Below are positions 1 to 52,339 of a DNA stretch of 52,339 nt, one piece after another. The position numbers and the translations under genes are program-made. The stretch comes from Chitinophagales bacterium (GTDB taxonomy: Bacteria; Bacteroidota; Bacteroidia; Chitinophagales; Chitinophagaceae), in contig JAURIR010000007.1 in assembly GCA_030832645.1 (NCBI GenBank), forward strand, positions 1-52,339. The letters run 5' to 3'. Position 1 is the first letter of the stretch. Every line of letters starts with the position of its first letter. Below the pieces are notes generated by a model that did no database searches, had not been told where the DNA came from, and saw only the letters and a program-made list of their open reading frames with translations.

Positions 1-319
1 TAAATGGTTTGGTGATGTAGTCATCTGCTCCCATCTCCATCCCCTTCCTGAAATCAAGCCGCTCCGATTTGGCAGTCAGGAAAATAAAAGGGATTTCTCT
101 GAGCGCTTCGCTTTTATTCAACATGTGCAAGACCCCATAGCCGTCGAGTACCGGCATCATGATATCACATACAATTATATCTGGCTTTTCGGCCAACGCT
201 TTTTCAATGCCTTCTTTTCCATTTTCGGCAGTGACTACTCTATAGTTTGCGAGCTCCAGTATTTCTGCAGTATTCTCTCGTATCTCTGCATTGTCTTCAA
301 TCAATAAAACGGTGTTCAT
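1..319 (-). CDS. Response regulator receiver protein (partial, C-terminus off the window)
   Basis: The reverse strand from the ATG at 319 reads as a CheY-like receiver domain that runs off the window. Visible are the acidic pair (LLIEDN, residues 5-10), the phosphoacceptor Asp in CDIMMPVLDGYG (about residue 53), the conserved Thr in FLTAKS and the Lys in DDYITKPF. The ATG overlaps the stop of the upstream histidine kinase in an ATGA (316-319), so the two are translationally coupled and the kinase is the likely phosphodonor. Only about 106 residues are visible, so I cannot tell whether it is a stand-alone receiver or carries an output domain. Confidence 0.93.
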   Translation of the reverse strand, partial: MNTVLLIEDNAEIRENTAEILELANYRVVTAENGKEGIEKALAEKPDIIVCDIMMPVLDGYGVLHMLNKSEALREIPFIFLTAKSERLDFRKGMEMGADDYITKPF

Positions 320-1911
320 AAGGTAAATTTTAATGTAAATGTTGTTCCCTCGTTCAAAGCACTTTCTACTTCAATGGTTCCACCCATCAATTCCACGTAT
401 TTGGACACAATGTGTAAACCCAGGCCTGTTCCTTGTATGTTGGTGACATTTTTGCCCCTGAAGAATCGTTCAAATAAGTGTTTGTGATCTTCCTCTGCTA
501 TTCCCAAACCTTTGTCCTTGATCTGAATGGTCAATACACCCCTGTCATCCACTTCGCTTTCCGCCACAATCGGATCTCCGTCGGAAGAAAATTTGATCGC
601 ATTTGAAATCAGATTGATTAAAATATTTCTGAGTAGAGATAAATCCATTTTTACGTGTACCCCTCCACTATGACTGTAATAGATTTCCTGATTATTTTTT
701 AAAATGGGTTGTATTTCATGAATGATCAACTGAATCTGATCTCGCAGGTTGAATTCCGAAATATGCTGCTGAATTTTACCTTCCTCAATTTTCCCCAGCG
801 ATAAAAATTCGTTCAGAATATCGGTCATATTATTTACCGAGGAACGTATGCGCACAATATGCTTATCTCGTTTATCCTGCTCCTCGGTAAGAGAGTATTT
901 TGCAATCAGGGAAATAGAAGAAAGGATTGTACTCAATGGCGTACGAAATTCATGAGAGGCCATGGATACGAAACGCGATTTTAAATCACTCAATTCTCTT
1001 TCCTTGCTCAATGCATTGGAGAGCTCCCGAGTACGCTGCTCTACTTTTAATTCCAACTCTTCGTTCAGCTTTTCAATTTTTCTATTCACTGCTTCCAACT
1101 CTTCTTTTTGAGCCAATAAAATATTCTCGCTTTCAATGCGCTTGGTAATATCGATCACAAATGCAATCACAAACTGCTCCTCTTCTACTTTATAATACCC
1201 CAAACTGATTTCTACCGGAAATTCATGTCCATTTTTTTTCTTTGCAATTAGCTGCAGCCCTTTGCCCATTGGCCTGTTGGCCGGATCTTTTTCGTATCGA
1301 TAGCGGTGCTCCTCGTGACGCGCTCGAAAACGCTCTGGCATTAAATCTTCCACGTTTATCTTGTTCAGCTCCTCGGCAGAATAGGCAAATAATTCTGTTG
1401 CTTGCTGATTTGCCAAAATCACATTTCCTTTTTTATTAACCAATAAAATTGGGAGTGTGGCAAACTGAAATAGCGCCTCAAATTTTTTTACTTCTTTGTA
1501 CAAGTTGGCGGAAAATATCCGCTGTGTATCAATATCAATGATTCGCTGCAAATAGAAGTCTTGCCCATCATAGGCAAATTTTCCAATGTCCAGTCTTCCT
1601 AGAAATAGTTGATTACTTTTTTTCTTTAATAACACTTCCTCCGTCCAGTTGCCATGACGTTTGATATTATCCATCATAAGAGCAGACAAATGCTCTTCGA
1701 TAGGATGTTCACGCGGACACAAAAAATTATAATTGTCCTTAAAATCATTTCGGTTGCTGTACCCGAATATTTTTGAAAATGAATCGTTGAAGTATAAAAG
1801 ATTCTTCGCACTGTCATCCCAAACAGCAATGAATTCATCTGAAAACGCAGACCATGCCTTCAACATGGATGCATCAAATGATTTTGCCATAACTTCTGGT
1901 TGCACAATCAT
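316..1911 (-). CDS. PAS-domain sensor histidine kinase
   Basis: 531-residue kinase with no clear transmembrane segment, so probably cytoplasmic. It has a weak N-terminal PAS-like region (about 20-130), a second clear PAS/PAC domain (about 142-260, ending in the typical FVIDITKR), a coiled coil (about 262-312), then a HisKA dimerisation domain with the phosphoacceptor His320 in SHEFRTPL. The HATPase domain shows the N box (NLISNAIKFS, 433-442), G1 (DKGLGIAEED, 466-475), F box (LFERFFRG, 479-486) and G2 (GTGLGLHIV, 494-502). All catalytic motifs are intact. The stop overlaps the start of the response regulator by 4 bases. The signal sensed cannot be read from the sequence. A 96-base gap separates it from idi upstream, so it may have its own promoter. 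Confidence 0.95.
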   Translation of the reverse strand: MIVQPEVMAKSFDASMLKAWSAFSDEFIAVWDDSAKNLLYFNDSFSKIFGYSNRNDFKDNYNFLCPREHPIEEHLSALMMDNIKRHGNWTEEVLLKKKSNQLFLGRLDIGKFAYDGQDFYLQRIIDIDTQRIFSANLYKEVKKFEALFQFATLPILLVNKKGNVILANQQATELFAYSAEELNKINVEDLMPERFRARHEEHRYRYEKDPANRPMGKGLQLIAKKKNGHEFPVEISLGYYKVEEEQFVIAFVIDITKRIESENILLAQKEELEAVNRKIEKLNEELELKVEQRTRELSNALSKERELSDLKSRFVSMASHEFRTPLSTILSSISLIAKYSLTEEQDKRDKHIVRIRSSVNNMTDILNEFLSLGKIEEGKIQQHISEFNLRDQIQLIIHEIQPILKNNQEIYYSHSGGVHVKMDLSLLRNILINLISNAIKFSSDGDPIVAESEVDDRGVLTIQIKDKGLGIAEEDHKHLFERFFRGKNVTNIQGTGLGLHIVSKYVELMGGTIEVESALNEGTTFTLKFTL

Positions 1912-2007
1912 TTGTTCAAGGTACCAAATGCAACATTTTTACAAATGTCTTTACTGATATCTTCAATAAAAAAATACTCTTTTATATAAAGTGAAGATGC
2001 AAATAAA

Positions 2008-2541
2008 TTATTGAGCGCGGTTGCTCATGAATTCTTCCAACAAAGGGAATGCAATTTTAAACCAAACCGTATATTTTTCTGGATAGCGCTCGATGTGATT
2101 TTTTAAATACCCCATGTCCAAATAAGCATAATCTGCTACTTCATCAGAATCCGGATTCAATCTACTTGTACAAGTTCCTATAAATACATGATCGAACTCG
2201 TGCTCCGTCAGTCCATTGTCCAATGCGGCTTTATAAACAAACGAAAACGCTTCGTTCAATTCTACTTCCACACCTAACTCTTCGTAGGTCCTTCTTTTTG
2301 CTGCTACTAAATTATCTTCTCCAGGAAAAGGGTGACTGCAACAGGCATTGGTCCACAATCCACCACTGTGGTATTTTTTCATAGACCTTCGTTGCAGCAA
2401 CATCTCTCCCGCTTCATTGAAAAGAAATACACTGAATGCCCTGTGCAACATCGCTTTTTGATGTGCCTCCATTTTTTCCATGGTGCCAGTGGCTTCGTCT
2501 TTCTCGTTTACCAAAACGACATGAGAAGTAATGTCGATCAC
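2008..2541 (-). CDS. idi: Isopentenyl-diphosphate delta-isomerase, type I
   Basis: 177-residue Nudix-fold enzyme interconverting IPP and DMAPP, the last step of precursor supply for isoprenoids (quinones, undecaprenyl phosphate, carotenoids). Family residues are present: catalytic Cys in TNACCSHP (65-71), metal-binding His33 in LHRAFS, the Nudix-box Glu pair in YEELG (86-90) and the acidic pair E113/E115 in TEHEFDHVF. Length matches bacterial type I enzymes. It lies 8 bases after the glutathione peroxidase gene on the same strand and is probably the last gene of that unit. Type I enzymes are usual in Bacteroidota. Confidence 0.95.
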   Translation of the reverse strand: MIDITSHVVLVNEKDEATGTMEKMEAHQKAMLHRAFSVFLFNEAGEMLLQRRSMKKYHSGGLWTNACCSHPFPGEDNLVAAKRRTYEELGVEVELNEAFSFVYKAALDNGLTEHEFDHVFIGTCTSRLNPDSDEVADYAYLDMGYLKNHIERYPEKYTVWFKIAFPLLEEFMSNRAQ

Positions 2542-2549
2542 AGAAATGA

Positions 2550-3245
2550 TTAAGAGTGAGTGGAATGTAAAGCAGTCATGAAATCTTTGCTCAATGGACT
2601 TACGCCCGGATCAAAATATCCGATCAAATTTCCATTTTCGTCGATGATATATTTTGAAAAGTTCCAAACAGGATCTTGTTGGTTCCATCCATTTTTAGTT
2701 GGATTCGATAACCATTGAAACACCGGATGCTGTGTAGCTCCTTTTACAACGACCGATTTGGAAGCCAACGGAAATTCTACGCCGTAATTCTTTTTACAAA
2801 ATGCTTCAATGTCTTTATTGCTTCCCTTCTCCTGTTGTTTAAAATCGTTCGCAGGAAATCCAACAATTACTATATTATCTTTTTCCTGTGCATATAATTT
2901 TTGGAGCTCCTCGTATTGTGCTGTATAGCCACAGTCACTCGCTGTATTAACAATTACAAGCTTCTTACCTGTAAAATTTTTCAACGCAATAGTACTGCCA
3001 TCAATTGCTTCGAAAGAATAATCGTATATCGATGCAGGAGCTTTTACATATGTGTCTGGTAGCTTGACCTTGCTATTGACACCAAAAAATCTGGTAATTT
3101 TTGTCAATGCAGGATAAAAGGATTTTAGCATTTTCTGTCTAGAACTCATATCGGCTTGAATTTTTGTGGAGGAGCAAGAGCATCCTATGATGAAAAGAAA
3201 AAGACACGCTACTGTACCGCTGCGAAATGTTTGAACTGTTTTCAT
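2550..3245 (-). CDS. Glutathione-peroxidase-family thiol peroxidase, lipoprotein
   Basis: 231 residues. An N-terminal signal ends in a lipobox-like IIGC (Cys22), suggesting an envelope lipoprotein; most bacterial GPx proteins are cytoplasmic and about 160 residues, so the anchor and a linker of about 50 residues are extra. The GPx fold begins near residue 73: YDYSFEAIDG, then the peroxidatic Cys105 in NTASDCGYT, a Gln at about 138, and Trp194-Asn195 in VWNFSKYII. The usual FPCNQF motif reads FPANDF, so the Cys at this position is missing, a frequent variant in this phylum. It uses Cys, not selenocysteine, and is likely thioredoxin-dependent. Only 4 bases follow the ALDH stop, so it is co-transcribed. 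Confidence 0.9.
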   Translation of the reverse strand: MKTVQTFRSGTVACLFLFIIGCSCSSTKIQADMSSRQKMLKSFYPALTKITRFFGVNSKVKLPDTYVKAPASIYDYSFEAIDGSTIALKNFTGKKLVIVNTASDCGYTAQYEELQKLYAQEKDNIVIVGFPANDFKQQEKGSNKDIEAFCKKNYGVEFPLASKSVVVKGATQHPVFQWLSNPTKNGWNQQDPVWNFSKYIIDENGNLIGYFDPGVSPLSKDFMTALHSTHS

Positions 3246-3249
3246 GCAA

Positions 3250-4680
3250 TCAGGTGAATTTGAATATTTTTTTTATCAAACCGGTTTTCCCTTTGAAAGG
3301 GGCATACCATACTGGCACGTCGAACCACGACTTGGAAACCAATACAGACTTGGGACGCGTGAAATTATCAAATCCGAATTTTCCATGGTACTGTCCTGTT
3401 CCACTCGGACCCACACCACCAAAAGGAAGATGAGGATTGCCAATATGAATCAACCCATTGTTGATACTGCATCCCCCAAATCTCACCCGCTGAATATAGA
3501 GGTCTTGTATCTTTTTATCATCCGCAAAGAGATACAAAGCAAGTGGGAAAGGATTTTTATCAATCCACTGCATTACTTCTTCGTGATCATTGTATTCAAT
3601 AATTGGGAGAATCGGACCAAAAATTTCTTCCTGCATGACAGCATCGTGCAAGGAAGGGTGTTCAATAATTGTAGGCTCAATGAATAAGTCGCTTTCATCG
3701 GATTTTCCACCGCTCACAATACGCGCATCTTTTAAATAGCTGACTAATTTTCTGAATCGTTTTTGATTGATGATACGCCCAAAATCTTCACTCGCCTGTA
3801 TATTCTCGCCAAACATTTTACGAATCTGAAAAGTTATCTTCTCGATCAATGCATCTTTAACGGAAGCATGCACCAATACATAGTCTGGTGCAATACAGGT
3901 TTGACCTGCATTGATCATCTTACTCCAAACAATTTTTTTAGCAGTATAGTCCAGGCGTGCGGATGAATCCACAATGGTTGGACTCTTCCCGCCCAATTCA
4001 AGTGTAACAGGAATTAGTTTTTTGGAAGCCATCTCCATAATTTTCTGACCAACGAAAGTGCTTCCTGTAAAGAAAATATGATCAAATCGTACCAATGAAA
4101 CCAAAGAAGGAATAATTTCTGCACCAATACCTTGCACCACTTGAATGTACTGTTGATCGAAAGTACTATGCAATATCTTCTCCACTAAAACTGCAGTATG
4201 AGCTGCCTCCTCTGATGGTTTGATGAATACTGTATTGCCACCTGCAATGGCACAAATCAATGGACCAAAAACCAATTGAAAAGGATAATTCCATGGTGCA
4301 ATGATCAGCACAGTACCCAATGGATCTCTATAAATCTTACTGGTCGAGGGAAAAAACATCAAGGGAGTGGGAACACTTTGTGGTCGTGACCAATCTTCCA
4401 GATGGCGAATGGTCAAATCAATCTCTTTGAGAACGATGCCTACCTCTGTTCCGAATGATTCGAAACTGGATTTTTTCAAATCGAGGTAAAGTGCCCTTTC
4501 AATCTCTGATTCGTATTGCTTAACAGCCGACTTTAATTTTTTAAGTGCGTTGATACGGAATTTCACATCCCTGGTAACACCGCTCTTAAAAAAATCAACC
4601 TGTTTTTGAAATGCCTCTTTGAGGTCGTTTTCTGCAATTGAGGTATCTAAACTTACTGGTGGATGAAGTGTCTGTTCCAT
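3250..4680 (-). CDS. NAD(P)-dependent aldehyde dehydrogenase (ALDH3-like)
   Basis: 476 residues, the short class-3 type length. It oxidises aldehydes to acids; class-3 enzymes often act on medium/long-chain aliphatic aldehydes, including lipid-peroxidation products. Seen motifs: Asn131 in APWNYPF, general base Glu228 in VTLELGGKSPT, catalytic Cys262 in NAGQTCIAPDY, and EEIFGPILP (351-359). The C-terminus carries a hydrophobic/basic tail (APFKGKTGLIKKIFKF) that could be a peripheral membrane anchor, as in fatty aldehyde dehydrogenases (inference). It is 4 bases upstream of the GPx gene and 36 bases downstream of the outer-membrane barrel gene, all on the minus strand. Confidence 0.95.
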   Translation of the reverse strand: MEQTLHPPVSLDTSIAENDLKEAFQKQVDFFKSGVTRDVKFRINALKKLKSAVKQYESEIERALYLDLKKSSFESFGTEVGIVLKEIDLTIRHLEDWSRPQSVPTPLMFFPSTSKIYRDPLGTVLIIAPWNYPFQLVFGPLICAIAGGNTVFIKPSEEAAHTAVLVEKILHSTFDQQYIQVVQGIGAEIIPSLVSLVRFDHIFFTGSTFVGQKIMEMASKKLIPVTLELGGKSPTIVDSSARLDYTAKKIVWSKMINAGQTCIAPDYVLVHASVKDALIEKITFQIRKMFGENIQASEDFGRIINQKRFRKLVSYLKDARIVSGGKSDESDLFIEPTIIEHPSLHDAVMQEEIFGPILPIIEYNDHEEVMQWIDKNPFPLALYLFADDKKIQDLYIQRVRFGGCSINNGLIHIGNPHLPFGGVGPSGTGQYHGKFGFDNFTRPKSVLVSKSWFDVPVWYAPFKGKTGLIKKIFKFT

Positions 4681-4716
4681 AGTATTTAAAACAATCCACC
4701 AGTAAGTTAGTTCAAA

Positions 4717-5811
4717 TTATAATTTAATGACCATTCCAATATTGATCAAATAATCTGCAAAGGCAGCATCGCCCTTGAAGTAAACACCTGTTTTTTGAGT
4801 CCTGATCTTGTCTGGAACACTTTGCGTCCTGTTTCGCTCAACTGCAAAAGGCAGGTTGAGAAAATAAGTTACTTTCTTACTCTCCAAGCTAACCCCGGGC
4901 TCGACAGATACCACATACCCTGGTCTTCTGAATCCATTGCTTTCTCCAATGAAATCTTTAGCAGGAAGTCCTTCTTTCCTCATTCCAAGGCTGGCAGTAA
5001 ATTTCCCTTTCATATAGTTGAAACCCGCACGGTACATGTACTGATCTGGCACACTCATCACATTACTTCCATAACTGATACTTGCAGCAGTTGGAATTCC
5101 ACCGCGTGCAGTTGAAATTCCATTTTGCTCACGAGGATTCGATAAGTAAAAGAAATTTCCATAGATCGAAAGCTCCGATGTAAATGCATAGTATCCATTC
5201 AATTCCAATGTAATGCCTGTTCCACCATCACCCAATTGGATGGATTGATCTACGGGACCAAGTGTTTTTATGGTATCATTTTTAAAGAAATAATCCTGGT
5301 AGTTGTAATCGCCCGTTGGAAGCTTGATACCGAGACCTGCCTGCACATTCCATTTACGTGATTTTGCAGGATCCATTATCCAATAATACAAGGCAGCCCT
5401 TGCATCACCAACTCCAAAAGAGTGTGTACTTCTTCTGGCTGAGGGTCCACCTGTATTTCCCCCATGTTCATACATAGATGAGCGAGCATTTGAAATGACA
5501 GGAAGATTGAAACCAATACTCGTACGTCTGTTGAAACGTTTTTGAAAAAAGAAGTCAGTACTAAAATTGTGGTTGATTACTTCTGTTCCGTTTTCCACTC
5601 TTTCTTTTTGTTCTACTGTTCCCACAAAATGTTTGTACGATTTAAAATAACGGTTGTTCAGCGTGAATGTCCATCCCGTTGAATCTTGTTTTTCCTCCGC
5701 ATGTGTTGCACAGGAAAAAGCTCCCAACCCTCTGATGGCTACACAACCCTGAGCATTTGATTTATAAAACGAAACGAATAAAAATGCAGTGAGTATAATT
5801 GATTTTTTCAT
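4717..5811 (-). CDS. Outer-membrane beta-barrel protein of unknown function
   Basis: 364 residues with a Sec signal peptide (about 1-20, cleavage after SNAQ). The rest alternates polar and hydrophobic residues with aromatic girdles and ends in a short beta strand (INIGMVIKL), as expected for an outer-membrane barrel. Several Cys near the mature N-terminus (QGCVAIRGLGAFSCA) are unusual for a barrel. It resembles the broad class of transporter-like or MetA-type barrels, but I do not recognise a specific family. It starts 4 bases after the haloperoxidase stop and belongs to the same unit. Confidence 0.8.
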   Translation of the reverse strand: MKKSIILTAFLFVSFYKSNAQGCVAIRGLGAFSCATHAEEKQDSTGWTFTLNNRYFKSYKHFVGTVEQKERVENGTEVINHNFSTDFFFQKRFNRRTSIGFNLPVISNARSSMYEHGGNTGGPSARRSTHSFGVGDARAALYYWIMDPAKSRKWNVQAGLGIKLPTGDYNYQDYFFKNDTIKTLGPVDQSIQLGDGGTGITLELNGYYAFTSELSIYGNFFYLSNPREQNGISTARGGIPTAASISYGSNVMSVPDQYMYRAGFNYMKGKFTASLGMRKEGLPAKDFIGESNGFRRPGYVVSVEPGVSLESKKVTYFLNLPFAVERNRTQSVPDKIRTQKTGVYFKGDAAFADYLINIGMVIKL

Positions 5812-5815
5812 CTGA

Positions 5816-7132
5816 TTAATTTTTTAATAAACGAGTTACAATGATTCCACCCAATCTCTTTCCTGCAGCATTGCCCGAATCGAGATCGAAGCGATAATGA
5901 ATGCCCCCGTACAATCGAGAGATGCTGGCTTCCTGTGCCGCTTCACGAAATGATTTTATTTCGCGGTTGGCAATACCAAACTCCAACAAAGAAGTGTCTG
6001 TGAAAGATAATCTCTCGCCATAAAAAGCAGTCATCACTTCTGCAGCTGCTGCAGAGATAGTAGAATGTCCGCTAGTATAAGACGGGAAAGGCGGAGTTTG
6101 AATATAAGGGCGCCAATCTGCTGAAATATGTGCATTGATGATCGTTTCCGGACGCACATAATTACTTCGGTATTTTTCATCCCAACAACTGATGAACCCA
6201 TCAAATAATGCGATGGCTGTGTGTGCATAGGCGGAGACAGTCTTGGCAAAATCTGCGTTTGCATTTTTTGAAGCAATCCCCACAATATTCATCCAATGCC
6301 CCGACGGAGAAAATTTCTTCGTTGCAAACATCACATGTCCTGTTACGTTCATCTTGAAAGGATTATCGTCCCAAAAATCAGCAATATGCTTTTGCTCATC
6401 GCTGAGATGATCTACTGTATTTTTCACCTCCATCATCGATTGGAAGTAGCTGCTGTTTTTATCCATACTAAAAACAGGTGGTCTGCCTGGCTTGCATTGA
6501 GAAGCAGAGTCCAATACAAATGGACGAATCTCTCTCCAATGCGGTTCGAGTCCTGATGCATACATAGGCGGCGTAGGTACCCAACGGCCAGTTGAATCAT
6601 TCACCGAATAGCGAGAGGCTCCTCTTGTTGCAGCATAGCTGTCTCCTTTACTCCATTTTAATATGGCGGATGAAATAGAATCCGCAAAAACAGCACTCGC
6701 TTGTATGATTGAGTTGGGAACATCTAAACTATCTGCATCATGCAACACTTGATCGTATTGCTTCATCATACTTCCCTCGGGAAAAGTAACTGCATTGCCT
6801 ACTTTTATAAAAGCCAATAGTGCAGACAAGGAGAAATCTATTTTTCCTGGATCTGCAGGTATTGGCATCACCGGCATGTGTTTGATTCTTCCTGCAAGAG
6901 ATGGATAGGTAGTATCCCCCGCCGCTATACATTCATACGCCGCAATAGTAGCATACGCATAATTGCGAGAGGCAATCATCGGAGGAAAGTTGTTTTCCAA
7001 CACGATATCATTCAACTGCTTTACTGTTTTACTGTAAAGCAATGGGTCTTTAAAAAGTGAACGATACTCGGTTGTTTTTTGGTTGCACGATATGGCCAAA
7101 GCACATAGCAGTGCATATACTAAGATTCGCAT
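5816..7132 (-). CDS. Vanadium-dependent haloperoxidase / PAP2-family lipoprotein
   Basis: 438 residues. A signal peptide with lipobox AISC (Cys16) makes it a probable envelope lipoprotein. The C-terminal PAP2/vanadate-binding fold has the full residue set: Lys320 and Arg327 (DEKYRSNYVRPET), PSYTSGH (350-356) with His356, and Arg406/His412 in RLYGGIHYRFD. Family members oxidise halides with peroxide or act as acid phosphatases on phosphate esters; the sequence alone does not separate these. It is the first gene of the run through the barrel, ALDH, GPx and idi, with 4 bases to the next gene. Confidence 0.9.
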   Translation of the reverse strand: MRILVYALLCALAISCNQKTTEYRSLFKDPLLYSKTVKQLNDIVLENNFPPMIASRNYAYATIAAYECIAAGDTTYPSLAGRIKHMPVMPIPADPGKIDFSLSALLAFIKVGNAVTFPEGSMMKQYDQVLHDADSLDVPNSIIQASAVFADSISSAILKWSKGDSYAATRGASRYSVNDSTGRWVPTPPMYASGLEPHWREIRPFVLDSASQCKPGRPPVFSMDKNSSYFQSMMEVKNTVDHLSDEQKHIADFWDDNPFKMNVTGHVMFATKKFSPSGHWMNIVGIASKNANADFAKTVSAYAHTAIALFDGFISCWDEKYRSNYVRPETIINAHISADWRPYIQTPPFPSYTSGHSTISAAAAEVMTAFYGERLSFTDTSLLEFGIANREIKSFREAAQEASISRLYGGIHYRFDLDSGNAAGKRLGGIIVTRLLKN

Positions 7133-7148
7133 AAAATATTTTTATGAA

Positions 7149-7174
7149 ATAAAAAGTGTAATGATTATTACACT
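7149..7174 (-). terminator. Rho-independent terminator overlapping a stop codon
   Basis: On the minus strand an 8-bp stem (AGTGTAAT / ATTACACT, arms 7167-7174 and 7155-7162) with a 4-base loop is followed by a T-rich run. The first arm contains the end of the hypothetical gene, including its TAA. It separates that gene from the haloperoxidase unit downstream. The stem is AT-rich, so strength is uncertain. Confidence 0.55.
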
Positions 7175-7737
7175 GCAAATGCAGGCGGCTTATCGAGAGC
7201 GGTAAGATGACCCATTAATAAATTAGAAGAGGCGTCTATGCCTTGAAGAACTGCGTTGAAGTTGATCACAGCTATTTCCAAGCTGTTTGTATCTTGATCA
7301 AAATCACTGATAGTAAATTTGATCGTTTTTGATTCAGGAGATTTGGAGGCAGGGCTTTCCTTGGAAGATTCTTGTTGCAAATCGTTGACCAACGAGAAAA
7401 ATGTTTCGCGGGCATTATGAATTTGCGTTTTTTCTGTGTTGGGAATACAGAGGAAGGTCATCGTATCGTTTACCAATTTTCTCTTTACATAATTATAGTG
7501 CACTCCTTCCAATACAATTTCTCCATCTACCCTTTCGTAGTCCGTCCAGTTTTGGTTGTAGGGTAGCTCAATGGGAACCTTTATTTCGATCAAGTGTTGA
7601 TCGTCGTATGCTTGTTGGTCGATTTTTGCCATCAACCTAGACGAAGACTGATTTTCAAAATGATTGAACAATAGCTGGTAACCACCCATGTTGAACAGGT
7701 GTAAAAGCAGCAAGGATATAGCCAGCGTATATTTCAC
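7168..7737 (-). CDS. Conserved hypothetical protein, Bacteroidota type, N-terminal hydrophobic segment
   Basis: The reading frame is open to 7776, but that codon is TTG inside ridA. I prefer the GTG at 7737 (189 residues), which gives a hydrophobic segment (about residues 3-20); an ATG at 7689 is the alternative. The body has the pattern LIEIKVPIELPY followed by DGEIVLEGVHYNYVKRKLVNDTMTFLCIPN. I recall similar unnamed proteins in other Bacteroidetes but know no function. A Ser/Lys/Pro-rich linker lies around residues 125-138. A TATATTTG box (complement 7742-7749) sits almost on the GTG, so the transcript would be nearly leaderless. Likely periplasmic or membrane-tethered. Confidence 0.7.
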   Translation of the reverse strand: MKYTLAISLLLLHLFNMGGYQLLFNHFENQSSSRLMAKIDQQAYDDQHLIEIKVPIELPYNQNWTDYERVDGEIVLEGVHYNYVKRKLVNDTMTFLCIPNTEKTQIHNARETFFSLVNDLQQESSKESPASKSPESKTIKFTISDFDQDTNSLEIAVINFNAVLQGIDASSNLLMGHLTALDKPPAFAV

Positions 7738-7741
7738 AGCG

Positions 7742-7749
7742 CAAATATA
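7742..7749 (-). promoter_or_regulatory. Probable -7 box for the hypothetical gene at 7168-7737
   Basis: TATATTTG on the minus strand fits the Bacteroidota -7 consensus TAnnTTTG. The nearest TTG upstream is about 24 bases away, slightly longer than ideal. It lies where ridA ends and argues against translation starting at 7776. Confidence 0.5.
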
Positions 7750-7762
7750 GGTGGAATCGGAA

Positions 7763-8143
7763 TTATGAGGCAGCAATCATGCTGATTTCCACATTCACTC
7801 CCTTGGGGAGGCCCTTTACTGCAACCGTTTCACGGGCCGGATATTCGCTTTGAAAAAACTTTGCATACACCTCATTTACAGTCGAAAAATGAGACATATC
7901 CGACAGAAAAATTGTAGTCTTTACTACATGGGAAAAAGTCATCCCTGCCTCAATAAGAATGGCATCGAGGTTTTTCATCACTTGCTCGGTTTCCTCTGTG
8001 ATAGTTGTTGCCTCCATTTCACCGTTGGAGGGATTGATAGCGATTTGTCCGGATATAAATAAAAATCCATTGGCCATAACAGACTGATTATAAGGACCAA
8101 TAGGAGCGGGCGCAAGTGGAGTATTGATGATTTTCTTTGACAT
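7763..8143 (-). CDS. ridA: RidA-family enamine/imine deaminase
   Basis: 126 residues from the ATG at 8143; an in-frame GTG at 8158 is a weaker start. RidA hydrolyses reactive 2-aminoacrylate and related imines released by PLP enzymes, protecting other PLP enzymes. Seen: PIGPYNQSV (14-22), ISGQIA (30-35), Arg104 in YPARETVAV, and Glu119 in GVNVEISMIA. Length and residues match active RidA trimers. It is divergent from tsaB, with 54 bases between the two starts. Confidence 0.93.
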   Translation of the reverse strand: MSKKIINTPLAPAPIGPYNQSVMANGFLFISGQIAINPSNGEMEATTITEETEQVMKNLDAILIEAGMTFSHVVKTTIFLSDMSHFSTVNEVYAKFFQSEYPARETVAVKGLPKGVNVEISMIAAS

Positions 8144-8182
8144 GATTCTACTTTTCACGAAGATAATTGCTTTCTACCAACC

Positions 8183-8190
8183 TATTTTTG
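8183..8190 (+). promoter_or_regulatory. Probable -7 box for tsaB
   Basis: TATTTTTG fits TAnnTTTG. It ends one base before the first in-frame ATG (8192). Transcription from this box would start near 8195-8198, so the second ATG (8198) is the likelier initiation codon and the mRNA would be leaderless or nearly so. Confidence 0.55.
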
Positions 8191-8197
8191 CATGAGT

Positions 8198-8881
8198 ATG
8201 TCACAACCCTTTCTGCTGCATATCAATACCGCCATGAACGAAGCCTATGTTGCTTTATCCAGAGGAAACGAACTGATAGGCTCATTGGATAATGACAATC
8301 CCTTTGATCATGCAGCATTTGTACAACCCGCTATCAAAGCATTGTACGAGGAAAAAGGTATTGCATTCAAAGACATAAAGGCCGTATCCGTCGTCAATGG
8401 CCCAGGATCGTACACAGGACTGAGGGTGGGATTGGCCGCAGCAAAAGGAATTTGCTACGCAATGAATATTCCATTGATTTGTCTTCATTCACTGGATTGG
8501 ATGGCATTGAGTGCAAAAGGGATGGATGTTGATTTGATTTGTCCGATGATAGACGCGAGACGTATGGAAGTATTTACTGCTGTATATGATACCTCTTTTA
8601 CCTATATCATCGAGCCTACTGCAATGGTATTGGATAGAAATAGCTTTCAGGAACTACTAGAAAAACATCGAGTAGCTTTTCTCGGAAACGGTGCTGTTAA
8701 ATGGAAGGCATTGATGGAGGCAGAGGACATGGTAATACTTGAAAAAGCAGGAACAACTTTAGACCAAATACAGATGGCATATAATAGATGGGAGTTCAAA
8801 AAATTTGATGAGCTTGCTTATACTGAACCGTTTTACGTGAAAGAATTCTATAGTCCTGCATTTATTACGAAAAAACAATAA
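8198..8881 (+). CDS. tsaB: tRNA N6-threonylcarbamoyladenosine biosynthesis protein TsaB
   Basis: 227 residues from 8198 (229 from 8192). TsaB is the ASKHA-fold partner that, with TsaD and TsaE, transfers threonylcarbamoyl to A37 of ANN-decoding tRNAs. Seen: an N-terminal strand (LLHINTA), the family signature VNGPGSYTGLRVGLAAAKG (about 68-86) and the LHSLDWMA segment. The C-terminal part has diverged, as is usual for TsaB, which lacks the metal site of TsaD. The start choice is discussed with the promoter. An ArsR-type regulator follows 41 bases later on the same strand. Confidence 0.93.
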   Translation: MSQPFLLHINTAMNEAYVALSRGNELIGSLDNDNPFDHAAFVQPAIKALYEEKGIAFKDIKAVSVVNGPGSYTGLRVGLAAAKGICYAMNIPLICLHSLDWMALSAKGMDVDLICPMIDARRMEVFTAVYDTSFTYIIEPTAMVLDRNSFQELLEKHRVAFLGNGAVKWKALMEAEDMVILEKAGTTLDQIQMAYNRWEFKKFDELAYTEPFYVKEFYSPAFITKKQ

Positions 8882-8922
8882 ATTGCAATTGAAAACCAAC
8901 CAACCTACCCAAAACACCCCTT

Positions 8923-9288
8923 ATGTCAGATTTCCTAAGAGAGGAGAACGATGCTACAACTACGTCGTCTCTAAAAACCAATCATTTGAAATCCGCTGCC
9001 CCTTCCCTGAATCATTTGAATATTAAAAAAGCAGGATTAATTCTTCGAGCCATCAATCATAAACTCAGGCAAGAAATTGTTCAATTCATTGATGGAAAAG
9101 GCCAAGTAACTGTTACAGAAATCTTTGTTGAAATGCGCATGGAACAATCCGTTGCGAGTCAACACCTTGCAATTCTTCGAAGAGCAGGCATCGTCAAAAC
9201 AAAAAGAGAAGGCAAGTTCATGTACTACAGTCTTCATTTTGAAAGACTGGAACTACTCAACCAAATGGTTACAGATCTACTGAAGTAA
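8923..9288 (+). CDS. ArsR-family winged-helix transcriptional regulator
   Basis: 121 residues. After a Ser/Asn-rich N-terminal 35 residues comes an ArsR HTH: LRAINHKLRQEIVQFID (helix 1), TVTEIFVEMRMEQSVASQHLAILRRAGIV (helix-turn-helix, about 68-96) and the beta wing TKREGKFMYYSLH. I see no Cys metal-sensing motif (no CxC in the recognition helix), so it is likely a non-metal ArsR. Similar short ArsR proteins are common single genes in this phylum. The leader is C-rich with no Shine-Dalgarno. Its 3' end overlaps the convergent acyltransferase gene by 20 bases. Confidence 0.88.
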   Translation: MSDFLREENDATTTSSLKTNHLKSAAPSLNHLNIKKAGLILRAINHKLRQEIVQFIDGKGQVTVTEIFVEMRMEQSVASQHLAILRRAGIVKTKREGKFMYYSLHFERLELLNQMVTDLLK

Positions 9289-10165
9289 TTCGGAGCTTTT
9301 CGTATTCGGGTTTGTACGCGTGTTTCCACCTGCGATGACTCCACAAATAATTATCGGGTCTCTCGCGAATACATTTTTCCATGAATTGAATGTAGCGAAG
9401 TGTAAGTTCGCCCGGTTTCATCGTTGCGGGATCATCTGTAATTGGAAAAACAGTACAGGTATATACTCCGCGTTTTACTTTGATGAAATTCATGAATACT
9501 ACTTGGTGATCGTGCTTGACAGCAGCCTTCTCCGGACCTGTTACAAATGGGGTCGGTCTCCCAAAAAAGTCGGCCCACCAAGCTTTTGCAGGATCGCCAG
9601 GATTCTGATCTGCGACCAATGCAATGATATATTGTTGAAATTGATGCGGAAAAAAATTTCGTTTAAAGTCATTGGCAGGAATCAAAATGGTTCCATACCG
9701 CGTTCGTATTTTTCTGAAAATACGTTCGAAGGTGTTGTTTTTCAGGGGCTGATAAACACCCAGCAACGGCATATAATTTCTTTTCGAAAATCCAAGATTC
9801 AAGACTTCCCAATTGAAGCTATGCATTGCATGTAGCTGAATTTTTTTATTTGTTTGCGAGAAATATTTCTCGAGTTCATCGTCAAATACAAACATCTCAT
9901 CAATCAATTGTTCACTTGCGCTCAGCAGTTTAAAAGTTTCCATCAAAGAATCTGCAAGATTTCTATAGAATTTCTTTGCAATGATTTTCTTTTCATGCAA
10001 CGTTTTTTCAGGAAAGGCGATGGAAAGATTTTCAAAGACAACACTCCTCCGGTATTGAAGAATAGTGTAAAGAAAAAAACTTAGTACATCGCTTAAAACA
10101 TACAATACTTTCAAGGGTAAAAGCGAAAGAAGATATAAAAGTCCAGCTATGACTTTATATTTCAT
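9269..10165 (-). CDS. LpxL/HtrB-family lysophospholipid (lipid A) acyltransferase
   Basis: 298 residues from the ATG at 10165; the frame runs open to 10231 but the extra 22 codons lie inside the GTPase gene. Members add secondary acyl chains to lipid A or to other lysolipids at the inner face of the inner membrane. Seen: an N-terminal membrane segment (about 4-35), the catalytic HX4E motif (His115...Glu120 in HSFNWE), a later ALVADQNPGDPAKAWWADFFG block (D-N region) and a basic C-terminal segment. The ATG overlaps the GTPase stop as ATGA, so the two are translationally coupled. Confidence 0.9.
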   Translation of the reverse strand: MKYKVIAGLLYLLSLLPLKVLYVLSDVLSFFLYTILQYRRSVVFENLSIAFPEKTLHEKKIIAKKFYRNLADSLMETFKLLSASEQLIDEMFVFDDELEKYFSQTNKKIQLHAMHSFNWEVLNLGFSKRNYMPLLGVYQPLKNNTFERIFRKIRTRYGTILIPANDFKRNFFPHQFQQYIIALVADQNPGDPAKAWWADFFGRPTPFVTGPEKAAVKHDHQVVFMNFIKVKRGVYTCTVFPITDDPATMKPGELTLRYIQFMEKCIRERPDNYLWSHRRWKHAYKPEYEKLRITSVDL

Positions 10166-10866
10166 AACAATTGATCGATGGTATTTTTTAACACTGCTAT
10201 TCCTTCTCCTTTGGTGGCAGATGTAGCACAAATTGGTGCACTATTTTTTCTTGACTTCACGGCATTGGTGAGTTGTGAAAGAAATAAATTGGATCCGGGT
10301 CGGTCCATTTTATTTACCACAAAAAGATCAGCCACTTCCACCACACCAGATTTCATCAATTGGATTTCATCGCCCGCTTCTGGTACCAATACCATAACAG
10401 TTGTATCTGCATGTCGTATGATTTCAATTTCTGATTGTCCTACGCCAACTGTTTCAATTAAAATCATATCAAATGGACAAGTTTGAAGAAAGTTTTTTAT
10501 ACGATCAATGGAAGGATGCAATCCACCCATCGCGCCTCTGCTCGATAACGAACGAATAAAAACATGATCGTGATTGAACCAGCGACTCATGCGAATGCGA
10601 TCCCCCAAGATAGCTCCCTGGTGCAGAACGGAAGATGGATCTACACACAAAACTGCAATATGTTTATTTTCCTTCACGTACTCTCCAATCAATGCGTCTA
10701 CCAGAGTGCTTTTCCCTGCACCAGGCGGGCCCGTAATACCTATGACGGGTATTTTTTTACCAGTGGCAGCACCAAATTCAACCTCGGATTGATTTTCAAT
10801 CAATGAAATCATTCTTGCGATGCTTTTCTTGTCGCCCTGCTGTGCATGTAGTAGAATCGAATCCAT
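10162..10866 (-). CDS. meaB: MeaB/ArgK-like G3E-related P-loop GTPase, C-terminally short
   Basis: 234 residues. MeaB proteins chaperone adenosylcobalamin loading of methylmalonyl-CoA mutase. Seen: N-terminal helix (LLHAQQGDKKSIARMISLIE), Walker A GPPGAGKST (46-54), VDPSS switch, the RIRMSRW and GAMGGL blocks typical of MeaB/ArgK, ETVGVGQSE (138-146) and NKMD (185-188). Known MeaB proteins are about 310-340 residues, with a C-terminal dimerisation part; this one ends right after the G domain. No mutase gene lies in the window. The stop is fused by ATGA to the acyltransferase start. Confidence 0.88.
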   Translation of the reverse strand: MDSILLHAQQGDKKSIARMISLIENQSEVEFGAATGKKIPVIGITGPPGAGKSTLVDALIGEYVKENKHIAVLCVDPSSVLHQGAILGDRIRMSRWFNHDHVFIRSLSSRGAMGGLHPSIDRIKNFLQTCPFDMILIETVGVGQSEIEIIRHADTTVMVLVPEAGDEIQLMKSGVVEVADLFVVNKMDRPGSNLFLSQLTNAVKSRKNSAPICATSATKGEGIAVLKNTIDQLL

Positions 10867-10909
10867 TGTTTACAAAGCATAAAATTATCGCAATAACGCG
10901 ACAATTAAA

Positions 10910-10941
10910 TTGAGCGATTCAACAACTTTACCCCACCTTTG
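10910..10941 (+). promoter_or_regulatory. Probable promoter of coaX
   Basis: TTG at 10910-10912 and CACCTTTG at 10934-10941 with a 21-base spacer. The second element differs from TAnnTTTG only in its first base. Spacing is in the usual range for Bacteroidota sigma-A promoters. The coaX ATG follows 14 bases downstream. Confidence 0.5.
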
Positions 10942-10955
10942 TAAAAAGAGTGTGT

Positions 10956-11678
10956 ATGAAAACCCTCTGTGTTGATTTTGGCAACACAAGAATGAAGGCA
11001 GCAATTTTTGAAGACGGTCGTATTCTTCAAACGCTTGTACTGGAGAAGGATGGGCTGGATCAAATCACTCATTTGCTCAAGGAATTCAAGCCTTCAAAAT
11101 CTATTTTATCCTCCGTCATTCATCACGACAAAAAAATTGAAGACCTTTTATCTGCCAACACAGCATTTCACTTGCTCGATCATCAATCGAAACTCAATTT
11201 TTCGCTGGCAGTAGGAAAACCAGCAACTGTTGGAGCCGATCGCTTGGCATTGGCAGCTGCTGCAGTTCATTTTTTCCCGCAGAAGAACAACTTAGTGATT
11301 GGATTGGGTAGCTGCATAACTTATAATTTCATTCACCAATCAGCAGTTTTTGTAGGGGGAAGTATTTCTCCAGGACTCGAAATGAGGTTGAAATCACTCA
11401 ACGATTATACTGCCCTTTTGCCACTGGTGGAGAAGAAATGGGATTTCCCATTGATCGGGTACGACACCACCACCAACATACTCAGTGGAGTTATTTTGGG
11501 CATGGTAAAAGAAATGGAGGGAATTGTTGCTGCTTATGAAGAAAAATACAGCAACTTTAACGTGGTTTTAACCGGGGGTGATTGCACCTATTTTGAAAGG
11601 CTTCTCAAAAATAAGATATTTGCAGACCCTGACTTATTATATAAAGGATTGTATGCGATCAGTGAGACCAATAACTAA
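10956..11678 (+). CDS. coaX: Type III pantothenate kinase
   Basis: 240 residues from the ATG at 10956; a GTG at 10950 is in frame but less likely. It phosphorylates pantothenate, the first step of coenzyme A synthesis. This is the ASKHA-fold CoaX, not CoaA: seen are the phosphate loop VDFGNTRMKAAIF (6-18), GADRLALAAAAVHFFP, GLGSCITYNFI and FVGGSISPGLEMRLKSLNDYTALLP. Length matches other type III enzymes. It overlaps the next gene by 26 bases. Confidence 0.94.
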   Translation: MKTLCVDFGNTRMKAAIFEDGRILQTLVLEKDGLDQITHLLKEFKPSKSILSSVIHHDKKIEDLLSANTAFHLLDHQSKLNFSLAVGKPATVGADRLALAAAAVHFFPQKNNLVIGLGSCITYNFIHQSAVFVGGSISPGLEMRLKSLNDYTALLPLVEKKWDFPLIGYDTTTNILSGVILGMVKEMEGIVAAYEEKYSNFNVVLTGGDCTYFERLLKNKIFADPDLLYKGLYAISETNN

Positions 11679-12948
11679 TTGTTTTTCAGTAATTTTTATC
11701 ATAATGATTTCGTTCATGTCGAAAGGCATGGCGCAAGAAAATTCCCCCTATTCCAGATACGGTTTGGGCGACCTCACCCCTTCACAAAATAACCTCAACA
11801 GGGCAATGGGTGGATTGAGTGCAGCGTATAGCAATATTCAGTCTGTGAATTTCACCAACCCGGCCTCCTATGCATTTTTAAAAATCACTTCTTACGATAT
11901 TGGATTGGATTATTCTTCAAGAACCTTGAGAACAATCAACCCACCCAAAAGCTTTACTTCCTCTTACCTCATCCCCTCTTACTTTCAATTGGGCTTACCG
12001 CTATCGAAGAAAAACAATTGGGGTATGAACATCGGCCTCCGTCCTATCAGTCGTATCAATTACGACATTGCCATTCGAACAAGAACGCCCATCGACAGTG
12101 TTCGTTACGGATATGTAGGAAACGGTGGATCTTACCAGGCTTATACAGGCATGGGATTTGGAACTAAAAACTTTACTGTAGGATTCAATGTCGGATATAT
12201 GTTCGGCAACAAAGAATACAATACGAGGGTATCGTTTGTAAGTGATACCATCACATACAAAATGTCAAACTCAACCGATACTACTCGATTTGGCGGTATT
12301 TTTTATAATGCAGGTTTTCAGTACAAGTTCAATATATCTAAAACCACCTCTGTTAAACTGGGTGCGTTTTCCAATTTCAAAACAGAACTATCAGCAATCA
12401 GAAATATCTCCAGAGAAACAATTAATTTCTCCACCACAAACGGTGTACAAACAATTGATAGCGTATACCATGGAACCGACGAAAAAGGAACCATTATCTA
12501 TCCAGCTTCATGGGGCGCAGGGTTTTCAATTGATCGCGAAAATAGTTGGATGATTGGTGCAGAGTTCAATAAAGCAAAATGGAACGATTACCGGTATTAT
12601 GGAAAGACTGATTTCATGTCTAATACCTGGACAATGAGATTGGGAGGCCAATTTGTACCCAACTACAAAGGAGAAGGATATTGGTCGAAAGTTGCCTACA
12701 GACTTGGCTTCTCGTTTGGACCAGAAAATATTAAACTAAATAATACTGTTCGACAAAAAACGTTCAGTTTTGGAACAGGTCTTCCCGTTAGAAGAAATGT
12801 ATACACCAATCAATATACAGTTATCAATACTGCATTCGAATTGAGCTACAGGGGAAATAAAACAAATGATCTGAAAGAAAGTATTTTTAGAATCTCCTTG
12901 GGCTTGAATCTGGGCGACATCTGGTTCAATAAACCGAAATACCAATAA
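11653..12948 (+). CDS. Outer-membrane beta-barrel protein with SPYSRYGLGD signature
   Basis: 431 residues from the ATG at 11653, chosen because an AAAGGA precedes it and it gives a clean signal peptide (cleavage after GMAQ, about residue 28). The frame is open further upstream inside coaX. The mature protein begins ENSPYSRYGLGDLTP, a signature I know from a large Bacteroidota outer-membrane family of FadL/PorV-like barrels. Many amphipathic strands follow, ending in a terminal strand (LGLNLGDIWFNKPKYQ). Function is unknown. It lies between coaX and lptC, an order I believe recurs in this phylum, hinting at a role in envelope assembly. Confidence 0.85.
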   Translation: MRSVRPITNCFSVIFIIMISFMSKGMAQENSPYSRYGLGDLTPSQNNLNRAMGGLSAAYSNIQSVNFTNPASYAFLKITSYDIGLDYSSRTLRTINPPKSFTSSYLIPSYFQLGLPLSKKNNWGMNIGLRPISRINYDIAIRTRTPIDSVRYGYVGNGGSYQAYTGMGFGTKNFTVGFNVGYMFGNKEYNTRVSFVSDTITYKMSNSTDTTRFGGIFYNAGFQYKFNISKTTSVKLGAFSNFKTELSAIRNISRETINFSTTNGVQTIDSVYHGTDEKGTIIYPASWGAGFSIDRENSWMIGAEFNKAKWNDYRYYGKTDFMSNTWTMRLGGQFVPNYKGEGYWSKVAYRLGFSFGPENIKLNNTVRQKTFSFGTGLPVRRNVYTNQYTVINTAFELSYRGNKTNDLKESIFRISLGLNLGDIWFNKPKYQ

Positions 12949-12959
12949 ACTTTTTTTCT

Positions 12960-13496
12960 GTGAGGCGATATTGCTTGTTGCTGCTGCTATCCACTGCATG
13001 GATGATGGGCTGTGAAAACGACGAGCAAAAAGTTAATGCTTTTTTCCAGAAAAAACTGGGTGTAGACGAGGCAGATACCATTGAAAGCTATATCAGCCAA
13101 GCAGGACAATTGAAGGCAAAGCTGACTGCACCTGTGTTTCAGAGATTTCAAGATTCTACTTCCCGCATTGTTCTTCCGCGAACACTGCACGTAGATTTTT
13201 ACGATTCATTAAAAAATGTCGAAAGCAAGATGGATGCCTTGGAGGCCTATTATTATGAAAATAAAAATATGGTCTATTTAAAAGATAGTGTACGCGTGTA
13301 CAATTCTAAAGGCGATACATTGTTTTGTAAAGAACTGACATGGGACCAAAGTCTTGGTAAATTTTTTACCGATAAATTTGTGAGTATTCATACGGCAGAC
13401 ATGATCATGTACGGTGAAGGCTTGTCTGCTCCACAAGATTTCAAGACATTTGAAATCTATAAAATCACCAACAGCGAGATACGGATCAATCAGTAA
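12960..13496 (+). CDS. lptC: LPS export periplasmic protein LptC (lipoprotein form)
   Basis: 178 residues from a GTG start. The signal ends in lipobox WMMGC (Cys18), so it is a lipoprotein instead of the single-TM form of Enterobacteria. The body has repeated beta strands of the LptC/OstA jelly roll: LKAKLTAPVFQRFQ, TLHVDFYDSLKNVESKMDALEAYYYENKNMVYLKDSVRVYNSKGDTLFCKELTWD. LptC carries LPS from LptBFG to LptA. The window ends with the start of lptB 39 kb away, so the Lpt genes are scattered. It overlaps the convergent SDR by 11 bases. Confidence 0.85.
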   Translation: MRRYCLLLLLSTAWMMGCENDEQKVNAFFQKKLGVDEADTIESYISQAGQLKAKLTAPVFQRFQDSTSRIVLPRTLHVDFYDSLKNVESKMDALEAYYYENKNMVYLKDSVRVYNSKGDTLFCKELTWDQSLGKFFTDKFVSIHTADMIMYGEGLSAPQDFKTFEIYKITNSEIRINQ

Positions 13497-14307
13497 ACAA
13501 ATCGTTGTATAACCTTGCTCCGGGTACTACCGAATAATGAGAAAGATCGGTAACACCTTCGTCATTCAACACATTTTCATCAATAAAGAAATTACCTGTA
13601 CACTGTGTTGCGGCTTTTTGAAAAATATAATAAGCTGCGTCTGCAATGATTTCAGGTTTTCTGCTCATGTTCATCAATGCTTCGCCGCCCAATAAATTTT
13701 GCACTGCTGCCGTAGCAATAGTTGTTTTAGGCCATAGTGCATTTGCAGCTATCTGGTATTTTTTCAACTCTTCCGACAATCCCATCATGATCATACTCAT
13801 GTTGTACTTGCTGATGGTATATGCCACATGATTACCAAACCATTTGGGATTCATATTGAGAGGAGGAGAGAGAAATAACATGTGCGGATTCTTTCCTTTT
13901 TTCAAATGAGGAATGCAATGTTTGGAAACCAAAAAGGTTCCTCTCACGTTGATGTCGTGCATCAAATCAAATTTTTTTGCGTCGGTCTGTTCGGTGGTGG
14001 TGAGGGAAATAGCTGAAGCATTGTTCACAAGAATATCTATTCCGCCAAATGTTGCAACTGCTTTGTTGACTGCCTCTATTATTTGTTCTTCAAACCGTAT
14101 ATCGCATTGAACTGCCAGTGCTTTGCCGCCAGCTTTTTCTACTTCCGCTGCTGCAGTGTAAATAGTACCGCCAAGTTTAGGATTCTCCTCTACTGATTTG
14201 GCAGCAATAACAATATTTGCCCCTTCGGATCCAAGTTTAAGAGCAATGGCCTTACCAATACCTCTGGTTGCACCCGTTATAAAAACTGTTTTATTTTGAT
14301 AATGCAT
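13486..14307 (-). CDS. SDR-family oxidoreductase (HSDL2-like)
   Basis: 273 residues. Classical SDR Rossmann motifs: TGATRGIG (11-18), the CDIRFE segment, NNASAIS (95-101), catalytic Ser147, Tyr163 and Lys167 (YTISK). The insert KSVEENPKLGGTIYTAAAEVEKAGG and the WPKTTIATAA region match hydroxysteroid dehydrogenase-like protein 2 (HSDL2), without its C-terminal SCP2 domain. Substrate is unknown, perhaps a lipid-derived alcohol or ketone. It begins 5 bases after the beta-propeller gene's stop on the same strand. Confidence 0.9.
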   Translation of the reverse strand: MHYQNKTVFITGATRGIGKAIALKLGSEGANIVIAAKSVEENPKLGGTIYTAAAEVEKAGGKALAVQCDIRFEEQIIEAVNKAVATFGGIDILVNNASAISLTTTEQTDAKKFDLMHDINVRGTFLVSKHCIPHLKKGKNPHMLFLSPPLNMNPKWFGNHVAYTISKYNMSMIMMGLSEELKKYQIAANALWPKTTIATAAVQNLLGGEALMNMSRKPEIIADAAYYIFQKAATQCTGNFFIDENVLNDEGVTDLSHYSVVPGARLYNDLFTD

Positions 14308-14312
14308 GATTC

Positions 14313-16667
14313 TTATTTGATTGACGTGATATCGTCTATTACATAAACTCCTCGTCCATAGGTAGCAATGACCAAATTTTTATCGCGCGGATGGATGAAT
14401 AAATCTTGCACCGACACCGTTGCTGGAAGATTGCACTGAAGCGACTTCCACGAGAGTCCACCGTTATTGCTTACATAGATTCCCATGTCTGTTCCACAAT
14501 ACAATAAAGAAGGATTTTGCAAATCTTCTCTGATCACATTTACAGGTGATGAGGGTAAATTTCCTGCAATGCTCTTCCAGGTAGTTCCATTGTCGTCGGA
14601 CATATATACATATGCTTTGTCATCATCCTCCCTTCTATTACTCAGGGTTAAATAGACGCGATTCTTTTTGAATTTTGATGCAACCAACCTTGATACATGT
14701 GCATTTTGCGGAATATTTTTCATGATCAAAGTGAACGACTCTCCCTCTGATTTTCTCACCCACACTCGACCATCATCGGTTCCGGCATAGAGCAACCCCT
14801 TTTGCAAAGGAGATTCATCGATCGCAGTGATGGCTTGGTGATTGATCGCATAGGGAGTTCTTCCCATGCGTGATTTGTCGTTGTACGAAAGATCTTCGCT
14901 GATTCGTTTCCAAGTAGATCCGCCATCTTTCGATTCAAATAAATATTGAAACCCATGGTAAATAGTTTTGTTATCGTGCGGAGATAACATGGTATATGCC
15001 AACCATTCTCCACGATGCACTTCTTCGTCTGCAGCTTTTTGCGGAAAGACATCCTTCGATCGAACGGAGTCCGGATTTTCTTTCTTGCCCCATTCTGTGC
15101 GGGGCATTCTCAAATCACTTCTTTGCAGTCTACCGTAAAATGTACTTGCATATACAATATTGGGATCTTTTGGATCTACCGCAGTGATGGTACCCTCTCC
15201 ACCGGGTGCATCCTGCCAAGCTTTGATTCCAACCGGTTTTGTACCATAGGTATTTTTTATACTGCCCATGAAACTTCCTTCGTCTTGTACAGATCCAATA
15301 ATATTATAAGGCGAAGACATATCATAGGTGATGTTATAAAATTGAGTAGTGGGTATTTTTCTGAAGAAATTTTTCCATGTTGCTCCGCCATCATAACTCA
15401 AGACTACACCTCCATCGTTTCCGTTGATGATGTAATTGCTATTGAGTGGATCAATCCACAATGCATGATTATCGCTATGGCTTGGTTCACTTCCTTTTTG
15501 ATTGGAGCGCATCACATTGAATGTTTTTCCACCGTCAACTGATTTTGCAAGTGGAACTCCCATGATATAAACAACATCTGGATTGTTCGGATCTACACGA
15601 ATTTGTCCGAATACCCAACCATACGTTCCTGCAAATCTTTCCAGTTTATCGTCTTCCGTACTTACTTTCTTCCAGGATTCACCTTTGTCCTCGCTTTTAT
15701 ACACTTGCACACCATAAGGAATTACCTGAATGGGTCTTCCGTAAGGATCCAATTCACCTGCTTTCGGATCACGCTTCGGTGTGTGGTTGTCGATATAAGC
15801 ATATAAAATCGAGGGATTGCTTTTTGAAATAGTCAATCCGATTCTGCCGGTAAATTTTGTTTCTGGCAATCCCTGTGTCAACTTTTTCCAGGATTTTCCA
15901 CCATCGGTCGTTTTATAAATATAATCTCCGTCTTCAGGAACAGGGTCGCTCCATCTTCTGCGAATACGGTTCCATGTAGAAACGATCAATACTTCCGGAT
16001 CAGAAGGATCCATCACGATATCCACTACTCCAGTTTTTTCGTCGTTGCCCAATAGCTTTGTCCAGGTCTTCCCGCCATCGGTTGTTTTGTACAAACCTCT
16101 ATCCTTATTGTAACTCCACTCGTTTCCGCCGGCGGCAACGTAAACTACATTTGGATTGGTAGGATGTATGCGCACGCGTGCAATGGTTCCTGTATTGGTC
16201 AATCCAACTGAGCTCCAGGTCTTTCCTCCGTCGATAGATTTGTAAGCTCCCATGCCCGGAAGCGATGCTCTGAAAATATTTGATTCACCGGTTCCAACAT
16301 ACATAATATTTGGACTGGATGATGAAACAGCAAAAGAACCAATCGATAATGTTCCCAATTGATCGGTCAGTGGCTCCCATGTATCACCAGCATTGGATGT
16401 TTTCCATAATCCACCTGATGCAAAAGAAGCATAAATGGTACTCTTGTCGCCAGGTACACCTAAAACTTCTGTGCACCTGCCACTGATCAAATCAGGACCA
16501 ACATTTCTCCACTGTAAATTCTTATAAGGAGAATTGGTTTTTAATAGCTGATGTGCGCGAAAAGCAGACTGACGAAGGGTTCCCTGGGTATCTCGGGTTT
16601 GTGCAAAGCCGACAATTGAAGAGATCGTAAAGACCAGCAAGGCGAAAAGACGGGATGAACGAAACAT
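14313..16667 (-). CDS. Secreted beta-propeller protein (VPS10/sortilin-like, BNR repeats)
   Basis: 784 residues from the ATG at 16667, which gives a normal signal peptide (MFRSSRLFALLVFTISSIVGFAQ). An ATG at 16706 is in frame but would leave a very short leader. The whole protein is repeated Asp-box blades: KTSNAGDTWEPL, KSIDGGKTWSSV, KTTDGGKTWTKL, KSEDKGESWKKV, ESKDGGSTWKRI, MSDDNGTTWKSI, SNNGGLSWKSL. These make two propellers as in sortilin or xyloglucanase-type proteins. I see no catalytic residues of a sialidase and no type IX secretion C-terminal domain (it ends GRGVYVIDDITSIK). Likely periplasmic or exported; function unknown. Confidence 0.9.
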   Translation of the reverse strand: MFRSSRLFALLVFTISSIVGFAQTRDTQGTLRQSAFRAHQLLKTNSPYKNLQWRNVGPDLISGRCTEVLGVPGDKSTIYASFASGGLWKTSNAGDTWEPLTDQLGTLSIGSFAVSSSSPNIMYVGTGESNIFRASLPGMGAYKSIDGGKTWSSVGLTNTGTIARVRIHPTNPNVVYVAAGGNEWSYNKDRGLYKTTDGGKTWTKLLGNDEKTGVVDIVMDPSDPEVLIVSTWNRIRRRWSDPVPEDGDYIYKTTDGGKSWKKLTQGLPETKFTGRIGLTISKSNPSILYAYIDNHTPKRDPKAGELDPYGRPIQVIPYGVQVYKSEDKGESWKKVSTEDDKLERFAGTYGWVFGQIRVDPNNPDVVYIMGVPLAKSVDGGKTFNVMRSNQKGSEPSHSDNHALWIDPLNSNYIINGNDGGVVLSYDGGATWKNFFRKIPTTQFYNITYDMSSPYNIIGSVQDEGSFMGSIKNTYGTKPVGIKAWQDAPGGEGTITAVDPKDPNIVYASTFYGRLQRSDLRMPRTEWGKKENPDSVRSKDVFPQKAADEEVHRGEWLAYTMLSPHDNKTIYHGFQYLFESKDGGSTWKRISEDLSYNDKSRMGRTPYAINHQAITAIDESPLQKGLLYAGTDDGRVWVRKSEGESFTLIMKNIPQNAHVSRLVASKFKKNRVYLTLSNRREDDDKAYVYMSDDNGTTWKSIAGNLPSSPVNVIREDLQNPSLLYCGTDMGIYVSNNGGLSWKSLQCNLPATVSVQDLFIHPRDKNLVIATYGRGVYVIDDITSIK

Positions 16668-16763
16668 ATGAATAGATTTAATTAAAACAGGACGATAAAA
16701 ATTCATTTGTCCATGTATAAATGTAAGGATTAGCCGTTAAATTGTGTATCTAAAATTCCTCGC

Positions 16764-18227
16764 ATGAAAAGAAGTATTGTGATGGCCGCTCTTTTGATGG
16801 CATTCGGCCTCCATCCACTGTTTGCACAAAAGAAAAAACCAATTGTTGCACCGGAAGAAGGGTTGAAGACAACTGTAAATCAAGATATTCAATCAAAGTA
16901 CGATCAATATAAAAATATCGCACTCCAAATATGGAATCATGCTGAATTGGGTTACAAAGAAGTAAAGAGCTCCGCCTTGTTGCAGGAGACCTTGAAGAAG
17001 GAAGGTTTTTCAGTGGAGGCAGGTGTGGCGGAAATACCCACTGCTTTTGTTGCCACTTATGGATCAGGCCAGCCCGTAATTGGAATTTTGGCAGAGTTTG
17101 ATGCATTACCAGGATTGGCGCAGGAAGCAGTTCCGGAAAAAAAGATCATTGCAGGAAAAGCAGGCGGCCATGGCTGCGGACATCACTTGTTTGGTACCGC
17201 TTCTGTAGCAGCAGGAATTGAAATCAAAAAATTGATCGAACAGAAAAAATTCAACGGAACCATCAAAGTATATGGATGTCCTGCAGAAGAAGGTGGATCC
17301 GGAAAAGTTTACATGGTGCGTGCCGGATTGTTTAATAATGTTGATGCTGTCATTCATTGGCATCCAGGAAACGAGAACGGCGTAACCATGACGAGTGCAT
17401 TGGCAAACAGTTCTGCAAAATTTAGATTCTACGGACTCTCTGCCCATGCTGCAGCATCACCGGAAAACGGACGTTCGTCGTTGGATGCAGTTGAATCAAT
17501 GGACTATATGGTAAACTTAATGAGAGAACATATTCCACAAGAAACCAGGATTCATTACGTGATCACCAGTGGAGGAAAAGCACCGAATGTAGTGCCCGAT
17601 TATGCGGAGGTATATTATTATGTACGTCATCCAAAACGCGATCAGGTAAAACAAATTTTTGAACGGGTTGTAACGGCAGCCAAGGCGGCTGCTTTGGGTA
17701 CCGAAACAAAAATGGAATACGAAGTCATCGGCGGTACACACGATCTGTTGCTGAATAGAACTTTGGCAGAAGCCATGCAAAAGAATTTGGAAAATGTAGG
17801 AGGAGTAAAGTATACTCCAGAGGAAAAAGCGTTTGCAGAAAAAATACAGAGCTCTTTTACTTTCAAGTTTCCTGCGGTTGAGGAAGCAGAAAAAGTAAAG
17901 CCGTTGAAGATAGATTCCGATGCTGGTGGAGGTTCTACCGATGTAGGCGATGTTAGCTATGCAGTTCCTACCGTAGGATTGAGAGCTGCAGCATGGGCGC
18001 CCGGTACACCGGCGCACAGCTGGCAAGCAGTTGCATGCGGAGGAACAGAAATAGGTACCAAAGGAATGATGGTAGCTGCAAAGACCATGGCAATGACTGC
18101 CATTGATCTTTTCATGAAACCCGTTCTCATTCAACAAGCAAAAGAAGAATTCATCAAACAAAAAGGTGATTATAAGTACGAAGCACTTTTAGGAAATAGA
18201 AAACCTGCATTGAATTACAGAGACTGA
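16764..18227 (+). CDS. Exported M20-family amidohydrolase (AbgB-like)
   Basis: 487 residues with a signal peptide (about 1-22, LFAQ/K). Metal ligands and catalytic residues of the M20 amidohydrolase/AbgB type are visible: EFDALPG (111-117), GGHGCGHH (134-141), PAEEGGSGK (173-181), His198/His200 in IHWHPG, and a C-terminal AWAPGTPAHSWQ with the last His. Family members hydrolyse aminoacyl or p-aminobenzoyl-glutamate type amide bonds. Relatives such as AbgB are cytoplasmic, so the clear signal peptide is notable. The DPP4-like gene follows 14 bases later, so the two probably act together on peptides in the periplasm. Confidence 0.92.
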   Translation: MKRSIVMAALLMAFGLHPLFAQKKKPIVAPEEGLKTTVNQDIQSKYDQYKNIALQIWNHAELGYKEVKSSALLQETLKKEGFSVEAGVAEIPTAFVATYGSGQPVIGILAEFDALPGLAQEAVPEKKIIAGKAGGHGCGHHLFGTASVAAGIEIKKLIEQKKFNGTIKVYGCPAEEGGSGKVYMVRAGLFNNVDAVIHWHPGNENGVTMTSALANSSAKFRFYGLSAHAAASPENGRSSLDAVESMDYMVNLMREHIPQETRIHYVITSGGKAPNVVPDYAEVYYYVRHPKRDQVKQIFERVVTAAKAAALGTETKMEYEVIGGTHDLLLNRTLAEAMQKNLENVGGVKYTPEEKAFAEKIQSSFTFKFPAVEEAEKVKPLKIDSDAGGGSTDVGDVSYAVPTVGLRAAAWAPGTPAHSWQAVACGGTEIGTKGMMVAAKTMAMTAIDLFMKPVLIQQAKEEFIKQKGDYKYEALLGNRKPALNYRD

Positions 18228-18241
18228 TTTAAAAGAAATCC

Positions 18242-20389
18242 ATGAAAAGAATTACACTGGTTGCATTATTGATTTCAACTATTGCTTTTGGGCAGAAGAA
18301 ATCGCTCACAGAGAACCAAATGATCAAAGGAGAGCGTATACCAAATCTCATTCAATCATTACCACAAGTAGTGGGTTGGGTAGACGACGAACATGTGTTG
18401 ATGAGCAAAAGAGAAAACGGCGATACGGCTACCAGTTATTTATTAGTGGATGCAAAGACCGGAAAAATAACCCCTTCCGATAAAAGTGTTCTTACCAAAG
18501 AACCCAGTGAGCCGATCAGTATTCTATCCAGAAATAACGATTTGTTTTTACTAGTGGATGGAAAAGAATCCAAGCAACTCACCCAGTCGACAGATCCAGA
18601 AATCAACCCCACCCTATCCCCCGATAAAAAATGGGTTGCCTTTACAAGAAAGAACGATTTGTATACAATTGAGCTTTCCTCTGGAAAAGAGAACAGATTG
18701 ACCAAAGATGGAAGCGATTTGATCTTGAACGGGTATGCAAGTTGGGTATATTTTGAAGAAATATTTGGAAGGCCAAGCAGGTACAGATCTTTTTGGTGGA
18801 GCCCCGACAGCAAATCGATTTGCTTCATGCGTATGGACGATACCCATGTTCCACTCTTTCCTATTGTAGGAGAAACAGGACAACACGGATATGTTGAAAA
18901 CACCCGTTACCCAAAATCAGGTGACAACAATCCTACCGTAAAAGTTGGTATCATCAATACAGAAGGCAGCTCGATGGTATGGGCAGATTTCAATGAAAAA
19001 GACGATCAGTATTTTGGAATGCCCTATTGGATGCCCAATGCATCGAGTGTGTTAGTACAATGGATGAACAGAGGTCAGGATACACTCATCATCTATGCAG
19101 TCAATCCGATGGATGGAACCAAAAAAGAATTTTACAAAGAAATTCAGAAGACCTGGGTAGAGCTCGACGACATGGGATCAAGAATTCATTTTCTTCCATC
19201 CAACAAGGGAATGATTATAAAAAGCGATAAAGACGGATGGGAACAATTGTACTGGCACAATGCAGACGGAAGTTTGAAAAATCAAATCACTTCTGGCCCT
19301 AATTGGAGTACCAATATTGAATGGATTGATACATTGAAGAATATTGTATACTTCACTTCCAGACAGCAGAATTCTGTACGTACAGATTTTTACAAAGTGG
19401 GAATGGATGGAAAAAATCAAACAAGATTAACCTTCGGTGATTTTACACATAGCATCAACCTGTCACCCAAGGGAAGTTATTTCATAACAAAATATTCCAA
19501 TGCCACATCACCCGATCAACTTGCGTTGGTTAGCAACAAAGGGAAACTGATTACGGAATTAGGAAGCAGTATGGGCAATGCATTCAATGATTATAGTTTA
19601 GCAAAAACAGAAATCATTCGCATTCCATCAGAAGACGGCCTGTTTCAACTTCCAATTCGTATTACATGGCCAATGAATTTTGATCCATCAAAAAAATATC
19701 CTGTGATGATCAATATTTATGGTGGTCCGAATGCAGGCACCGTAAGAGATGGTTGGCAATTCAGTCCACTCGCACAGTGGTGGGCACATCAAGGACTCAT
19801 CCAAGTTTCGATGGACCACAGAGCCAGTGGTCATTTTGGAAAGAATGGCGTGAACTACATGCACAGAAGTTTGGGCAACTGGGAACTGAAAGATTGGATC
19901 ACCATTGTAAAATGGTTGAGAAACAACGGGGCTGATTCTACAAGAGTTGGTATTGCAGGATTCAGTTACGGCGGATACATGACAAGTTTAGCACTCACGA
20001 AAGGTGCGGGATATTTTACGCATGGCTTGGCAGGTGGAAGTGTAACGGATTGGCATTTGTACGACAGTCATTATACAGAACGCTACATGGATACACCCAA
20101 AGAGAATCCCCAAGGATATGCGGCGGGTTCCATCATGCAATACGTAGACAATTACAAAGGATTGTTACGCATTTATCATGGAACCATGGACGATAATGTG
20201 CACATGCAAAACAGTTTGCAATTGGTTCGAAAACTACAAGACGCCAAAAAACATTTTGAGTTCATGGTCTATCCAGGCGGAAGACACGGTTGGGGTGGAA
20301 ATCAATCTGCTCACTCAACTAACGAAAACAACATGTTCATTTACAAGAACTTGTTGAACAAGGAGATGCCAAGCGCATTGTATAGATAA
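18242..20389 (+). CDS. Dipeptidyl peptidase IV-like serine peptidase (S9)
   Basis: 715 residues with a signal peptide (about 1-18). An N-terminal eight-bladed DPPIV propeller (about 40-460) is followed by the alpha/beta hydrolase domain. The catalytic Ser575 is in GFSYGGYM, the Asp in GTMDDNVH (D650/D651) and His682 in GGRHGWGG. The Glu pair that binds the substrate N-terminus in DPP4 is present (E172-E173 in YFEEIFGR), so it should release N-terminal dipeptides, typically X-Pro or X-Ala. It is probably co-transcribed with the M20 amidohydrolase. Its 3' flank carries a GTCAAC-type hairpin. Confidence 0.94.
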   Translation: MKRITLVALLISTIAFGQKKSLTENQMIKGERIPNLIQSLPQVVGWVDDEHVLMSKRENGDTATSYLLVDAKTGKITPSDKSVLTKEPSEPISILSRNNDLFLLVDGKESKQLTQSTDPEINPTLSPDKKWVAFTRKNDLYTIELSSGKENRLTKDGSDLILNGYASWVYFEEIFGRPSRYRSFWWSPDSKSICFMRMDDTHVPLFPIVGETGQHGYVENTRYPKSGDNNPTVKVGIINTEGSSMVWADFNEKDDQYFGMPYWMPNASSVLVQWMNRGQDTLIIYAVNPMDGTKKEFYKEIQKTWVELDDMGSRIHFLPSNKGMIIKSDKDGWEQLYWHNADGSLKNQITSGPNWSTNIEWIDTLKNIVYFTSRQQNSVRTDFYKVGMDGKNQTRLTFGDFTHSINLSPKGSYFITKYSNATSPDQLALVSNKGKLITELGSSMGNAFNDYSLAKTEIIRIPSEDGLFQLPIRITWPMNFDPSKKYPVMINIYGGPNAGTVRDGWQFSPLAQWWAHQGLIQVSMDHRASGHFGKNGVNYMHRSLGNWELKDWITIVKWLRNNGADSTRVGIAGFSYGGYMTSLALTKGAGYFTHGLAGGSVTDWHLYDSHYTERYMDTPKENPQGYAAGSIMQYVDNYKGLLRIYHGTMDDNVHMQNSLQLVRKLQDAKKHFEFMVYPGGRHGWGGNQSAHSTNENNMFIYKNLLNKEMPSALYR

Positions 20390-20392
20390 ACA

Positions 20393-20482
20393 GAGGGTCA
20401 ACTGTTGACCGTTGACCCTCGACAGTTGTGCGTTTTAGGTTGAAAAATGTTTTAACTTGATAACAGTCAACCGTTAACGGTT
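20393..20482. repeat. Pair of GTCAAC-type palindromic elements after the DPP4-like gene
   Basis: The gap 20390-20510 holds two related palindromes. The first is a perfect 10-bp stem, GAGGGTCAAC (20393-20402) with GTTGACCCTC (20411-20420), starting 3 bases after the stop. The second is the 14-base palindrome AACCGTTAACGGTT (20469-20482). The same GTCAAC/GTTGAC words recur at 33197-33223 and 36819-36846. The first could end transcription or protect the 3' end of the peptidase mRNA, but lacks a T tract. Between the second palindrome and the next ATG lies an A/C-rich stretch of AACCC-like repeats. Confidence 0.75.
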
Positions 20483-20510
20483 AACCCAAAACTCAAAACC
20501 CAAAACCCTT

Positions 20511-22313
20511 ATGACACCTACAAGATTATTCGATTGCTTAGACTGGCAATTGCAACAAGCACCTAAGGTGGATATGTTTGCTGCCAAAGAAAACGGAGCT
20601 TGGAAAAAATACAGCACACAGGAAGTACGCCAAATCGTAGACAGTTTGAGTATGGGCCTCCTGCATGCAGGTGTTGGCTATCAGGATGGAACGGTTGAAG
20701 GCAGAGATAAAATTGCAGTACTGAGCAATAATCGTCCAGAGTGGCTGACATTGGACCTTGCGGTTCAACAAACAGGTGCAGTGTTGACTCCGATCTACCC
20801 TACTATCAGTCCGAATGAATTGGAATTCATTTTCAACGATGCTTCCATTAAAATAGTATTTGTAAGCGATCAGGAACTATATAACAAAGTAAAATCCATA
20901 CGTTCCAATACCCCATCTGTTCAGGCCGTCTATTCATTTGATGCATTGGAAGGTGTATTGCATTGGAAACAGCTGCTTCTCAGTGGAACAGATGAAGATC
21001 TTTCCAAATTAAAAAAAATAAAGGATGCGATACGACCAGAAGAATTGGCAACCATCCTCTACACTTCCGGTACAACGGGCTTTCCAAAGGGAGTGATGTT
21101 GAGTCATAAAAATATCATGGAGAATGTATTGAACGTGGAAGAAATTGTTTCCGCCGTTGCAAATTCCAGCGATCGATGCCTGAGTTTCTTACCATTGAAT
21201 CACATCTTTGAGAGAATGGTCAGTTACATCTACATGTACATTGGCGTATCGATTTATTATGCCGAGAGTATTGATACAGTTGGAGATAACTTAAAAGAGG
21301 TAAAACCTACTTTATTCACAACAGTGCCACGACTCTTAGAGAAAGTCTATGAAAAAATCATGGCAAAAGGAAGAGAACTCACCGGCATCAAGAAAAATCT
21401 TTTCTTCTGGGCAGTGGGTGTTGCCAATAAATATGAACTGAATAAAAATCAGGGACCCATTTATAATCTACAATTGGCGATTGCGAATAAATTGATCTTC
21501 TCGAAATGGAGAGAGGCATTGGGCGGAAACGTAAAGGCAATTGTTACGGGTGCAGCAGCCTGCCAGGTAAGATTACTCAGAATTTTCACTGCAGCAAAAA
21601 TTGTAGTGATGGAAGGATACGGACTCACCGAAACTTCTCCTGTAATTACAGTGAACAGGTTTCAGGCAAGTGGCAGAAAATTTGGAACTGTTGGACAACG
21701 TATTGATCATGTTGAAGTGAAATTAGCAGAGGACGGAGAAATTTGTTGCAGAGGCACCAACGTGATGATGGGGTATTACAAACGACCGGATTTAACCGCA
21801 GAATGCATCGATCAAGACAATTGGTTCCACACAGGTGATATCGGCACATGGGTTGAAGGAGACTTTCTAAAAATAACAGATAGAAAGAAAGAAATCTTTA
21901 AAACCAGCGGAGGAAAATATGTAGCGCCACAACCCATTGAAAATAAAATGAAAGAATCTCCTTTCATTGAACAGATGATGGTGGTGGGGCCAGAAAGAAA
22001 ATTCACAGCTGCATTGATTGTGCCTGCTTTTGCACAGTTAAAAAGCTGGTGCGAGAAAAATGGTATCCCGCACGATTCTAACGACACCATGATTCGCCAT
22101 CCCAAAGTTCTGGAGCACTACAAATCGATTGTAGATAAATTCAATGTGATCTTCAACCACATCGAACAAGTGAAAAAATTTGAGTTGCTCAATGCAGAAT
22201 GGACCATTGACGGAGGCGAATTAACCCCCACGTTGAAATTGAAACGAAAAGTGATTACTGAGAAATATGCAGATGCTATTGAGCGCATCTATGCCGAGGA
22301 TCAGCAATACTAA
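20511..22313 (+). CDS. Long-chain fatty acid-CoA ligase (AMP-forming, FAA1-like)
   Basis: 600 residues. ATP-dependent activation of fatty acids to acyl-CoA for degradation or phospholipid synthesis. Adenylate-forming motifs: P-loop YTSGTTGFPKG (about 183-193), GYGLTETSP, WFHTGDIG and DRKKEIFKTSGGKYVAPQPIE, with the catalytic lysine in the last at about 464. The length and the motif following the P-loop (VMLSHKN) fit the COG1022/FAA1 group common in Bacteroidota. The C-terminal region 'LTPTLKLKRKVI' is also typical. Substrate chain length cannot be read directly. It overlaps the convergent DUF1015 gene by 4 bases. Confidence 0.94.
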   Translation: MTPTRLFDCLDWQLQQAPKVDMFAAKENGAWKKYSTQEVRQIVDSLSMGLLHAGVGYQDGTVEGRDKIAVLSNNRPEWLTLDLAVQQTGAVLTPIYPTISPNELEFIFNDASIKIVFVSDQELYNKVKSIRSNTPSVQAVYSFDALEGVLHWKQLLLSGTDEDLSKLKKIKDAIRPEELATILYTSGTTGFPKGVMLSHKNIMENVLNVEEIVSAVANSSDRCLSFLPLNHIFERMVSYIYMYIGVSIYYAESIDTVGDNLKEVKPTLFTTVPRLLEKVYEKIMAKGRELTGIKKNLFFWAVGVANKYELNKNQGPIYNLQLAIANKLIFSKWREALGGNVKAIVTGAAACQVRLLRIFTAAKIVVMEGYGLTETSPVITVNRFQASGRKFGTVGQRIDHVEVKLAEDGEICCRGTNVMMGYYKRPDLTAECIDQDNWFHTGDIGTWVEGDFLKITDRKKEIFKTSGGKYVAPQPIENKMKESPFIEQMMVVGPERKFTAALIVPAFAQLKSWCEKNGIPHDSNDTMIRHPKVLEHYKSIVDKFNVIFNHIEQVKKFELLNAEWTIDGGELTPTLKLKRKVITEKYADAIERIYAEDQQY

Positions 22314-23536
22314 ATCAAGTGTGTTAAGAGTCCGTCTCGTAGCTTAGGTTCGAACCAAGTACTCTTGGGAGGCATGACATTTCCACTGTCTGCAATATCG
22401 AACAACTGCTCAATGCTCACAGGATAGAAACTGAAAGCAACTTTCATTTCTCCACTGTCAACACGCTTTTCCAATTCTTTCAATCCTCTGATGCCGCCAA
22501 CAAAATCAATTCGTTTATCGGTTCGTTGATCGTTTATATCCAATAATTTTTCTAACACATTATTGGAAAGGATGGTAACATCCAATACTCCGATCGGATC
22601 TTCGGTATAGGTTCCTTCAAGAGCCGTCAGGTGGTACCATTTTTTATTCAAGTAAACGCCAAACTCATGTATGCCCGAAGGTTCAACAGGTATATCGTAG
22701 TGTGAAATAGAAAAATCATCTTGCAACGCGCTGAGAAATTCTCCTTCCGTCATTCCACCCAGCTCCTTCACCACTCGATTATAAGGAAGAATCTTCAATT
22801 CATTTGCCGGGAACAAGGTAGTTAGGAATTTACCTGCTTCGGGGCCTGCTTTCGAACCCAATGCTTTTCGAACTTTTGCTGCGCTTGCTGCACGGTGATG
22901 ACCATCAGCGATATAAGTGCAAGGGATTTGCTGTTGAAAAGTGTCGGTTATGTTTCTGATAGTTGCATCATCGTTCACCACCCAAATACGATGTGTGATG
23001 CCATCATCTGCGATGAAATCATATTGAGGGGCCTGCGTCTTTTTCCATTGAGAAATGATCTCATCAATGGTAGCATTATTTCGATACGCAAGAAAAACAT
23101 TTCCTGTTTGGGCTCCCGTACTACTGATATGTTGAATACGGTCTTGCTCTTTTTCCGGACGGGTAAATTCATGTTTCTTGATAACGTCGTTCTCGTAATC
23201 ATCCACAGAAGAACAGCATACCAGTCCTGTTTGACTTCTGCCATTCATCACCAGCTCGTATATATAATAACATTCTTTTTCTTCTTTGAATAAAACACCG
23301 CTCGATAACATCGCTTCCAAATTCAATCGGGCCTTTTCGTATACAGATGCATCGTATATGCTTAGATCCAGCGGCATATCAATTTCCGACTTGGTAACAT
23401 GGAGAAAAGAATAAGGATTGGTTGCGGCGGCTTTACGAGCTTCATCGCTTGATAATACATCGTAAGGAGGTGCCCCAACCTGTTGCGCTAACGATGCCTG
23501 AGGTCTAACTGCTTTGAAAGGAAAAATAATTGCCAT
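22310..23536 (-). CDS. DUF1015 family protein
   Basis: 408 residues. Starts with the family's typical FPFKAVRP...GAPPYDVLS segment and has IADGHHRAASA (209-219) with the conserved Asp-Gly-His-His-Arg. The fold and conserved residues suggest an enzyme or nucleotide-binding protein with ParB/serine-kinase-like features, but the function is not established to my knowledge. It follows serC by 9 bases on the same strand; from memory DUF1015 genes often sit with serC and serA in Bacteroidetes, which suggests a role in serine or phosphoserine metabolism (inference). No serA lies between them here. Confidence 0.9.
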   Translation of the reverse strand: MAIIFPFKAVRPQASLAQQVGAPPYDVLSSDEARKAAATNPYSFLHVTKSEIDMPLDLSIYDASVYEKARLNLEAMLSSGVLFKEEKECYYIYELVMNGRSQTGLVCCSSVDDYENDVIKKHEFTRPEKEQDRIQHISSTGAQTGNVFLAYRNNATIDEIISQWKKTQAPQYDFIADDGITHRIWVVNDDATIRNITDTFQQQIPCTYIADGHHRAASAAKVRKALGSKAGPEAGKFLTTLFPANELKILPYNRVVKELGGMTEGEFLSALQDDFSISHYDIPVEPSGIHEFGVYLNKKWYHLTALEGTYTEDPIGVLDVTILSNNVLEKLLDINDQRTDKRIDFVGGIRGLKELEKRVDSGEMKVAFSFYPVSIEQLFDIADSGNVMPPKSTWFEPKLRDGLLTHLI

Positions 23537-23545
23537 GTGTATACT

Positions 23546-24613
23546 CTATGCGTATTTATTACCAAAGTCTTTTATCAAATCTACGAGTGATGTAACGCTG
23601 CTAAGCGGAAGTGCATTGTACATGGAAACCCGAAATCCACCCACGCTGCGATGTCCTTTTACTCCAACCATGTTTTCTTCGTTGCAGCGATCTAGAAATT
23701 TTTTCTCCAACATTTCGTTTTGCATAGTGAAGACAGCATTCATTTTACTTCTATCTTCCTTTGGTACCGGCAATTGAAAAATTGGGAACGATTCCAATGT
23801 GTCGTACAAAACGGCTGCCTTTTGGTTATTGATTTTTTCAATTGCTGCCACTCCACCTAATTGCTTGAGCCATCTCAAGGTGAGCAAACAAACATAAATG
23901 GCAAATACGGGAGGGGTGTTCAACATGGAACCATTCGAAACATGCTGTTTATAATCCATCATCGATGGAACCGATGAAGAAGATTTTTCTAAAAATTTTT
24001 TATCGATGATCACAAGATTTACTCCAGCGGCACCAATATTCTTTTGTGCTCCTGCGTAAATAAATGAAAACTTGTTGAAGTCCATTTCACGACTCAAAAT
24101 ATCACTGCTCATATCCGCTACCAGGGGCATTGAAAGAGCAGGAATGGAATGCATCTGTGTTCCTTCGATGGTGTTATTCGTAGTGTAATGAAAGTAGACT
24201 GATTCGTGAGGCACTGCATAATCCTTGGGGATATAAGAGTAATTTTTATCTTTTGAAGTTGCCACTACATCTACTTGCCCATATCGCTTTGCTTCTTTGA
24301 TTGCCTTTGTTCCCCAAACTCCTCCGTCTAAATATGCAGCCTTTTTATCTTTCGTCAAATAATTCATGGGCAACTGAAAGAATTGTGTGGAAGCTCCTCC
24401 GTGCAGGAAAATCACTTCTTTGTTCGCATCCAATTGCATCAGTTCTTTTACCAGTGAGACGGCTTCGTTGAGCACCTCTTCAAACAATGGAGTTCGGTGT
24501 CCTATTTCTAAAATTGATAAACCAGTATTGTTGAAATTGAGGACAGCCCGACTGGCTTCTTCAAAAACGCTTGAGGGTAAAATACTTGGACCAGCATTAA
24601 AATTATGTATCAT
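23546..24613 (-). CDS. serC: Phosphoserine aminotransferase
   Basis: 355 residues from the ATG at 24613; the frame is open further upstream into the next gene, but the protein family starts at MIHNFNAGPS. PLP-dependent class V aminotransferase converting 3-phosphohydroxypyruvate to phosphoserine (and often acting in pyridoxine synthesis). Seen: NFNAGPSILP, EIGHRTPLF, HGGASTQF (71-78), DMSSDILSR and the PLP lysine Lys191 in YAGAQKNIG, then GHRSVGGFRVSMYNALPL. Length matches the family (about 360). Likely followed by DUF1015 in one transcript. Confidence 0.95.
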   Translation of the reverse strand: MIHNFNAGPSILPSSVFEEASRAVLNFNNTGLSILEIGHRTPLFEEVLNEAVSLVKELMQLDANKEVIFLHGGASTQFFQLPMNYLTKDKKAAYLDGGVWGTKAIKEAKRYGQVDVVATSKDKNYSYIPKDYAVPHESVYFHYTTNNTIEGTQMHSIPALSMPLVADMSSDILSREMDFNKFSFIYAGAQKNIGAAGVNLVIIDKKFLEKSSSSVPSMMDYKQHVSNGSMLNTPPVFAIYVCLLTLRWLKQLGGVAAIEKINNQKAAVLYDTLESFPIFQLPVPKEDRSKMNAVFTMQNEMLEKKFLDRCNEENMVGVKGHRSVGGFRVSMYNALPLSSVTSLVDLIKDFGNKYA

Positions 24614-24657
24614 ATATTCTTGCGCTAGAAAGCCTTTCAAAACTGTGGCGAAGATAC

Positions 24658-25554
24658 TTATTTTGAGTCGGAGATAAGAGAAAGATTGGGTTGCCCAGCA
24701 TCTACCCAGGCTGTATACCAAAAAGATGCAATAGCATAGGTTGCTTCTCTCATTCTTCGTTCCACCATACCTTCCAGCGCTTGGTGATACATGGAAGCAT
24801 ATGAAGCAGTATAGACTTTTTCAAAGCGTCCGTTTCGCTTTTCGTAAGAAAAAATATTTTTACCTTCCTGGGCCTCGCTAAGTTTTTTCTCGAAGGCTAG
24901 CACTGTGTCTACAGCAGCTGCACTTTCATACACCCTGTCCCATATAAATAATAAAGGTTGTGGCAAATACCGAGCCTTATCGATAAACATATCATACTGC
25001 GAAGCTGCATACAGTTCCGGTAACCTGCTTTCCCAAAATCCATGTATCCCGTGCTGATTGGTCAATTGTCCATTGTGATTACTGCTGGCATGAAGCGGCA
25101 CGTGTGCGTCTCCTATATAATGACCAATATCAGCCGAAGCTTTTAAAATTTCTTCTCGGTTGCGTTCAACAAACGCTTTCGTCAACTTCGTTTTCATGAT
25201 GGAAATCCACCAAGGCACTGTTCCATGCATGTTCAATGTATCTTCAGAAAATAGCTCAACTGCGTCCTGCCATTGCTTGGGCAAGTGTATTTTATTTTGT
25301 TCTGTGTAGTGATCCAGATCGATATAATGTCTATGAGCTTCTTCAGGCAGGATGTACCTTCGTTTATCTGCATCTACCGCATGTTCAGACAGATAATGAA
25401 TATGTTTTTTATAGAAAGGAAGCATCCCATCAGGAAGCAAAAAAATAGCGTGAAAATTAATAAACCGGTGTGCAAAGAAACCCCAGCTATACGTACCCAT
25501 TGGAACTCCAAACGAAATCAACACCATCCAACCCTTCACTATCCAACCCTTCAT
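24658..25554 (-). CDS. Zinc-dependent phospholipase C / S1-P1 nuclease-like protein
   Basis: 298 residues from the ATG at 25554 (the frame is open to a TTG at 25566). The signal peptide ends before YSWGFFAHR; in this fold the Trp (W24) after cleavage is the first zinc ligand. Further ligand motifs are HYIGDAHVPLHA and HGIHGFWESRLPE, plus His/Asp-rich segments near 50-85. The fold is shared by PLC-type phospholipases and S1 nucleases, and Bacteroidota members are usually annotated as zinc-dependent phospholipase C family. Oddity: the signal peptide has a 15-bp tandem duplication encoding KGWIV-KGWMV. It sits 12 bases after the DUF502 stop. Confidence 0.82.
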   Translation of the reverse strand: MKGWIVKGWMVLISFGVPMGTYSWGFFAHRFINFHAIFLLPDGMLPFYKKHIHYLSEHAVDADKRRYILPEEAHRHYIDLDHYTEQNKIHLPKQWQDAVELFSEDTLNMHGTVPWWISIMKTKLTKAFVERNREEILKASADIGHYIGDAHVPLHASSNHNGQLTNQHGIHGFWESRLPELYAASQYDMFIDKARYLPQPLLFIWDRVYESAAAVDTVLAFEKKLSEAQEGKNIFSYEKRNGRFEKVYTASYASMYHQALEGMVERRMREATYAIASFWYTAWVDAGQPNLSLISDSK

Positions 25555-25566
25555 GTATGTATTCAA

Positions 25567-26199
25567 TTATGAAACTTCCCCATCGCCTAATGCTGTAACA
25601 CCGCCCGACACCACAAACTTCATGGCATCTGCAGACTTCATATCGTCTAACAGTTTGATACGGTCTTTCTTTACCATATAGGTGACGCCGGAAAAAGCAT
25701 AAGAATGTGGAACATAGACGCAATAGTAATCTGTCAGTCCAAATTGAGTGAGATCGGATTGTGTAATAAATCCAATACGCCATACCTCCTTATCATCTAC
25801 CGAAACCAATACTGCCTTGTTGAATTTCCTTTTATTTCCAGCAAAGGCTTCCAAAAAATCTTTTACTGTTGTATAGATGAGTTTAATACCTGGAGTCTTC
25901 TCTAAAATTCTATCAAACAGATCCACTAAACGGGATACTATGAAATTGGAGGAGAGGTAGCCGACAAAAAATACAATCAATACAACGGTCAAGAATCCCA
26001 GTCCGGGTATTTCCTCCGGATTACCTTGGGGATCCAATTTGACCATATCCGGAAACAGTGTACGCAACAAATTGGGTAGGATGCCATCTACAAAATTGAA
26101 AAGGGAAATAACCGCCCAGGCAGTTATTACAATTGGGGCCAAGATGATCAATCCTTGAAAAAAATAGTAGATCAATTTACCTGGTGTGAAACTTTTCAT
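25567..26199 (-). CDS. DUF502 membrane protein
   Basis: 210 residues from the ATG at 26199, chosen because the upstream TTG lies inside the promoter. Two N-terminal transmembrane segments (about 10-33 and 67-90) flank a loop with DGILPNLLRTLFPD, then a cytoplasmic domain with TPGIKLIYTTVKDFLEAF and the family motif VYVPHSYAFSGVTYMV. DUF502 proteins are widespread and poorly understood. The gene is the promoter-proximal member of a minus-strand group with the phospholipase-like gene, serC and DUF1015. Confidence 0.9.
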   Translation of the reverse strand: MKSFTPGKLIYYFFQGLIILAPIVITAWAVISLFNFVDGILPNLLRTLFPDMVKLDPQGNPEEIPGLGFLTVVLIVFFVGYLSSNFIVSRLVDLFDRILEKTPGIKLIYTTVKDFLEAFAGNKRKFNKAVLVSVDDKEVWRIGFITQSDLTQFGLTDYYCVYVPHSYAFSGVTYMVKKDRIKLLDDMKSADAMKFVVSGGVTALGDGEVS

Positions 26200-26214
26200 G
26201 TAGGTTGCTTTGAA

Positions 26215-26222
26215 CAAATATA
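26215..26222 (-). promoter_or_regulatory. Probable -7 box for the DUF502 gene
   Basis: TATATTTG (minus strand) matches TAnnTTTG and leaves a leader of about 10 bases before the ATG at 26199. The TTG at 26217 falls inside the box, so translation cannot start there. Confidence 0.6.
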
Positions 26223-26376
26223 CACTTAAAAATGAGGCAAAAAGGGGTAAAAAACCTCGTTTTTGAGTGAAAAACGCTCAAAAAAGGAGAAAATATGAGC
26301 AAAATATATAAAAACAGATTTTAGGGAAGTTTACAAAACATTAACATAGAAACTTTTTCAACATAAATAGTTTCCG

Positions 26377-26395
26377 TAGTTTTGCGGCCGCAAAA
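26377..26395 (+). promoter_or_regulatory. tetR promoter with overlapping palindrome (possible operator)
   Basis: TAGTTTTG (26377-26384) fits the -7 consensus. It overlaps the perfect 16-base palindrome TTTTGCGGCCGCAAAA (26380-26395), which ends 3 bases before the tetR ATG and would cover the transcription start. It could be the TetR operator for autoregulation of the efflux operon. However, -7 boxes followed by GCGGCCGC-type sequences recur in this group, so it may be part of a general start-site pattern. Confidence 0.5.
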
Positions 26396-26398
26396 ACA

Positions 26399-27028
26399 AT
26401 GGAAACCAAGCAAAGAATCATACAGGAAGCAACGGTACTCTATCTACGGCTCGGCATCCGGTCGGTTTCCATGGATGACATCTCTACGCAGCTGGGCATC
26501 TCGAAGAAAACCCTCTATCAACATTTTGAAGACAAGGATCAGTTGGTTGACGTGGTATTGCAAGAACGAGTGAAAAATATGCAAGCGGAAACACTTCAAA
26601 CAGTAGACTCTGCTACCAATGCGATTGAAGAAATTTTCAATACCATGGACATGATGGTGAAACATTCCAGAAACATGAACCCCATGGTTTTATTTGATTT
26701 ACAGAAATACCATTTCCTTTCGTTTCAAAAGTTTTTAGCATACAAAAACGACTTTCTCCTCAAGATCATTTCCAATAATTTAAAAAAGGGAGTAGAGGAA
26801 GGATTCTATCGCAGCGATATCAACATCGATATTCTGGCAAAATTCAGATTGGAAACATTGATGATTGGATTCAATATGGATGCCTTCCCAACCGAAAAAT
26901 ACAACGTTACAGAAGTATCACTGGTAATCATTGAAAATTTTCTGTACGGACTAGCAACAGAAAAGGGATTCAATATGATTGAAACATATAAAAACAACAG
27001 AAAAAGCAATTACAACATAAATCAATAA
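26399..27028 (+). CDS. TetR-family transcriptional regulator
   Basis: 209 residues. HTH at the N-terminus: IIQEATVLYLRLGIRSVSMDDISTQLGISKKTLYQHFEDKDQLVD (about 6-50), followed by an all-helical ligand domain. It overlaps the tolC-like ATG by one base (TAATG) and leads the efflux operon, so it is very probably the local repressor, released by a pump substrate. The ligand cannot be predicted. Confidence 0.93.
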   Translation: METKQRIIQEATVLYLRLGIRSVSMDDISTQLGISKKTLYQHFEDKDQLVDVVLQERVKNMQAETLQTVDSATNAIEEIFNTMDMMVKHSRNMNPMVLFDLQKYHFLSFQKFLAYKNDFLLKIISNNLKKGVEEGFYRSDINIDILAKFRLETLMIGFNMDAFPTEKYNVTEVSLVIIENFLYGLATEKGFNMIETYKNNRKSNYNINQ

Positions 27029-28431
27029 TGATGACACGCGTACGATTTCTTTGGACTCTCTTGTTACTGCTTACCATGGGTGTAGTAAATGCCCAACAGA
27101 AGTATAGGTTAACTGCAGAGGAAGCAACCAACATGGCATTAAAAAATGCAACCGAGCTAAAAAACCTACAGCTCGATAAAGAAATTCAGCTAGCAAAGAA
27201 CAAAGAGTATGTTGCACAAGCCACTCCACAACTAAATGGAAGTGTGCAAATGCAACACTTCTTTAGTATACCTGTAACGCTGATTCCAGACTTTATATCA
27301 CCAGCAGTGTATGATGTATTAACGAAGAACAGTGTGAAAGACGGAAGTGGAAATCCTATCACCAAACCAAGCAACGGTTCTCAATTTTTCCCTGCACAAT
27401 TTGGTGTGCCCTGGCAATCGACTGCAGGGTTCCAATTTCAACAACTTCTCTTTCAACCCGATTTGTTCATTGCTATTTCTGCAAGAAAGAAAGCAGTGGA
27501 TTACACAGATGCGAATATTCGGGTAATGGAGGATTCTGTAAAAAGTAATTTATTGCGCGCTTATTACAGTGTATTGATTGCTGAAAAAAGAAAGCACTAC
27601 CTAGACGAAAGTATCAAGCGATTGGAAAAATTGAAAATTGATCAGGAGAAACTTTTCAAAAATGGATTTGCAGAAAAACTGGATATTGATAAAACACAGG
27701 TAAGCCTGAATAATTTAACCACTACTTCTATCCAAATTGAAAGATTGATTGAAATTGGGTATGCATCATTAAAATTTGTTTTATCCATCGACCAAAAAGA
27801 TACCCTTGAGTTAGCCGACGTACTAACGGATGATTTGGTAAAAAAAGGACTCTTGGAAATGGGAGCATTCAATTACAACGACAGAAAAGAAATTCAATTA
27901 CTGAATGTTGTAAGAGATTTACAAGGATTGGATCTTAAACGTCAAAAACTTTCTTTTGCTCCAACCGTTTCCAGCTATTGGAGTTACAGCAGGAATGCAT
28001 TGAGACGAGAATTCAACTTCTTTGATTTTAATCAAAAATGGTTCAAATCCTCTCTCCTGGGAATCAATCTCAGCGTGCCCATATTTGATGGTGGACAAAA
28101 GATTCAACGCATCAAACAGGCAAATTTAAATGTTGAAAAAATAAACAACACGATTCAAAATTTACAACGAGCGATCGACCTGCAACTAAAAGCAGCCTCC
28201 ACACAATTCAAGAATGCACTTTCTTCCTTAGACGTTCAAGAAAGAAATGTTCAATTGGCAGAGAAAGTATACAGCACTACAAAAAAGAAATATGAACAGG
28301 GCTTGGGATCTAGTTTTGAATTGCTGCAAACACAAACTGAATTAGAAAATGCACAATCAAATTATTTTCAGGCATTGTTCGATGCCGTCAATGCTAAAAT
28401 TTCATTTACCAAAGCCTTGGGCAAACTTTAA
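27028..28431 (+). CDS. TolC-family outer-membrane efflux protein
   Basis: 467 residues. Signal peptide (about 1-23, VVNAQ/Q). Two repeats of the OEP fold: long heptad-like helices (EATNMALKNATELKNLQLDKEIQLAKNKEYV and its second copy near LNVVRDLQGLDLKRQKLSFAP) and short beta strands. The C-terminal helix ends in EQGLGSSFELLQTQTELENAQSNYFQALFDAVNAKISFTKALG, as usual. It forms the exit duct for the adjacent adaptor and RND pump, and is translationally coupled to tetR. Confidence 0.94.
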   Translation: MMTRVRFLWTLLLLLTMGVVNAQQKYRLTAEEATNMALKNATELKNLQLDKEIQLAKNKEYVAQATPQLNGSVQMQHFFSIPVTLIPDFISPAVYDVLTKNSVKDGSGNPITKPSNGSQFFPAQFGVPWQSTAGFQFQQLLFQPDLFIAISARKKAVDYTDANIRVMEDSVKSNLLRAYYSVLIAEKRKHYLDESIKRLEKLKIDQEKLFKNGFAEKLDIDKTQVSLNNLTTTSIQIERLIEIGYASLKFVLSIDQKDTLELADVLTDDLVKKGLLEMGAFNYNDRKEIQLLNVVRDLQGLDLKRQKLSFAPTVSSYWSYSRNALRREFNFFDFNQKWFKSSLLGINLSVPIFDGGQKIQRIKQANLNVEKINNTIQNLQRAIDLQLKAASTQFKNALSSLDVQERNVQLAEKVYSTTKKKYEQGLGSSFELLQTQTELENAQSNYFQALFDAVNAKISFTKALGKL

Positions 28432-28451
28432 ACAATACACAACTAAATAAT

Positions 28452-29597
28452 ATGAAAAATTTATTCGTCATTGTATCCATCCTCACCTTGGTAGCATGTG
28501 GTGGCAGCAAAGAAAAAAACCAGGATCTAGCAAGTAAAAAAGCCAGCCTTGAGTCATTGACCAAGCAAAGAGATGCGTTGAATGATCAAATCAATGCACT
28601 TCAAACTGAGCTTAACACCTTGACCGGTAATACAGGTGCAGAAAAAACAAAATTGGTAGACATCACCGCACTTACTACACAAGATTTCAGCCATTATATA
28701 GAACTGCAAGGCAAGGTATCCACTGAAAATGTATCCTATGTAACGCCAAGAGGAATGGGTGGACAGGTGAAGCAGGTTTTTGTAAAACAGGGTGATGTAG
28801 TGAAAAAAGGGCAGTTGCTGATGAAATTAGAAGACGGTATTGTACAACAGAATATCAAACAAGTTGAAAATCAACTTGCCTTTGCGAAGAATATATTTTC
28901 GCGCCAAGAGAATCTATGGAAAGACGGTATCGGTACAGAAATTCAATACCTCTCCGCAAAGAACAATGTTGAAAGCTTAGAAAAACAACTGGGCTTGGTT
29001 AAAGAGCAACTCAGCACAACCAATGTGGTAGCAGAAGTTAGCGGAGTAATTGAAAGTGTAAGCATCAAAGTGGGGGAAACATTCGTGGGTAATCCATTGG
29101 CAACCATCGTGATCGTTAACCCTGGTAATTTAAAAGCAGTAGTTGATATTCCGGAGAACTACATTACAAAAATCAGAAAAGGGATGTCCGTGATTATTAC
29201 TATCCCTGACTTGAACCAATCATTCAATTCTCAAATCAGCGTAGTTTCTGAAACCATCAACCTTACTTCTAGAAGTTTTATAGCAGAAAGTAAGCTTCCC
29301 TCCAAAGCCAATATCAAACCAAACCAGGTTGCAATCATTAAAATGCTAGACCATCAGGCAAAAAATGCTATAGTCATTCCGGTTGAAACAGTGCAAACAG
29401 ACGAGAAAGGAAAATATGTTTTTGTGATATCTGAAGAAAATGGAAAAATGGTTGCCCGCAAAAAAAGTATCACCATTGGAGAGTTCTACGACGAAATGAT
29501 TGAAGTGCAGTCAGGTCTTACCACCAATGAAAAGCTTATCACCAAGGGCTTTCAGGGATTGTACGAAGGGCAATTACTGACATTGGCAACAAAATAA
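28452..29597 (+). CDS. RND efflux periplasmic adaptor (HlyD/AcrA family), lipoprotein
   Basis: 381 residues. Lipobox LVAC (Cys16). A short coiled coil (about 24-58) precedes the lipoyl half-motif (PRGMGGQVKQVFVKQGDVVKKGQLLMKLED, about 97-126), the helical hairpin (about 130-190) and the second lipoyl half (AEVSGVIESVSIKVGETF). Beta-barrel and membrane-proximal domains follow (VIPVETVQTDEKGKYVFV). It links the pump to the TolC-like protein in the periplasm. Spacing to the neighbours is 20 and 29 bases, in one operon. Confidence 0.95.
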   Translation: MKNLFVIVSILTLVACGGSKEKNQDLASKKASLESLTKQRDALNDQINALQTELNTLTGNTGAEKTKLVDITALTTQDFSHYIELQGKVSTENVSYVTPRGMGGQVKQVFVKQGDVVKKGQLLMKLEDGIVQQNIKQVENQLAFAKNIFSRQENLWKDGIGTEIQYLSAKNNVESLEKQLGLVKEQLSTTNVVAEVSGVIESVSIKVGETFVGNPLATIVIVNPGNLKAVVDIPENYITKIRKGMSVIITIPDLNQSFNSQISVVSETINLTSRSFIAESKLPSKANIKPNQVAIIKMLDHQAKNAIVIPVETVQTDEKGKYVFVISEENGKMVARKKSITIGEFYDEMIEVQSGLTTNEKLITKGFQGLYEGQLLTLATK

Positions 29598-29626
29598 CTG
29601 TTAGCGAAAGCAATAAATAATTTATT

Positions 29627-32600
29627 ATGGACAATCTGTCAAACAACAACCCCCTATTCAAGTTGATCCAAAATCCAAAGACATTTGGACCAACCAATTG
29701 GGCTATCAAGAACAAGACAGCTGTATACTTACTTACGTTAATCATTTCCATTTGGGGAATTGGGTTGTTTCTATCCTATCCGAAAGAACAATTTCCGGAT
29801 GTAGTGATTCCAAATATTTATGTACAAACAGTATACGTTGGAAATTCGCCGAAAGAAATTGAAAGCTTGGTAACCCGACCTATTGAGAAACAATTAAAGG
29901 GAATCACAGGTGTAAAAATCAATAGCATCAAATCAACCTCTTTACAGGATTTCTCGGCCATCATTGTTGAATTCAGCACCTCTGTAAAAACAGACATAGC
30001 CCTTCAAAAAATGAGGGATGCAGTTGACAAAGCAAAGAAAGATTTACCTGCCGACTTAACACAGGAGCCGGTTGTACAGGAAATCTCCTTATCGGAATTG
30101 CCCATCATGGCTGTGAATGTGAGCGGAGATTACGATGCGGTAAAATTGGGAGAATTCGCAGACCAGCTCAAAGATAAAATAGAGGAATTCACTGAAATCA
30201 GTCGCGTTGATCTTGTGGGAGCCCCGGAAAGAGAAATCCAAATCAATGTAGATCGTTTTAAAATGGAAGCGGCAAAAATTGGCTTCTCCGATATTGAACA
30301 GGCTGTACAGAGAGAAAATCTTGATATCTCAGGAGGATTGCTTGAAGTGGGAGATCAGAAAAGAGCATTGAGATTGAGCGGACAGTTCAATTCTGCAATC
30401 GACTTGAACAATATGGTGGTGAAGAATATTTATGGTGCTGCATTTTATCTTAAAGATTTCGCCAGCATTGTAGATACGGTTAAAGAAAAAGAAAGTTATG
30501 CGCGTTTGAACGGGAAAAATGTTGTTACGTTGAGCATCATCAAACGTTCGGGAGAAAACCTCATCAACGCATCGGAGAAAATCAATGCTGCCGTAAAACA
30601 AATGCAACAGGATGTTTTTCCAAAAGATTTAAAAATAAATATTACTGGCGACCTCAGCATCAAAGCATCAGCAGCATTCGATGAATTGGTGAACTCCATC
30701 ATTATAGGTTTCATTCTTGTGTTGATCATCCTGATGTTCTTCATGGGAGTAACGAATTCGTTCTTTGTGGCTCTCTCCGTTCCGCTGAGTATGTTCTTGG
30801 CATTTATATTTTTACCAACTGCAGACTTCATTGTAGGGTCGAACGTTACACTCAACTTCATTGTATTGTTTGCATTGTTATTTGGACTGGGAATTGTGGT
30901 AGACGATGCAATTGTAGTGATTGAAAACACCCACCGAATTTTCTCCCAAGGCAAAGGAAAAATTTCGGCAGTTGATGCCGCAAAATATGCAGCTGGTGAA
31001 GTGTTTGTTCCTGTTTTGGCCGGAACACTGACTACTCTTGCTCCATTCGTTCCCTTGCTTTTCTGGCCAGGTATCATCGGAAAATTCATGATTTACCTGC
31101 CAACCATGTTGATCTTTACACTTACGGCTTCGTTGATTGTAGCCTATATAATGAATCCCGTATTTGCAGTAGATTTCATGGTGCACGACGAACACGAAAA
31201 GAAACCAAAATCAAATTTGTTCAAGAAACCATTCTTCTGGTTACTCGTCAGCATGGGTGTTTTATTTGATCTTGCGGGATACGTCGGCGACCAATCCTCT
31301 TTCCGATTCATTGGAAATCTCTTGTTGTTCTTTGCACTGTTGATGATGTTGAATGTATATGTACTTACAGACGCCATTGCAGCATTCCAACAAAAGTTAT
31401 TGCCTGCATTGATGGCCAGATACGAAACATTGTTGCGTTGGACAACGCAAGGATGGAGACCAGTGAAAATGTTAGTAGGAACATTTGCTCTTTTGATTTT
31501 CTCGTTCTTCTTTTTTGGGATGAGAAATGTTCCCATTGTACTCTTCCCCTCTGGTGATCCAAATACCATCTATGTATACATGAAATTGCCATCCGGCACC
31601 GATGTTAAGTACACAGATTCCGTGGTTCAAAGCTTGGAATCAAAAATCAATAAAGTACTTGGAATGGAAGGCGAAAAGAAAAACCCGTTGGTAGAGAGTG
31701 TGATCGCCAATGTGGCTGTTGGTGCCAGCGATCCAAACAGCGGAGATAGAAGTACACGTCCTGAGCTCGGAAGAATTCAGGTGAATTTTGTACCCTTTGA
31801 AAAAAGAGATGGGAAAGCAACACTCCCTTACCTAGATGCCATTCGCCAAACCATCAAAGGAATTCCTTCTGCAGAAATTAGTGTGGCGCAAGAGAGCAAT
31901 GGCCCTCAAACAAAGAGTCCCATTAGCATTGAGGTTACAGGAGAAAATTTTGAAGACTTAACGAATACAGCAATCAAACTTCGAAATTACCTGAGTGATA
32001 AAAACATACCTGGTGTAGAAGACTTAAAAATTGATATCGACTTCAACAACCCAGAAATTGGTTTAACGGTTGATAGAGAAAGAGCACTGATCCAAGGAAT
32101 TTCTACCGCACAGGTTGGTGTTGAAATCAGGACAGCACTTTTTGGAAAAGAAATCTCCAAACTAAAAATTGGTGAAGAAGAATACAAAATCACTTTACGA
32201 AACAATGCAACCCAAAGGAAAACATTGTCTGAGCTTTTGAACATGAAAATTACCTACAGAGATTTTACCACCGGTATGATCAAACAAGTACCAATCAGCT
32301 CTGTCGTAAAATCAGACATTAATAATACCTACGGAAGTATTAAGAGAAGTGAACAAAAAAGAATCATCACTATTTACTCCAACGTATTGACCTCACAAGG
32401 ATATACACCGCAGAGCGTGAATGCAGACATCAAAAAATACATCGATGTATTCAAAGACAAGGCAGAAGGCATTACAGTTGCGCAAGCTGGTGAGGAAGAG
32501 CAATTGAGAGAAACTGCCAGCTTTTTAAGCAGCGCACTCTTCATTGCAGTAGGTTTCATCTTGCTGATTCTAATCTTACAATTTGGCTCTTACAGCAGAA

Positions 32601-33208
32601 CCATGATTGTACTCTCTGAAATCATGTTCAGCTTGATCGGGGTGCTGCTAGGATACGGAATTTTCCGCTCTACATTTGCTGCTGTAACCAGTGGTATCGG
32701 TATTGTTGGACTATCGGGTATCGTTGTGAAAAATGGAATCCTGGTAATTGAATTCGCAGATGAATTACGATCAAGAGGGATGAAAACCAGGGAAGCAGTG
32801 ATCGAAGCGGGTAAAACCAGGATCGTACCTGTATTGCTTACAGCATTGGCAGCAATACTTGCATTGATTCCTTTGGCAGTTGGATTCAATATCAATTTTG
32901 TAACCCTGTTCACTGATCTGAATCCACATATATTCTTTGGTGGCGACAACGTAGCATTCTGGAAACCGCTTTCCCTCACCATCATATGGGGATTGATGTT
33001 TGCTTTCTTCATGACATTGTTGATTGTGCCTGCTATGTATTTGATCGCCGAACGATTAAAGAGACCTATGAATAAATTCTACCAAGGAAAGTGGATTTCA
33101 ATTCTAGGATTGACAGGGCCGTTCTTCTTTGTATTCACTGCCATCATGTACTTGGTAAGAAAAATTCAGAGAAAGCCTGTTTGGAATGGGAAAACAGTCA
33201 ACGGTTAA
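29627..33208 (+). CDS. RND-family efflux permease with probable extra transmembrane pair
   Basis: 1193 residues against about 1030-1050 for AcrB-type pumps. Proton-relay residues are present: D426-D427 in GLGIVVDDAIVVIEN and Lys1035 in GIVVKNGILVIEF. An insertion at about 519-590 after TM6 contains two hydrophobic stretches (FFWLLVSMGVLFDLAGYV and FIGNLLLFFALLMMLNVYVL). This would give 14 membrane helices instead of 12. The substrate class is unclear; there is no obvious metal-site motif of CusA. The last codons and the TAA (33206-33208) lie inside a GTCAAC-type repeat, so the native C-terminus may have been changed by repeat insertion. Confidence 0.94.
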   Translation: MDNLSNNNPLFKLIQNPKTFGPTNWAIKNKTAVYLLTLIISIWGIGLFLSYPKEQFPDVVIPNIYVQTVYVGNSPKEIESLVTRPIEKQLKGITGVKINSIKSTSLQDFSAIIVEFSTSVKTDIALQKMRDAVDKAKKDLPADLTQEPVVQEISLSELPIMAVNVSGDYDAVKLGEFADQLKDKIEEFTEISRVDLVGAPEREIQINVDRFKMEAAKIGFSDIEQAVQRENLDISGGLLEVGDQKRALRLSGQFNSAIDLNNMVVKNIYGAAFYLKDFASIVDTVKEKESYARLNGKNVVTLSIIKRSGENLINASEKINAAVKQMQQDVFPKDLKINITGDLSIKASAAFDELVNSIIIGFILVLIILMFFMGVTNSFFVALSVPLSMFLAFIFLPTADFIVGSNVTLNFIVLFALLFGLGIVVDDAIVVIENTHRIFSQGKGKISAVDAAKYAAGEVFVPVLAGTLTTLAPFVPLLFWPGIIGKFMIYLPTMLIFTLTASLIVAYIMNPVFAVDFMVHDEHEKKPKSNLFKKPFFWLLVSMGVLFDLAGYVGDQSSFRFIGNLLLFFALLMMLNVYVLTDAIAAFQQKLLPALMARYETLLRWTTQGWRPVKMLVGTFALLIFSFFFFGMRNVPIVLFPSGDPNTIYVYMKLPSGTDVKYTDSVVQSLESKINKVLGMEGEKKNPLVESVIANVAVGASDPNSGDRSTRPELGRIQVNFVPFEKRDGKATLPYLDAIRQTIKGIPSAEISVAQESNGPQTKSPISIEVTGENFEDLTNTAIKLRNYLSDKNIPGVEDLKIDIDFNNPEIGLTVDRERALIQGISTAQVGVEIRTALFGKEISKLKIGEEEYKITLRNNATQRKTLSELLNMKITYRDFTTGMIKQVPISSVVKSDINNTYGSIKRSEQKRIITIYSNVLTSQGYTPQSVNADIKKYIDVFKDKAEGITVAQAGEEEQLRETASFLSSALFIAVGFILLILILQFGSYSRTMIVLSEIMFSLIGVLLGYGIFRSTFAAVTSGIGIVGLSGIVVKNGILVIEFADELRSRGMKTREAVIEAGKTRIVPVLLTALAAILALIPLAVGFNINFVTLFTDLNPHIFFGGDNVAFWKPLSLTIIWGLMFAFFMTLLIVPAMYLIAERLKRPMNKFYQGKWISILGLTGPFFFVFTAIMYLVRKIQRKPVWNGKTVNG

Positions 33209-33223
33209 TCGTCAACCGTCAAC
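33197..33223. repeat. GTCAAC-type repeat spanning the RND pump stop codon
   Basis: Words GTCAAC-GGTTAA-TC-GTCAAC-CGTCAAC, with a 6-bp stem ACGGTT/AACCGT. The TAA of the pump gene (33206-33208) falls inside it, so the last three or four sense codons are repeat-derived. Related elements are at 20393-20482 and 36819-36846. Only one weak stem and no T tract, so terminator activity is doubtful here. Confidence 0.7.
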
Positions 33224-33247
33224 TTTAATAAAAACAGTATTAAAATT

Positions 33248-34051
33248 ATGATTACTTCAAGTCGCTCAAACCACGAAATCGATTATAAAATCGTTGGAGA
33301 AGAAATGCAGTATGTTGAAATAGAACTTGATCCGGAAGAAACGGCAGTTGCGGAAGCAGGCAGTTTTATGATGATGGACGAAGGCATTCAAATGCAAACT
33401 ATCTTTGGAGATGGTTCTGCTCCAAATCAAGGCGTATTGGGTAAACTTTTTTCAGCGGGAAAAAGAATCTTAACCGGGGAAAGTCTTTTCATGACTGCCT
33501 TTACCAATGTAGGAAGCGGAAAGAAAAAAGTTTCTTTTGCATCGCCCTATCCTGGCAAAATCATTCCACTCGATTTACAACAACTGGAAAGTAGAATCAT
33601 TTGCCAGAAAGATGCTTTTTTGTGCGCTGCTAAAGGAGTATCCGTTGGTATTGCTTTTCAAAGAAGATTAGGAACTGGTTTGTTTGGTGGAGAAGGCTTC
33701 ATCATGCAAAAACTGGAAGGAGATGGAATGGCGTTTGTGCATGCCGGTGGGCACGTATTTGAACGCTATCTTACACCTGGTGAAACATTGAAGATTGATA
33801 CAGGATGTTTAGTGGCTTTTACACAAACAGTTGATTACAATATAGAATTTGTTGGAGGCATTAAGAACACCATTTTTGGTGGAGAAGGATTGTTCTTTGC
33901 AACATTAAGAGGACCGGGCAAAGTATGGATTCAAACATTGCCCATCAGCAGATTGGCCAGCAGAATCATGTCGTACGGAACATTTAATAGAAAAGAAGAA
34001 GGAAGTATTCTTGGTGGATTGGGTAATATGTTGGACGGCGATGGATATTGA
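33248..34051 (+). CDS. TIGR00266/AIM24-family protein
   Basis: 267 residues. Beta-rich protein with the family features [44 protein letters not shown] and the Gly-rich segment [23 protein letters not shown]; the C-terminus has [28 protein letters not shown]. Members are conserved from bacteria to the mitochondrial AIM24 protein. Biochemical function is not established. It ends at a strong bidirectional terminator and is 39 bases downstream of the RND pump, so it may be read through from the efflux operon. Confidence 0.9.
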
Positions 34052-34071
34052 TCCTGGTACTTACAAAAAAA

Positions 34072-34099
34072 TCCCACTCTTTTCGGAGTGGGATTTTTT
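34072..34099. terminator. Bidirectional rho-independent terminator
   Basis: Perfect 8-bp GC-rich stem TCCCACTC (34072-34079) with GAGTGGGA (34086-34093), 6-base loop, flanked by A7 on the left and T6 on the right. It serves the AIM24-like gene on the plus strand and the Bax-inhibitor gene on the minus strand, which converge on it. Confidence 0.92.
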
Positions 34100-34115
34100 A
34101 TGCAAAAGCTTTTAA

Positions 34116-34874
34116 TTAATCTCTTCTGCCGTAAAGATTACCCAACAAACGAAGAATTTCAACATACAACCAAACCATAGTAACCAACAGGCCAAATGCA
34201 CAATACCATTCCATGTATTTGGGTGCACCTGCAGCAGCTCCTTGTTCAATTCTGTCAAAGTCCATCAACAAACTCAATGCAGCAATTACTGTAATGGCAA
34301 TAGAGATGCCAATGCTCAACATGCTGCCGCCTTGTAAACCTTGTACATGCACACCGAAAAGAGATAAAATAAATGTTATCAAGTAGAACAAAGCAATTCC
34401 ACCGATAGCAGCAAACATGATCGATCTGAAACGTTCTGTTACGCGAATGATTCTGAAAGTATATAGAAAATACATTGCGATGGCTGTACCAAATGTGAGA
34501 ACAACAGCCTGCGTTACAATACCAGGAGCAACTTTTGCAAAGGCGTTGTTATAGATTGCCGAAATGGATCCGATTACCAATCCCTCCAATAATGCATAGG
34601 CTGGAGCAAGGTACTGAGCCATTCCTGGCTTGAACATCAACACCAAAGCAAGTACAAAACCACCAATGGCACCGCCTACCATGTACCCTTGGATGCTATT
34701 TCCAACAGAGGCCTCGTTCCATACATAGAACGCAGTTGCCATCACCATAAGAAACAGAAATCCAAACTTATTGAGGGTTCCACGAAAGCTCATACTGCCC
34801 GAACCTGGGAGGTGGATAGTACGTCCAAATGATTTTTCTGAAAGAGTCGGATTGCTTGAATTGAATAGAGCCAT
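34116..34874 (-). CDS. Bax inhibitor-1/YccA-family membrane protein
   Basis: 252 residues with seven hydrophobic segments after a polar N-terminus of about 35 residues: approximately 37-52, 62-80, 85-106, 115-138, 147-170, 180-200 and 220-243. The Asp pair in LLMDFDRIEQGA is the conserved acidic feature of the TM6-TM7 region, which in BsYetJ-type proteins gates Ca2+/proton leak. This is the Bacteroidota Bax-inhibitor group. Physiological role unknown. It faces korA across a 90-base divergent intergenic region in which I could not identify a confident -7 box. Confidence 0.92.
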   Translation of the reverse strand: MALFNSSNPTLSEKSFGRTIHLPGSGSMSFRGTLNKFGFLFLMVMATAFYVWNEASVGNSIQGYMVGGAIGGFVLALVLMFKPGMAQYLAPAYALLEGLVIGSISAIYNNAFAKVAPGIVTQAVVLTFGTAIAMYFLYTFRIIRVTERFRSIMFAAIGGIALFYLITFILSLFGVHVQGLQGGSMLSIGISIAITVIAALSLLMDFDRIEQGAAAGAPKYMEWYCAFGLLVTMVWLYVEILRLLGNLYGRRD

Positions 34875-34964
34875 ATTGGGTAAATTTGTAGTCTAAATTA
34901 ATTAATTTCATAATAGTGCGTGTAGTATATAATATACCGCCCTGTTAAAGTATAAACAAAAACC

Positions 34965-36815
34965 ATGCCACAGAGAAAAGAAGAACTGCTTAGCGATATT
35001 GTCATCAAGTTTGCAGGTGACAGCGGCGACGGAATGCAGCTGACTGGCAGTCAGTTTACCAATAATACTGCCCTCTTGGGAATTGACCTTGCCACCTTTC
35101 CGGATTTTCCCGCCGAAATCAGGGCCCCTCAAGGCACCTTGCCTGGTGTCAGCGGCTACCAGCTAAGATTTTCCAGCGATGCCATTTATACGCCAGGTGA
35201 TTTATGTGATGTATTGGTTGCGATGAATGCAGCAGCATTGAAAACAAATCTCAAGGCAATAAAAAAAGGCGGAAAGATCATCGCAAACATGGATGGATTT
35301 GATGCAAAGAATTTGAGATTGGCGAATTATCCCGAAGGTGCTCATCCATTGGAAGATGATTCATTGAGCGGATTTGAAGTAATCAAAATGGATGTTACCA
35401 AGATGACCCGTGAGGCATTGAAGGACATTCAAATGGGAACAAAAGAAAAAGATCGTGCAAAAAATATGTTCGTATTGGGATTCCTTTATTGGATGTACAG
35501 TCGCGACATGGAAAGCACATTGAATTTCTTGAAAGAAAAATTCGGCAAGAAAGATGAAATCCTCAATGCAAACATAAAAGCATTGCAAGCAGGATACAAT
35601 TACGGCGATACCACAGAAACCTTTACTACGCGTTATAAAGTAGAAAAGGCAAAAATGCAACCAGGTACCTACCGCTCCATCATGGGCAATCAGGCATTAT
35701 CAATGGGTTTGATTGCAGCTTCTGAAAAAAGCGGACTCCCTCTTTTTCTTGGTTCGTATCCAATCACTCCTGCATCCGACATCTTACATGATTTAAGTAA
35801 GATGAAAAATTTTGGAGTAAAAACATTTCAGGCAGAAGATGAAATTGCAGGTATTACCGCTGCCATTGGAGCAAGCTATGGAGGCTCTCTTGGAATTACT
35901 ACAACATCCGGACCGGGTATTGCATTGAAAGGGGAAGCAATGGGATTGGCAGTGATGCTGGAAATTCCATTGGTGATCATAGATGTGCAGAGAGGTGGAC
36001 CCTCTACAGGATTGCCGACAAAAACAGAGCAAAGTGATTTATTGCAAGCCTATTATGGAAGAAACGGCGAATGTCCGATGCCTGTGATTTCAGCATCTAC
36101 ACCGAGCGATTGTTTCGAAGCAATCTTTGAAGCAACACGTATTGCAGTGCAGCACATGACTCCTGTGATGTTTTTGAGTGATGGGTACATTGCCAATGGT
36201 GCAGAACCTTGGAAATTTCCAAAAGCAGAAGACCTTCCTGAAATAAAAGTCAGTTTCAAAAAAGGATTGGCAGAGGGTGAAGAAAAATTCCTGCCGTATC
36301 AAAGAGATGAAAAGTTAGTACGTCCTTGGGCCATTCCAGGAACGAAGGGTTTAGAGCATCGAATTGGAGGAATTGAAAAACAAGATATCACAGGTAATGT
36401 AAGTTATGACCCTGAGAATCACCAACACATGGTGAAGACAAGACAAGCAAAGGTGGATAAAATTGCAGAGTACATTCCTGAACAAAAAATAGATAGCGGA
36501 GCAGAGAAAGGAAAAGTATTGATACTTGGTTGGGGTAGCACATTCGGTGCAATTAAAACTGCTGTACACGAATTGATACAAGAAGGACATGCTGTATCCC
36601 ATGCGCATATCAGGTACATGAGGCCTTTCCCTAAGAACCTTGGAAACATCTTATCTAATTTCGAAACTGTTCTTATTCCAGAAATCAACAACGGTCAACT
36701 GATCAAAATTATCAGGGATGTGTATTTTATTGATGCAAAAGGATACAATAAAATAAAAGGAACACCGATTACAAAAACAGAGTTGGTAGAAGAAATAAGG
36801 AAGTATATAAAATAA
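34965..36815 (+). CDS. korA: 2-oxoglutarate:ferredoxin oxidoreductase, fused gamma-alpha subunit
   Basis: 616 residues. An N-terminal POR gamma-type domain (about 1-190, FAGDSGDGMQLTGSQFTN) is joined to the alpha domain (about 225-616): YPITPASDILHDL, TTSGPGIALKGEAMGLAVMLEIPLV, DVQRGGPSTGLPTKTEQSDL. This fused form is the Bacteroidota KorA; it decarboxylates 2-oxoacids to acyl-CoA with ferredoxin reduction in a reductive/TCA setting. It needs the TPP-binding beta subunit (KorB), which usually follows but is absent here: the gene is followed directly by a hairpin and an opposite-strand gene. Confidence 0.92.
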   Translation: MPQRKEELLSDIVIKFAGDSGDGMQLTGSQFTNNTALLGIDLATFPDFPAEIRAPQGTLPGVSGYQLRFSSDAIYTPGDLCDVLVAMNAAALKTNLKAIKKGGKIIANMDGFDAKNLRLANYPEGAHPLEDDSLSGFEVIKMDVTKMTREALKDIQMGTKEKDRAKNMFVLGFLYWMYSRDMESTLNFLKEKFGKKDEILNANIKALQAGYNYGDTTETFTTRYKVEKAKMQPGTYRSIMGNQALSMGLIAASEKSGLPLFLGSYPITPASDILHDLSKMKNFGVKTFQAEDEIAGITAAIGASYGGSLGITTTSGPGIALKGEAMGLAVMLEIPLVIIDVQRGGPSTGLPTKTEQSDLLQAYYGRNGECPMPVISASTPSDCFEAIFEATRIAVQHMTPVMFLSDGYIANGAEPWKFPKAEDLPEIKVSFKKGLAEGEEKFLPYQRDEKLVRPWAIPGTKGLEHRIGGIEKQDITGNVSYDPENHQHMVKTRQAKVDKIAEYIPEQKIDSGAEKGKVLILGWGSTFGAIKTAVHELIQEGHAVSHAHIRYMRPFPKNLGNILSNFETVLIPEINNGQLIKIIRDVYFIDAKGYNKIKGTPITKTELVEEIRKYIK

Positions 36816-36818
36816 AAA

Positions 36819-36846
36819 AACCGTCAACTGTAAACAGTTGACGGTT
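36819..36846 (-). terminator. GTCAAC-type hairpin acting as terminator of the minus-strand gene
   Basis: Perfect 12-bp stem AACCGTCAACTG (36819-36830) and CAGTTGACGGTT (36835-36846) with a 4-base loop. On the minus strand it is followed by a T-rich run (complement of the A tract 36814-36820), so it is a good intrinsic terminator for the Gfo/Idh/MocA gene that ends at 36866. On the plus strand it follows korA by 3 bases, but there is no T tract. It belongs to the same repeat family as 20393-20482 and 33197-33223. Confidence 0.82.
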
Positions 36847-36865
36847 GATTGAAATCGGTTGCCGA

Positions 36866-38056
36866 TCAGATAATTCTTTCAACTATTTTACCAGACGTCT
36901 TTTCTTTCAGGATCAATTTCTTTGTTCCGTAGTGAGTCATTTCCTCTTTCACCAAATAGTGGTCTTTATCGAACTCTATCAAATGAGAGTCTTTGGTAAC
37001 TCCTACTCGTCCTCTCCATTCTTCTAATTTCACAGGTTCCCATAGTTTGGATTTTGCACTTCTGTATGCCGCATCCAGTACAGCATTTACTACGTATCCA
37101 TCATAAAATGTTTCGCGCGGACTTGTATTCTTTTCAAATGCGTTGAACATATCGAAAAACATATGGTTGTATCCCAACTCATTCAATTCATCTCCAACAG
37201 GAAATAACCAACCAGAGTTGCTTTCCGCTTTCTCTGCTACATAGTCGGCACCCTTTCCGGTGGTGAACATATCAAATCCTGTTCTTAAAAATCCATTGAT
37301 CCAAATGGTTCCTTCTGTACCCATTACCTCGTCTCTCAAATCCAATCCTCCACGGAAAGTCCAACTAACTTCGAATTGCGCGATAGCACCGTTCTCGTAT
37401 TTTACCAATCCGATGGCATGATCCTCTGCATCAATTGGTTTTACTTGTGTATCGGCCCAACACATAACCTCTACCGGTTTGATATCTTTTCCGATATAAC
37501 TTCTGGTGATTTCTACGCAATGACATCCCAAATCGAGAATACATCCACCGCCTGCTTGTTCAATATCCCAAAACCAATCACTGTGGGGGCCAGGGTGTGT
37601 TTCGCGCGATTTAGCCCAAAGAATTCTACCCAAAGCACCTGCCTTCACGCTTTCGTATGCTTTAATGAATTTTGGAGTGTACACTAAGTCTTCCAAGTAT
37701 CCGTTGAAGATGCCTGCTTTTTCAACTGCATCCATCATGCGTTTTGCTTCAACGGCATTTCTACCCAATGGCTTGGTAGTAATAACAGCTTTTTTATGTT
37801 TGATACAAAGATTCACTGCTTGCTCGTGAAGATTGTTCGGCAATGAAATACATACCATGTTCACATCCGGATGAGCAATGGACTCTTCCATTACAGTCGT
37901 ATAGTGATCGCAACCATAGTCGATCGCAAATTTTTTCGCCTGTTCTTCTCTTCTAGAGTAAATGGAAACAATTCTGTCTTTACTTCTCAATCCCTGAATG
38001 GAATCCGCATAAAACCTTCCGATGAATCCGGAACCTAACATTGCAATTTTCACCAT
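36866..38056 (-). CDS. Gfo/Idh/MocA-family oxidoreductase
   Basis: 396 residues. N-terminal Rossmann fold with GSGFIG (8-13), then the conserved TTKPLGRN (the Lys of the usual EKP motif, about 94), and HxxD-type residues in LDLGCHCVEI. NAD(P)-dependent dehydrogenase acting on a sugar, sugar acid or inositol-type substrate. The permease-like gene lies 30 bases upstream on the same strand, a common pairing, so a sugar-derivative uptake/oxidation pair is likely. Substrate unknown. Confidence 0.9.
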   Translation of the reverse strand: MVKIAMLGSGFIGRFYADSIQGLRSKDRIVSIYSRREEQAKKFAIDYGCDHYTTVMEESIAHPDVNMVCISLPNNLHEQAVNLCIKHKKAVITTKPLGRNAVEAKRMMDAVEKAGIFNGYLEDLVYTPKFIKAYESVKAGALGRILWAKSRETHPGPHSDWFWDIEQAGGGCILDLGCHCVEITRSYIGKDIKPVEVMCWADTQVKPIDAEDHAIGLVKYENGAIAQFEVSWTFRGGLDLRDEVMGTEGTIWINGFLRTGFDMFTTGKGADYVAEKAESNSGWLFPVGDELNELGYNHMFFDMFNAFEKNTSPRETFYDGYVVNAVLDAAYRSAKSKLWEPVKLEEWRGRVGVTKDSHLIEFDKDHYLVKEEMTHYGTKKLILKEKTSGKIVERII

Positions 38057-38086
38057 ATATTGAAATTTAAATTTTTATAAATATGC

Positions 38087-39308
38087 TTATTTGGCAGTCC
38101 GTGTATTGTCTTTAAAAAACAATAGGAACAATACTAAAATAACTGCAGCAATTCCTGCAGGTACGAGCCAAACATTCAACCAGTTGGTCACTTCGTTGAC
38201 AGTATACGCATCTTTTACTTTTCCTGCAGCAATAGATCCGATAAGCATTCCAATACCATACGTAGCAAGTGTAATCAAGCCTTGTGCCTGTGACTTGATT
38301 TTTTCTCCCGCTTTTGCATCTGTATAGATCATCCCGCTTACAAAAAAGAAATCATAACAAACTCCGTGCAACAAAATTGCTGCATACAACATCCATTCGC
38401 TGGTAGCAGGATTTCCGTATCCGAAGAATGCAAAGCGAATGATCCATGCGATTAAACCAACTATCAAAATTTTCTTCACCCCTAAACGAGCATAAGCAAG
38501 CGGCAATAACAACATGAACAATACCTCCGAAACTTGTCCCAACGACATTTTATTTTCTACTTTGAACGAAGTGGGGTCCATTCCTGGGAAAGCCAATTTA
38601 TATCCATCGGTCAAAGACGGATTTGCCCATGTGTAATAAAAGGACAAAGGAATACAAATCAATACCGAAGAAATAAAGAAAATTAGAAATGATCGGTCTT
38701 TGAAAAGAACAAAGGCATCTTTACCAATGATCTGAGAAAAAGTAGAGGGGCCAGTTGCAGTAGGAGGAGTAGCAGGCAAGAGGAATGACATCACCCCTAG
38801 AATAGCTGCGGATACCATTGATATTTGAAAGATGGTTACTTTATCTCCCACACCCATGAATCCAACCAAATTAACCACAACGATCCAAGCGATGGTACCA
38901 AAAACCCTGATGGCAGGAAATTCCTTTTCGGGATTTTGCATCTGACGCATAGAGATAGAGCTGGTCAATGCAATGGTAGGAGCAAACGTGAGGCAATACA
39001 AAAGCATCACCCAATAAAAACTATCTGGATCTTTAATATTGATTAATATAAACAAGATGGCTGCACCTGCAAGGTTTAAAAAACCAAGTACTTTTCTGTG
39101 CCTGGAAAAATCTGTCAGCCAGCATGCCTACAAAGAATGGTGCAACAATCATGGCGATAGAAAATGCTGCGTATGCATTGCCAACCTGGTCACCCGTTGC
39201 ATGCAACTGATCAGTCATGTATTTACTCATTTGTCCATACCAAGCTCCCCATACGAAGAACTGCATAAACATCATCAACGAAAGTTGAATTTTAGTAATT
39301 GATTTCAT
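38087..39308 (-). pseudogene. MFS nucleoside/sugar permease (NupG-like), single-base frameshift
   Basis: Two reading frames join into one permease. The upstream part (39308-39096) has MQFFVWGAWYGQMSKYM and GMLADRFFQAQ, the first helices of the nucleoside:H+ symporter-type MFS. The downstream frame resumes as KVLGFLNLAGAAILFILINI and runs to 38087 with the remaining helices. The break lies at an AAAA run on the minus strand (39092-39095): removing one A restores a single frame. The full span is 3n+1, which fits one extra base. Without correction the product stops at about 92 residues. This may be a true inactivation or a sequence error. It is probably partnered with the Gfo/Idh/MocA gene. Confidence 0.85.
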
Positions 39309-39340
39309 ACGCAAGTTTGTGCTTCAAGATACTGAAAAAA

Positions 39341-39979
39341 CTATTTTTTCTCTCCTTTATAGTTACATACTTCCTGCAATCCGCATTTCGAGCAAATGGG
39401 TGTTCGTGCAAGGCATGTATACCTGCCATGCAGGATCAACCAGTGATGTGCTTTGTGCACCAATTCATCTGGTATGTGTTTTACCAACTGCTTCTCAGCT
39501 GCCAACGGAGTTTTTGCATTTTTTGTCAATCCCAAACGGGCAGATACCCTGAAAACATGCGTATCAACAGCCATATTGGGCTGTTGGTCGATTACCGAAG
39601 TAATTACATTGGCTGTCTTCCTTCCAACGCCTGGCAATTGAACCAATTCATCAACAGTCATGGGCACTTCACCGTTGAATTGCTCCATCAACATCTTCGC
39701 CATGCCTATCAAATGTTTTGTTTTGTTATTGGGATAAGAAATGCTTTTAATGAGTGGAAAGAGCGTTTCAAAATCAGTGGCTGCCAAGCTTGCAGGATCG
39801 GGGAATTGACGAAAAATGGCAGGTGTTGTAAGGTTTACCCTCTTATCTGTACACTGCGCAGAAAGTATTACGGCCACCAGTAGTTGAAAAGGATTGTCGT
39901 AGAGCAACTCTGTTTCCGCAACCGGAATTTGTTTGCTGAAATAATCGATGACAATGGAATAACGCTCTCTGATTCTCAT
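39341..39979 (-). CDS. nth: Endonuclease III (DNA glycosylase/AP lyase)
   Basis: 212 residues from the ATG at 39979. Excises oxidised pyrimidines and cleaves AP sites in base excision repair. Seen: the HhH motif with catalytic Lys121 in LPGVGRKTAN, Asp139 in AVDTHVFRV, and four cluster Cys at 189, 196, 199 and 205 (C-x6-C-x2-C-x5-C), so it carries a [4Fe-4S] cluster. It is transcribed toward the broken permease gene, with 32 bases between its stop and the permease start. Confidence 0.96.
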   Translation of the reverse strand: MRIRERYSIVIDYFSKQIPVAETELLYDNPFQLLVAVILSAQCTDKRVNLTTPAIFRQFPDPASLAATDFETLFPLIKSISYPNNKTKHLIGMAKMLMEQFNGEVPMTVDELVQLPGVGRKTANVITSVIDQQPNMAVDTHVFRVSARLGLTKNAKTPLAAEKQLVKHIPDELVHKAHHWLILHGRYTCLARTPICSKCGLQEVCNYKGEKK

Positions 39980-40026
39980 ACACAAGAAACCAGAAAGTTA
40001 CAACGAAATTGATTGCAAGCGAAGGG

Positions 40027-40245
40027 TCAATGCGACTGCTGCGCGTAGTCCATTATTGTTTGAATGGACGATGGAGAGGGTTGAAAAATTGCTGAATTAA
40101 TTTGATCTGCGGTTTCTTTGAACTGGTTGTATAACTTCATTAGGATTGGATTGTTTTCCATTGAGATTTTAAAATCGTCGCACTCTTCCTCAGGTACTTC
40201 ATTGTACAAGTACATCAACGCCTCATTTGCCATTAATTCATTCAT
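40027..40245 (-). CDS. Small conserved acidic protein, 72 residues
   Basis: Starts MNELMANEALMYLYNEVPEEE and has a strongly helical, acidic sequence with no Cys and no signal peptide. The pattern (NEALMYLYNE, acidic patch, N-x-x-L-x-x-x-Y-x-x-F, and a terminal SIQTIMDYA) resembles unnamed short proteins I recall from Chitinophagaceae, some next to sigma-factor genes; function unknown. No sigma factor is adjacent here. An imperfect 16-base palindrome GTGACGAATCGTTCAC lies 22 bases upstream (40267-40282) and may be a regulatory site. Real-gene call rests on clean start, composition and position. Confidence 0.65.
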   Translation of the reverse strand: MNELMANEALMYLYNEVPEEECDDFKISMENNPILMKLYNQFKETADQINSAIFQPSPSSIQTIMDYAQQSH

Positions 40246-40266
40246 AATCAGTATGTTATGAAATAT

Positions 40267-40282
40267 GTGACGAATCGTTCAC
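40267..40282. promoter_or_regulatory. Imperfect palindrome upstream of the 72-residue gene
   Basis: GTGACGAATCGTTCAC has GTGA/TCAC ends and a near-symmetrical core. It is in the 65-base gap between the small gene and FtsB-like gene. Placement fits an operator, but there is no direct evidence of a binding protein. Confidence 0.3.
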
Positions 40283-40310
40283 ACGTAACTATAACGCAGT
40301 AAAAGCTAAT

Positions 40311-40613
40311 TTATTGTTTGGAGACAGAATCTATTTCCTTGATAAGATAAAGGTCTTCATTGTCCTTTTTCATCAAATATTGCTCACGTGCAATTTTTTC
40401 TTTCCAGGCAGGATTGGTTTTCATCATCTCGACATCGTTGCGCGTCCGTTCAATTTGCTCCTGGTAGTATTTCTTCTTTTTCTTCAGATCATTTAATTCG
40501 CTCCTGTATTGAAAATGAAGGAAAAGATTGTTGTGATCGAAGAACAACATCCATACAATGAAAAAGATGGCAACGAGGATGTACTTATTTTTAAAAAATC
40601 TGACAATTTTCAT
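40311..40613 (-). CDS. FtsB/DivIC-type septum formation protein
   Basis: 100 residues: a short basic cytoplasmic N-terminus, one transmembrane helix (about 12-30, [15 protein letters not shown]), then a coiled coil (about 35-75, [29 protein letters not shown]) and the motif [25 protein letters not shown], which is the FtsB/DivIC signature. It should bind FtsL and FtsQ in the divisome. Divergent from obg, with 90 bases between starts. Confidence 0.93.
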
Positions 40614-40623
40614 ACCTGTAAAA

Positions 40624-40640
40624 CAAAATTAGCAAAAATA
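40624..40640 (-). promoter_or_regulatory. Two possible -7 boxes for the ftsB-like gene
   Basis: On the minus strand TATTTTTG (40640-40633) and TAATTTTG (40631-40624) both fit TAnnTTTG. A TTG lies 16 bases before the second. The ATG is at 40613. Confidence 0.5.
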
Positions 40641-40663
40641 CCCCTGGCAAGTTACGATGGGGT

Positions 40664-40671
40664 TAACTTTG
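40664..40671 (+). promoter_or_regulatory. Probable -7 box for obg
   Basis: TAACTTTG fits TAnnTTTG. It lies 32 bases upstream of the obg ATG at 40704 and inside the open frame that runs back to 40509, which supports the shorter start. Confidence 0.55.
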
Positions 40672-40703
40672 TACTCATCGTCACAACAGATGATGAAAGC
40701 TTC

Positions 40704-41696
40704 ATGGAAAAATCAAATTTCGTCGATCAAATAAGAGTGTTTTGCAAAAGTGGGCACGGAGGAGCAGGCAGTAAACACTTCATGCGTACCAAATTCAATG
40801 CACAAGCGGGCCCTGACGGCGGTGACGGTGGAAGAGGCGGACACATCGTTTTGAGAGGAAATAAACATCTATGGACCCTTTTACATCTTCGTTACTATAA
40901 AAATGTAATCGCAGAAGATGGACAAGGTGGAAATAAAAACAACATGACGGGAAGAGATGGCAAGGATATTGTCATCGAAGTGCCGTTGGGTACTATCGCA
41001 GTAGACGAAGAAACCGGGAAAAAAGAATATGAAATACTAGAAGACGGTCAGGAGTTCATTTGGATAAAAGGTGGACGAGGAGGATTGGGAAATAAAAATT
41101 TTGCAACCGCTACCCGACAAGCACCGGAATACGCGCAACCCGGCGAGCCTGGAACAGAGGGATGGAAAGTGCTGGAATTGAAAGTGCTCGCTGATGTAGG
41201 ATTGGTAGGATTTCCCAATGCAGGAAAATCAACCTTGCTGTCCAGTATTACTGCAGCAAAACCGAAAATTGCAGACTACGCCTTTACTACGCTCACACCT
41301 CAACTTGGAATGGTTGAATACAGAGAAGGAAGATCCTTTTGTATTGCAGACCTACCTGGTATCATAGAGGGTGCAGCAGAAGGAAGAGGACTTGGGCACC
41401 GATTTCTCCGACACATCGAAAGAAACCCTGTGCTACTTTTTTTAATTCCTGCTGATAGTAAAGACCATAAACAAGAATGGAATATTTTACTCAACGAACT
41501 CGAACAATACAATCCGGAACTTCTGGATAAGAAATTTATCATCGCTATCAGCAAGAGTGATATGTTAGACGATGAATTGAAACAGGCTATCGCAAGAGAA
41601 CTCCCCACCAATATCCCGCATGTCTTCATCTCTTCCGTTTCCAACCAAGGCCTGAGTGAATTGAAAGACTTGCTCTGGAAGAACCTGAACCAGTAA
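40704..41696 (+). CDS. obg: Obg GTPase
   Basis: 330 residues from the ATG at 40704, where the Obg domain begins ([18 protein letters not shown]). The Gly-rich N-terminal domain (about 5-160) is followed by the G domain: G1 GFPNAGKST (169-177), TTLTPQLG switch, [17 protein letters not shown], NxxD variant SKSD and SSVSNQGL. Essential ribosome-associated GTPase in 50S maturation and stress. There is no long C-terminal extension; it ends soon after the G domain. The patatin-like gene begins 6 bases after its stop. Confidence 0.97.
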
Positions 41697-41702
41697 AGGG
41701 TT

Positions 41703-43901
41703 ATGATCAAAAAGCTACTTCAACAATTGGCCATCATCATTCAGGTGGGTAGAACTTTTTTCCCCAGTATTCTACTCTTGACCATTGCCTATGCTTTTTT
41801 CAAAGACTTTGTACAAGGTAAAGACATCATTCTAACAGGACTCCAATCTCGGCAAACAAGTTTTTTCTTTTTGGTGGGGCTACTTTTTTGGGTGCTGATC
41901 ACCTGGTATACATCCAGACTGATAGCGTACAATCATGACAGACTTTTCCTAATTGCTAAAAAAGGATTGTATCATACACCGAGAATTTTAGGGTATCTGT
42001 GCTTTACCGTCATCTTACTTTCGTTTACCGCTCTTTACCCGGCCTTTGATAATTTTTATATTCATATAGGTATTCTAGTATTGAATCTGATAGTGTATGG
42101 TGTACTTCAGCATTTTTTTGAAATTATAAAAAATAGAAAGCGAAGAGAATTACTGATACGCTTCAGAATAATAACGTGGGTAGCATTCATTTTGATTATT
42201 GCCGTTATGGTTGTAGTAAATAAAGTACAAACCTATATTTACTTATTACCGGTTCTGCAAACAGGTTATTTATACCTCGTCATCACCCGAAGAAAGATCA
42301 GTGAATCCAGCACCAAACACTCTAAAATCCCCTCCTGGTGGGCGCTGACAACATCCAGAGATAAATACAGGCAATTCATTACTTGGATATTTACAGATCC
42401 CGCCAGTAGAAAAGAACCCGTTCAAAGTGATGTAGTGATACAAACAGAAAAGAACATATTTTCTTTGTTTCTACTATTTTCTATTTCTGCATTGATCATC
42501 TATCTAAACGCAGTGCTCAATATCCATTTTGCACGATTTATAAGTCCCCTACCCATCATTTTACTTTCATTTGGAGTATTGTTGGGAGCAGGAAATATCC
42601 TGTCGTTGTTATCCACAAAACTTCAAATCAATTTTCACTTTCTTTTCATTGCAGGATTGATCATCACTGGATACTTCGTTGAAACACATGGTGTAGCAAT
42701 TCATAGAAAGTCGTCTCCATTCATTGATTATTCTAAACGCACTACGCTCAGAAATAAATTCGTTCAGTGGTTGGATACGAAAGGGAATGAATGGAGAGAT
42801 AGCTCCAACTATACGTTGCCGGTATATTTTGTAATTGCGGATGGAGGTGCCTCCAGATCGGCGTATTGGACTGCATCTGTACTTTCTACATTGGAAACTG
42901 AAACGAATGGAAATTTTTCCAAGCACTTATTTTGTTTATCGGGGGCATCGGGTGGAAGTTTTGGCAACATGGTTTTTTACGGAAGCCTCTACGGAATAAA
43001 TGAAAACCGAACAGAAAAAATTCAATCGTATTTGTCGAGTGATTTCTTAAGTTTCCCTTTGGCCAGACTACTGGGGCCTGATTTGGTCATTCCATTTATT
43101 CCAGGTGTCCGATCTGGAGACAGGGCTAGGGCGTTGGAAATATCAATGGAAAATACCGGAAAGAAAGATTCGCTGAGCAGGTTCATGAGGAAAGATATTT
43201 CAGAAATTGTTTTCAGCAACAATAGAGATTTCAATCCAATCATTGCAATCAATGCAACCAGAATGCAAGACGGAGCCCCAGGGGTCATAAGCAATATTCG
43301 ATTGGAAAATGAAGTTTCCGGGAAAAGAATTGATATCCTTGGACTCTTAGAAAAAGACGAGTCCATTCATATCTCTACTGCTGTGGTTCTGGGAGCAAGG
43401 TTTCCTTATTTCAGTCCTGCTGGAAGAATAAAAGATCAATACTTTGTAGACGGAGGATATTTTGATAACTCTGGAAGTGGCATCGTACATGAAATGATAT
43501 TAGATCTGCAACAGATGATTACTGATACCCTAAAAGCGAATTCTCTGCATCCTTTCAAAAAAATTCGTTTCCATGTAGTACACATTAGTAACCAAACTGA
43601 AAAAAAAGATCAACTTAGGAAGATACATCCATTGGTAAACGATCTGGCTGCTCCTATTAAAACCATCATGGGTTCCTATGCGAGTCAAACAGATTTCAAT
43701 AACCTGCGGCTCAATAAATATCTAATGGAATTATACAAAGGAGATACCACCTTCCGAATCATTAACCTCTATAAAAAAGACGAAGCCAATTACTTCCCTA
43801 TGAACTGGTCGATTTCAGATTCTTCGCTTAAGAAAATGAATCAGCGATTGATTAATAATGTGGAAATCAAAGCAATGATTCATGAATTGTCTACTCACTA
43901 A
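41703..43901 (+). CDS. Membrane-anchored patatin-like phospholipase
   Basis: 732 residues. The N-terminal half (1-335) has about nine hydrophobic segments. The C-terminal half is patatin-like: ADGGASRSAYWTASVL (oxyanion Gly-rich region), nucleophile elbow G-A-S416-G-G (GXSXG) and catalytic Asp583 in DGGYFDNSG. Both dyad residues are intact, so it is a probable lipase or phospholipase acting at the membrane. Similar multi-pass patatins exist in Bacteroidota; substrate unknown. It is 6 bases after obg with an AAAGGG ribosome site, so translation is likely coupled. It overlaps cysS by 4 bases at the 3' end. Confidence 0.9.
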   Translation: MIKKLLQQLAIIIQVGRTFFPSILLLTIAYAFFKDFVQGKDIILTGLQSRQTSFFFLVGLLFWVLITWYTSRLIAYNHDRLFLIAKKGLYHTPRILGYLCFTVILLSFTALYPAFDNFYIHIGILVLNLIVYGVLQHFFEIIKNRKRRELLIRFRIITWVAFILIIAVMVVVNKVQTYIYLLPVLQTGYLYLVITRRKISESSTKHSKIPSWWALTTSRDKYRQFITWIFTDPASRKEPVQSDVVIQTEKNIFSLFLLFSISALIIYLNAVLNIHFARFISPLPIILLSFGVLLGAGNILSLLSTKLQINFHFLFIAGLIITGYFVETHGVAIHRKSSPFIDYSKRTTLRNKFVQWLDTKGNEWRDSSNYTLPVYFVIADGGASRSAYWTASVLSTLETETNGNFSKHLFCLSGASGGSFGNMVFYGSLYGINENRTEKIQSYLSSDFLSFPLARLLGPDLVIPFIPGVRSGDRARALEISMENTGKKDSLSRFMRKDISEIVFSNNRDFNPIIAINATRMQDGAPGVISNIRLENEVSGKRIDILGLLEKDESIHISTAVVLGARFPYFSPAGRIKDQYFVDGGYFDNSGSGIVHEMILDLQQMITDTLKANSLHPFKKIRFHVVHISNQTEKKDQLRKIHPLVNDLAAPIKTIMGSYASQTDFNNLRLNKYLMELYKGDTTFRIINLYKKDEANYFPMNWSISDSSLKKMNQRLINNVEIKAMIHELSTH

Positions 43902-45415
43902 AGCAGTTCCCAACTCATGTTTCCGTCTTTTTCATCCTTCAGCTGTATACCCGCGCTCAATAATTGATTCCTGATTTTATCCGAGGTAGCGAAATCTTTT
44001 CTGGAACGAGCATCTTTACGTATTTCTCCAATCAATTGCAGTACAGCAGAAAGCTTATCGGTATCCTGTTTGTTTTCATCAGTCAATCCAAATATGTCTT
44101 CGAGGTAAAGCTTGAATTGATCTTTTAGGAATTGAAATGTAGTTGCAGAAAGAGCTACTTTTTTAATGTTTCCGTCTTTTATAGAATTGATGACAGGCAC
44201 CAATTCAAATAATCCTGCCAATACTTTTGCAGTATTCAAATCTTCGTTCATGTCGGCCTGTAAGGCATGTAAGATAGTATTGACTTTCTTATCCAGCTCA
44301 TCATCCCCTGCCGACTTTACTTCAATATCAACAGTAACTTTTCTCAAATACGTATATGCTTCCCAGATACGCTTCAAACCTTTCTCTGCTGCCTGCAATG
44401 CTTCGTTACTGAAATCGAGGGTGCTTCTATAATGTGTTTGAAGTATGAAAAAGCGAACCGTCATCGGCGAAAACCCTTGTGTCAAAATTTCGTGTGTACC
44501 AGAAAATAGTTCGCTCAGTTTGATGACATTGTTATAGCTCTTGCCCATCTTCTTGCCATTGATGGTAATCATATTATTATGCAACCAGTACCTGGCAGGT
44601 ATTTTATGATTGCAAACTGCACTTTGAGCGATCTCGCATTCGTGGTGAGGAAATTGTAAGTCCATACCGCCTCCATGAATATCAAATTCTTCTCCCAAAT
44701 ACTTCGTACTCATTGCAGAGCATTCGATGTGCCATCCCGGAAATCCAATACCCCAAGGGCTTTGCCAGCGCATGATGTGTTCGGGCGCTGCATTTTTCCA
44801 AAGTGCAAAATCTGTTTTATTCCTTTTCTCGTCTTGAGATTCCAATTCTCTCGTAGTTTCCAATTGCTCATCCAAGACACGTCCACTCAAGATGCCGTAG
44901 GGCATTCCGTTCTTTCCAAAATGGTTGTGGTATTTGTCAACATCAAAATATACAGACCCGTTCACTACATAAGCATATCCATCTTGAATGATTTTCTCAA
45001 TCATCACAATCTGCTCAACAATATGGCCGGTTGCCGTTGGCTCAATGCTTGGCTCAAGATTATTGAACGCACGCATAGCCCAATGAAACAAGTTGGTATA
45101 CTTTTGAACCAACTCCATGGGTTCCATTTTCTCGAGCACTGCCTTTTTTGAAATTTTATCCTCGCTCTCCCTTCCCTCCTCTTCGAAATGCCCGGCGTCT
45201 GTTATATTACGCACATACCTCACTTGGTATCCAAGATGCTTGAGATAGCGAAATACAATATCAAAGGTGATAAATGGACGTGCATGGCCAAGATGACTTT
45301 CACCACTTACGGTAGGTCCGCATACATACATACCAACTTTACCAGGAATAATAGATGTGAAAACTTCCTTTTCTCTTGTCAGCGAATTATAAAATTGCAA
45401 AGAAGACATATTCAT
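43898..45415 (-). CDS. cysS: Cysteine-tRNA ligase
   Basis: 505 residues from the ATG at 45415; an ATG at 45409 is equally possible. Class I synthetase: zinc ligands C32, C232, H257 and E261, HIGH as HLGH (41-44), and KMSKS as KMGKS (289-293). The C-terminal helical region contains the family anticodon-binding DALR-like part. Length is normal for the larger bacterial type. Upstream -7 box is TATCTTTG. Confidence 0.97.
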   Translation of the reverse strand: MNMSSLQFYNSLTREKEVFTSIIPGKVGMYVCGPTVSGESHLGHARPFITFDIVFRYLKHLGYQVRYVRNITDAGHFEEEGRESEDKISKKAVLEKMEPMELVQKYTNLFHWAMRAFNNLEPSIEPTATGHIVEQIVMIEKIIQDGYAYVVNGSVYFDVDKYHNHFGKNGMPYGILSGRVLDEQLETTRELESQDEKRNKTDFALWKNAAPEHIMRWQSPWGIGFPGWHIECSAMSTKYLGEEFDIHGGGMDLQFPHHECEIAQSAVCNHKIPARYWLHNNMITINGKKMGKSYNNVIKLSELFSGTHEILTQGFSPMTVRFFILQTHYRSTLDFSNEALQAAEKGLKRIWEAYTYLRKVTVDIEVKSAGDDELDKKVNTILHALQADMNEDLNTAKVLAGLFELVPVINSIKDGNIKKVALSATTFQFLKDQFKLYLEDIFGLTDENKQDTDKLSAVLQLIGEIRKDARSRKDFATSDKIRNQLLSAGIQLKDEKDGNMSWELL

Positions 45416-45426
45416 GTATATACCTG

Positions 45427-45434
45427 CAAAGATA
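45427..45434 (-). promoter_or_regulatory. Probable -7 box for cysS
   Basis: TATCTTTG on the minus strand fits TAnnTTTG; the ATG follows 11 bases downstream. No good TTG at -33. Confidence 0.5.
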
Positions 45435-45469
45435 AAGATTGGCCATCACACCATCTACTTCTGTATTTG

Positions 45470-46621
45470 CTATGGAAGAGCAATATCAGCCAGCAGAAAG
45501 AAATGATCTGAAATGCCTACTCCACCTCGTTTGTACTGGATGGTAGTAAAATCAGCAGGATGAAAAACATAATCAATTCGCAGTGTTGGAATAGTTTTTA
45601 GCAAAAAAGAGAAAGAGCTGGTAAAGGTGGACCCCAAATAGGACCCCTTTTCTAAAAATGCATCTTTATGCTCTCCGCGAACAGACATGTACGCATACGA
45701 TCCTGGAACGTCGTTTAGATCACCCGCCAGAAGATATGGATAAGGCGATTCGTCTAAAATTTGTGTAAGGAAATCTGCTTGTGCCCCATGTACATCAAAC
45801 GTATTCTTCATCTTTTTAATGAGGTGTTTCGACTCGTCAACGTTTTCATCTATAGGGTTCTTCACTCTGCCCAGTGTTTTGTACTCGCGGCTTCCAAATC
45901 CAAATGATTGTAGATGGATGGAATAAACCCTAATGGTATCTCCATCTTTGATAATATCTGCATAAACAGTTGCCTCCGTATTATCTGCGTTTGAATGAGG
46001 AAATGGGATAATGCCCCCTTTTAAAATGGGGTATTTAGAAAAGATAGCTGTTCCGCTGTACTGATTGCTGTGAAATATATCCGATCCATCAAACTGATGG
46101 TGTGCATACCCATACTGATCTTTCAATACGGTAAAGGGATTACTTTTCTTCTCGTCTGGAAGCGAAATGAACTCCTGAAAACAAATTACATCAGGTTGAT
46201 ACAGCTCAATTTCCTTGAATACTTTTTTGATCTGGGCCTTACTTGCAGGCCTGAAATTATTTTCGTTGAAGGGAATAAAATGCCGAACGTTCCAACTCAT
46301 CAATCGCAATGCACCAGACGACTTAGTCGTGTTAAAACCAGCAGAAGTATGAAATGAAAAATTGAAATGAAATGTATATACTGATAGGAGAAGCGAAAAC
46401 AATGGAACCAATAGAAAACTTGACCATCTAAAAAGCCAGTAAAAAAATAACACCAATACAACAAAGAAAAGATAAGGGAAAAGCAAACTCATGAACCCAA
46501 TGAACCAAAATTGTTTGGGATGTATAAACGGAGAACAAGCACAGATCAGCAGTACGAAAACAATCGCCGATGTTAGGAGCTTCATCAGTATAGTAAAAAT
46601 GCTGTTGGACTTGGACCTCAT
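45470..46621 (-). CDS. Membrane-anchored endonuclease/exonuclease/phosphatase-family protein
   Basis: 383 residues. Three N-terminal membrane segments (about 12-32, 38-60 and 66-86) precede an EEP catalytic domain: MSWNVRHF with Asn111, CFQEF with Glu150, LAGDLNDVPGS (Asp-Asn), RIDYVF and SDHFFLL with Asp372/His373. All metal-site residues are intact. The orientation suggests a domain outside the cytoplasm. Substrate could be nucleic acid, phospholipid or an inositol phosphate. It begins 6 bases after the rhomboid-like gene stop, so it is co-transcribed with the rhomboid pair. Confidence 0.9.
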   Translation of the reverse strand: MRSKSNSIFTILMKLLTSAIVFVLLICACSPFIHPKQFWFIGFMSLLFPYLFFVVLVLFFYWLFRWSSFLLVPLFSLLLSVYTFHFNFSFHTSAGFNTTKSSGALRLMSWNVRHFIPFNENNFRPASKAQIKKVFKEIELYQPDVICFQEFISLPDEKKSNPFTVLKDQYGYAHHQFDGSDIFHSNQYSGTAIFSKYPILKGGIIPFPHSNADNTEATVYADIIKDGDTIRVYSIHLQSFGFGSREYKTLGRVKNPIDENVDESKHLIKKMKNTFDVHGAQADFLTQILDESPYPYLLAGDLNDVPGSYAYMSVRGEHKDAFLEKGSYLGSTFTSSFSFLLKTIPTLRIDYVFHPADFTTIQYKRGGVGISDHFFLLADIALP

Positions 46622-46627
46622 GATCGT

Positions 46628-47533
46628 TTATAGATCTTTTTTACTTGCTTGTTTTAAAAAGTCCTTCTCTTCCTCTGTCAATTTATCGTACCCGAATTGA
46701 TTGATTTTATCTAATAATTCATCGACTCTCTTCTGCGTAAGATTGGGCTTTTTTACAAAAGGTTTTTTATTACCCTGGTCATAAAAAGAATGTTGCTTCG
46801 TCGTCCTTACCTTCTTTTTTCCGGGTGTAAGAAAATGTACTACCCGATTATAGAGAGTAATCATCCAGGCACCAGGATCAACCCCACTCTGCATGATGCG
46901 TACATAAAGAAATCCTGTTACGATACCTACCGCTTGTGGAATAAGGGATATAGCTCCGCCACTTGTGCCCAGGTTCAGAAAGAGATATACAACGGAAATA
47001 ATCCACAATGGTATACCGCCTCCAATCATCGGAAAGATTTTATATTTCGGGGCAATGGTAGTAGCTGCTGCTGCCATTCCCAAAATACCCGGAATGATGC
47101 CATTGAAATAAGAAATGCCAACAACATCACGCTGAAAAATATTCGTTGACAATATAAAAACGAACCCTGCAAAAAAACTGCTATAGACATAGACCGGAAA
47201 AATCTTCTCACCTCCCACCAAATCTTGAATCAAGAAACCAAACATCCACGTCCAAATCAAATTACTGATCACCATGATCAATCTGACTTCGGAAAATTGC
47301 ATAGTGATAAAGGTCCAGGGTCTGGTAAGAAATTTTTCAGGATCTGCAGATAGAATAGACCAGTAATAAATGTTGCGGTAAAACGATTCGGGGTCCATTC
47401 TCGAAAAAGTATAGATACTCTTGATGAAATTGAGTCCCACAAAAAACATTGCCTGAACAATGATCAACATCAACAATGGATTGTTGGTATCCCATTTTGT
47501 TGATGCGCCGTAATATCTGTTGGAGCCTGTCAT
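46628..47533 (-). CDS. Rhomboid-family protein lacking catalytic residues
   Basis: 301 residues. Clear relationship to the upstream rhomboid: RPWTFITMQFSEVRLIMVISNLIWTWMFG aligns with HPWQFITYMFLHSSESFFHILFNMFALWMFG. The His of the HxxxN motif is replaced, while Asn91 is kept. The GASG nucleophile segment reads GIIPGILG, and the C-terminal HxxHLGG segment reads LIPQAVG, so both Ser and His are gone. It is a pseudoprotease, as iRhoms are. The C-terminal soluble tail (RVDELLDKINQFGYDKLTEEEKDFLKQAS) is common in this phylum. It could bind a substrate or modulate the active partner (inference). One base separates it from the rhomboid upstream. Confidence 0.88.
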   Translation of the reverse strand: MTGSNRYYGASTKWDTNNPLLMLIIVQAMFFVGLNFIKSIYTFSRMDPESFYRNIYYWSILSADPEKFLTRPWTFITMQFSEVRLIMVISNLIWTWMFGFLIQDLVGGEKIFPVYVYSSFFAGFVFILSTNIFQRDVVGISYFNGIIPGILGMAAAATTIAPKYKIFPMIGGGIPLWIISVVYLFLNLGTSGGAISLIPQAVGIVTGFLYVRIMQSGVDPGAWMITLYNRVVHFLTPGKKKVRTTKQHSFYDQGNKKPFVKKPNLTQKRVDELLDKINQFGYDKLTEEEKDFLKQASKKDL

Positions 47534-47534
47534 A

Positions 47535-48230
47535 TTAATAGAAGTGTCTTCTGTTGTTTCTGTTCCAGATCATTACAATCAATATTCCTACAGCAGCACC
47601 TCCCAAGTGTGCAAAATGAGCAATGCCGGTTGACTGACTGGAAACGCCACCCATTAAGTCTAACACAGCCAATCCCAATAATGCCCATTTGGCTTTGATT
47701 GGAAACGGGATGGGCAAGATGATCATTTGACTGTTAGGAAATGTGTAAGCGAAGGCTGCGAAAATGCCCATCACAGCACCGGAAGCTCCCAACGTAGGAA
47801 TATTCGCCATGAGGTAAAGTTCTTCTGCAGAAATTTTTCCTGCATTAAACAGTGCGGTGTACTGCGAGATATCATACGTAAGTGCAAATGCCTGGGTAAT
47901 TCCTGCTCCCAACCCACATACCAGATAAAAAATCAGGAAACGACCCGGTCCCCATAAATTTTCAAGGGTAGAACCAAACATCCAAAGCGCGAACATATTG
48001 AATAGGATATGAAAAAACGACTCGGAAGAATGCAAAAACATATAGGTAATGAACTGCCAAGGATGATAAAATTGCGAACTAAAATGATGCAATGCAAAAA
48101 GGTCTTCGATGGAAATCAAGTCTTGCCCAATGGTGATTTGTGCCAACCAGACCAGTCCATTGATAATGATGAGATTCTTTATTACTACTGGTAAAACCTG
48201 AAACCTACCCGGCCTGATGTCTGAATCCAT
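47535..48230 (-). CDS. Rhomboid intramembrane serine protease (active type)
   Basis: 231 residues with about six to seven membrane segments. The catalytic Ser150 is in GASGAVMG and the general base His208 in HFAHLGG; the oxyanion His74/Asn78 are in HILFNMF. It cleaves transmembrane substrates within the lipid bilayer, near helix-breaking residues. The paired degenerate rhomboid follows by one base on the same strand and the EEP gene after that. Confidence 0.95.
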   Translation of the reverse strand: MDSDIRPGRFQVLPVVIKNLIIINGLVWLAQITIGQDLISIEDLFALHHFSSQFYHPWQFITYMFLHSSESFFHILFNMFALWMFGSTLENLWGPGRFLIFYLVCGLGAGITQAFALTYDISQYTALFNAGKISAEELYLMANIPTLGASGAVMGIFAAFAYTFPNSQMIILPIPFPIKAKWALLGLAVLDLMGGVSSQSTGIAHFAHLGGAAVGILIVMIWNRNNRRHFY

Positions 48231-48246
48231 ATGATTGATTGATCCA

Positions 48247-48254
48247 CAAAATTA
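48247..48254 (-). promoter_or_regulatory. Probable -7 box for the rhomboid operon
   Basis: TAATTTTG on the minus strand fits TAnnTTTG, with a TTG 23 bases upstream of it inside the end of rlmD. The rhomboid ATG (48230) follows about 16 bases after the box. Confidence 0.55.
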
Positions 48255-48265
48255 ACGAACCTGAC

Positions 48266-49705
48266 TCAATGTATCTTCAACTTCATTTGAACTACATTCT
48301 CTATATGGTGCGTATGAGGGAACATATCTACAGGTTTTACTGCAGTTACCTCGTATTTCTCAGCAAGTAGGTTCAAATCGCGTGCCTGCGTAGCGGGGTT
48401 ACAGCTGACATACACCACCAACGGTGCTTCCATACGAAGAATCTGATCGATCAATTTTTCGTGCATCCCAGCCCTGGGCGGATCAGTAATAATTACATCC
48501 GGACGACCGTGTTGTATAAAAAAATCGTCGTTACAAACACTGGAAACATCTCCTGCATAAAAGAGGGCGTTCGAAATACCATTCAATGCAACATTTTCGT
48601 TTGCATCTTGTATTGCCTCGTCTATCAATTCAACGCCGATTACTTTTTTTGCTTTATCACTAACAAATATTCCAATACTACCAGTACCACAGTATAAATC
48701 GTACACTACTTCATTGCCTGTTAATGCGGCAAAATCTTTTGTAATCTGATAAAGTGTTTCCGCTTGCTTGGTATTGGTTTGAAAAAATGATTTGGGACTA
48801 ATTTTAAATTTCAGGGCGCCTAATTTTTCAATTGCATACGCATTGCCATTGTACAAAATGGGAGTTTGGTCAAAAATACTATCGTTGAATTTTTTATTGA
48901 TGGTATAATAGAGAGATGTAATCTGAGGAAAAGTAGTTTTCAAAAATTCCATCACTTCATTGATAGACGACATTTCTTCTTCTCCAAAAACTACATTCAC
49001 CATGAGGTCTCCTGCAGTACAACTGCGTATCATGAGATTGCGCATCAAACCAACATGGTTTCGGATATCATAATAAGAGAACCCTTTTTGTAGAACAAAC
49101 TTTCTCAATGCATTTCTGATTTCATTGCTGGGCGCTGGTTGCAAAAAACATTCATCGATGTCAATCACTTTATCAAAAGCACCGGGTACATGAAAACCCA
49201 GAGCAGGAATGGAAGGCAACCCCAGCCTCTCTCCTTCCGGCAGTTGAAGAGCAACTATTTCTTCGGTGGTGAAATATTTTTTTGAACTGAATGTAAATTC
49301 GAGTTTATTCCTGTAGAACCTGGTTTCACTTGCAGATGCGATTTCTTGGATGGGCGGAATGGCTAGCTTACCAATGCGCTTGAGGTGTTGCTCAACTTCT
49401 TCCTGTTTGTACATTGCTTGTTTCTCATACGGAAGCATTTGCCATTTACACCCGCCGCACACTCCGAAATGTTTGCAAAATGGGACAACTCTGTCTTGTG
49501 AAGGCCGATGAAGATGCTGCACGATGCCTTCGGCCCAATCTTTTTTGTTTTTGATAATTTTCACATCCACCACGTCTCCAGGTACAGCCCCTTCGATAAA
49601 AATTACTTTTCCATCTTTTTTGGCAATGGATTTCCCACCTGCGGCATACGCAACTACTTCCAATTCGAACATCACAGGGAGCTTTTTCCTTCTCATATTT
49701 ACCAT
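48266..49705 (-). CDS. rlmD: 23S rRNA (uracil-5-)-methyltransferase RlmD-type
   Basis: 479 residues. TRAM domain (about 12-70), then a [4Fe-4S] set C77, C83, C86 and C186 (CKHFGVCGGCKWQ and DIDECFLQP). The SAM-binding methyltransferase domain has DLYCGTGSIGIFVSD and TDPPRAGMHE. The catalytic Cys435 is in VSCNPATQARDL. It methylates a uridine in 23S rRNA; RlmCD-type dual activity cannot be excluded. An alternative ATG three codons in (49696) is possible. Confidence 0.93.
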   Translation of the reverse strand: MVNMRRKKLPVMFELEVVAYAAGGKSIAKKDGKVIFIEGAVPGDVVDVKIIKNKKDWAEGIVQHLHRPSQDRVVPFCKHFGVCGGCKWQMLPYEKQAMYKQEEVEQHLKRIGKLAIPPIQEIASASETRFYRNKLEFTFSSKKYFTTEEIVALQLPEGERLGLPSIPALGFHVPGAFDKVIDIDECFLQPAPSNEIRNALRKFVLQKGFSYYDIRNHVGLMRNLMIRSCTAGDLMVNVVFGEEEMSSINEVMEFLKTTFPQITSLYYTINKKFNDSIFDQTPILYNGNAYAIEKLGALKFKISPKSFFQTNTKQAETLYQITKDFAALTGNEVVYDLYCGTGSIGIFVSDKAKKVIGVELIDEAIQDANENVALNGISNALFYAGDVSSVCNDDFFIQHGRPDVIITDPPRAGMHEKLIDQILRMEAPLVVYVSCNPATQARDLNLLAEKYEVTAVKPVDMFPHTHHIENVVQMKLKIH

Positions 49706-49748
49706 TGATTTATAAAGTTATTGAATAATTTAGCGGAAAGTAGTCTAC

Positions 49749-51188
49749 ATGAGATCAGTTGTATTTTGTATAGCATACATCCTAAGCAGTTGCATCGGTT
49801 TTGCGCAATCCAGCTACGAAATAAAAGCGAATATCAAACCTTTCAATAAAGGGTATCTCTACTTGGCCTATCATTTTGGGAACAAACAATACCTGATCGA
49901 TTCAGCTAAGATTGAACCCTCTGGCGATGCGGTCTTCAGCGGAACTAAAAAATTACAAGGGGGTGTTTACCTGGTTGTTTTCCCGGAGAAAAATGGTTGG
50001 GTAGAATGCATGGTCGACAAAGAGTTGAAATTTTCACTAAAAGCAGATACCAGCAATCTTCTCCAATCTCTTCGATTTGAAAACTCTGTCGACAATACCG
50101 TCTTCACCGAATACCAACAAACATCTTTTGAGATCGGAACAAAGATGAACGAGTTGCGGAAAACAATGACAGGTAAAGCAGGTGACCCCGGATACGATTC
50201 GGTGAATAATCAAATCAAAAAAATGGGTCAATCCATGCAAGACTACAGAAATAACTTGCAGAAAAAATATCCAAACAGTTTACTTACTGCCATTTTCTAC
50301 CTCTTGAAAGATCCTGAAATTCCACCGGCCTCACAGCACCCGAAAGGAAAATACGATAGCGTATACGCATACAACTATTACAAAAATCATTTTTGGGATG
50401 GTATCAGTTTTACCGACGAACGCTTAATTAGAACACCTGTACTACAGGGAAAATTCGACAGGTACTACGATGAAGTGTTGCCCCAAATTCCTGATTCACT
50501 GATAACATATGCAGATAAAATGCTGCAGGCTTCAAAAGCAAACGAAGAAATGTTCAAGTTCTTTTTATCGAGTCTTACCGATAAATATGTGAATCCCAAG
50601 TACATGGGGCAAGATGCAGTATTCGTTCACCTGTTTGAGAAATATTTTTTAACCGGACAAGCTGATACTTGGATGAACGAGCAATATAAAAAATTTGTAT
50701 TCGACCGTGGATACTCGTTGATGTCCAACCGAATTGGCTTGAAAGCATCAGAATTGCAAATGGTAGATACATTGGGAAGGCCCTTCCTTTTGAGTGCTGT
50801 TCAGGCACCCTTTACAGTGATCTGTTTTTGGGATCCTACATGTGGGCACTGCAAAGAGGAGGTTCCAAAAATGGATTCTATCTTCCAAGCTAAATGGAGA
50901 AAAAACGGAGTAAAATTAATTGGCGTCATGGTGGATGGCGGTAAACAAAACTGGTTGAAGTTCATCAAAGAACATAACCTGGTTGGCTGGACACATATCT
51001 ATCAAACAGACGAAACAAAAGATAAAATTTATAAAGCAGGTAACCCCGGATTCCGTCAATTGTACGATGTATATCAAACCCCCATGGTGTATCTGTTAGA
51101 CAACAACAAAAACATCATTGCAAAAAAACTCAGCTACTTGCAATTGGACGACTTCATGGAAGCCAAGAAAAAATCTCAGCAGAAATAA
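49749..51188 (+). CDS. TlpA/DUF4369-type thiol-disulfide oxidoreductase
   Basis: 479 residues with signal peptide (about 1-20, CIGFAQ/S). An N-terminal DUF4369-like beta domain (about 22-125, with KGYLYLAYHFGNKQYLIDSAKIEPSGDAVFSGTKKLQGGVYLVVF) and a helical middle domain (about 125-330) precede a thioredoxin fold. CxxC is C365-C368 in WDPTCGHCKEEVP, and the cis-Pro region is TPMVYLLD. Such proteins are periplasmic in Bacteroidota and probably reduce or isomerise disulfides in exported proteins. A TAATTTAG near 49725 may be its -7 element, one base from consensus. Confidence 0.92.
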   Translation: MRSVVFCIAYILSSCIGFAQSSYEIKANIKPFNKGYLYLAYHFGNKQYLIDSAKIEPSGDAVFSGTKKLQGGVYLVVFPEKNGWVECMVDKELKFSLKADTSNLLQSLRFENSVDNTVFTEYQQTSFEIGTKMNELRKTMTGKAGDPGYDSVNNQIKKMGQSMQDYRNNLQKKYPNSLLTAIFYLLKDPEIPPASQHPKGKYDSVYAYNYYKNHFWDGISFTDERLIRTPVLQGKFDRYYDEVLPQIPDSLITYADKMLQASKANEEMFKFFLSSLTDKYVNPKYMGQDAVFVHLFEKYFLTGQADTWMNEQYKKFVFDRGYSLMSNRIGLKASELQMVDTLGRPFLLSAVQAPFTVICFWDPTCGHCKEEVPKMDSIFQAKWRKNGVKLIGVMVDGGKQNWLKFIKEHNLVGWTHIYQTDETKDKIYKAGNPGFRQLYDVYQTPMVYLLDNNKNIIAKKLSYLQLDDFMEAKKKSQQK

Positions 51189-51190
51189 GA

Positions 51191-52144
51191 TTAGAACACC
51201 TGTGCAACTGCATCGCGGATGATCAACGGTTTTCCGAGCGTATAATAATGCAAAACAGGTACGCCGGCTTTTTTCAATTCCTTTGATTGGTGGATGAGCC
51301 AATTCATTCCCACCTGTTCACTTTCCGCATCGGTTTTGGATTTGTTCATGTCATTTATAAGATCGGTTGGAAGATCAACATGAAATATCCTTGGAATAAC
51401 TGTCAATTGTTTTTTGCTTGTCAGTGGCTTCAAACCAGGAATGATTGGAATATGAATATCGTTGGCTCTGCACTTTTCTACAAATTCAAAATACTTTGAA
51501 TTGTCGAAAAACATTTGGGTAACAATATATTCAGCACCTGCATCCACCTTTGCCTTTAGATAGCGCATATCGCTATCCATATTGGGAGCCTCGAAATGTT
51601 TTTCAGGATATCCGGCAACACCCATGCAGAAATTGGTACGAAATCCCTCGCGAATATCTTCTTCTAAATAAATGCCGTTGTTCAACCGACCAACTTGCTC
51701 CAACAAATCAATTGCATACTTGTTGCCGTTGGGTTCTGGTTCGAAACTTGCTTCGTTCTTGGTAGCATCTCCTCTCAACACCAACACATTGTCGATACCC
51801 AAAAAATTCAAATCGATCAGCGCATCTTCGGTTTCCCTTTTGGTAAACCCACCACATATCAAATGCGGAACTGCATCAATTTGGTAATGGTTCATGATGG
51901 CGGCACAAATACCGACAGTACCCGGACGTTTCCTCACTTCAACTTTTTCAAAATTGCCGTCTTGCTTTTTCTTGAAAATATGCTCGCTTCGATGGTAGGT
52001 TACATTGATGAAAGAGGGCTTAAACTCCATCAAAGGATCGAGGTGTTGGTACAAAGAAGCAATGTTCTTCCCTTTCAATGGGGGAAGCACTTCAAATGAG
52101 ACCAGTGTTTCTTTCGCCTGATTGATATGATCGATAACTTTCAT
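51191..52144 (-). CDS. metF: Methylenetetrahydrofolate reductase
   Basis: 317 residues from the ATG at 52144; the frame continues up to a TTG at 52171, but that lies in the promoter. FAD-dependent TIM barrel that makes 5-methyl-THF for methionine synthesis. Seen: catalytic Glu18 in SFEVLPP, NVTYH, HLICGG, VLRGD, GVAGYPEKH, TQMFFD and IPGLKPL. Length and motifs match the bacterial enzyme. Not adjacent to metH in this window. It ends 2 bases after the convergent TlpA gene. Confidence 0.96.
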   Translation of the reverse strand: MKVIDHINQAKETLVSFEVLPPLKGKNIASLYQHLDPLMEFKPSFINVTYHRSEHIFKKKQDGNFEKVEVRKRPGTVGICAAIMNHYQIDAVPHLICGGFTKRETEDALIDLNFLGIDNVLVLRGDATKNEASFEPEPNGNKYAIDLLEQVGRLNNGIYLEEDIREGFRTNFCMGVAGYPEKHFEAPNMDSDMRYLKAKVDAGAEYIVTQMFFDNSKYFEFVEKCRANDIHIPIIPGLKPLTSKKQLTVIPRIFHVDLPTDLINDMNKSKTDAESEQVGMNWLIHQSKELKKAGVPVLHYYTLGKPLIIRDAVAQVF

Positions 52145-52168
52145 GCCCTTGGGTGTTTTGTGGGATTG

Positions 52169-52176
52169 CAAAAGTA
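52169..52176 (-). promoter_or_regulatory. Probable -7 box for metF
   Basis: TACTTTTG on the minus strand fits TAnnTTTG. It covers the TTG at 52169-52171, so translation starts instead at the ATG at 52144, 24 bases downstream of the box. Confidence 0.6.
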
Positions 52177-52201
52177 AGGATTATATGCTGTTTAAATTTG
52201 A

Positions 52202-52209
52202 TACATTTG
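52202..52209 (+). promoter_or_regulatory. Probable -7 box for lptB
   Basis: TACATTTG fits TAnnTTTG and lies 7 bases ahead of the ATG at 52217, leaving a very short leader. It is divergent from metF. Confidence 0.5.
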
Positions 52210-52216
52210 TTCTACC

Positions 52217-52339
52217 ATGAACCTCACAATCAGAACCCAAAACCTTATCAAGAGATACCACAACAGAACGGTGGTGAACCAGGTATCTGTAGAGGTAAAT
52301 CAAGGGGAAATCGTTGGTTTGCTCGGCCCTAACGGCGCA
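52217..52339 (+). CDS. lptB: LPS export ABC transporter ATPase LptB (partial, 5' end only)
   Basis: 41 codons are visible before the window ends. They read [20 protein letters not shown], then [21 protein letters not shown], the start of an ABC ATPase up to the Walker A. The [21 protein letters not shown] pattern is characteristic of LptB. Other ABC ATPases remain possible because only the N-terminus is visible. Confidence 0.75.

Follow-up and report, generated by a model that had tools for sequence, protein, structure and literature searches.

Repeated loss of the catalytic residues in a bacterial rhomboid encoded beside an active rhomboid protease

Two genes for rhomboid proteins lie side by side in the DNA analysed here, a stretch of 52,339 nucleotides from a Chitinophagales bacterium (GenBank assembly GCA_030832645.1, contig JAURIR010000007.1) that we call the window. 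The genome it belongs to consists of 246 contigs and 2.2 Mb, is 93% complete and 6% contaminated, and falls in the Chitinophagaceae, a large bacterial family of soil and water (family f1 in our numbering; loci are numbered with L and genomes with G). We refer to the two rhomboids as RhoA and RhoB. Together with the hydrolase gene that follows them, they comprise these features:

47535..48230, minus strand: RhoA, canonical rhomboid intramembrane serine protease, 231 aa (Pfam Rhomboid, invariant residues, model)
47781..47783, minus strand: RhoA Ser150, codon TCC, catalytic (sequence reading and alignment column tally)
47607..47609, minus strand: RhoA His208, codon CAC, catalytic (sequence reading and alignment column tally)
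46628..47533, minus strand: RhoB, rhomboid fold without catalytic Ser and His, with a C-terminal tail, 301 aa (Pfam, model, fold match)
47273-47275, minus strand: RhoB Met87, at the position of the TM2 His (column tally)
47261..47263, minus strand: RhoB Asn91, the TM2 Asn, kept (column tally)
47093..47095, minus strand: RhoB Ile147, codon ATT, at the position of the catalytic Ser (profile alignment, column tally)
46934..46936, minus strand: RhoB Gln200, codon CAA, at the position of the catalytic His (profile alignment, column tally)
46637..46741, minus strand: DUF6576 tail of RhoB, residues 265-299 (PF20216, model, conserved positions)
45470..46621, minus strand: EEP-family hydrolase, 383 aa, following RhoB in the same unit (Pfam Exo_endo_phos, 75.8 bits)

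A single base (47534) separates the reading frames of RhoA and RhoB, and the EEP gene starts six bases past the RhoB stop. The original prediction for this locus had described such an arrangement, two rhomboids one base apart with an EEP hydrolase next, and its reading frame coordinates proved exact. A promoter and terminator scan of positions 45300-49900 was uninformative: it returned 8 sites resembling promoters, where shuffled sequence gave 13.1 on average, and 3 resembling terminators, where the shuffle mean was 3.5. In the window, as in the Hydrotalea locus L230, the rhomboid pair follows an RNA (uracil-5-)methyltransferase gene; in other orders of the Bacteroidota (L279, L304) it follows mutL. 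The window also encodes a multi-helix protein of 732 aa (41703-43901, plus strand) with a sub-threshold match to patatin-like phospholipases, 25.6 bits against a cut-off of 27.7.

RhoA carries the motifs GASG, with Ser150, and AHLGG, with His208, as well as the TM2 residues H74 and N78. These are invariant among the 39 RhoA sequences of alignment A3, which bears out the earlier reading that the first rhomboid keeps Ser150 and His208. The protein scores 104.6 bits with Pfam Rhomboid, and its structural model (pLDDT 91.7) matches GlpG (5f5k) with a Z of 19.1 and an rmsd of 2.8 over 168 aligned residues. All four active-site residues are present in each of the 176 complete RhoA proteins in our tally, 142 of 142 in the Chitinophagaceae and 34 of 34 outside the family. 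The tally holds 178 sequences in all, and the two incomplete ones are L114 (masked) and L116 (cut at a contig end).

An active rhomboid protease has the Ser of a GxSx motif and a His in TM6. In RhoB these positions are occupied by I147 and Q200. A profile-profile alignment (probability 99.8, E 1.2e-27) pairs S150 of RhoA with I147, within GIIPG, and H208 with Q200, within PQAVG, and so confirms the replacements of GASG and HxxHLGG that had been proposed from the sequence. The His/Asn oxyanion pair of TM2 is likewise incomplete, with Met87 in place of the His and Asn91 kept. The fold itself is retained. RhoB scores 33.9 bits with Pfam PF01694 Rhomboid, above the cut-off of 22.6, and its predicted structure (pLDDT 89.9, pTM 0.78) has the six helices of a rhomboid, matching GlpG (2xow) with a Z of 17.2 and an rmsd of 3.0 over 171 aligned residues. 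The fold search covered residues 12-218, i.e. RhoB without its tail, and in it the first clearly different fold appears at a Z of 5.5. The view that the second rhomboid retains its fold and one oxyanion Asn thus stands, given N91 and the match to GlpG.

The C-terminal tail of RhoB was absent from the original prediction. Residues 265-299 match DUF6576 (PF20216) with 35.1 bits against a cut-off of 27.3, and are modelled as a helical hairpin (267-280/287-298). The rhomboid topology established for GlpG would put this tail in the cytosol. Judged by its domain content, RhoB is a member of a rhomboid-DUF6576 family that extends across the Bacteroidota; DUF6576 was detected in 290 of the 296 genomes taken from the window's phylum versus one of 14 control genomes, that one being a Bacteroides. 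The domain can also be encoded by itself. In four f19 loci of about 3.1 kb each (L034, L035, L039 and L042) a stand-alone DUF6576 frame of 84-95 aa lies behind a DksA/TraR-like gene of 143-146 aa, and in L034, L039 and L042 it precedes an lspA-like gene, with gene names judged by eye from the translations. The tail may therefore be a mobile docking module.

How widespread is RhoB among the relatives of the window? Protein matches with an E of up to 0.001 were found in 36 of 40 relatives, 238 of 244 genomes of the family and 39 of 41 genomes of the same genus, and at least two of the 238 (G412 and G476) turned out to be RhoA. The same gene pair is found in named loci of Hydrotalea flava, Chitinophaga spp. 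and Sediminibacterium. The query of the family search was the dead RhoB, and therefore at least one representative was read for 95 of the 98 genera drawn; of the other three, g199 and g219 have no RhoB and g233 has a RhoA match alone. Within genera that hold several genomes the choice of genomes was not random. From the window's genus we read 37 of the 39 matched genomes, the remaining two (G574 and G576) being fragments. The resulting tally of catalytic residues covers 207 RhoB-type loci, 145 in the family and 62 outside it. It leaves out the paralogues L036, L040, L118 and L119, which are other than the syntenic RhoB, the duplicates of the window (L001, L003), a third rhomboid of its genome (L002) and L063, which is the same place as L162.

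RhoB shares its domains with the wider rhomboid-DUF6576 family, whose members outside the Chitinophagaceae, however, keep both Ser and His in 60 of 62 loci. Five of these 62 are A-type-scoring single-rhomboid DUF6576 proteins (L142, L146, L158, L161 and L167); all five retain Ser and His, and therefore the count for the remaining outside loci is 55 of 57. The two exceptions, L162 (genome G270) and L152 (G203), are the Ser-less rhomboid-DUF6576 proteins outside the family. An A-type rhomboid precedes L162, and loss of catalysis may thus have happened outside the Chitinophagaceae too.

Within the family the picture is a patchwork. Ser and His are both present in 36 of the 145 RhoB proteins, His alone in 57, Ser alone in three and neither in 49, so that 109 are without Ser and/or His, and all four active-site residues are found in just 16. 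A representative with Ser and His occurs in at least one locus of 31 of the 95 genera. The Ser is gone in Hydrotalea flava (L230, GGGAAVMA) and in Sediminibacterium magnilacihabitans (L266, GAGAAVMA); in Chitinophaga sp. YR573 (L245) and C. pinensis (L263) GASA is present and the TM6 His is absent. Two genomes (L118 in G339 and L119 in G427, genus code g160) have, in addition to the syntenic dead RhoB, a further paralogue that resembles RhoB and whose GASA and AHxGGA motifs are intact.

Whether the loss is shared by close orthologues had been raised as a check from the beginning, and for the most part the close relatives do share it. Ser is missing in 34 of the 37 loci of the window's genus, and both residues are missing in 17; three relatives at 73-76% identity (L005, L006 and L120) have neither. 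On the other side, L018, L064 and L130 keep both, so inactivation is not required in this genus. The pairing of a dead with an active rhomboid that was first read from this one locus is real, with the amendment that the loss recurs across a whole family, beside a RhoA that is always intact.

We counted the number of times that the Ser state has changed. On a tree of RhoA (124 rows) at least 22 changes are needed, and on a tree of RhoA and EEP (115 rows, with RhoB left out) at least 16. Both trees were built by a quick method and contain many weakly supported branches (in the RhoA tree 54 of the 121 inner branches are open), and for this reason we use the counts obtained after collapsing branches, which are 15 and 14 changes on the RhoA and EEP tree at a branch support of at least 80 and 95, respectively. 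A model that allows losses only requires 29 changes on this tree, or 21 and 18 at the same supports. As tree support is uneven, all of these counts are rough bounds. When branches below 80 are collapsed, randomly reassigned labels (200 shuffles) require 25-37 changes (mean 31) versus the 15 observed, so the Ser state is inherited within clades and yet changes often. That the Ser was lost just once in the window's genus, in its ancestor, is ruled out by the intact L018, L064 and L130 and by the patchiness of the wider family.

The dead copies are not free to drift. In one clade of the window's genus (L008-L012, L121 and L024) the Ser-less RhoB genes have a median dN/dS of 0.095 over 21 pairs, the highest pair reaching 0.173, a measurement that covers the dead copies of this genus alone; in the same clade RhoA has a median of 0.055 and EEP one of 0.106, each over 15 pairs. 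Among the nearest relatives of the window dS is near or at saturation, and of the six RhoB pairs the four that have a finite dS give a dN/dS of 0.048-0.076. With its catalytic residues gone and its gene under purifying selection, RhoB is a pseudoprotease, and this selection on dead copies argues that it has a function.

The tail has been retained along with the fold. Counted by alignment columns, 103 of the 106 Ser-less RhoB proteins of the family still have at least five of the eight DUF6576 core residues; of the three exceptions, L024 and L027 stop at contig ends and L106 has an in-frame stop. The positions D271, L274, D275, K276, I277, G281, L285, E289 and L293 are 0.94 conserved in 34 dead copies of the same genus, and the commonest residues at these positions are identical in 55 intact relatives outside the family. 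Pfam finds DUF6576 in 54 of the 61 members of alignment A2. A regular-expression test for the tail on the same alignment was too strict and was set aside, calling 19 of 61 negative versus 7 of 61 by Pfam. Seven RhoB reading frames from named loci are short (234-272 aa) and apparently without a tail, among them Chitinophaga L245, L247 and L263. Gene order is similarly persistent. RhoA adjoins RhoB in 139 of the 142 family loci with enough flank, and EEP does so in 129 of the 139 with enough sequence downstream.

Could RhoB nevertheless be a decaying relic, or its substitutions errors of sequencing or assembly? The RhoB proteins of L004, L005, L006 and L120 share 72-77% identity versus 88-95% for RhoA, which would suit decay; their EEP proteins, however, share 68-74%. 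Three family matches (L101, L106 and L219) contain an in-frame stop. These observations have to be set against a dN/dS of about 0.1, frames that are open and full-length, and 106 Ser-less loci among the family's 145, drawn from different genomes and nearly all with the tail present. Recent decay or sequencing error is largely refuted by the dN/dS values and the breadth of the loss, and we consider it highly improbable. We conclude that RhoB is an old, selected and repeatedly evolved bacterial rhomboid pseudoprotease, because dN/dS is about 0.1, the tail is kept and the order RhoA-RhoB-EEP persists.

It is also very hard to believe that RhoB is still a hydrolase that employs other residues of the same cavity. 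The TM2 Asn is retained in 0.91 of the Ser-less RhoB proteins of the genus, and 14 of the 145 family members have a Thr at the Ser position, either of which could be read in favour of such an activity. However, that position is mostly taken by residues that are no nucleophiles, such as Gly, Ala, Asn and Val, and the His is also missing in 49 of the 106 Ser-less copies. With no consistent residue at the Ser position, we reject an alternative nucleophile.

If RhoB is a pseudoprotease, which protein does it work with? The original prediction gave the dead partner a regulatory or substrate-recruiting role next to the active one, and such a putative role is plausible. In its strict form, RhoB would be a regulatory subunit of RhoA, the two forming a heteromer in which the dead protein shapes substrate choice or restrains the active one. 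The spacing of one base in the window, the near-constant adjacency of the two genes in the family and a RhoA that is always intact are what this would lead us to expect. But in two genomes (G420 and G451) RhoB lies beside EEP and RhoA is on another contig, so the partner of RhoB need not be RhoA. In a third (G412, 89% complete) RhoA is kept, and RhoB and EEP are both undetected, within reach or elsewhere, with 1.5 kb behind RhoA readable. Nor was a fused RhoA-RhoB frame seen in the reading frame tables of the loci. A subunit of RhoA therefore seems an unlikely identity for RhoB.

Taken together, G420, G451 and G412 suggest that RhoB is more closely tied to EEP than to RhoA. RhoB might then serve the EEP hydrolase as a membrane scaffold or presenter of clients, with RhoA carried in the operon as a separate passenger. 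The frequent adjacency of EEP in the family fits this, as do the intact RhoB-EEP pair in G420 and G451 and the joint disappearance of both genes in G412. However, these are three genomes only. Two further candidates were discarded as evidence of partnership: G378 is missing RhoB and EEP, but its contig ends straight after RhoA, and G398 has no RhoB match and its EEP on another contig, with the RhoA contig ending about 350 bases on. Moreover, some Bacteroidales (L252 and L255) have RhoA followed directly by EEP with no RhoB between them, and outside the family EEP, searched for with the window's EEP as query, lies beside RhoB in 16 of 57 loci. We judge a dedicated service to EEP to be quite improbable. 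For comparison, outside the family RhoA is beside a RhoB-type gene in 32 of 53 testable loci. Within our set, L222 has a RhoA that is not adjacent to RhoB, and its EEP side is off the contig. The genome of the window contains one match to an FtsH-type (M41) protease, and its third rhomboid, L002, looks intact.

The best precedent for RhoB is the rhomboid YqgP (GluP) of Bacillus subtilis. According to the portions of PMC7231995 used here, the substitution S288A leaves its presentation of MgtE to FtsH in place, and this adaptor role requires an unoccupied active site and the cytosolic domain of the protein; the same portions term a pseudoprotease function in a bacterium unprecedented and see in it a hint to the evolutionary origin of pseudoproteases. 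YqgP, as portrayed there, combines a rhomboid groove with an accessory domain on the cytosolic side, as RhoB would, and its presentation of clients is independent of the catalytic Ser. It is, however, naturally active, its dead form being a laboratory mutant, whereas RhoB is naturally without Ser and His and stands beside an active rhomboid. The cytosolic domain is N-terminal in YqgP as those portions describe it and C-terminal (DUF6576) in RhoB, and the lineages differ, so that the parallel is one of analogy. A second B. subtilis rhomboid, YdcA, is reported in the same portions to have all rhomboid sequence hallmarks and undetectable protease activity (PMC7231995); it keeps the hallmarks that RhoB has lost.

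Dead rhomboids are known as a kind from the iRhoms and Derlins (PMC12615303, in part), and the part of a mycobacterial survey considered here describes rhomboids that carry catalytic signatures (PMC2989971). A literature search that covered titles and the starts of abstracts of the papers listed, with subscription journals mostly outside it, found no naturally dead, selection-kept bacterial rhomboids; nor did we find literature on DUF6576, on intramembrane rhomboids of Chitinophaga or on inactive Bacteroidetes rhomboids, again with subscription journals mostly outside. The one paper that came up for pseudorhomboids and bacteria deals with ER-associated degradation. The Derlins (Derlin-1, Der1 and Dfm1) resemble RhoB in having a rhomboid fold without catalytic residues, and act in membrane quality control. 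They are, however, eukaryotic ER proteins, whereas RhoB is orthologous to active bacterial rhomboids. The RhoB model matches Derlin-1 (7czb) with a Z of 13.5 and an rmsd of 3.5 over 185 residues, and the active RhoA does so with a Z of 13.1, which reflects the shared superfamily fold only. Pfam includes a Derlin family, and at E up to 1, in a search whose HMMER filters drop weak matches, it is not listed for RhoB.

The iRhoms (iRhom1 and iRhom2) likewise have a dead rhomboid fold, and bind the transmembrane segments of their partners. RhoB matches iRhom1 (9xy4) with a Z of 15.0 and an rmsd of 4.5 over 191 residues; the active RhoA matches about equally (Z 15.8), so this shows fold and not kinship. 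The iRhoms have a large luminal domain between TM1 and TM2. RhoB has about 40 residues between the corresponding modelled helices (19-43 and 85-105) and, at 301 aa, has neither this domain nor the long cytosolic N-terminus of an iRhom, the origin of the two being independent.

By analogy with these proteins, the function of RhoB would most likely be to bind membrane clients and hand them over without catalysis. We propose the following. The ancestor of RhoB would have been an ordinary active rhomboid of the Bacteroidota-wide rhomboid and DUF6576 family; in the Chitinophagaceae its gene stands immediately behind that of another rhomboid, RhoA, which is always active. This ancestral RhoB may already have had a second, non-proteolytic job, because of which its cutting activity could be lost repeatedly and the gene kept. 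Its active site was lost many times in this family, with the fold, the tail and the operon position retained. In the present-day protein, transmembrane segments of clients would be held uncut in the groove that formerly fed the active site, and the cytosolic DUF6576 hairpin would dock a partner that acts on the client, be it RhoA, FtsH or another membrane protease. That RhoB is a pseudoprotease which binds membrane clients uncut, with the hairpin docking a client-acting partner, is in our estimation about an even bet. More tentatively, we suggest that catalysis was lost many times (at least 14 changes, or at least 18 if it is never regained) from a protein with a pre-existing adaptor role, giving a Derlin-like client-handling system in the inner membrane, perhaps with the DUF6576 tail and EEP; this is possible, if somewhat doubtful in its entirety.

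What is known of rhomboid pseudoproteases comes mainly from eukaryotes, and the present case bears on how they originate from active enzymes. One bacterial family displays the stages, from all four residues through Ser lost with His kept to both lost, with an active paralogue alongside. Matched pairs of active and dead RhoB could reveal the non-proteolytic job that was retained and the role of the DUF6576 tail. If our reading is true, the Chitinophagaceae would amount to an experiment, repeated by nature, on how a pseudoprotease is born.
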